IMG/VR virus record: IMGVR_UViG_3300028783_000020
Coordinates: 1 to 27,700 of that record
Strand: one strand, 5' to 3'
DNA: 27,700 bases
Source of the DNA: a virus
In this document: positions 1 through 27,700 of the stretch, in pieces
Layout: every line of letters begins with the position of its first letter
How positions within the stretch are numbered: position 1 is the stretch's first letter
The notes under the pieces: generated by a model
Databases searched by the model: none
The model's input: the letters and a program-made list of their open reading frames with translations, nothing else
Told to the model about the DNA's origin: nothing
Position numbers and translations under genes: made by a program

Positions 1-2
1 AG

Positions 3-902
3 TGTAAATGTGGTGTTCTTAAGTCAATAAAAGTTGCAAGTTTAATTAATGGCACCTCAAGTGGATGTGGCCACTGTGGCAATAGATATGCTCGAACAGA
101 CGAACAGCTAAAAACGACATCTATCAATAATATTTTTCTAGATTATAAGGGCAATGCTAAGGCTAGAAATTATGATTTTAATCTAACCTTAGATGAGTTT
201 AAGGGGCTTATTTTTCAAAATTGTTTCTACTGTGACGCTTCCCCTGCCAACATTCAAAAAAATAAACACACAATAGTTAAATACAATGGAATCGATAGAT
301 TGGATAACTCTATTGGGTACCAAACATCAAACTGTGTCACAAGTTGTGCTACTTGCAACACTATGAAATTAGATTACTCTGCAACACATTTTTTAGAACA
401 AATACAGAGAATAGTTAAAAATAACAAGTTTAACCAAACCAATAACCCGATCTCAGAGAAAAAACTTAAAATCTATCACGATAGAGCTGTAGTTATAGCG
501 TCACAGTCACACGACATACATACTAAAGTTGCAGCCCTATTAATAGACCCTAAAACATTAGCGGTTACGGCAGAAGGTTTTAATGGGTTCGTTAGGGGTG
601 GACCAGACAGTTCTCTACCCACATCTCGTCCAGAAAAATATAATTATATAATACACGCAGAAACAAACTTATTATGTAACGCAGTGCGATCAGGAGTTAA
701 GACTGGTGATTGTATACTTTATTGCACCCTATCTCCTTGCACTAAGTGTATCAGAATGTTGTGGCAGGCAGGCATAAGTGAGTTTTATTTTAAAGAAAAA
801 TATAGTGACTTTGAAGATAGTTCAGCCATGCTAGACTTAGAAATCAATTGCTCTACGGTTGGTGATTTTTATCATTTACAGATTAAACCGAGGACATCGT
901 GA
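3..902 (+). CDS. HNH endonuclease-dCMP deaminase fusion (5' partial)
   Basis: The frame is open from base 3 to TGA at 900-902, giving 299 residues with the start outside the window. A TTG at 300 would cut through the HNH core, so it is not a believable start. The first ~25 residues carry a CxCG...CGHC zinc-finger pattern. Residues ~76-120 look like a homing-type HNH fold: FYCD, then YNGIDRLDN, then GY...N and CATCN. Residues ~150-290 look like a zinc-dependent deoxycytidylate deaminase with HAE (zinc ligand and proton shuttle) and SPCTKC (two zinc cysteines). The expected reaction is dCMP to dUMP, feeding dTMP synthesis. No start codon with a good ribosome site separates the halves. The stop overlaps the GTG of the next gene. 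Fusion of a nuclease to a deaminase could be a functional chimera or a homing-gene insertion that captured the deaminase N-terminus. Confidence 0.8.
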   Translation, partial: CKCGVLKSIKVASLINGTSSGCGHCGNRYARTDEQLKTTSINNIFLDYKGNAKARNYDFNLTLDEFKGLIFQNCFYCDASPANIQKNKHTIVKYNGIDRLDNSIGYQTSNCVTSCATCNTMKLDYSATHFLEQIQRIVKNNKFNQTNNPISEKKLKIYHDRAVVIASQSHDIHTKVAALLIDPKTLAVTAEGFNGFVRGGPDSSLPTSRPEKYNYIIHAETNLLCNAVRSGVKTGDCILYCTLSPCTKCIRMLWQAGISEFYFKEKYSDFEDSSAMLDLEINCSTVGDFYHLQIKPRTS

Positions 903-1315
903 AACCGCGCACAGCTTTATTCATTGGATCTAATCCATCGCAAGCGTCTAAGGGCAATGGAGCATTCGATATGTCCACCGGTAGTGGTAAAACGTTGCAC
1001 GAATGGATTGAAAAGGCAGGGATAAACATATCTATTATGCACAATCTGGTCAATACACCAACACCAGGCAATAGACAACTGACGATGAAAGAGATCAAGG
1101 GTAGACTTAACCATCTTGCAATGATCATTGCACACCACAAAGATGTACCAATTATAGCTGTAGGAAAAACTGCCGCTACCGCATTGAAGATGCTAGGTGT
1201 GAACTTTTATGAATTGCCCCACCCCTCCGGATTGAATCGATTACTTAACGATCCGGAATACGTGGCTGAAAAAATAAAGGGTCTGGTGGAACACACCAGA
1301 CCCAATAAGAGCTAG
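899..1315 (+). CDS. Uracil-DNA glycosylase-like superfamily protein
   Basis: This is a 138-aa protein starting at GTG, with GAGGA 4 nt upstream; the start overlaps the stop of the deaminase (GTGA). Residues 8-12 (FIGSNPS) fit UDG-superfamily motif 1 (GxxPS). NLVNTPTPGNR follows at ~50-60. PIIAVGKTAATAL leads to HPSGLNR near residue 105-111, which fits motif 2 (HPS plus a leucine/asparagine DNA-wedging loop). Known family members flip out and excise uracil or related bases. The usual catalytic Asp/Asn is not certain here, so activity could be lost or altered. Coupling to a dUMP-producing deaminase suggests control of uracil in phage or host DNA. That functional link is inference. The 3' end contains a hairpin that serves as a terminator on the other strand. 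Confidence 0.7.
   Translation: MKPRTALFIGSNPSQASKGNGAFDMSTGSGKTLHEWIEKAGINISIMHNLVNTPTPGNRQLTMKEIKGRLNHLAMIIAHHKDVPIIAVGKTAATALKMLGVNFYELPHPSGLNRLLNDPEYVAEKIKGLVEHTRPNKS
1269..1303 (-). terminator. Rho-independent terminator of the leftmost minus-strand genes
   Basis: A perfect 10-bp stem (1279-1288 with 1294-1303) closes a 5-nt loop. Read on the minus strand it is followed at once by TTTATTTTTT (1278-1269). On the plus strand no T-tract follows. It therefore ends minus-strand transcription just past the gene at 1331-1714, although it lies inside the coding 3' end of the glycosylase-like gene. Confidence 0.85.
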
Positions 1316-1330
1316 TTTAACGAGTTGAAA

Positions 1331-1714
1331 TTAAACGAGCGCGGGAGCTGTACCGATGTTGCTGTCCAAGTTTACTGGACGGTGCACAAGGTACAAGTCA
1401 CCAACAACTGCAGCTGCAGGAGCAGTTCCAGCAGTAGCAACAACGCCGAAAGACGTGTTACCAGCTGTCGCAGGAATATGGAGGACGATGTCGCCGACCA
1501 TAAGAGCTGCGAAGTCAGTAGTAGCATCAGCATGGGTAGCGATGATAGCTGCTGGAGTTGAAAGACCGCTAAGAGCGGCGACAACTTGGTTAGCAACGCG
1601 AGTGTTTGCCAAAGCTTTTTGAATAACTTTAGCAGCAGGTGCACGGTTAGGAGCTGAAGAGCTGCCACCCATGTTGCCAGACTGATTGTCCGGAATTGGA
1701 GGAAGTAGGGCCAT
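1331..1714 (-). CDS. Small virion-associated-like protein, 127 aa
   Basis: I do not recognise a specific family. The protein starts at ATG behind a strong AAAGGAG site 6 nt upstream. Residues 1-30 are Pro/Ser/Asn-rich and look flexible. The rest is Ala/Val/Thr-rich with alternating hydrophobics (GDIVLHIPATAGNTSFGVV, then VVGDLYLVHRP) that suggest a beta-sandwich. The composition resembles capsid decoration or head-fibre proteins and the genes at 17990-18340 and 24802-25200, though I see no clear alignment. It has its own promoter with a ~50-nt leader containing a hairpin, and a strong terminator directly downstream, so it can be made as a single-gene transcript. A virion role is inferred from composition and context only. 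Confidence 0.75.
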   Translation of the reverse strand: MALLPPIPDNQSGNMGGSSSAPNRAPAAKVIQKALANTRVANQVVAALSGLSTPAAIIATHADATTDFAALMVGDIVLHIPATAGNTSFGVVATAGTAPAAAVVGDLYLVHRPVNLDSNIGTAPALV

Positions 1715-1771
1715 ATTTATCTCCTTTGAAGATAATTGGGCGTGAGGTAAGTCTCACGGCCTATTTATAAC

Positions 1772-1798
1772 ATTATACCAGAGTTATGGGAGAAGCAA
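1772..1798 (-). promoter_or_regulatory. Extended -10 promoter with leader hairpin
   Basis: On the minus strand TGGTATAAT (1780-1772) is a perfect extended -10, with TTGCTT (1798-1793) as a weak -35 at 15 bp. A T4-late-like TATAAATA (1769-1762) lies just downstream. The predicted leader contains a 6-bp hairpin (1741-1746 with 1753-1758) ahead of the AAAGGAG of the 127-aa gene. Confidence 0.6.
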
Positions 1799-2188
1799 CT
1801 TAAGCAGTAAAGGCTTAGCCCACATTAGAAGACCGCTAAATGCAACAAGTGCAGCAAGTATCTTGCCCCAACGGACTAAGGTCTCATGCTTGTGCTTGCG
1901 AACAGCGTCTTCTTCAATTTGTCTTTTTTCGATAGGTGATAGACGTCCGTCCATCTTGTTAGCCAGATCCTCGAGTAGTTCGGTTCTGTGCATGTGCTCT
2001 CTGAGAGAGTCTGTATTAGCTTTTAGGATATCGTTTGAGCGTTTAAGTTCTTGATATAGCAGCTCATGGTGGCGCGACAGTTCTACGAATGCAGCCTGTT
2101 GAAGTGCTAAATCCTTGTCCATCTTGTGGAGCTGTTCGCTAATAGCGTCTACTTTGTCTTCAAGCGACTTGCCGGTTTTCTTTTCCAT
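1784..2188 (-). CDS. Coiled-coil protein with C-terminal membrane anchor
   Basis: This 134-aa protein starts at ATG with GGTGGAG 5 nt upstream. Residues ~5-100 are charged heptad-like helix (KVDAISEQLHKMDKDLALQ..., LKRSNDILKANTDSLREHMHR), predicted to be coiled coil. Residues ~108-130 form one hydrophobic segment (ILAALVAFSGLLMWA) with a positively charged approach. The plan resembles XhlA-type lysis-associated proteins or a membrane-anchored phage accessory protein. No signal peptide is seen, so it would be tail-anchored in the inner membrane. It lies two genes from a holin-like protein and near a YiiX-like peptidase, which supports a lysis or cell-envelope role. The exact function is not established. 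Confidence 0.75.
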   Translation of the reverse strand: MEKKTGKSLEDKVDAISEQLHKMDKDLALQQAAFVELSRHHELLYQELKRSNDILKANTDSLREHMHRTELLEDLANKMDGRLSPIEKRQIEEDAVRKHKHETLVRWGKILAALVAFSGLLMWAKPLLLKLLLP

Positions 2189-2457
2189 CTCGACTCCACC
2201 CTATAGATACCTAGCCTTATCTTAACATGAACAGTAGTTAGTCAGTAGTCTATTGGAGGGGGCTGGTAACAATTCAATCTAATGGCCCTAGGACGTCCAA
2301 GAACACACGACAAGAACGAATGATATCTTTATCATTTGAACGATTTAAACGCGATAGGATTGAAATCTGAATCAAGGGATATGTATCGATGGCAATCATC
2401 GGTTACTCTCCCGAGGAGTAGATCGGGCCTATCCGATTAGGGTAGGTCCGGTCGTTT
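2189..2457. other. Gap holding a small ORF and a plus-strand terminator
   Basis: This 269-bp stretch has no long gene. It contains the 41-aa minus-strand ORF (2274-2399), a strong hairpin plus T-tract on the plus strand (2421-2459), a small hairpin TACTC/GAGTA (2404-2420) and a possible extended -10 on the minus strand (TG-T-TAAGAT near 2219-2227) ahead of the coiled-coil gene. I looked for a tRNA and found no cloverleaf. Confidence 0.5.
2274..2399 (-). CDS. Small ORF, 41 aa, unknown
   Basis: This reading frame starts at ATG (2399) with GGGAGAG about 8 nt upstream and ends at TGA (2274-2276). It encodes 41 residues beginning MIAIDTYPLIQISILSRL and ending FLDVLGPLD. The composition looks protein-like: amphipathic, with balanced charges (SNDKDIIRSCR). 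It fills most of the gap between the coiled-coil/TM gene and the holin-like gene, on the same strand. No family is recognised. The alternative is chance openness in a regulatory region. The ribosome site and the tight fit between neighbours favour a real gene. Confidence 0.45.
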   Translation of the reverse strand: MIAIDTYPLIQISILSRLNRSNDKDIIRSCRVFLDVLGPLD

Positions 2458-2459
2458 TT
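2421..2459 (+). terminator. Orphan plus-strand rho-independent terminator
   Basis: A 14-bp stem, including G-T pairs (2421-2434 with 2440-2453), closes the loop GATTA and is followed by GTTTTT. This is a classic terminator on the plus strand. No plus-strand gene precedes it for over 1.1 kb, so it must end an antisense read-through transcript from the 1-1315 genes or an unseen small RNA. It does not fit the minus strand, where no T-tract follows. Confidence 0.7.
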
Positions 2460-2778
2460 AGTCTGGATTATCGACCTTAACGTCGATCTTTGTGACAGTC
2501 TTCTCAGAGACCGGGGCCATAGCCTCATTAGGGCGTGTGGTCATCTCGGTATCAGACTTAGCACCGTTAGCTTCGATGCGTTTCTGCATAACCTTACCAC
2601 CGAAGGCAGCACTCAAGAATACACCTGTCAACATAGTGATTCCACTATAATCGACTGGGAGTTTTGTCATTCCGTAGAATCCAATTCCGATTGCCGCAAA
2701 TAGTGCTAGGAGAGACATGACTCGCATCATGCTCACACCTGAGTTTTCACTAAAAAGTTGGCGGAAGAAATTGCCCAT
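2458..2778 (-). CDS. Holin-like membrane protein, two TM segments
   Basis: This 106-aa protein has two hydrophobic helices at ~17-37 (MMRVMSLLALFAAIGIGFYGM) and ~45-65 (ITMLTGVFLSAAFGGKVMQ). A charged, likely disordered tail of ~40 residues follows. Small size, two TM segments and the AAFGGK-xxQK ending of TM2 resemble putative phage class II holins. If so, it would make inner-membrane lesions that trigger lysis. The start ATG at 2776-2778 has AGGA about 8 nt upstream. The same bases could be read as an extended -10 (TGATAGGAT) 6 nt before the ATG. The gene is divergent from the plus-strand gene at 2809, with only 30 bp between starts. Other two-TM virion or membrane proteins cannot be excluded. 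Confidence 0.7.
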   Translation of the reverse strand: MGNFFRQLFSENSGVSMMRVMSLLALFAAIGIGFYGMTKLPVDYSGITMLTGVFLSAAFGGKVMQKRIEANGAKSDTEMTTRPNEAMAPVSEKTVTKIDVKVDNPD

Positions 2779-2786
2779 AGTATAAT
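2758..2786 (+). promoter_or_regulatory. Sigma70-type promoter for the first paralogue
   Basis: TTGGCG (2758-2763), a 17-bp spacer and TATAAT (2781-2786) form a strong consensus-like promoter. The predicted start near 2793 leaves a ~16-nt leader holding AAAAGGAG before the ATG at 2809. The -35 lies inside the divergent holin-like gene. Confidence 0.75.
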
Positions 2787-2808
2787 CCTATCAGAAAAAG
2801 GAGCCTAA

Positions 2809-3183
2809 ATGAAGTTATCTAGGTTGATCGACCCTAAATTTAAAGCGACTCTAACTCAGCTTAATTCGCAGAAACTGCCGCTTAAAGCTGCATTTAAACT
2901 CAAGACCATCATCAAAAAGATCGACGAAGAGTACAGCAAGTATGATGAAGTTCGTCTTGCGTCTTTGAACCGTTACGGCAAGAAGAAAGATGACGGTAGC
3001 CTAGATACCGACGATCAAGGCAATGTCCCTTTGGAAGGCGATAACGGTCAGTTGTTTGTTAACGAGTTGAACGAACTCTTAGATCTAGACATCGCTATCC
3101 CTACGCTTTCTGTCAGCGAGCTTGGTAACGATATCTCGATCTCGTCTGAGGAGCTTATGCTCTTAGACTTTCTTGTTGAGTGA
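2809..3183 (+). CDS. Phage protein of ~125 aa, paralogue A (possibly DUF1617-like)
   Basis: This 124-aa protein starts at ATG with AAAAGGAG upstream. Residues 1-60 are Lys-rich and helical (LIDPKFKATL, LPLKAAFKLKTIIKKIDEEY, then RLASLNRYGKK). A short acidic Gly/Asp hinge follows (~65-85), then an acidic tail with the motif ELNELLDLDIAIPTLSVSELG. Residue order and length match the gene at 3332-3715: both have LK.AxKLKxxxxK, a YG/YA-K-KD turn, EL.ELL..D..xPxxSVxELG and a final xLxxLV-acid. The layout recalls small DUF1617-type phage proteins of unknown role; that name is from memory and unproven. Unlike its neighbours it is on the plus strand with its own host-type promoter, so it may be expressed at a different time from the virion genes. 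Confidence 0.8.
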   Translation: MKLSRLIDPKFKATLTQLNSQKLPLKAAFKLKTIIKKIDEEYSKYDEVRLASLNRYGKKKDDGSLDTDDQGNVPLEGDNGQLFVNELNELLDLDIAIPTLSVSELGNDISISSEELMLLDFLVE

Positions 3184-3331
3184 TTGCATTAAGTTCCATA
3201 CATACTCCAAAGATTAAGATTTACCTTTAACTATATGATTTCACTAAAGAATGGGTACGTAATAAAATAATCTTGACTTATTATAAGACGTATGGTACGA
3301 TATTTGAAACCTACATTCTCAAGGAGAGTCC
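3184..3331 (+). promoter_or_regulatory. Intergenic region with sigma70-type promoter for the second paralogue
   Basis: TTGACT (3273-3278), a 17-bp spacer and TACGAT (3296-3301) match a sigma70 promoter well. The predicted start is near 3308, giving a ~24-nt leader that contains AAGGAG before the ATG at 3332. The upstream part (3184-3270) is AT-rich, and I see no convincing terminator for the preceding gene in it. Confidence 0.75.
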
Positions 3332-3715
3332 ATGAAATTATTGACTGTATCTACGACTGCTGCGAAAGAAGTTTTAGAAAAGATTGTCCAGTCGCCGCAC
3401 ATTCCCATCGCGACTGTATGGAAGCTTAAAAAGCTCGTATTGAAGTTTAATGAGCATGCTATCATGTATGAGCAGATGCGCAATGAATTGGTGAGGAAAT
3501 ACGCCGCGAAAGATGCAGAGGGTAATTTCGTTGAAGATGCAAATAAGAAAATCAACGTTGATCCGGTAAATTTAGAAGCTTATGCTGCTGAGCTTTCTGA
3601 GCTTCTTCAGATTGATGCTCCAGTTCCAGCCATTAGCGTTGCAGAACTTGGCACCAAAGTCGAAGGCATCACAGTGAGTGATGTTATGGCTTTGGGCGAT
3701 TTACTTGTCGATTGA
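3332..3715 (+). CDS. Phage protein of ~127 aa, paralogue B (possibly DUF1617-like)
   Basis: This 127-aa protein starts at ATG behind AAGGAG. Residues 1-60 are helical and basic (VWKLKKLVLKFNEHAIMYEQMRNELVRKY). An acidic turn (AKDAEGNFVEDANKK) follows, then the motif ELSELLQIDAPVPAISVAELG, which aligns without gaps to ELNELLDLDIAIPTLSVSELG in the gene just upstream. The two genes are clearly tandem duplicates that have since diverged. Its 3' end overlaps the convergent peptidase gene by 15 bp. It has its own strong promoter. No domain function is recognised. A protein-protein role such as a chaperone or inhibitor is possible but not shown. Confidence 0.8.
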   Translation: MKLLTVSTTAAKEVLEKIVQSPHIPIATVWKLKKLVLKFNEHAIMYEQMRNELVRKYAAKDAEGNFVEDANKKINVDPVNLEAYAAELSELLQIDAPVPAISVAELGTKVEGITVSDVMALGDLLVD

Positions 3716-4225
3716 TAATGTAGCGGGTAGAGTTGATACCAAAGCAAATACATCCTTTGGTATCATATTATTAATGTTTGTTGGCAACACAACATTTTCA
3801 CATTCATTCAATATGGCCGCAACTAATTGATCGCAGATGTAGGTCTGGCCAGAATCCTTCACTGGATTCTGGATCTTTATTCCGATCAGGGCACATAGTT
3901 CAACTAGTGCAAGTCCACATATCTCAAGCACTCCATACGGCTTTCCAGCCTGATTTGCCGCAAACTGCATAGTTTTTAGAAAAGTGACATCTGAAACATT
4001 GAATGTGAATTCTTTAACCACAGTTTCTTGTGCTAAAAACACTGGCAAACTCATAGAATTTACAACACTATGCGATGCTTGAAAAATCATATCTTGCCCT
4101 AAATATTCATCGTGATATTTCAAATAGACATGCGAATAGTTAGTCTTTTGAACTAATTGGATCAGCCAACTGAAAATAGGAAAAGTTGTACAAGCCCGAG
4201 AAAAACCTATAGTAATTTGTTTCAT
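3701..4225 (-). CDS. YiiX/NlpC-P60-like papain-fold peptidase
   Basis: This 174-aa protein has the features of circularly permuted NlpC/P60 (YiiX/LRAT-like) cysteine hydrolases. A histidine sits in YSHVYLKY (residues 30-37, His32), and the candidate nucleophile cysteine lies later in YICDQLVAAIL (Cys131). KPYGVLEICGLALVELC between them is hydrophobic. Family members cleave peptide or amide bonds in cell-wall peptides or lipids. In phages such proteins are found among tail or lysis genes. The start ATG overlaps the stop of the upstream gene as TAATG, so translation is coupled to the fibre-assembly-like protein. The 3' end overlaps the plus-strand paralogue B. A role in local wall digestion is inferred; no signal peptide is present. 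Confidence 0.65.
   Translation of the reverse strand: MKQITIGFSRACTTFPIFSWLIQLVQKTNYSHVYLKYHDEYLGQDMIFQASHSVVNSMSLPVFLAQETVVKEFTFNVSDVTFLKTMQFAANQAGKPYGVLEICGLALVELCALIGIKIQNPVKDSGQTYICDQLVAAILNECENVVLPTNINNMIPKDVFALVSTLPATLSIDK
3734..3770 (+). terminator. Possible terminator after the paralogue pair
   Basis: An 11-bp perfect stem (3734-3744 with 3755-3765) with a 10-nt loop is followed by the T-rich TATTATTAATGTTTG. It starts 19 bp past the stop of paralogue B and lies inside the convergent peptidase gene. The T-tract is broken, so termination would be partial. Confidence 0.45.
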
Positions 4226-4761
4226 TACGATCCTGGGTTTATGGTTAAGGGAAGGTTGAGATATCCCTGAATCTGATTCATATAAGAATATAGTATGCTA
4301 TTTGTGATAAAAGGGGCAAGAGCAGTTTTTGCATCGCTTGTATCGGCAATCATTGTTTGAATTTCTGTGATGGCTACATAGAGTGATCCAGTAGAAAGGT
4401 AAGTATAAAGGTCTGAAGCGTAATCTAATACTGCTTGTGTTTTACCCGATTGAGTAATTCCTGACATAATATTTTGAGTTGCAAATTGAATTGTTAGATT
4501 TTGTCCAAAAATAATAGCATTTTGAACAAGTGTTGTATAAATTTGAACTGCACTTTGTGGTGGAGTAGTTGAGTTGGGAGGATTCCAACCAATATTATCA
4601 AAAATCCATCCAATCCCAGGTTGAGGAGACAAAGCGTCTATCTGTTGAACCGAGTCATAAGGAACTCCATTGGAGTCATTTTGGAATAAAGATACAAGAC
4701 TTGAATCCTCAAGTTCTAATGTATTTACAATTGTATTATTTCTTATCTGCGCGTAAATCAA
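4225..4761 (-). CDS. Tail-fibre-associated protein, possible assembly chaperone
   Basis: This 178-aa protein starts at TTG (4759-4761) with GAGAGGTGG close upstream; no in-frame ATG fits better. The N-terminal ~65 residues (MIYAQIRNNTIVNTLELED, then QIDALSPQPGIGWIFDNIGWNPP) resemble the leading domain of many phage tail-fibre-assembly or small tip proteins (xxVxNGxVVNxI... GWxYDGxxFxxP). The rest is helical and Gln/Thr-rich (IYTTLVQNAIIFGQNLTIQFATQN...), ending in Pro-Gly-Ser. It follows the three glycine-rich adhesins and is coupled by TAATG to the peptidase. It may help fold or trimerise the fibre, or be a fibre tip itself. Assignment is by pattern and position. Confidence 0.6.
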   Translation of the reverse strand: MIYAQIRNNTIVNTLELEDSSLVSLFQNDSNGVPYDSVQQIDALSPQPGIGWIFDNIGWNPPNSTTPPQSAVQIYTTLVQNAIIFGQNLTIQFATQNIMSGITQSGKTQAVLDYASDLYTYLSTGSLYVAITEIQTMIADTSDAKTALAPFITNSILYSYMNQIQGYLNLPLTINPGS

Positions 4762-4812
4762 GATCCACCTCTCTGTAAAACTACATCACACAATAGGGGA
4801 TTGTGCTCCATA

Positions 4813-5703
4813 TTACTCTACCCACAATACGACAATTTGTCCAGAACTTCCCGCACTACCATTGCCACCCTTCCCTCCAGCGGCACCTGATCCGCCACCG
4901 CCTCCTCCTCCACCACCTAGTCCACCAGATCCAGCGGTGGAAGGTAAAGCATTTGCTCCCGCACTACCAGCAACTCCAGAGGTACCACCATTGCCACCAG
5001 CTGCTCCAATATTGGATGGTGCATCTCCAGCGCCGCCACTCGCACCAGCTCCACCACCTCCGCCTCCGTTAACACCACCGGCAGTTCCTCCCAACGCACC
5101 ACTTCCAGCCAAGAAGAAAGGAGAAAGTGCTCCTACTAATGTTGTTGTATCAGTCGCATTGCCACCTGCAGTAGATGCTGCTCCTCCTGTACCACCTTCT
5201 CCACATGCATATAGTAAAGATAGACCAGATGATTGAAATGTTCCAAATGCTTTTGGAGAGGTGCTGTCATAATAAATAGCTCCCACTCCAGCAGCAGTTC
5301 CTCCTCCACCTACAGTAGAACCATCATATGCAGATCCTAAAAATGAAACCAAAGACCCAAAAGAACTACTGCCACCTGGTCCACCTTGACCTCCTGTACC
5401 ACCTTGACCTGTTATTGTTCCAGCAGCGCCTCCGCTGCCTGCAGTTCCTGCTGCCCCGATAGTGATCGTATAAGTAGTTCCGGGAACGACAGTGACGGGA
5501 TACGGTAAAGATATATTAGCGGGTCCAGAAGAACCAGCAGATCCACCACCACCTCCATTAGAACTTCCACCACCACCACCGCCTCCTCCTCCACCACTAC
5601 CTCCGGCAGTGCCACCTCTCCCGATAACAGTTATATTCGTAATGCCAGCAGGGCAAGTCCAGGTTCCAGAAGACGTGAAAATTCGTTTTACATATTTAGA
5701 CAT
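4813..5703 (-). CDS. Glycine-rich adhesin-like protein, copy 3
   Basis: The ATG at 5703 (MSKYVKRIF) is preferred over a TTG two codons upstream because it matches the start of copy 1. This gives 296 aa. The N-terminus has the glycine-rich-domain signature SGTWTCPAGITNITVIGRGG. Long polyglycine runs follow, with interruptions VPGTTYTITIGAAG and, near the end, another Gly run and GQIVVLWVE. Such proteins form polyglycine-helix bundles in phage adhesins (known for T-even gp38 tips) and often decide receptor range. It has its own sigma70-type promoter in the gap upstream. It shares the opening and closing segments with copies 1 and 2 but differs strongly in the middle. Function as a receptor-binding tip is likely but not proven. 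Confidence 0.75.
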   Translation of the reverse strand: MSKYVKRIFTSSGTWTCPAGITNITVIGRGGTAGGSGGGGGGGGGGSSNGGGGGSAGSSGPANISLPYPVTVVPGTTYTITIGAAGTAGSGGAAGTITGQGGTGGQGGPGGSSSFGSLVSFLGSAYDGSTVGGGGTAAGVGAIYYDSTSPKAFGTFQSSGLSLLYACGEGGTGGAASTAGGNATDTTTLVGALSPFFLAGSGALGGTAGGVNGGGGGGAGASGGAGDAPSNIGAAGGNGGTSGVAGSAGANALPSTAGSGGLGGGGGGGGGSGAAGGKGGNGSAGSSGQIVVLWVE

Positions 5704-5735
5704 TGACAACCGCCATTAATGTATATAATGTGTGA

Positions 5736-5764
5736 ATTATGGATAGATTCTGGCCTACAGTCAA
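5736..5764 (-). promoter_or_regulatory. Internal sigma70-type promoter before glycine-rich copy 3
   Basis: On the minus strand TTGACT (5764-5759), a 17-bp spacer and CATAAT (5741-5736) make a good promoter in the 90-bp gap between copies 2 and 3. Its leader contains a 6-residue reading frame (ATG at 5716) whose stop overlaps the start region of copy 3. That could tune translation or be chance. Confidence 0.65.
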
Positions 5765-5793
5765 AGGTAAAACTTGAAAGTAATTGTATTTTT

Positions 5794-6666
5794 TCATTCA
5801 ACCCACTGAACAATAATTTGACCGTTACTTCCAGCTGCTCCATTTGCTCCGATGCCGCCAGTGGATCCAGTCGTTGCAAGTGTACCACCACCTCCGCCAC
5901 CTCCGCCACCTCCACCACCAGAGCCTGATATAGCAGATGAAGCTGCACCACCATTTCCTCCATTAGAACCAGAGGCACCACCATTTCCTCCAGCAGCGCT
6001 GCTGCTTGGGCCAGTCGCATCTCCTGCTGGAGCAGCTGAACTTCCACCACCGCCACCGCCTCCACCTGCACCACCTGAAGCCCCGCCCGCTCCTCCAGCT
6101 CCACTAACAAAAAATGGAGATTGAGAACCATATATAGTGCGACCAGCATTACCCGCCGTTCCTGCACCACCGCCACCGCCAACACCATACGGTTGAAACG
6201 GTAAGATGCCATAAGTTCCAAAACCACCAGCACCAGCAGTAGCACTAAGTCCACCACTTCCTCCGCCTCCACCGCCAGTTCCACCGCGACCTGGTTGGAA
6301 GGATAAAAGGACGTCAAAGGTAGTTGCAGTACCAGATGAACCTGCGCCACCAGCAGTTCCAATTGATCCACCAGCAGTTGCTACACCACCTGCACCACCT
6401 GCACCACCTGCACCACCAGTACCTATGGTTATAGTATAAGAGGTCCCTGGAACGACGATAAGTTCAAATGGAAGAGTTACCATACTTCCGCCTGGTCCAC
6501 CAGAAGATCCACCGCCAGCTCCAGCAGTAGTAGATCCTCCGCCACCTCCTCCGCCACCGCCTCCGCCACCAGAGCCACCTCGCCCCCAGACAATAATATT
6601 CGTAATGCCAGCAGGACAAGTCCAGGTTCCAGATGTAGTGAATAATTCTCTAACCATTTTTGCCAT
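5794..6666 (-). CDS. Glycine-rich adhesin-like protein, copy 2
   Basis: The start is taken as the ATG at 6666 (MAKMVREL), which overlaps the stop of copy 1 as TAATG and has GGTGG upstream. A longer start at 6678 would overlap copy 1 without gain. The 290-aa protein opens with TTSGTWTCPAGITNIIVWGRGG, runs through poly-Gly blocks of up to about 12 residues, has VPGTSYTITIGTGG, and ends GQIIVQWVE. Codons for glycine give a dense CCACCN-type pattern on the plus strand. The shared ends and variable middle fit a receptor-binding cassette made by duplication. It is coupled to copy 1 and followed by a gap with a promoter for copy 3. Confidence 0.75.
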   Translation of the reverse strand: MAKMVRELFTTSGTWTCPAGITNIIVWGRGGSGGGGGGGGGGGGSTTAGAGGGSSGGPGGSMVTLPFELIVVPGTSYTITIGTGGAGGAGGAGGVATAGGSIGTAGGAGSSGTATTFDVLLSFQPGRGGTGGGGGGSGGLSATAGAGGFGTYGILPFQPYGVGGGGGAGTAGNAGRTIYGSQSPFFVSGAGGAGGASGGAGGGGGGGGSSAAPAGDATGPSSSAAGGNGGASGSNGGNGGAASSAISGSGGGGGGGGGGGGTLATTGSTGGIGANGAAGSNGQIIVQWVE

Positions 6667-7529
6667 TATTCCACCCACGTAACAATAATCTGACCGTTAC
6701 TTCCAGTTGCTCCAGTTGCGCCGTTACCGCCAGTTGTTCCAGTAGTTGCTTTTAATCCACCTGCACCACCACCACCTCCACCGGGTCCACCTGATCCAGC
6801 AATTGCTGAAGAAGCTGTTGGAGCATTTCCGCCATTAGAACCAGAGGCACCACCATTTCCTCCAGTAGAGCCGTTTGGACCAGTCGCATCTCCTGCAACT
6901 GGTGCTGAACCACCGCCTCCACCGCCTCCACTCCCAATTCCCGAAGTGGCACTTCCGCCAGCGCCAGCAGTGCCGTAGGTAAAAAATGGATTCCATGCTC
7001 CAACTGGTACGTAACCAGCATAGCCCGCCGAACCACGGCCTCCACCATTGCCACTAGCAAAAGACAAAGATGGAGTTCCTTGAAATTCTCCAGGACCATA
7101 TGTGCCTGCAACTCCATTCGCACCGCCTGTTACTCCTCCAGTACCACCAAAACCAGGAGCACTAGGTTGAAAAGATAAAATACCATCAAAAGATGATGGA
7201 GTTCCTACGATTCCATTACTTCCAGTGCCCCCAGCACCGCCTGCTACACCACCTGCACCACCGGCACCACCGGCTCCACCTTGTCCGATAGTTATTGTGT
7301 AAGCGGTTCCAGGAACAACTGTTAGTTGAAAAGATAGAGAAGTTAGAGATCCACCTGGTCCACCACTTCCACCGCCAGTTCCACCGCTAGTTGTGGAGCC
7401 GCCAGATCCGCCACCTCCGCCACCGCCTCCGCCAGTTCCACCGCGACCCCAAACTACTATGTTTGTAATACCGGCAGGACAAGTCCAGGTTCCAGATGTA
7501 GTGAATAATTGTTTTACATATTTAGACAT
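6666..7529 (-). CDS. Glycine-rich adhesin-like protein, copy 1
   Basis: This 287-aa protein starts 3 nt after the stop of the long fibre gene, so it is in the same transcript. It opens MSKYVKQLFTTSG then TWTCPAGITNIVVWGRGG, has VPGTAYTITIGQGG, and closes GQIIVTWVE. The first ~40 residues are nearly the same as in copy 2; the middle differs. Polyglycine tracts flanked by Thr/Ser/Ala are expected to pack as polyglycine II helices, as in phage adhesin tips. Placement straight after the tail fibre supports a tip or host-range role. Slippage and recombination among the three copies are likely given the repeat-rich DNA. Confidence 0.75.
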   Translation of the reverse strand: MSKYVKQLFTTSGTWTCPAGITNIVVWGRGGTGGGGGGGGGSGGSTTSGGTGGGSGGPGGSLTSLSFQLTVVPGTAYTITIGQGGAGGAGGAGGVAGGAGGTGSNGIVGTPSSFDGILSFQPSAPGFGGTGGVTGGANGVAGTYGPGEFQGTPSLSFASGNGGGRGSAGYAGYVPVGAWNPFFTYGTAGAGGSATSGIGSGGGGGGGSAPVAGDATGPNGSTGGNGGASGSNGGNAPTASSAIAGSGGPGGGGGGAGGLKATTGTTGGNGATGATGSNGQIIVTWVE

Positions 7530-7532
7530 AAA

Positions 7533-10500
7533 TTAACCTACAAACCACGAAACGCCATCAGTTACCACATTGAACCAACCCCATGGTGTTTGAAGAACTT
7601 TACTTGCTGCCAACCCCTCAATTTTCTCTGAACCATTAGGAGCCAGAGTTAAGTTGTTAGCCTGAAAGAATCCAGTTGAATCAATGATTTTGAATGTTTT
7701 ACCAGATAGACCAGTGGGAGAAGGTAGAGTGAGAGTAAACGCTCCTCCCGAAGTATCACAAAGAATTGCTCCATCGGTAGATAAAATATTGTAGTTTGCG
7801 GTTTTGGTCACGAGAGGGGTGATGCCATTGTTTACAATCGTGATCGCACCAGCAGTATTGGTAATGGAAATACCAGTACCTTGGGTCAATGTAGCTAGAG
7901 TATATCCAGTACCATTGCCTACCAATAATTGACCGTTGGTTGGCGCAGTCGAAAGGTCAGTGCCGCCGTTAGCAATGTTAACTATTCCTGTCACATTGGC
8001 AGCATTACCAGAGATGTTGCCTGTGATAGCGGTACCTGGGATAGTTGTTGAAGCAGTAACCTGACTAGCACCATTACCATATAGATAACCAGTCAAGCTA
8101 GAAGTAATAGGAGCAACGCTTAAAGTTGCAATACCAGCGAAGAGAGCACTTCCATTAACTTGTAATAGCTGACTTCCATCCGTAGTTGTTCCGAGTAGAA
8201 GATGTCCTGTTGGTGCGATCCTCATGGCTTCTGCGGAAGTTACTGAACCAACCGGCGTTACGCTAAAGCCGATGTACGTAGGCATAGATGTATCAGTGAA
8301 GGTAGCTCCTGCTACGATGTTCACAACGCCAGTACTAGCGACAGCGAATGCCGTAGCGCCATAACCTCCACCAGAGAAGAATGTCAAGTTTGTTCCACTC
8401 GTTGTAGCAGAAGGACTTGCAAGTGTACCACCTGCTTCTCTTCCGCTAAATCCTACGTTAGAGCCATACCCAGTAACCTGAATGGCCTTAGTAGTGCCGG
8501 AGTTGTTAACAATATCTAAAACTGCTGTTGTAGCTGGCTGCACACCAATGCCCAAAGCCAATGTAGTGTCGTTCCAGTAGAAATTAGCATTATCTTGAGT
8601 GAGAGTTCCAGTTGCGCTAGCGAAGATAACACTGCCTTGAGTAAATCCGCCGATTTGAGAACCTAAAAGGGCTAAGGATGTGGCAGATGTTAAACTAGGT
8701 AATGATGTCAATGTGCTATTAGTTGTTGCAGTAACGTTAGCAGCAGTACCTGAAGTATTTGCAGCATTATTAGGAATATCACCGGAAACTAGTGAACTCC
8801 ATGATGGCGCATTTGCTAGAGTACCTGTACCTTGAGAAGTCAAAAACTCGCGAGCTGTCGTAGTGTTACCAGGAAGTCTAGCAGCAGTTGGTGTTGCATT
8901 TTCATAGATGATGTCACCCAGAGTAGTCATTGGCGACAGAGCATCAAATCCAGCGTTTGCTGTAGTTTGACCGGTGCCACCGTTAACTATAGCCACTACA
9001 CCTGTAACATTAGCGGCGTTACCTGCGATGTTACCGGTGACCTGAGATCCAGGTAAACTCAATGCAGAAAGAGTTGTTAACGTAGAGTTAGTAGTAGCAA
9101 TTAGGTGAGTAACCAGAGAACCAGCGGTATTCGTTACATCTCCGGTATGTGCAGGTTCTTGTGCGGCTTGTAGAGTACCAGTCAATTGAGTAGTTGGCAA
9201 AGCTAACGCTGTAAGAGTCGTCAATGTCGAATTCGTTGTAGCAACTAGACTTAATACTAGAGAACCAGCGGTATTCGTTACATCTCCGGTATGTGCAGGT
9301 TCTTGTGCGGCTTGTAGAGTACCAGTCAATTGAGTAGTTGGTAAACTCAATGCAGAAAGAGTTGTTAACGTAGAGTTAGTAGTAGCAACTAGATGGGTAA
9401 CCAGAGAACCAGCAGTAGTCGTTACGTCGCCAGTCAACGCTGGGAATTGCGCTGCCTGAAGAGTACCAGTGAGTTGAGTAGTTGGCAAACTCAATGCTGT
9501 AAGAGTCGTCAATGTAGAGTTGGTTGTGGCCGTAATGTTTGCCGCATTTCCAGGAATATTTCCAGTAACCTGAGAACCAGGTAAAGACAATGCAGACAGG
9601 GTGGTAATTGTAGAGTTTGTTGTGGCAACTATACTTGTAACACCTAGATCTGTAATGTGAACATCGCCAGACATGCTCTCTGGAGTCCACGAGCTGGTGC
9701 CAGAGTTCCAGATCAAAATTTGGGCATCGGTAGGTGCAGTCGCAGAGACCGCATGTCCTTGAAGGGCAACAACAGTTGCAGTCGCAGCTCCAGGTCCAGT
9801 TGCAGTTACATCGCCAATTAGTGAAGTAATAGCAGCACCAACGGTAGCAACTATCTGAGCCTGTAAATTCTCAAAAGCCGTTAGTATTGAATTTGTTGCA
9901 GTGATAGGTGTATTAGAGCCTGTTGCATATCCTGTCAATAGTTGGCCGGTTACTGAAGTGTTAGTGAGCGTAACTACTCCAGTATCAGACATAGTGGCGG
10001 CACCAGACATGCTTACAGCTTTATAAGAAGTTATGCCGGTTTGATAAACTAAGAATTGAGCATCAGTTGGTGCAGTAGGGTTAACTGCAGTCCCTTGTAT
10101 AGCACCAACGACAGTGGCACCTTGAGTACCGGTAACATCACCAGCTAAATTGCCGGTAAATGACGCGGCAGATCCACTTACGTTACCAGTTACGTTACCT
10201 ACTAAATTACCAGTTACATTGCCTGTCAATGACGCAGTGATTACGTTAGCGGCAAAGTTACCAGATGCATCACGCTTTACTATAGTAGACGCAGTATTTA
10301 AAGCTGTCGCTGCATTCGCTGCCAATTCTGCACTGTGCACATTAGCAGCTGAAGAACCACCCACAAACGAAACAACAGTTGCACCTTGTGTTCCGGTGAC
10401 ATCGCCCAACAAACTACCAGTAAAGCTTATTGATGTTCTAGCAGTGTTGGCATTTCCATTTAAGGATGCAGTAATGATTCCAGCTGCAAAGTTACCAGAG

Positions 10501-10817
10501 CTATCTCTCTCAACTACGGTATTTGGAATATTAAGGGGCGTTGCAGTACCAATTGCAGTTGCAGCGGCTGCAATAGAAGCGGCACTAGCTCCACCCACAA
10601 AGTTAACAGTAGTGGCAGCAGAGCCAGGACCAGATCCTGTTACATCGCCAGTTAAAGAGGTGATAGCGCTAGCAGAGCCAAGGGCAACCTCAACTCCAGA
10701 AGAATCTTGTATATAGAGAACGTCATCTGTTTTAACGTAGATGAGATCATAACCCGACGGTGGCGGAGACGGTTTTGTCGCAACTTGCCCAAATCTAAGT
10801 GTTCCTGGTGATGACAT
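7533..10817 (-). CDS. Long tail fibre protein with tandem repeats
   Basis: This 1094-aa protein starts at ATG behind AAGGAGATACG. Residues ~1-50 (LRFGQVATKPSPPPSGYDLIYVKTDD) look like a virion-attachment head. Most of the length is built from Thr/Ser/Ala/Asn/Gly repeats: TSLTGDVTxxGPG, TGTQGATVV, TGNVTGN and a 48-residue block ATTNSTLTTLxALxLPTTQLTGTL. This fits a long trimeric beta-helical shaft. A region near 700-930 (QLLQVNGSALF...) resembles phage fibre modules. The last ~80 residues (FTLTLPSPTGLSGKTFKI, ending WGWFNVVTDGVSWFVG) look like a C-terminal fold seen on many fibres. It would bind a surface receptor at the tail. No intramolecular chaperone motif is seen. Confidence 0.85.
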   Translation of the reverse strand: MSSPGTLRFGQVATKPSPPPSGYDLIYVKTDDVLYIQDSSGVEVALGSASAITSLTGDVTGSGPGSAATTVNFVGGASAASIAAAATAIGTATPLNIPNTVVERDSSGNFAAGIITASLNGNANTARTSISFTGSLLGDVTGTQGATVVSFVGGSSAANVHSAELAANAATALNTASTIVKRDASGNFAANVITASLTGNVTGNLVGNVTGNVSGSAASFTGNLAGDVTGTQGATVVGAIQGTAVNPTAPTDAQFLVYQTGITSYKAVSMSGAATMSDTGVVTLTNTSVTGQLLTGYATGSNTPITATNSILTAFENLQAQIVATVGAAITSLIGDVTATGPGAATATVVALQGHAVSATAPTDAQILIWNSGTSSWTPESMSGDVHITDLGVTSIVATTNSTITTLSALSLPGSQVTGNIPGNAANITATTNSTLTTLTALSLPTTQLTGTLQAAQFPALTGDVTTTAGSLVTHLVATTNSTLTTLSALSLPTTQLTGTLQAAQEPAHTGDVTNTAGSLVLSLVATTNSTLTTLTALALPTTQLTGTLQAAQEPAHTGDVTNTAGSLVTHLIATTNSTLTTLSALSLPGSQVTGNIAGNAANVTGVVAIVNGGTGQTTANAGFDALSPMTTLGDIIYENATPTAARLPGNTTTAREFLTSQGTGTLANAPSWSSLVSGDIPNNAANTSGTAANVTATTNSTLTSLPSLTSATSLALLGSQIGGFTQGSVIFASATGTLTQDNANFYWNDTTLALGIGVQPATTAVLDIVNNSGTTKAIQVTGYGSNVGFSGREAGGTLASPSATTSGTNLTFFSGGGYGATAFAVASTGVVNIVAGATFTDTSMPTYIGFSVTPVGSVTSAEAMRIAPTGHLLLGTTTDGSQLLQVNGSALFAGIATLSVAPITSSLTGYLYGNGASQVTASTTIPGTAITGNISGNAANVTGIVNIANGGTDLSTAPTNGQLLVGNGTGYTLATLTQGTGISITNTAGAITIVNNGITPLVTKTANYNILSTDGAILCDTSGGAFTLTLPSPTGLSGKTFKIIDSTGFFQANNLTLAPNGSEKIEGLAASKVLQTPWGWFNVVTDGVSWFVG
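9052..9483 (-). repeat. Three tandem 144-bp repeats in the fibre gene
   Basis: Units begin at 9052, 9196 and 9340, each 144 bp (48 codons), and a decayed fourth follows from 9484. The block 9115-9197 is identical over 83 bp to 9259-9341. Since synonymous sites are also identical, the copies are recent or kept alike by recombination. The number of units could set fibre length. Confidence 0.85.
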
Positions 10818-10826
10818 CGTATCTCC

Positions 10827-11147
10827 TTAAATTATTATTAATTCGCCGTCTGGTTCTATCTCAATAGCTCCAGATAGTTCTATCTCTAATTCCGGTGAGA
10901 TCATAGAGCACTCAGAAGGAATAGAAATAAGTGTAGTTATGCTTCTGTCAGTTAAAAAACCCGGTGATTGAATCGCTCCACCAGACTGAACAAAAGTGTT
11001 TGTATTTTGAATCGTAGTTGCACCTGTATCTACCCATGTGGCTATAGCATTGGGTGTTGTAGGAGAAATACCCGTAACACCGCTGCCGCTTCCACCAGAT
11101 TGGTAATAATCTAAATTTGAAGTAAATGGGTTAAACTTATATGGCAT
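10827..11147 (-). CDS. Small structural protein with fibre-type N-terminus, 106 aa
   Basis: The protein opens MPYKFNPFTSNLDYYQ, an N-terminal pattern common in phage tail-fibre or baseplate-distal proteins. A Gly/Ser linker (GGSGSG) and a Thr/Asn/Gln segment with a beta-like IATWVDTGATTIQN follow. The last 30 residues are acidic (SPELEIELSGAIEIEPDGELIII). It lies 9 bp upstream of the long fibre and is read just before it. It may be a fibre adaptor that anchors the 1094-aa protein, or a truncated relative of a fibre head domain. The start ATG overlaps the end of the 46-aa ORF, so translation may be coupled. Confidence 0.7.
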   Translation of the reverse strand: MPYKFNPFTSNLDYYQSGGSGSGVTGISPTTPNAIATWVDTGATTIQNTNTFVQSGGAIQSPGFLTDRSITTLISIPSECSMISPELEIELSGAIEIEPDGELIII

Positions 11148-11277
11148 GAGATTTCCCTATTGCCTTACTGAGATAATTGTCTGTTTCTGTGTGGCAAATA
11201 TTACAAACACAAATCCATAAAGTATCTCTTTTAGGCACAGCATCAATTTGAGGTATTAACCATGTTGGGTAAGCCAT
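11137..11277 (-). CDS. Small cysteine-containing ORF, 46 aa
   Basis: The ATG at 11277 overlaps the TAA of the upstream gene as TAATG, the same junction used elsewhere in these operons. The 46 residues include ICVCNICH, a CxCxxCH cluster that could bind zinc or a redox centre with another subunit. The end overlaps the start of the 106-aa gene by 11 bp. It fills the only gap in this run of genes. No family is recognised. Coupling on both sides and the non-random composition support a real gene. Confidence 0.55.
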   Translation of the reverse strand: MAYPTWLIPQIDAVPKRDTLWICVCNICHTETDNYLSKAIGKSHAI

Positions 11278-11894
11278 TATGGACCCGTAGGCGTTCTGAC
11301 AACACTCTGCATAACATTTTTGGTTGCATCAACATAAGTGACAGTTATCAACTGAACTGGAGTTCCTGACAGGCCGCCTAGATATGATTGATATGTTTCT
11401 ACTGTTGAACTGGGATAAGCTGCCGCTATGCTGTCGTATGGTAGTGTAAAAAGTCCTACGCTATTTACCGTAACGTCAACGTCGGCCACTATTGGATTGT
11501 CTTCGCCTCCCATAGGGCGACCATATTGATCAACTAGGATAACTCTTTTAGCGACTACAGGTTCTTCTTCATATACTGCACGTTCGAAGTCATCCGCACC
11601 AATGGTTGGACGCTTCTGGGGAGCTGGGCAACCGACTGCGGCTGCGACTGCTGTAGTATATGCAGAGACGTCAGTTGTAGCTAGAATACTGCCGTTGACA
11701 GGGCCAACGGTCATCTCGTTGATACTAGCGACTTCTTTTACTTCTAGATTTAAAGTAAGAAGTCCAGTTCCGGTGATCTGGATGTGTTGCTTGACCTTGA
11801 ATAGACGTGTGTCAGGAATAGTGATAACACCATTCGCTGTTCCGTTCGCTGTAAATAGCTGCGGTGAAACCGCGGGGAAACTCTTTTCTAACAT
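11277..11894 (-). CDS. Virion-like structural protein, 205 aa
   Basis: The protein has repeated beta-like segments (GVITIPDTRLFKVKQHIQITGTG, LTLNLEVKEVASINEMTVG, KRVILVDQYGRPMGG) and a C-terminal VQLITVTYVDATKNVMQSVV. There is an EDNP loop near residue 135. No enzyme motif is visible. DQYGRP-type loops are common in baseplate, neck or fibre-base proteins. It follows the large proline-linker protein after a 60-bp gap that may hold a weak promoter (extended -10 TGATAGAAT at 11952-11944). Downstream it is coupled to a 46-aa ORF. Placement between head-associated and fibre genes suggests a tail or baseplate part; this is inference. Confidence 0.65.
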   Translation of the reverse strand: MLEKSFPAVSPQLFTANGTANGVITIPDTRLFKVKQHIQITGTGLLTLNLEVKEVASINEMTVGPVNGSILATTDVSAYTTAVAAAVGCPAPQKRPTIGADDFERAVYEEEPVVAKRVILVDQYGRPMGGEDNPIVADVDVTVNSVGLFTLPYDSIAAAYPSSTVETYQSYLGGLSGTPVQLITVTYVDATKNVMQSVVRTPTGP

Positions 11895-11943
11895 ACCTTA
11901 CCAAGTTCCAAGCATCCGTGACCGTTCACAGACTCTTAAGCTT

Positions 11944-11952
11944 ATTCTATCA
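11944..11952 (-). promoter_or_regulatory. Possible internal extended -10 promoter
   Basis: TG-A-TAGAAT on the minus strand (11952-11944) lies just past the stop of the 410-aa gene and ~50 nt before the 205-aa gene. No -35 is recognisable, so the call rests on the extended -10 alone. Confidence 0.3.
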
Positions 11953-11954
11953 GG

Positions 11955-13187
11955 TTAAAACCCTGACTGTCCGTCGTCTCTGTCACTAACTTTAATATTT
12001 GCCCAGTACACTTCTTCTTCAGCCTGGGATGCAAACCGCTGAGTGATAGGCTTTGCAGCCTCTTGCATCCAGTTGTTAAAGCTGTTATTCCACTTATGTT
12101 CTGCAGCCTTAGCCATGTCCTCAGTTACGACGCCACCGCCGAACATCTGTTCATCTGTAGGTTGCGGAGCAGGAGCTGCAAACATTGCTTTAACTTGCGG
12201 AGGTACGTTTTCACCTAGCATTGACTTACCGGCCATAAGATTAGCAAGTTGCTGCGCTGCAGCCTCTTCGCCGTCTTGTGGCTTGTTCTTAGCAAGGCGC
12301 ATGATCTCTTCTTCTGCGCTAGGGAACGGATTATGGTTCGCCCAACCGCTCTTAGTGAGCTTGCTCTCATGTCTTGCTTTGATCTGTGCTACGACGTCCG
12401 GAGACATATCTTTCATTGTCTTAACCGGTCCTGGACGTTTCTGTGCAGGACTAGATTGCATGTCTTTGCCGGCAAACTTAGCAGATGTGTAGGCCTTGGT
12501 GTTTGTATTAGCACCGAAGCCAGTCTGATCGCCAGTGTTGTTAGCTTTACGACGAGCGTTGTCAGCAGGGTTATATTGGCTTGCGCCTTTAGGTCCATAA
12601 CCAGACTTTGCCATATCAAGGCATTTGTCGCACTGACAGCCTTCTACATGCTCAGATTGGCTCACAGGGTCATTGATATACGCGTAGCGCTTACCAGTAC
12701 CGCCTGCGGTCGGTTGTGCAGTAGGAGTGTGATCATACATCTTAGGCGATGTGTTAACGGTTGCTACTCCTGGTGCGACCGGAGCTGCTGGTGCAGCTGG
12801 CGTTGCGGGAGCTGGAACTACACCAGGCTCAGGAGCAGGTGACATGTTAGTTGGTTGCTTAATTCCAAGCTTAGCACGGCGCTCACCAATCTCAACGTCT
12901 TTGATTCGACGCTGGTTGGCCATCTGAGCTTTAGGATGCCAGTATGGAAGTTCATCATCTTTCGCAAGGCGAGAAAGAGACTTGATGAGCTCATCAGCCA
13001 CTGTGTTTGCCTTATCGATAGGACGCTTGAAGTAGCGAACCGAAACTGTGCTCTTAGCTAAGTCTTCAATGAGGCCGCGAGCAGCCAGACCTTTAGTCAG
13101 CTGCTGCACCATCTCCATTGGAGTCTCAGGCGGAAGAACTACTTCAACTTCGTTTTCACTAATTTGTTCTAATTCAATCCTCGACAT
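11955..13187 (-). CDS. Structural-module protein with Pro/Ala linkers, 410 aa
   Basis: The ATG at 13187 (MSRIELEQ) is chosen because GAGGA lies 6 nt upstream; a start at 13199 also exists. Both overlap the end of the acidic gene. Residues ~1-110 contain a folded-looking acidic/helical part (ENEVEVVLPPETPMEMVQQL, then VSVRYFKRPIDKA). Residues ~115-150 are a Pro/Ala/Val linker. Around residue 185 there is CQCDKC, a possible zinc knuckle, followed by Asn/Lys-rich disordered sequence. Two helical blocks (SAEEEIMRLAKNK; EHKWNNSFNNWMQEAAK) follow. No enzyme domain is recognised. Similar composition to the proteins at 15323-17979 suggests a set of co-evolved virion or scaffold-interacting proteins. 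Confidence 0.65.
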   Translation of the reverse strand: MSRIELEQISENEVEVVLPPETPMEMVQQLTKGLAARGLIEDLAKSTVSVRYFKRPIDKANTVADELIKSLSRLAKDDELPYWHPKAQMANQRRIKDVEIGERRAKLGIKQPTNMSPAPEPGVVPAPATPAAPAAPVAPGVATVNTSPKMYDHTPTAQPTAGGTGKRYAYINDPVSQSEHVEGCQCDKCLDMAKSGYGPKGASQYNPADNARRKANNTGDQTGFGANTNTKAYTSAKFAGKDMQSSPAQKRPGPVKTMKDMSPDVVAQIKARHESKLTKSGWANHNPFPSAEEEIMRLAKNKPQDGEEAAAQQLANLMAGKSMLGENVPPQVKAMFAAPAPQPTDEQMFGGGVVTEDMAKAAEHKWNNSFNNWMQEAAKPITQRFASQAEEEVYWANIKVSDRDDGQSGF

Positions 13188-14487
13188 CGTATTCCTCATC
13201 TTCCGACTTCTTTAGCTTCTTTGCAGGAGCCTTAGGTGCTGGTTTCTCGGCGAGCTTTTCTTTAAGCTTCTTCTGAGCAAGCATCTCTGCATGCTTCAAT
13301 TTAAGCTCGTGTTCCCGCTCTTTAAACTTCAATTCAAGTTCAGCTTCTTTTTTACGAAGCTCAAGTTGAACTCTGCGTTCTTCTACGTCCATCTGAGCCA
13401 TTTGCTTAGCGATCTCAGGATCTGGAGATGAAGCCATTGCATTCTGGTATTCAACGTCCATCATACGCTTCTGGTGCTCTTTATCAGAGCCATCTGGCGA
13501 TTGAGCTTTAGCGTTCTCGTACTCGAGATCGAGCATGCGCTTCTTATGGTTTTTCTCAGTCTCAGGGTCTGGAGACATCATCTGTGCGTGTTCGAACTCA
13601 AGGTCCTTCATACGCATAGCATGCTTGTGCTCAAGATCTGCCTGTTGCATCTTCAGTTTAAGATTAGCGTCGCCTTCAGCTTTAGCATTCTCAACATCGA
13701 CACCAGACATGTCGCGCGTTGCTTGCGCTTTAGCTTCTGCGCTCTCATCATAAGTCGGTGAGTGGTGCCCACGGACAATGTATGCGATCTCAGGTTCAGA
13801 ATACCCTTCATCTTGTAGGGCTTGGATAATCTTCTGTTCAGAGTCGTCATCGCCGTTCGGCTCCTGGTCGTCCTCTTGGAACTCTCCATCACCTTCGCCC
13901 TGGACAGCACTTTCCTCGTCGGAATCATCCGGTTGGATCTCATCATCACCGCCGTCGTCTTCATTACCTTCAACACCACCTACATCAGTAGCGTCTTGCT
14001 CTGATACTTCAGGTTGATCGTAGCTGTCAATCTCTTCGTCATCATCTTGCTCAGGAATATCGTCGCCAGACGGCTCTTCAACGTCGTCTTCTGGTTCGGT
14101 ATTTTCTGGATCTTGATCTAGATCCCCTTGGACAGATTCATCACCCTCAGGTTGCTCCTCAAGTTCTTCATCGTCTTCTTGGTCGTCAGATTCTACGGGC
14201 TCTTCAGATTCTTCATCTTCGTCACCCTCTTCACCCTGTTGAGCTGCGGCCATTTGCGCCATCATCTCCGGGTCCATCTGCTCGTCTTGATCTTCGTCTT
14301 CTTCAGGTTGTGGATCGGCCTTAGAAGCTGCAGCAAGGTCCATGATTGAATTGAGGTTGTTTAAACCTTTCTTCAACTCATTCCACTTCTGCTTAAGCTT
14401 CTTAGGATCTTTCTTCAATGGCTCTTTGCCATCTACAAGTTCCTGCTTACCATCTGGAGTAACTTCTAACATCTTTTTGTCTGCCAT
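13174..14487 (-). CDS. Acidic-coiled-coil repeat protein, 437 aa
   Basis: The start ATG follows AAGGTG, which overlaps the upstream stop. Residues ~1-50 are Lys-rich. Residues ~57-225 are extremely Asp/Glu-rich with few hydrophobics, so disordered. A small segment at ~225-245 (QKIIQALQDEGYSEPEIAYIVRGH) may fold as a UBA-like helical hairpin. Residues ~250-425 are charged helix. Within these, residues 292-364 form three repeats of 24-25 residues with the pattern RMxDxEYxNAxxxSPDxE. The C-terminus is Lys-rich then acidic. The design resembles a scaffold or internal-head protein, or a DNA-mimic. The gene lies between connector-like and linker proteins, so an assembly role is the best guess. Confidence 0.7.
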   Translation of the reverse strand: MADKKMLEVTPDGKQELVDGKEPLKKDPKKLKQKWNELKKGLNNLNSIMDLAAASKADPQPEEDEDQDEQMDPEMMAQMAAAQQGEEGDEDEESEEPVESDDQEDDEELEEQPEGDESVQGDLDQDPENTEPEDDVEEPSGDDIPEQDDDEEIDSYDQPEVSEQDATDVGGVEGNEDDGGDDEIQPDDSDEESAVQGEGDGEFQEDDQEPNGDDDSEQKIIQALQDEGYSEPEIAYIVRGHHSPTYDESAEAKAQATRDMSGVDVENAKAEGDANLKLKMQQADLEHKHAMRMKDLEFEHAQMMSPDPETEKNHKKRMLDLEYENAKAQSPDGSDKEHQKRMMDVEYQNAMASSPDPEIAKQMAQMDVEERRVQLELRKKEAELELKFKEREHELKLKHAEMLAQKKLKEKLAEKPAPKAPAKKLKKSEDEEYDVED

Positions 14488-14495
14488 ATTACACC

Positions 14496-15323
14496 TTACA
14501 GATAGTCTATCAAGAATCGCTTCTGATAGTATCCCTTAGCTGCATCCATTTGCTTATCGATCAAAGTTTGTAAGTCCTTCAAACGATTCTGCAAGAACGC
14601 AGGTCCTAGAGTTGATGTGCTCTGCGAAGTTCCATCGATACTGATAGATACTCCGTTGTGCGGAAACAGGATCGGACCCATTACAGACAACATCTTAAAC
14701 GCTGCCATGTTTTCGATCAGAGCCGAGAGTACAGCCGGAAGCTTCCCATCAGGGAAACCACAGCGGTACTTAATTTGAAGCGCACCAGGCCAGTTAGTTA
14801 TACCGCCAGCGTTAAGCGCGCTGAATCCAACACCCGAATAAAGAGTGGTAACGAAACCTGCTATGGTTGTGCCAGTAGCCGGAACGAGCTGGACAGTCTG
14901 TTCTTGCGGTTGCACGAACACGAACTCTAGCGGAACATCGATGAGTGCGTTGTTGCCATATCCATTGTTGAAAGTCAGTTTGTAGCTTAGAACATCAAGA
15001 ATAGGACCGTGTGCCATCTTGACATAGCCGAAGCTCCAAAACATTAAGTGAGCATTATAGTCACAGTTCTCTAAGAACTCTACAGGAGTAATGTAGAGGT
15101 CAAGCGTGTGCTCGATCTCTGAAATTGACTCAGTGATATAGCGCTGCAGAGCGTCGTCAGATACAGCTTGGCCAGTCAAAAATGACTGAAGCGGAATTCC
15201 AAACAGCGGGCCATCGCGCAGAGTCTGAGGAGTAGGAACTGGAAGATAACGCGTTGGCGTTCCTTCCTGCTCAATTCCTAGGTGCGGGAATGGTTGATTA
15301 TAGGGTGTCTTACTTACTGGCAT
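14496..15323 (-). CDS. Head-tail connector-like protein, 275 aa
   Basis: The ATG overlaps the TAA of the upstream gene (TAATG). Near residues 55-80 is an alpha-helical stretch, ALQRYITESISEIEHTLDLYI, of the type found at the N-terminus of gp6/gp15-like head completion adaptors. It is followed by beta-rich sequence (VPLEFVFVQPQEQTVQLVPATG) and a C-terminal helix pair (LPAVLSALIENMAAFKML; LKDLQTLIDKQMDAAKGYY). The GxxSISIDGTSQSTST loop near residue 225 recurs in phage adaptor proteins. It would join head and tail after packaging. Length is on the long side for such adaptors, and the match is by pattern only. Confidence 0.55.
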   Translation of the reverse strand: MPVSKTPYNQPFPHLGIEQEGTPTRYLPVPTPQTLRDGPLFGIPLQSFLTGQAVSDDALQRYITESISEIEHTLDLYITPVEFLENCDYNAHLMFWSFGYVKMAHGPILDVLSYKLTFNNGYGNNALIDVPLEFVFVQPQEQTVQLVPATGTTIAGFVTTLYSGVGFSALNAGGITNWPGALQIKYRCGFPDGKLPAVLSALIENMAAFKMLSVMGPILFPHNGVSISIDGTSQSTSTLGPAFLQNRLKDLQTLIDKQMDAAKGYYQKRFLIDYL

Positions 15324-16846
15324 TAGATTCCTCCGCCTTGTCTGCCGCTTGTAGGCGGTTTGCGAACTTTAATTGCTTGTGCTTGACGTTGTGAACCCAC
15401 ACGTTGCAAGCGGTCAGCCATGTCCGGTGCTTTAGGGTGACCTGAACTCTGGATAACAGACTTCAAATCAACCTTAGGTGCTTGCGGAGACGCTTTACCA
15501 GATGCGAACTTCTTCTGTGCAGCGCGCACTTCAGTTGGAACAGCATCTTGATTCTTCAAAGCAGTCATTTGTAATCCGCGAATTTTGTTGCCCGCGTGAG
15601 TTGCAAACGAAGCCTTTGAAGGGTTGTCGTGATCATAATCATTCATCGCTTGGATAAGACCGTGCATTCCAGCTTCATGAAGCATAGAATGATCGATGTC
15701 TGGATGATTAGCATCCAATCCAAGAGTGTTTAAAGCTTTCTTAGCAGACATACCAATCATTGGATGATAGTGCTCGAAGAACTTCTCAAACTGAGGATTC
15801 TTGCTAGGACCTTCACCAAGGATACGTTTAACGTCGCGCTTAGCGCCTTCGTCATAGTTAGACATCTCATCGATGTTTCCAACCTTCTTGCCTTTATTCT
15901 TATAGTCTTCACCATACTGACGCAAGAAGTCTTGGTTGCCCATAGCAAACGACGTAGCAGGATCCTGCTTAACAGTTGCTTGAGTTCCTTCTTCGCCTTT
16001 AGTTCCGCCAGCGTGTTGCATACCTTCTTCAAGAGAGTAGCCTTCACCACCGTGTCCACCACCAGAGATGATGTTACGGATCTGAGCATCTTTCGCAGCA
16101 GCGTGAATATCTTTAGCGCCTTTCCCCTTTTCATGAGCCTCGTGGTGAGCGTTCAAAGCATTCTTTAAATGCTCAGGGTTCTGTTGCTTCCAGTTGTTTT
16201 CGAACTGATCGTCCATCTCCATCTGTTGGATAGGATCTGCATTCTTGTAGTCAGGTGAGTTAGTATACTCACGGTAAGCAGCGTTACGGTCTCCATGAGA
16301 TGCGTTACGAGCTTCAACAATGTTTCCTTGACGAGCGAGTTGCGGATTCTTAGAAGGATCAGCTTTTAATTGCTGAGCCTCACGAGCGCGTTGTTCCCAT
16401 GGACGAGTGTACTGACGCATCGACATGAGGTCTTCACGCGATGGTTGTTGCCAGCGAGACTTCTTGCCTTCACCTTGTGCCACTGCTTCGCGAGCGGCCG
16501 GAGCAGCTTGCTGTTGTGCAGCGGGAGATTCCATTGGAGATTGTGAATCCTCAGACCCCATATCTTCATCAATAGCAGCACGATGAGCTTCGTCGTCTTC
16601 ATCTGGCTCATATTCAGAGTATTCGTCAGCAGGCTTTGCAGCAGCTGGATCGTTCTCTGCTAACCATTTGTCAGCGTCATCGCTCTCTTCATCAGGATCA
16701 AAGTCACGATCAGTGCCGTCATACTCAGTTTCACCTTCGTATGGGTCTTCATTTGGATCATACTCATCAGCCATCTTTTGGCGAGCTTTTTCAAGCTGCT
16801 CTTTCGCGGCTAACATTTTTTTATAGATCTTCTCTAATTTATCCAT
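15323..16846 (-). CDS. Structural-module protein with sigma factor region 2-like segment
   Basis: This 507-aa protein is coupled on both sides by TAATG. Residues 1-30 are coiled-coil-like. Residues ~25-130 are acidic and disordered. Residues ~130-350 are polar and Gln/Asn/Ala-rich. Residues ~353-432 resemble sigma70 region 2: HYHPMIGMSAKKAL, then DHSMLHEAGMHGLIQAMNDY and FATHAGNKIRG. These match the conserved pattern DLxxEGxxGLxxAxxxFD...FxTYAxxxIRG of the core-binding and -10-recognition helices. The final 75 residues are basic. No region 4 helix-turn-helix is seen. Either it is a divergent phage sigma or RNAP-binding virion protein, or the fold was reused structurally. Neighbours are structural, so it may be packaged. 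Confidence 0.65.
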   Translation of the reverse strand: MDKLEKIYKKMLAAKEQLEKARQKMADEYDPNEDPYEGETEYDGTDRDFDPDEESDDADKWLAENDPAAAKPADEYSEYEPDEDDEAHRAAIDEDMGSEDSQSPMESPAAQQQAAPAAREAVAQGEGKKSRWQQPSREDLMSMRQYTRPWEQRAREAQQLKADPSKNPQLARQGNIVEARNASHGDRNAAYREYTNSPDYKNADPIQQMEMDDQFENNWKQQNPEHLKNALNAHHEAHEKGKGAKDIHAAAKDAQIRNIISGGGHGGEGYSLEEGMQHAGGTKGEEGTQATVKQDPATSFAMGNQDFLRQYGEDYKNKGKKVGNIDEMSNYDEGAKRDVKRILGEGPSKNPQFEKFFEHYHPMIGMSAKKALNTLGLDANHPDIDHSMLHEAGMHGLIQAMNDYDHDNPSKASFATHAGNKIRGLQMTALKNQDAVPTEVRAAQKKFASGKASPQAPKVDLKSVIQSSGHPKAPDMADRLQRVGSQRQAQAIKVRKPPTSGRQGGGI

Positions 16847-17979
16847 TACTTAACTCCCAATTTAGCGCGCAACGCAGGTGGAAGATTTGCAATGTGCTCA
16901 GGCGATAATGCTGGTGCTTGTTGTGGCGCTGGAGCAACTGGTGCAGGTGCGGCTTGTTCGGTAGGTGCAGCTGGAGCTGGAACCTTGTTAGCAAACTTAG
17001 CAGCAAGTTCTGGTGGCAACGAAGCCATATCAACCTTAGGTCCAGCTGCTTTGTGCGGCTGTTCACCAAGTGGAAGACCTTCGAAATGATGTCCAGGTTT
17101 TGTCTTGCCGCGAGCAGCGAATGCTTGCGGGTCTGCGGCATGAAGACGCTTAACGCCTTCAAGCCATTTCTTGTTGTGCTCTGATCCGCCCCAGTTTTGC
17201 ATAGCATCAGCAAACTCCGCCATCTTGTCTGGCGTCAAGTCATCTTGCGATTGCTCTGCAATGTCATGGATAGGATGCTCATCGAATGGGTGCGGAACGA
17301 ATGCATCTTGCTTGCCTACATCTTGTGAGTGTAAGTAAGCTTCTTTAGCATCGATTTTTGCAGGCGATCCGAGTTGTATCTCTTCGAACGGGTATCCACC
17401 TTTGTGTGGAGACTTTGCCGTATCTGCATGTCCTTCGTGAGGAGCCATTTCAAGATAGCGGTAATCCGGAACAGATCGAGGATTCTTATCTCTTGACGCA
17501 GAATTAAGTCGGCGACGGAGACCTTTGGTACCTTCTTTAAGTTTACCAGTCTCAGGGCGACGTTCAGTTGTAGTGTAGTTTGTTTCCCACGGCTCTGTTG
17601 GAGTATAGTCTAATCCCAACTGACCGTTAGAGTGAGTTGCTGCGCGACCTGCCAAGTGCATCATAGGAATGATCTTGTTCAAGTGTTGATCAGCGATCTC
17701 GCGTTGTCCGTTTTTCAGAGCAGCCTTATGATGGTTGATATGGTGCGACAATGCGTCTCGCATCATTTCTACATCTTTGTTCTTCATCTGATTGCCGAAT
17801 GCAGTAACGCCTGCGTTCGCACCACGTCCCATGGACGCTTGCGGACGAGCCATCTTCTCGAGAGATTCGAGAACTTTCTCTGCAATGATCTCGTCTTTCA
17901 TGACGTCGATCAATGTCTGTAATGTAGGGTCGTTAGCCGCTTTTTTAAGAAGTAACTCCCTGAAACCTTTCAGTTCCAT
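16846..17979 (-). CDS. Structural-module protein, 377 aa, unknown
   Basis: The ATG follows AGAGGTGATCT. Residues 1-110 are helical (FRELLLKKAANDPTLQTLIDVMKDEIIAEKVLESLEKM; MRDALSHHINHHKAALKNGQREIADQHL) and look like a small folded domain rich in His. Residues ~120-300 are polar and low in hydrophobics. A Pro/Ala linker (PAPAAPTEQAAPAP) follows. The motif LPPELAAKF near residue 320 is repeated as LPPALRAKLGVK at the very end, so it may be a short docking peptide. No family is recognised. It is first in the coupled pair with the sigma-like protein. A head-internal or injected protein is possible. Confidence 0.6.
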   Translation of the reverse strand: MELKGFRELLLKKAANDPTLQTLIDVMKDEIIAEKVLESLEKMARPQASMGRGANAGVTAFGNQMKNKDVEMMRDALSHHINHHKAALKNGQREIADQHLNKIIPMMHLAGRAATHSNGQLGLDYTPTEPWETNYTTTERRPETGKLKEGTKGLRRRLNSASRDKNPRSVPDYRYLEMAPHEGHADTAKSPHKGGYPFEEIQLGSPAKIDAKEAYLHSQDVGKQDAFVPHPFDEHPIHDIAEQSQDDLTPDKMAEFADAMQNWGGSEHNKKWLEGVKRLHAADPQAFAARGKTKPGHHFEGLPLGEQPHKAAGPKVDMASLPPELAAKFANKVPAPAAPTEQAAPAPVAPAPQQAPALSPEHIANLPPALRAKLGVK

Positions 17980-17989
17980 AGATCACCTC

Positions 17990-18340
17990 TTACTGGTTAA
18001 CTTTACGGACGTTGTCCCGCGCTACTTGAACGAAAGCCGTTCCAGTAATTACGATATTGGTTTGTGACGCACGGCTTGTTACGCCCATGGGTCCACCAGG
18101 AATTGCTCCAACATTAACAGGTTGGCCGCTTCCAGAATTGAAGAGAAGGATCTCGCCAGAAATCATTGTTGCTGCGAGTGTTCCGTCGATCGTCACGGTT
18201 ACAGCACCTGCTGCACGGACACGGAACGTTCTGAATGTATCCATAACTAGGGTACCAGCTGCTCCTGAGAGCTGCTCTTCCCAAACTTGGCCTACTTCTG
18301 CTTGACGGACGGCCTCATTGGCCAGGTTACTTGTACGCAT
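17990..18340 (-). CDS. Small virion-like protein, 116 aa
   Basis: The protein starts at ATG with AGGAG 8 nt upstream; part of that site lies in a palindrome (18351-18365). After a short helical start (NLANEAVRQAEVGQVWEEQ), it is almost all beta-type sequence (FRTFRVRAAGAVTVTIDGTLAATMISGEILLFNSG...TNIVITGTAFVQVAR). This fits a small jelly-roll or Ig-like decoration or neck protein. No enzyme motif is seen. It is the first gene of the long minus-strand run and sits behind a TATAAT promoter, so it probably heads the operon of the head/tail proteins. Confidence 0.65.
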   Translation of the reverse strand: MRTSNLANEAVRQAEVGQVWEEQLSGAAGTLVMDTFRTFRVRAAGAVTVTIDGTLAATMISGEILLFNSGSGQPVNVGAIPGGPMGVTSRASQTNIVITGTAFVQVARDNVRKVNQ

Positions 18341-18350
18341 TGTATTGTCT

Positions 18351-18374
18351 CCTATAGACTATAGGGACATTATA
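18351..18374 (-). promoter_or_regulatory. Promoter with palindromic operator for the structural operon
   Basis: On the minus strand TATAAT (18374-18369) lies ahead of the perfect palindrome CCTATAG-A-CTATAGG (18351-18365). The palindrome covers the predicted start site and abuts the AGGAG of the first gene. No good -35 is seen. It could bind a repressor, or fold in the RNA leader to mask the ribosome site. Confidence 0.55.
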
Positions 18375-18440
18375 CCGCGTCTGGAACCTAGAACCTGACA
18401 TTAAGTTTCAGGTGATTTGTCGGGTTCAACATCGGATACA

Positions 18441-18449
18441 TGATATAAT
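18441..18449 (+). promoter_or_regulatory. Extended -10 promoter, predicted leaderless
   Basis: TGATATAAT is a perfect extended -10. The hexamer ends 6 nt before the ATG at 18456, so transcription should start at the A of the start codon. No Shine-Dalgarno sequence lies between. Confidence 0.65.
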
Positions 18450-18455
18450 TAAAGC

Positions 18456-18902
18456 ATGGAAACAGTATATTGCACTATTTGCGAACAGCATAAATCACAA
18501 GAAGACTTCTATAAGGGTAAATTTTCACCTAAACGAAAGGGACGCTGTAAAGAATGTACTAAGCGTATCGCTAGAGAATGGAAAGCGGCTAACCCTGAAA
18601 AGAATAAAGCCACTAATAAAAAGTGGAATGACAATAATTATTCTAAAAAGAGATACCGCGATCTAAAGAGGGAGTATGGAATTACTCCTGAACTTTATGA
18701 GCAAATGTATATAGAACAAGAGGGCAATTGTAAGATCTGTAAAAGAAATAGGACAGAGTTTGCAAAGCGACTAGCTGTCGATCATTGCCACAAGACAGGT
18801 AAAATTAGAGGTCTCTTATGTCAAAACTGCAATACGCTTTTAGGTAACAGTTTTGATAATCCAGAGACCCTAAAGAGAGCTGTCGAGTATCTTATTTCTT
18901 GA
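18456..18902 (+). CDS. Endonuclease VII-like HNH protein, 148 aa
   Basis: The protein has CTICEQHK and GRCKECTK zinc pairs at the N-terminus. A Lys-rich helix and YGITPELYEQMYIEQEGNCKICKR follow, then AVDHCHKTGKIRGLLCQNCN, a signature of the T4 endonuclease VII (His-Me finger) family. Relatives resolve branched DNA or act as mobile endonucleases. Its core matches the gene at 19443-19838 closely (DHCHxTGKIRGLLCxxCN), so the two are relatives inserted on either side of the CYTH gene on opposite strands. It appears to be transcribed leaderless. Its 3' end overlaps the convergent CYTH gene by 11 bp. The short length and mobile-like placement favour a homing endonuclease over a dedicated junction resolvase. 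Confidence 0.8.
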   Translation: METVYCTICEQHKSQEDFYKGKFSPKRKGRCKECTKRIAREWKAANPEKNKATNKKWNDNNYSKKRYRDLKREYGITPELYEQMYIEQEGNCKICKRNRTEFAKRLAVDHCHKTGKIRGLLCQNCNTLLGNSFDNPETLKRAVEYLIS

Positions 18903-19443
18903 ACATCTCGTATAGTGACTTTTTAAGTCGATTCTTAGCTGAGATACCTAGCGGGGCCAGCATATCTTCATACTGTACAACCATGGCCCAGGCTTCTTCC
19001 TCAGAGGCCCAAGCGTAATCTTCCTTAGCCTCTACTTCGATAAACCGCTTCTTTTCATTGAGGTTTTCGTCGTAGACGATGTAATAGACTAGTACAGCCT
19101 TTTCAAGGAACGCAATCTTGCAGGTCTTAAAGATAGAGAAGTTCTTCTTATAGCCTAACAGACTTGCAAAAGCTTCAATAGCCGCACCAGATTTACCGTC
19201 AGTCGGGACGTTGACCTCGACACGGTTGTTATTATTAGCTCCGGTTGTCTTCCGTTTGATCGTAAGCTCACCCATGTGTTCATGGTAACGGTATCTGATG
19301 AATTCGTCCGAGTCGTTGACAAAGTAGTCATCATATGAAGATACCATCATCCATGTAGGGTTAAGAGGCTGCACGAGCTTGATGAAATCAGCCATGTCGA
19401 TATCGTCAGCATAGTATTTTGTTTCAAGCTCTTTAAAGTGCAT
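18892..19443 (-). CDS. CYTH-domain phosphohydrolase
   Basis: This 183-aa protein carries the CYTH signature ExExK exactly near its start (ELETK, residues 5-9). Further tunnel-type strands follow in order: SYDDYFVN (~36-43), FIRYRYHE (~48-55), ELTIKRKTTG (~59-68), NRVEVNV (~73-79) and RFIEVEAKED (~133-142). CYTH (triphosphate tunnel) enzymes hydrolyse triphosphates such as thiamine triphosphate or inorganic triphosphate, or make cAMP, using metal held by the acidic residues. Length is typical. Start TAATG overlaps the upstream nuclease. The substrate cannot be told from the sequence. In a nucleotide operon it might act on a nucleotide or signalling triphosphate. Confidence 0.75.
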   Translation of the reverse strand: MHFKELETKYYADDIDMADFIKLVQPLNPTWMMVSSYDDYFVNDSDEFIRYRYHEHMGELTIKRKTTGANNNNRVEVNVPTDGKSGAAIEAFASLLGYKKNFSIFKTCKIAFLEKAVLVYYIVYDENLNEKKRFIEVEAKEDYAWASEEEAWAMVVQYEDMLAPLGISAKNRLKKSLYEMFKK

Positions 19444-19838
19444 TAGAACTTCCTTAAGTAGGCTGCAAGGTTATCAGCAACTAAAGGGTTATCCTTCATA
19501 TAGCCAACGGCCTTATTGCAGGCGTCACACAAAAGGCCGCGAATCTTACCTGTCCCATGACAGTGATCTACAGCCATATTAATCTTCAATTCAGACTGAT
19601 GCTTGTTGCATCCCAAGCATCTTTCATTTTGCTGGGCCAACATCTGGTTATAAGTTTCCAGAGTGATGCCAAATTTTGCTTTCAGCTGTCCAGCTCTGTA
19701 TCGATCTCTATTGTTGTTGCGCCAAGACACATCATCTATGTAACAGCAAGATCTACACTTAGCGTACAAAACACCTGACTTTCTTGTTTTGAAGTCAGAT
19801 AATTCTTTAGTCTCTTTACAATCCGAACACGTTTTCAT
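19443..19838 (-). CDS. Endonuclease VII-like HNH protein, 131 aa
   Basis: The protein has zinc pairs CSDCKE and KCRSCC near the N-terminus. It then has FGITLETYNQMLAQQNERCLGCN and AVDHCHGTGKIRGLLCDACN, the endonuclease VII core. It ends DNPLVADNLAAYLRKF. Both its ends are TAATG junctions, with the exonuclease upstream and CYTH downstream, so it is perfectly embedded in the operon and coupled. That is unusual for a recent insertion and suggests an established resident. Relation to the plus-strand gene at 18456 is clear from the shared core. It may be a homing endonuclease or a Holliday-junction resolvase needed for DNA packaging. Confidence 0.8.
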   Translation of the reverse strand: MKTCSDCKETKELSDFKTRKSGVLYAKCRSCCYIDDVSWRNNNRDRYRAGQLKAKFGITLETYNQMLAQQNERCLGCNKHQSELKINMAVDHCHGTGKIRGLLCDACNKAVGYMKDNPLVADNLAAYLRKF

Positions 19839-20668
19839 TACGTCTTAGGGGTCGCCATCTTGAGTGATTGGCGCTTTTCCTTACTGAACAGGTTTTCTTT
19901 ATCGCGGTGTTCGGCTCCACAGCTGCGACACTTGTGTTTCTGGAACTTGCCTGCAGAAGTATAGTAGAAGCCGTTCTTAATGAATGTAGTGCTACCGCAT
20001 TTGCACACGTGATCTACCTCATCATGATAAACGTTAAAGTTGATGCTGTTATCCCAAGGGATAAGCTTGTTGTAAAGCTCTTCAAGGGCAAGGACGTCAT
20101 ACTTATTGTAGACTTCCATTTCTTTCCAAGCCTCAAGATTACCAGCTAAACACTGGGCCCACATCTCGTGTCCCGGGAATTTAGTATGCTTAAGCTTCTT
20201 ATAGGTCTTGTTCAATTTGTCGGTCATATACTCAAGCTTGTTCGACGTGAACTTGAAATGCTTAGAGGCAATGACTTTAGTGTCGATATGCTTGTATGAA
20301 GAAGGCGGTTGGAAGCCGTTCAGGATGAAGCGTGCATTCAACTTCTTCTGGTCGAACGATTTACCGTTCTGTGTGATAACGACATCACACTCGTCAAGCA
20401 AATTCCAGATACCTTCTAAAATCTTCTTGTCGTCTTCAATGTTCTTAGCGCCGCGTTGGTCCATATACATGACCTTATTAGGCGCGTCTCCGAGCCATTT
20501 AGCGCTCCAACTCAAGACGTGCCAATCGGACACGATCTGGTTGAGGGATACATTGTTTTCCCATAGGCTCCAAACGTGTGCAATGATAGGAGCGGTCTCG
20601 ATATCAAAGATCAGCACTTTCGGGCCAGTCAACTGTTTCTTTTTACGCGCCTTGGACTTAGCCATCAT
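19838..20668 (-). CDS. DEDDy 3'-5' exonuclease with C-terminal zinc ribbon
   Basis: This 276-aa protein has the three exonuclease motifs of RNase H-like DEDD enzymes: FDIETAP (Asp22, Glu24), ITQNGKSFDQKKL (Asp106) and YNKYD (Tyr187, Asp191). The last makes it the DEDDy type. The C-terminal part has CKC (222-224) and CRSC (247-250), a likely zinc ribbon for nucleic-acid binding. Such enzymes degrade DNA or RNA 3' to 5' using two metal ions. The fold resembles YprB-like RNase H_2 exonucleases, not a polymerase. ATGATG at 20668/20665 gives two possible starts; the latter has the better spacing to GGGGA and overlaps the thymidylate kinase stop. The gene is followed by an endonuclease VII-like gene. 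Confidence 0.8.
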   Translation of the reverse strand: MMAKSKARKKKQLTGPKVLIFDIETAPIIAHVWSLWENNVSLNQIVSDWHVLSWSAKWLGDAPNKVMYMDQRGAKNIEDDKKILEGIWNLLDECDVVITQNGKSFDQKKLNARFILNGFQPPSSYKHIDTKVIASKHFKFTSNKLEYMTDKLNKTYKKLKHTKFPGHEMWAQCLAGNLEAWKEMEVYNKYDVLALEELYNKLIPWDNSINFNVYHDEVDHVCKCGSTTFIKNGFYYTSAGKFQKHKCRSCGAEHRDKENLFSKEKRQSLKMATPKT

Positions 20669-21339
20669 TTCCCCAATCCGAGACCGGCAAGTATCTCGTT
20701 ATGTACATCTTCAATTGACTTGCCGTCAACGTCTATTCTAACAGTGTTAAAGCGCTCGGACAGCTTATCCATGTAAAATGCGCACTTACTAATAAAATCG
20801 TTTCCACGAGATTCCATCGCGTCGCCAGCAGAAAATTCCTGCTTCGCCTGTTTGGCCGCAGCCAAACCTTTGACAGAATCCCCTCGAAGATATATTACAG
20901 TCTCATAGATCTGCTCTGCGGAAGGAGGGAAGATTCCGAGCTGATTATCGGCAGAATCAACGTTCTGATTAGCCATACTGATGAGATCTTCGGTAAGATT
21001 GCCGCATGCAGTACCGTAAGCATATCCACTGAGGATACCTCGGTCTTGAATGATGAAATCATATTCGTTTAGAGAAGGAACGATAAGTCGTTCGAGATGA
21101 ATAGAACGGATCGCTTGAGAGATAAATTCTCTTGCAGGTTTCGTCAGAACAGCATCGTATTGATTGTCCAACATGATCCCTCGCAACGCCATTGTCAACG
21201 GAACGAGAGGTGTGCCCGGTTCTTTCGTTTGCAATACGGTGTATCCTCGCGCGCGAAGGGTATCTACCAACTTCTGCGTTTGAGTTGTTTTTCCTACGCC
21301 TTCAGTGCCTTCGAGACAGATATAACGTGCCTTTTTCAT
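20665..21339 (-). CDS. tmk: Thymidylate kinase
   Basis: The protein phosphorylates dTMP to dTDP with ATP. The chosen start (ATG at 21339, MKKARYICLEGT) puts the P-loop GTEGVGKT at residues 11-18, EPG at 40-42 and IIQDRG at 97-101, all where the family has them. The total length of 224 aa is typical. A longer reading from 21462 would run through the previous gene and add an unrelated tail. TATAAT (21351-21346) is 6 nt before the ATG, so the mRNA may be leaderless. It begins an operon with an exonuclease, nuclease and CYTH genes. With the dCMP deaminase at the window's left end it would feed dTTP supply. Confidence 0.9.
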   Translation of the reverse strand: MKKARYICLEGTEGVGKTTQTQKLVDTLRARGYTVLQTKEPGTPLVPLTMALRGIMLDNQYDAVLTKPAREFISQAIRSIHLERLIVPSLNEYDFIIQDRGILSGYAYGTACGNLTEDLISMANQNVDSADNQLGIFPPSAEQIYETVIYLRGDSVKGLAAAKQAKQEFSAGDAMESRGNDFISKCAFYMDKLSERFNTVRIDVDGKSIEDVHNEILAGLGLGK

Positions 21340-21345
21340 AGAGAC

Positions 21346-21351
21346 ATTATA
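21346..21351 (-). promoter_or_regulatory. -10 box of a leaderless thymidylate kinase promoter
   Basis: A perfect TATAAT on the minus strand ends 6 nt before the ATG at 21339. This places the transcript start at the A of the ATG. No Shine-Dalgarno fits in the 6-nt gap. The -35 is weak. Confidence 0.6.
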
Positions 21352-21374
21352 CAGACGACGATTAGAATCAACCG

Positions 21375-21899
21375 TTATAGCTGCTTCTTGAGTGTCTGGA
21401 ATAGCGTATAGAGTGTTTCTACGCTCTTCTGCATCTTGTTCTGAAGTTGTTCTGCGTGCCATGCTTTCGTAGTTGCCAAATGCTCAGGAGTCATAGCATC
21501 GAAAGTGGCTTTAATAGCTTTAGGGTCTCCGCCGTGATGTCTCGCAAATTCCTCGTGGAATGGAACTTCGGCTGGAGTAGGAACATTTACTACAGGACCA
21601 GCTTGTGCTGCACCAGTAGGTGGATCAATCTTTGGTTCTGCTACGACTGGTGCTGGAGCAACAGGTGCTTCTAGCTCAGGAGTAAAGTCTGCGGCGAGTG
21701 CTTTAAGAGGCGGTTCTTTGGGGTTTGCTTTAGAGTGTGCAAGACCTAGACGGAAGACTTCTTCTGCAGCTTTAACACGCGCAGGCATCTTCGCATTCTT
21801 ATCATTCATCACTTTCGAATGTGTAATGAACGCTTTGAGATCCTTAGGATCTACGGCTTTAGAGAGTATTTCAAGTTCATCGATAGTGATTCCGAACAT
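21375..21899 (-). CDS. Unknown protein with Pro/Ala linker, 174 aa
   Basis: I do not recognise this protein. Residues 1-65 form a compact helical-looking part (ITIDELEILSKAVDPKDL; VKAAEEVFRLGLAHSKA). Residues ~70-115 are a Pro/Ala/Val linker like those of the proteins at 11955-13187 and 16846-17979. The final ~60 residues are helical (EEFARHHGGDPKAIKATFD; HLATTKAWHAEQL). The linker style suggests a virion or assembly partner rather than an enzyme. It starts 9 bp after the stop of an HNH gene. TAGAAT, whose TAG is that stop, lies exactly 6 nt before the ATG, a possible leaderless promoter, and no good ribosome site is present. Confidence 0.6.
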   Translation of the reverse strand: MFGITIDELEILSKAVDPKDLKAFITHSKVMNDKNAKMPARVKAAEEVFRLGLAHSKANPKEPPLKALAADFTPELEAPVAPAPVVAEPKIDPPTGAAQAGPVVNVPTPAEVPFHEEFARHHGGDPKAIKATFDAMTPEHLATTKAWHAEQLQNKMQKSVETLYTLFQTLKKQL

Positions 21900-21908
21900 A
21901 TCTCTATT

Positions 21909-22475
21909 CTACTCTATAGTTTTGTTGGATTTCTTAAGGTTTTCTTCCGCCCACATTGGCTGAAGATTTATATAGCAACAGGCTTCTTTTAATTGGTCTG
22001 GATCCGTTAGATCAAATAGAGAAATCGGTTTAATGTGGTCGATATGCCAACCATTAACAGAATAATTATTCCAAGTCATACCTGGTTCAAACTTTGATTC
22101 TATATAGTCTTTGAGAAATTCAGTTGAGCAGCCGATTAGCTCTTGAGTAGTTTGGGATTTATTCTTTCCGTGAAGAGCCGCATGAATTCTCGCACGCTGG
22201 ATTTTAATTAGTTTGTATTGAATATCAGTATTATAGCGATTATTAAAGTAATTGCTTCGTTTTACCCATTCATTATGAGTAGCATTAACTTGTTTTGAAT
22301 TTTCTTTATTATATTGTTTCACTCTAGAAATAACATGATTTTTATTTTCTTCATAATACTTAGCACATAACTCCTCCATACGACCTGGATTACGCTCTCG
22401 AAAGTTAAGCGTATAGCACTTACCGCAGTAGTTATTTCTTGGTATCTCTTTATCGCATCTCTTACAGTTTTTCAT
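21909..22475 (-). CDS. HNH endonuclease, 188 aa
   Basis: The N-terminus has zinc-type CKRCDKEI and YCGKCY. A middle Lys/Asn-rich DNA-contacting region follows. The C-terminal domain reads LIGCSTEFLKDYIESKF, then WHIDHIKPIS and YINLQPMWAEENLKKSNK. This is the standard layout of phage HNH homing nucleases (IDHIxPIS, NLQPL/MW, N-K). The DH and final N/K residues coordinate metal. TATAAT (22487-22482) lies 6 nt before the ATG with no Shine-Dalgarno, so leaderless expression is likely. It sits between the capsid operon terminator and an unknown gene. Free-standing, it probably spreads by cutting sites in related phages lacking it. Confidence 0.85.
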   Translation of the reverse strand: MKNCKRCDKEIPRNNYCGKCYTLNFRERNPGRMEELCAKYYEENKNHVISRVKQYNKENSKQVNATHNEWVKRSNYFNNRYNTDIQYKLIKIQRARIHAALHGKNKSQTTQELIGCSTEFLKDYIESKFEPGMTWNNYSVNGWHIDHIKPISLFDLTDPDQLKEACCYINLQPMWAEENLKKSNKTIE

Positions 22476-22481
22476 GATTTC

Positions 22482-22487
22482 ATTATA
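22482..22487 (-). promoter_or_regulatory. -10 box of a leaderless HNH gene promoter
   Basis: TATAAT on the minus strand is 6 nt from the ATG at 22475. It lies just past the capsid operon terminator, so the gene has its own start of transcription. No clear -35. Confidence 0.6.
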
Positions 22488-22511
22488 CTACGTTCTTAAA
22501 TAAGAGTTATA

Positions 22512-22541
22512 TATTAAAAAACCGGAATTGCTTCCGGTTTT
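22512..22541 (-). terminator. Terminator of the capsid operon
   Basis: A perfect 10-bp stem (22518-22527 with 22532-22541) with a TTGC loop is followed on the minus strand by a run of six T. It lies 26 bp beyond the capsid gene stop. The plus strand also has four T, so it may be weakly bidirectional. Confidence 0.9.
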
Positions 22542-22566
22542 CTAACTAGTTGATTTTATTTAACAA

Positions 22567-24018
22567 TTATTTTCCCACGTTTTCAAAAAGACAATTGAAG
22601 CGCGGAGTGTATACGAACAGAGCGCCGTACATCACGATAGCGAATTCAAGAGCAGTCGTAACGATTGCGAAGTTGATTTTCGACAAAGGTGCAAGTTGTT
22701 TAAACTTCATGCACTCAGCCGACATATCAAGCAAGAACGCTTCGCCAAGACCAGCTTGCAGAGCACCAGCCATCAGGTAAGTTGTGTTACCTTGGTTAGC
22801 GAAGTTACCGCAGAACTTTTCAGTTCCAACAGCGCCGCCTGGAGCAGAGATGTAAGCTTTCAAGTACTTCACGTTAGCAGGCATTCCCGAAACAGTCAGC
22901 GTGATGTTTTGACCTTGAGTCAAAGTAACAGCAGCACCTTGTGTAGGGATAGATTCGCCAGCGTCGTTAACCAAGGTAACCTTGATTTGGTAAGTACCAG
23001 CAACAAGCTGCGATCCAGTACCAGAAGCTGCCGAAGCGATCGCGAGAGCGCCAGGAGCAGGAGCGAGAGCACTTACAGCAAGAGCGCGAGCTCCGCTGCG
23101 AGGACGCAAGAACAAGTTCGGCTTGAAGTCAACCGTTCCTGCAGTAGTCGTCATCTTCGAAACATCATAACCAACTGTTTGGTTAGAAAGGCCCGGAGCT
23201 GAACGGAACTGAGGATAGAACTGCTTCACGAACGCTGACAAAGCAGCTGGTTCGATGTGGAGTTCCGAAGGAGAACCGAAGTTTTCCAACGCGATAACTG
23301 CGAGACGCTCGATATCATCTTGAGCAATAACGTTACCACCGAGGTTTTGAGCGATCGACTGAGCGTCGCCGTAACCTTCGAAGTCACCAGAACGCATCAG
23401 AACGTCTTGGTCACCTTTAAGCAACTGTTGAAGCAAACCACTCATTGCGATGCTGTTCTGTGGAAGATCAGCAGGCGAACCGTTAGCAGCACCAGTCAAG
23501 CGATTGAGGAAGTGGCCATGGCCCCAGTACATCTCACGCTCAACGTTTTTCAGAAGGTGCATAGTACCTTCTTTTGCCTGTTGTGCAACGATGTCGCCAA
23601 CAGTAGTACGGACCAAAGTCATTTGGTGAGAGACTTTACGACGTGTACCGAAGAACACGATCTTTTGTCCGTCACGAACGTACGTCGAATCTTCTTCGAT
23701 CGGCGCTCCACCTTCACCAATGTAAGGTGCTGAGTCTGAACCGTAGCTGATCAAGCGATTGTATTGCTCGAACAGATTGTATGCCTTATCAACGGAGATA
23801 GCAGGCCACATTTTCAGGTTCTTCATGTCGAAGGTTACGCTCTTAAGCGTAGCTTCCAACGATTCAGCCTGAAGGACACCACCATAAGTGAGGTCTGTAG
23901 GTTTACCAGCTCCACCGTATCCGGCGGTAATTGCTTTATTCAGGTTCTCGACGTCCTGTGTAGACACGAGACCTTGATCAAGCCCCTGTAGAATTTGATT
24001 AACTGCATCAGTCATCAT
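22567..24018 (-). CDS. HK97-type major capsid protein with Ig-like insertion
   Basis: This 483-aa protein starts at ATG with AAAGGAG 9 nt upstream. It follows scaffold-like and protease genes, the usual order in head-morphogenesis clusters. Residues ~28-55 hold a Gly-rich motif (KAITAGYGG..., GGVLQAESLE) shared with the protease. The body has RKVSHQMTLVRTTVGD, EREMYWGHG and AVIALENFGSPSELHI, fitting the capsid spine and P/A domains. Residues ~317-420 (GTYQIKVTLVNDAGESIP, then LTVSGMPANVKYLKAYI) look like an Ig-like insertion, probably displayed on the shell surface or at capsomer contacts. The last ~60 residues return to capsid-like hydrophobic strands. A strong terminator follows. Confidence 0.85.
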   Translation of the reverse strand: MMTDAVNQILQGLDQGLVSTQDVENLNKAITAGYGGAGKPTDLTYGGVLQAESLEATLKSVTFDMKNLKMWPAISVDKAYNLFEQYNRLISYGSDSAPYIGEGGAPIEEDSTYVRDGQKIVFFGTRRKVSHQMTLVRTTVGDIVAQQAKEGTMHLLKNVEREMYWGHGHFLNRLTGAANGSPADLPQNSIAMSGLLQQLLKGDQDVLMRSGDFEGYGDAQSIAQNLGGNVIAQDDIERLAVIALENFGSPSELHIEPAALSAFVKQFYPQFRSAPGLSNQTVGYDVSKMTTTAGTVDFKPNLFLRPRSGARALAVSALAPAPGALAIASAASGTGSQLVAGTYQIKVTLVNDAGESIPTQGAAVTLTQGQNITLTVSGMPANVKYLKAYISAPGGAVGTEKFCGNFANQGNTTYLMAGALQAGLGEAFLLDMSAECMKFKQLAPLSKINFAIVTTALEFAIVMYGALFVYTPRFNCLFENVGK

Positions 24019-24036
24019 TTTCGCATTCTCCTTTGA

Positions 24037-24768
24037 TTACGAAATCTCGTATTTCTTAGCGATTTGTTTAAGGTCCTGTCCCATTTCAGCTTTAGTAATA
24101 TCTAAAGAGTCAACGCGAGTACCCGATTTTTTCAATTCAAATAGCTTGGAAGCTACCTGAGCCTTTGTTAGTGGTTCAGAATCACCTTCATCTGCTGATT
24201 TCAACAGTGGGGTAGTTCTAGCAGTTGCACCGCGAGGAGCAACAGGCTGATCTGCAATCTTATTGACTAAGTCAAGGATCGTAGAAAGTTTAGCTTCGAG
24301 AGGAGCAACGCGCTCTTCAACATAGCTCTTCATAAGAGACTCAGAAGCGTCTAAAGATTTCTTCATATCAGCTAAGTCAGCAAGTTTTCCAATAGCCTTA
24401 CGCTCTTCAGCTTCGTGCTCTTGTCCGCCTTTGGCGTCCTTGTCTTTCTTATCTTTTTTGTCTTCGTCTTTATCGTCTTTTTTGTCATCTTTGTCAGACT
24501 TAGCGGCTTCTTCGTTCTCGCCTTTTGCAGCAAGCTCGTTTTCGCCTTTGTCCATGTCTTTGTCTTTTTTATCTTCGTCTTTGTCTTCGTCTTTAGCGTC
24601 TTCACCTTTAGCGTGAAGGTCACCATTAGAAGGCTTTCCGTCGATACCAGCACCAGGACCTTCGATTTTGATCTCAGCTGGGGCGAAACGCGATTTACGC
24701 AATTCGTCAAGTTCCATCAGAGTCTCGTCGATTAGATCGGTGAGGCTTTTAGTAAGTTTGTTATCCAT
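24037..24768 (-). CDS. Scaffold-like protein, Lys/Asp-rich
   Basis: This 243-aa protein begins with a helix (KLTKSLTDLIDETLMELDELRKS). Residues ~50-115 are almost only Lys, Asp and Glu (KDEDKDEDKK-type runs), so disordered. Residues ~120-170 are a coiled-coil candidate (ERKAIGKLADLADMKKSLDASESLMKSYVEERVAPLEAKL). A C-terminal helical part ends KQIAKKYEIS. It is read just before the major capsid protein and after protease and decoration genes, where scaffold or core proteins lie. Such proteins nucleate the prohead and are removed by the protease. The gene also has AAAGGAG upstream. Assignment is by context and composition. Confidence 0.65.
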   Translation of the reverse strand: MDNKLTKSLTDLIDETLMELDELRKSRFAPAEIKIEGPGAGIDGKPSNGDLHAKGEDAKDEDKDEDKKDKDMDKGENELAAKGENEEAAKSDKDDKKDDKDEDKKDKKDKDAKGGQEHEAEERKAIGKLADLADMKKSLDASESLMKSYVEERVAPLEAKLSTILDLVNKIADQPVAPRGATARTTPLLKSADEGDSEPLTKAQVASKLFELKKSGTRVDSLDITKAEMGQDLKQIAKKYEIS

Positions 24769-24801
24769 GATCGTCTCCTTTCATCAGTGTTCTGTTTAAG
24801 A

Positions 24802-25200
24802 TTACTGACCAAGGCCGATGATGTCGCTTTGACCACGAATACGTGCGAGTTGCGTTACACCGTCATCAGACATGATGATGATGTCGTTAGCAAGAGCTGC
24901 CAACATGCAAAGAACTTGAGCTGCAATAGCTCCGTCGATTACAGTCGGAACAGTCGTTCCAGTTGCAGACTGGAGAACCAGCTGACCAGGGTTGCCAACA
25001 CCAATACCAAGGTACGGGCTAACAGTAGGATCAACGCCACCAACAACAGCGGGGCTGAATACTGCATTAGCGTAGCTGATTGTGAGGTTGTTTGAACCGT
25101 TAGCGATTACAACTGCAGTTTGACTTTGTGACACAACAGTCTGACCGAGCATCGTCGCGTTACGAGCCATCTTGTTAAGAATAGCTACAGAATTTGCCAT
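24802..25200 (-). CDS. Small capsid-associated-like protein, 132 aa
   Basis: The protein starts at ATG with AAAGGAG upstream and a leader that contains a 7-bp hairpin (TTGAGTT/AACTCAA). After a helical start (ILNKMARNATMLGQTVVSQSQ), it has beta-like sequence (AVVIANGSNNLTISYANAVFSP) and a mixed C-terminus (LCMLAALANDIIIMSDDGVTQLARIRG). No enzyme motif is seen. Its place between protease and scaffold fits a decoration, capsid-completion or core protein. It resembles the genes at 1331 and 17990 in size and style only. It appears to have its own promoter, so it can also be read without the protease. Confidence 0.65.
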   Translation of the reverse strand: MANSVAILNKMARNATMLGQTVVSQSQTAVVIANGSNNLTISYANAVFSPAVVGGVDPTVSPYLGIGVGNPGQLVLQSATGTTVPTVIDGAIAAQVLCMLAALANDIIIMSDDGVTQLARIRGQSDIIGLGQ

Positions 25201-25221
25201 GAGGTTATCTCCTTTTACAAT

Positions 25222-25256
25222 TTGAGTTTCAACTCAATTTCTTATTAAATATACCA
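25222..25256 (-). promoter_or_regulatory. Extended -10 promoter with palindromic leader hairpin
   Basis: TG-G-TATATT (25256-25248) on the minus strand is an extended -10. Downstream in the leader is TTGAGTT-GA-AACTCAA (25222-25237), a 7-bp hairpin ahead of AAAGGAG. The -35 is not obvious. Confidence 0.45.
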
Positions 25257-25282
25257 CGTGCCTAGACTTAAACACGTAGCCG

Positions 25283-26953
25283 TTACTTCTTGTTACCGCG
25301 CATGGCACCATAGAGCTTTTCAAAACTCATACCGTGACCACACTCCCTACATTTTACCTGGTGTTTCGAGTAGACTTGCTCTTTTCCACAATTATCGCAA
25401 CTAATATATTTTAGTTTCGACCGTCCTTCGTCCAAGGCTTCGCTTTGGAGTACTCCACCACCTGATAAAGCGCCAGGGCTTCCACCACCGCCATACCCAG
25501 CAGTCATAGCCTTCTTAAGTGGCTTATCTTGCTTAGGTTTCTCGGCTTTCTTAGGCTTCAGTTTGCTATATTCCTTCATAACATTCTGAACATAAGGATG
25601 CTCATCGAGAGCTTGTTCGCCGCCCTCTTTATATTTGTCCCACGAACCCTTCAAACCGTTCAGCCAACTGTAAGTCAACTGTTGGTCGGACTTAGTCTTC
25701 CCTTTGTTTCTCTTATAAAAGGCGACTGCAAAGTCGGCTGCGGCTTGCGGATCGTTATTAAAGGCGTCTGTAAAATCTTTATGATGCTTGCTAACATCTT
25801 TTGCCGAAGCTAAAAGCTTAGGGTACTTTTTAGCAAGTTCTGGATCTTTTTGAAGGATAAATGCAGCAGAGTGCGGCATCATTCCGTAAGGTCCACCAGC
25901 AGTCATTCCCTTGTGAATACCTTCGTTCATTGTCTTATGCTGAAGGTTCTTTCCATTTGAGGATTCAACGTTAGCAATAGCACCAAGCAATGGATACTGC
26001 TTGCTGGTATTAGCTAACACATCGTTTAATTCAACCTTAGGATTAACTTGCTGCTGTACGACAGGTTGTTTTTGAACCTTTGGTTCACTCGAAGAAACCA
26101 TCGATGGAGCTAGAGCCATTGCTGCGCCTATACCGGCAGCAGTCATAGCATTCTTCATCTTCGCTTTTTCTAGTTCTTCTTTTTTTAGAGAAGCCATCTT
26201 AGCGTGAATCTCTTCAAGATTCGACTGTATCTTTTGCTCTAAAGCTTTACGAAGAATAGATTCTTTTGAAGGTATGGTGATCTCGCCTTCAATTCCTAAT
26301 TCCTTCATTAAATCAACTAGTTTGGCGAGATTGTTCTGTACCTTAGTAGCAGATGCATCTCTAGCAATATGACGGAACGATGGAACGTTTGTCTGAGCCA
26401 AGTGCATTACCGATTTGATTAGAAGCATATCGGCAATCTCATCATACTGAGACTTCTTAAGACTCATGGGTTCAATTAATGTGGCATTATTCGCGGGAGT
26501 AAAAGTTAAAGCGCAGGAATGGATTTTTGTTCTAGCTAAAAGAGATGGATCTTTAATGCCGCGCGCTACGACGCCACCCTCAACTGAAGCTTTCAACTGT
26601 AACGGTGTATCTGCTTTATGGATGTTACGTAAGATGGCAGCAGCGGCTTTGGCATTAGGATGGTCGTCATCATCATAAAGATATCCAGCCCCATAGATAT
26701 ATGGTGCTTTGATTTTATCCCAATAATATCTCTGCCTATCGTCTTCGCAATCTTCTTTTTTAAAGATTTTTTTAGCTTTTGTGATACGACCAATAGAATT
26801 AAAAAAGCCCTTACCATGATTATCATTCCAGCGACCACGACCAGCTTCTAATTCGGATATATCAGCACCCTCAACTGACAGCATTTCGCCTTGAGTATCT
26901 CTTAACTCAGAACCAAGAACACCATCAATTTCTAAAGGTTTACGTTTCTTCAT
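25283..26953 (-). CDS. Prohead protease fused to a lytic-transglycosylase-like domain
   Basis: Residues ~1-165 resemble HK97/T4-type head maturation proteases: NDNHGKGF (His46), AGYLYDDDDHPNA, LKASVEGGVVARG (candidate nucleophile Ser123) and IHSCALTFTPANNAT. The order matches the serine protease His...Ser(VEG) layout. Residues ~170-300 are helical with charged linkers. Residues ~315-440 look like a lysozyme/transglycosylase fold: AIANVESSNGKN (Glu330), GGPYGMMP (354-360) and AAADFAVAFYKRN. Residues ~481-508 share KAMTAGYGG...GGVLQSE with the capsid protein. A zinc ribbon (CDNC, CREC) ends the protein. It would process scaffold and capsid proteins during head maturation. Its own ribosome site is weak, and the restored upstream nuclease frame would overlap its start by 14 nt. 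Confidence 0.75.
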   Translation of the reverse strand: MKKRKPLEIDGVLGSELRDTQGEMLSVEGADISELEAGRGRWNDNHGKGFFNSIGRITKAKKIFKKEDCEDDRQRYYWDKIKAPYIYGAGYLYDDDDHPNAKAAAAILRNIHKADTPLQLKASVEGGVVARGIKDPSLLARTKIHSCALTFTPANNATLIEPMSLKKSQYDEIADMLLIKSVMHLAQTNVPSFRHIARDASATKVQNNLAKLVDLMKELGIEGEITIPSKESILRKALEQKIQSNLEEIHAKMASLKKEELEKAKMKNAMTAAGIGAAMALAPSMVSSSEPKVQKQPVVQQQVNPKVELNDVLANTSKQYPLLGAIANVESSNGKNLQHKTMNEGIHKGMTAGGPYGMMPHSAAFILQKDPELAKKYPKLLASAKDVSKHHKDFTDAFNNDPQAAADFAVAFYKRNKGKTKSDQQLTYSWLNGLKGSWDKYKEGGEQALDEHPYVQNVMKEYSKLKPKKAEKPKQDKPLKKAMTAGYGGGGSPGALSGGGVLQSEALDEGRSKLKYISCDNCGKEQVYSKHQVKCRECGHGMSFEKLYGAMRGNKK

Positions 26954-27054
26954 GATTTACCCATTCAAATGAGATTCCACCATTTGACCTTCTTTTGCCA
27001 TTAGCGCTATCTCTTATCTTAACAATAGAAACACCTAAGCTCTTAGCTGCCTGA
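26940..27054 (-). pseudogene. Frameshifted NUMOD-like tail of the GIY-YIG gene
   Basis: The region just after the GIY-YIG stop reads, in another frame, INQAAKSLGVSIVKIRDSANG, then KRRSNGGISFEWV. This is a typical NUMOD/IENR-type helix-turn-helix DNA-binding domain. It joins the nuclease frame if one ATAG unit is removed from the (ATAG)4 tract at 27058-27075. The preceding residues (ESGKIYLS) are also NUMOD-like, so the break is inside the domain. The restored frame stops at 26940-26942, overlapping the protease start. Confidence 0.7.
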
Positions 27055-27576
27055 TTAATAGATAGATAGATAGATCTTGCCAGATTCTATATGGCGAACC
27101 ATCTTTTTATGAGGTATTTGTTCTAACTTTTTCAATCGATTATTAGGATCACGAAAGTATTCTATATGACCATTAGACAGCTTAAATTTATGTTCAGCTG
27201 AAGAACATATAGTTTTCATGCGAACAGATTGTGCTTCTTTTTCACCCGGTTTTGCCCAGCGTTCACGCATTCTTTGTGGATCGATCTTAGATACTGTTTT
27301 TACAGCATTGTAGCCATAATCGCTTTTATATGACTGAAAATAGTCAACCCAATATTGTTCTCTTATTTCTAACTTAGATAAATCAGCAACATGCTCTAAT
27401 ATTTCATAAGAAAAACAATTATCAAGATTGTATGACTTTTGAAGATGATCTGAGTGATGCTTACGATGACGGAGATGACTTTTGTGAACACGCCAGCGGG
27501 CCTCTATATTTCTAGAAGAGCCTATATAACGCTTATCATTTGCTATATTTCTAATACAGTAAATTCCAATTGACAT
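27055..27576 (-). CDS. GIY-YIG endonuclease, truncated
   Basis: This 173-aa protein opens with the GIY (IGIYCIRN) and YIG (RYIGSS) motifs. An arginine follows in EARWRVHKSHL, and a helix carries the metal-binding Glu (LEIREQYWVDYF). Family members nick or cut DNA at specific sites, and free-standing phage forms are homing endonucleases. The frame ends in a tetranucleotide repeat that cuts off the NUMOD domain, so DNA recognition is probably lost or changed. A TACAAT box (27588-27583), part of an extended -10, sits 6 nt before the ATG with no Shine-Dalgarno. It lies between an upstream gene's end and the prohead protease. Confidence 0.85.
   Translation of the reverse strand: MSIGIYCIRNIANDKRYIGSSRNIEARWRVHKSHLRHRKHHSDHLQKSYNLDNCFSYEILEHVADLSKLEIREQYWVDYFQSYKSDYGYNAVKTVSKIDPQRMRERWAKPGEKEAQSVRMKTICSSAEHKFKLSNGHIEYFRDPNNRLKKLEQIPHKKMVRHIESGKIYLSIY
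27058..27075. repeat. (ATAG)n microsatellite in the GIY-YIG gene
   Basis: Four and a half copies of ATAG (ATCT on the coding strand) lie exactly where the frame breaks. Loss of one unit, or gain of two, restores a full-length protein with its DNA-binding tail. Confidence 0.9.
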
Positions 27577-27582
27577 GGTTTT

Positions 27583-27591
27583 ATTGTATCA
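27583..27591 (-). promoter_or_regulatory. Extended -10 promoter of the GIY-YIG gene, predicted leaderless
   Basis: TG-A-TACAAT on the minus strand (27591-27583) ends 6 nt before the ATG at 27576, as at the other leaderless candidates in this window. No Shine-Dalgarno is present. Confidence 0.6.
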
Positions 27592-27613
27592 TGTTAACTG
27601 GCTTAAAAGTAAG

Positions 27614-27700
27614 TCATATCAACTCTTCTACTTCAAATTTACCAAGCACATCAATAGGTTTAATGGGCGGATATGCGATATCAGCCTGTAATTCAAGTTT
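27614..27700 (-). CDS. C-terminal end of an upstream gene (partial)
   Basis: The minus strand is open from the window edge to TGA at 27614-27616. It encodes 28 residues beginning KLELQADIAYPPIKP and ending FEVEELI. No family can be told from this tail. Portal or terminase genes often lie upstream of a prohead protease, so it may belong to one, but that is context only. Confidence 0.5.
   Translation of the reverse strand, partial: KLELQADIAYPPIKPIDVLGKFEVEELI

Follow-up and report, generated by a model that had tools for sequence, protein, structure and literature searches.

A FliA/WhiG-type sigma2 module fused to a head-module protein of SPO1-related phages, possibly packaged in the virion to act on host RNA polymerase

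Why should a protein encoded among the head genes of a phage carry a segment that resembles a sigma factor, and what might that segment do? The question was raised by a window of 27,700 nucleotides (the whole stretch of DNA that was analysed, positions 1 to 27,700 of IMG/VR record IMGVR_UViG_3300028783_000020), in which an earlier note, made from the sequence alone, had pointed to a sigma70 region 2-like segment within a 507-amino-acid protein (Table 1). Two IMG/VR contigs (L001 and L002) carried this protein at 100% identity, the longest contig being 175 kb. The window corresponds to the head and tail module of an SPO1-related phage: its capsid protein matched SPO1 gp6.1 at 30% identity (E 6e-52), and the capsid protein of Myxococcus phage Mx1 also matched. 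The coupling of the gene to connector and head genes, already remarked on in the note, was evident from its one-base overlaps with both neighbours (at 15323 and 16846) and from the SPO1-type head module around it. The SPO1 and Mx1 head modules have homologous capsid and neck proteins, but only a small gene stands immediately upstream of the neck gene in those phages, with neither a 507-aa protein nor a sigma domain there.

Several putative HNH-like homing endonuclease genes and one GIY-YIG-like gene interrupted the head module, and endonuclease-like, thymidylate kinase-like and exonuclease-like genes were situated between the capsid gene and the neck genes. Near the C-terminus of the protease ORF a stretch, LKKAMTAGYGGGGSPGALSGGGVLQSEALDE, resembled the N-terminus of the capsid protein, LNKAITAGYGGAGKPTDLTYGGVLQAESLEA, and a possible zinc ribbon was also seen in the C-terminal part of that ORF. 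Elsewhere in the window, three glycine-rich paralogues in tandem (FTTSGTWTCPAGITNI...; 4813-7529, minus strand) came after a 1094-aa repetitive tail-fibre-like protein.

Table 1. Coordinates of the features discussed (window positions unless a genome or locus is named).
Feature	Position	Strand	Basis or remark
507-aa head-module protein with sigma2-like domain	15323..16846	-	ORF list; segment first flagged, residues 353-432, 15551-15790
N-terminal leader MDKLEKIYKKMLAAKEQLEKA	16784..16846	-	Residues 1-21; candidate capsid-targeting propeptide ending LxK↓A
Conserved middle part	15914..16447	-	Residues ~134-311; common to orthologues without sigma domain
FliA/WhiG-type sigma regions 2.1-2.4 and 3.0	15500..15787	-	Residues ~354-449; no region 4
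Short conserved C-terminal tail (DRLQRV...IKVRK)	15353..15439	-	Kept with or without sigma domain
Neck/connector-position protein, downstream	14496..15323	-	phrog_772; homologue of SPO1 gp6.3 and A511 ORF3
377-aa upstream neighbour	16846..17979	-	One-base overlap; N-terminal LKKA site
SPO1-type major capsid protein	22567..24018	-	LxKA site LNKA, residues 26-29, followed by ITAGYGG
Probable scaffold	24037..24768	-	Position and composition; N-terminal LRKS site, residues 23-26
Head maturation protease, presumed processing enzyme	25283..26953	-	phrog_1028 match
Putative homing endonucleases (HNH-like; one GIY-YIG-like)	18456-18902; 19443-19838; 21909-22475; 27055-27576	+; -; -; -	
Exonuclease-like gene	19838-20668		
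Thymidylate kinase-like gene	20665-21462		
135-aa HTH protein	G001:83485-83892 (L113 1414-1821)	-	Just right of window end
Second leader-bearing family	L154 65-865; L155 3155-3952; L157 2714-3751; L159 2777-3688	-; +; +; +	
RpoD-like phage sigma, 228-229 aa	L119 1363-2049; L120 1321-2007; L121 1480-2169	+; +; -	
(A)ACCGATTCGA motif	L169-L177 (G010), e.g. G010 9258, 124117, 131881, 144183		Also in G013

The segment is almost certainly homologous to sigma factors, and its FliA/WhiG (sigma28)-type homology over regions 2 to 3.0 is established. The motif quoted in the note (HEAGMHGLIQAMNDYD ... FATHAGNKIRG) occurs exactly as given in residues 353-432, and the resemblance to sigma70 region 2 seen in it was upheld by profile searches, which matched FliA/WhiG far above chance. 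A profile search of the kind the note had proposed gave a match of NCBIfam FliA_WhiG to the window segment at E 2.9e-9 and to 16 of 16 relatives, with E-values of 1e-9 to 1e-12 for FliA models across the family; the score fell below the curated NCBIfam cut-off for full-length proteins because only residues 3-87 of the 224 in the model were covered. The match was longer than first described, reaching approximately residue 449 and thus region 3.0 (LKNQDAVPTEVRAAQKKF), where it stopped; as the note had said, there was no region 4, which was absent when searched for in the 507-aa protein. When the 97-aa segment was compared with all PDB chains by phmmer, the five top matches were all sigma factors (FliA at E 8.9e-5), and a profile built from the 16 relatives found sigma, WhiG and FliA chains in PDB (the five best with E-values of 2e-10 to 7e-9), the first match running through region 3.0. 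Sigma70_r2 matched 7/16 relatives, with a best E-value of 9.9e-7. Bacterial FliA/WhiG (sigma28/sigmaD) thus gave the best sequence matches, regions 2.1-2.4 being followed by region 3.0 with its helix motif, as in the bacterial factors; unlike these, the phage domain lacks region 3.1 onward and region 4, which serves the -35 element and the beta flap, and is embedded in a 507-aa head-module protein.

Could so short a match be a chance resemblance, or a convergent helix pattern without sigma homology? Such a reading would suit the silence of a plain Pfam scan of the 507-aa protein alone, and a first structural search that was negative. A PHROGs scan of the same protein alone gave nothing useful, and a PF04542 scan of both source contigs found no match, which shows that this curated model is too narrow here. 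Against chance stand the independent profile searches, all of which put FliA/WhiG or sigma factors first, and the intermediate standalone sequences described below, which exceed the curated Sigma70_r2 cut-off (L134, E 1.3e-9); we regard this explanation as extremely improbable. Comparing the whole protein with 50,697 phage records by tblastn returned three records only, at E 1e-4 to 2e-5. These records (MT835847, MT837366 and MT839529, filed as 'Bacteriophage sp.') are fragments of a flagellar operon with FliA, flagellar export and chemotaxis genes, and were rejected as phage relatives because they are mis-deposited bacterial pieces.

The note had also proposed a fold prediction, and this gave a divided answer. 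A longer AF2 model that included the flanks yielded only noise in Foldseek, with no sigma match. A trimmed model of the domain, made with standalone relatives included, had a pLDDT of 81.5 and a pTM of 0.68, with its helices ordered as in region 2, and its eight top Foldseek matches were sigma chains; the best three reached TM 0.55-0.59 at probability 1.00, with weak E-values of 0.08 to approximately 1. The three-helix arrangement of region 2 is therefore present in the trimmed model, at these TM-scores and weak E-values. The domain was under strong purifying selection (pN 0.08-0.18 against pS of 0.65 or more), far tighter than the linker. The description of the rest of the protein as disordered held only in part, since the middle part (residues ~134-311) is conserved and under purifying selection.

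The origin of the arrangement was followed in eighty capsid-protein loci, among which three states were distinguished. The orthologue carried the sigma domain at approximately 20 loci, duplicate contigs among them; at many others it lacked the domain but kept the middle part and the C-terminal tail. At L086 the sigma domain was encoded separately, in an ORF preceded by a ribosome-binding site of its own, and L085 held a divergent version. In a capsid-protein tree built by a quick method, 16 fused loci formed one clade (support 99) nested among domain-less loci, so that one change suffices to explain the distribution. Searching 16 phage records with FliA_WhiG showed nine with a fused copy only and five others with only standalone sigma2-like proteins of approximately 123-164 aa, the clearest being the L134 protein. 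The standalone gene adjoined a 115-aa gene and, in several cases, a ClpP-like gene; in six fused genomes checked, the ClpP-like-gene locus was present and held no sigma2. Within these records, sigma2 at one location thus excludes sigma2 at the other, although the pattern may go back to a single evolutionary event and some records may be incomplete. This comparison supports a single fusion event, in which the module would have been moved or copied, either out of a standalone sigma2-only phage protein or in parallel with such a protein. The match at L188 was rejected: it falls by chance within a hydrolase-like reading frame. Three genomes of the comparison (G010, G012 and G013) also encoded an RpoD-like sigma with regions 1.2, 2 and 3, which ended right at the start of region 4, at its first residues (LSPREEKVLRMGFG), without region 4.2. 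Two Bacteroidota MAG bins held related phage contigs, too weak a link to name a host.

A packaged protein is suggested by the N-terminus. The 507-aa protein starts with a leader of approximately 20 residues that ends in an LxK↓A site (the arrow marks the presumed cut), and LxK[AS]-type sites were also found in the capsid protein, the scaffold and the 377-aa neighbour (Table 1); the capsid proteins of SPO1 and Mx1 likewise have a short stretch at the start, which ends in LNKA in SPO1 and in LRKA in Mx1. Counted over residues 9-110 of unique relatives, with shuffled sequences as the expectation, L.K[AS] occurred in 26/30 orthologues of the 507-aa protein (2.6 expected), in 68 of 73 capsid proteins, 52 of 65 scaffolds and 21 of 40 members of the 377-aa family, and was nearly or wholly missing from connectors (0/31), the 132-aa family (0/61), the 116-aa family (1/32) and the HTH proteins (1/54). 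A leader profile run over 133,088 positions in three genomes ranked one unrelated family next after the two training proteins; in each of the three, the match fell close to the N-terminus of that family (e.g. G001:11064 MDKIDALIKKLQEAKEELSKA). The leader is thus common to otherwise unrelated proteins and ends in a presumed protease motif. Nearly the same leader as on the 507-aa protein was observed on a second, different family adjoining the ClpP-like gene, a candidate packaged or injected protein in its own right. In T4, the internal proteins share capsid-targeting sequences that are cut after L/I-x-E (PMC9026906). By analogy, the leader here would be capsid-targeting and cut by the head protease, the cut site being read from the motif; the literature searched yielded nothing on cleavage of SPO1-type capsid proteins. 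We judge that the 507-aa protein is probably packaged in the head, and in this the note's suggestion of a virion-packaged protein gains support. Because the standalone sigma2 proteins lack the leader, packaging is not general to this sigma2 family.

What the domain would do once packaged is less clear, as the residues expected to contact RNA polymerase and the -10 element have changed. The equivalent of sigma70 D403, the clamp-contact Asp, was acidic in none of 17 fused domains (Met in 11), and that of Y430, the region 2.3/2.4 aromatic of the -10 region, was His in 16 of the 17. An acidic residue at the D403 site was kept in FliA, in the split L086 domain and in 4/4 standalone copies, and the Y430 site held Tyr or Phe in the same set, mostly Tyr in the standalone proteins. 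Whether the acidic contact has really gone is not certain: indels in the loop before the helix could shift the D403-site register by a few residues, and three residues before the aligned position there is an invariant Asp. A k-mer scan found no -35/-10 class or promoter motif specific to the fused genomes, only ordinary GGTATAAT-like boxes. The part of the note that proposed an RNA polymerase-binding or promoter-directing role is weakened by these results, and whether the domain contacts RNA polymerase seems to us evenly balanced.

With these contact residues lost and no dedicated promoter motif in the fused genomes, reuse of the helix bundle stays a serious rival. The sigma2 fold would then be exapted to a purely structural or DNA-contacting task in the head, touching DNA, scaffold or portal and no RNA polymerase; the new invariant or near-invariant residues of the fused clade at the H405, E406 and H410 equivalents would fit such a task, as would the position of the gene in the head operon and the domain-less orthologues, which presumably still perform the head job. 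A bundle freed from sigma function accords less well with a domain that has kept its entire length from region 2 to 3.0 and, in most copies, the Ile-Arg-Gly (IRG) of region 2.4, with the E-values obtained from FliA models, or with the replacement by the fused domain of a standalone sigma2-like gene within the same phage group. On balance we think exaptation rather unlikely.

A single-box motif, ACCGATTCGA, was found in G010 and G013, both of which carry a standalone sigma2, its CCGATTCG core being present 15 times in the first and 8 times in the second; fused genomes, with 0-3 copies of the core, showed no enrichment, and neither did two further genomes with a standalone sigma2 (1-2). In G010 all 15 copies of (A)ACCGATTCGA were plus-strand; most preceded a start codon by 14-85 nt, and none had a -35 partner. 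The CCGAT within the motif is similar to the sigma28/sigmaD -10 core.

Alternatively, the fusion may not be packaged at all and may act inside the cell as a gp55-like late transcription factor whose gene happens to lie in the head operon, perhaps with a sigma4-like HTH protein. T4 gp55 is a sigma2-only phage protein that can direct transcription with a flap-binding partner, gp33, the two working as a split sigma (PMC2988020), and its sigma similarity is confined to domain 2, as it is here apart from part of region 3.0; the window domain differs in matching FliA/WhiG, in extending into region 3.0, in being fused to a head protein and in having a weak partner candidate. That candidate, an HTH protein of 135 aa, has conserved cysteines and carries its HTH at the C-terminus; its gene lies close upstream of the protease gene in 66 related loci. 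The standalone sigma2 relatives without a leader also agree with an intracellular role. However, the HTH protein matched Sigma70_r4 weakly, resembled many HTH proteins in PDB and occurred whether or not sigma2 was fused; we therefore make no split-sigma claim and dropped this protein as a sigma4-like partner. The shared leader with its LxK↓A site on the fused protein, and the failure to find a late motif, also speak against an intracellular factor, which we consider unlikely.

We tentatively favour, as something short of a probable reading, a head-packaged internal protein whose FliA-derived sigma2 module is delivered to act on host RNA polymerase; here we infer packaging, cleavage, ejection and the action on the polymerase. 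The leader would target the 507-aa protein into the prohead, where the prohead protease would cut it at LxK↓A. The C-terminal half bears the FliA/WhiG-derived sigma2-sigma3.0 module without sigma4, as its homology demonstrates, and this module would be ejected with the DNA and then most likely dock on host RNA polymerase in the manner of T4 gp55, which uses its sigma2 domain for this. Once docked, it would be a competitor of host sigma or assist in bringing the polymerase to the incoming genome, a role that would differ from that of a complete promoter-specific sigma. In its strongest form, a cleaved sigma2-sigma3.0 module injected with the DNA that would seize host RNA polymerase at the start of infection, the proposal is doubtful.

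T4 internal proteins and Alt, which modifies host RNA polymerase, also have a short N-terminal leader that is common to otherwise different proteins and ends in a short protease motif; in the window phage the cleavage residue would differ (L-x-K↓A, as deduced here), and the cargo is a sigma fragment and not an enzyme. Phage N4 and phiKZ-like phages inject whole RNA polymerases. The N4 enzyme is carried in the virion (PMC4496689). The idea of transcription machinery in the virion is the same, but in these phages it is a catalytic polymerase and here only a sigma2-like module. A virion-borne sigma fragment was not described in the literature searched, most subscription journals and preprints lying outside its scope.

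If the favoured reading is true, the phage would deliver with its virion a partial sigma factor that evolved through a single event in which a phage sigma2 gene became fused to a capsid-targeted head protein, and host transcription would be redirected before any phage gene is expressed. The group also offers a natural experiment, in which the same sigma2 module is free in sister phages and a head-protein domain in the fused clade. The shared leader with LxK↓A would, in addition, give a simple rule to predict injected proteins across the large group of uncultured SPO1-like phages.
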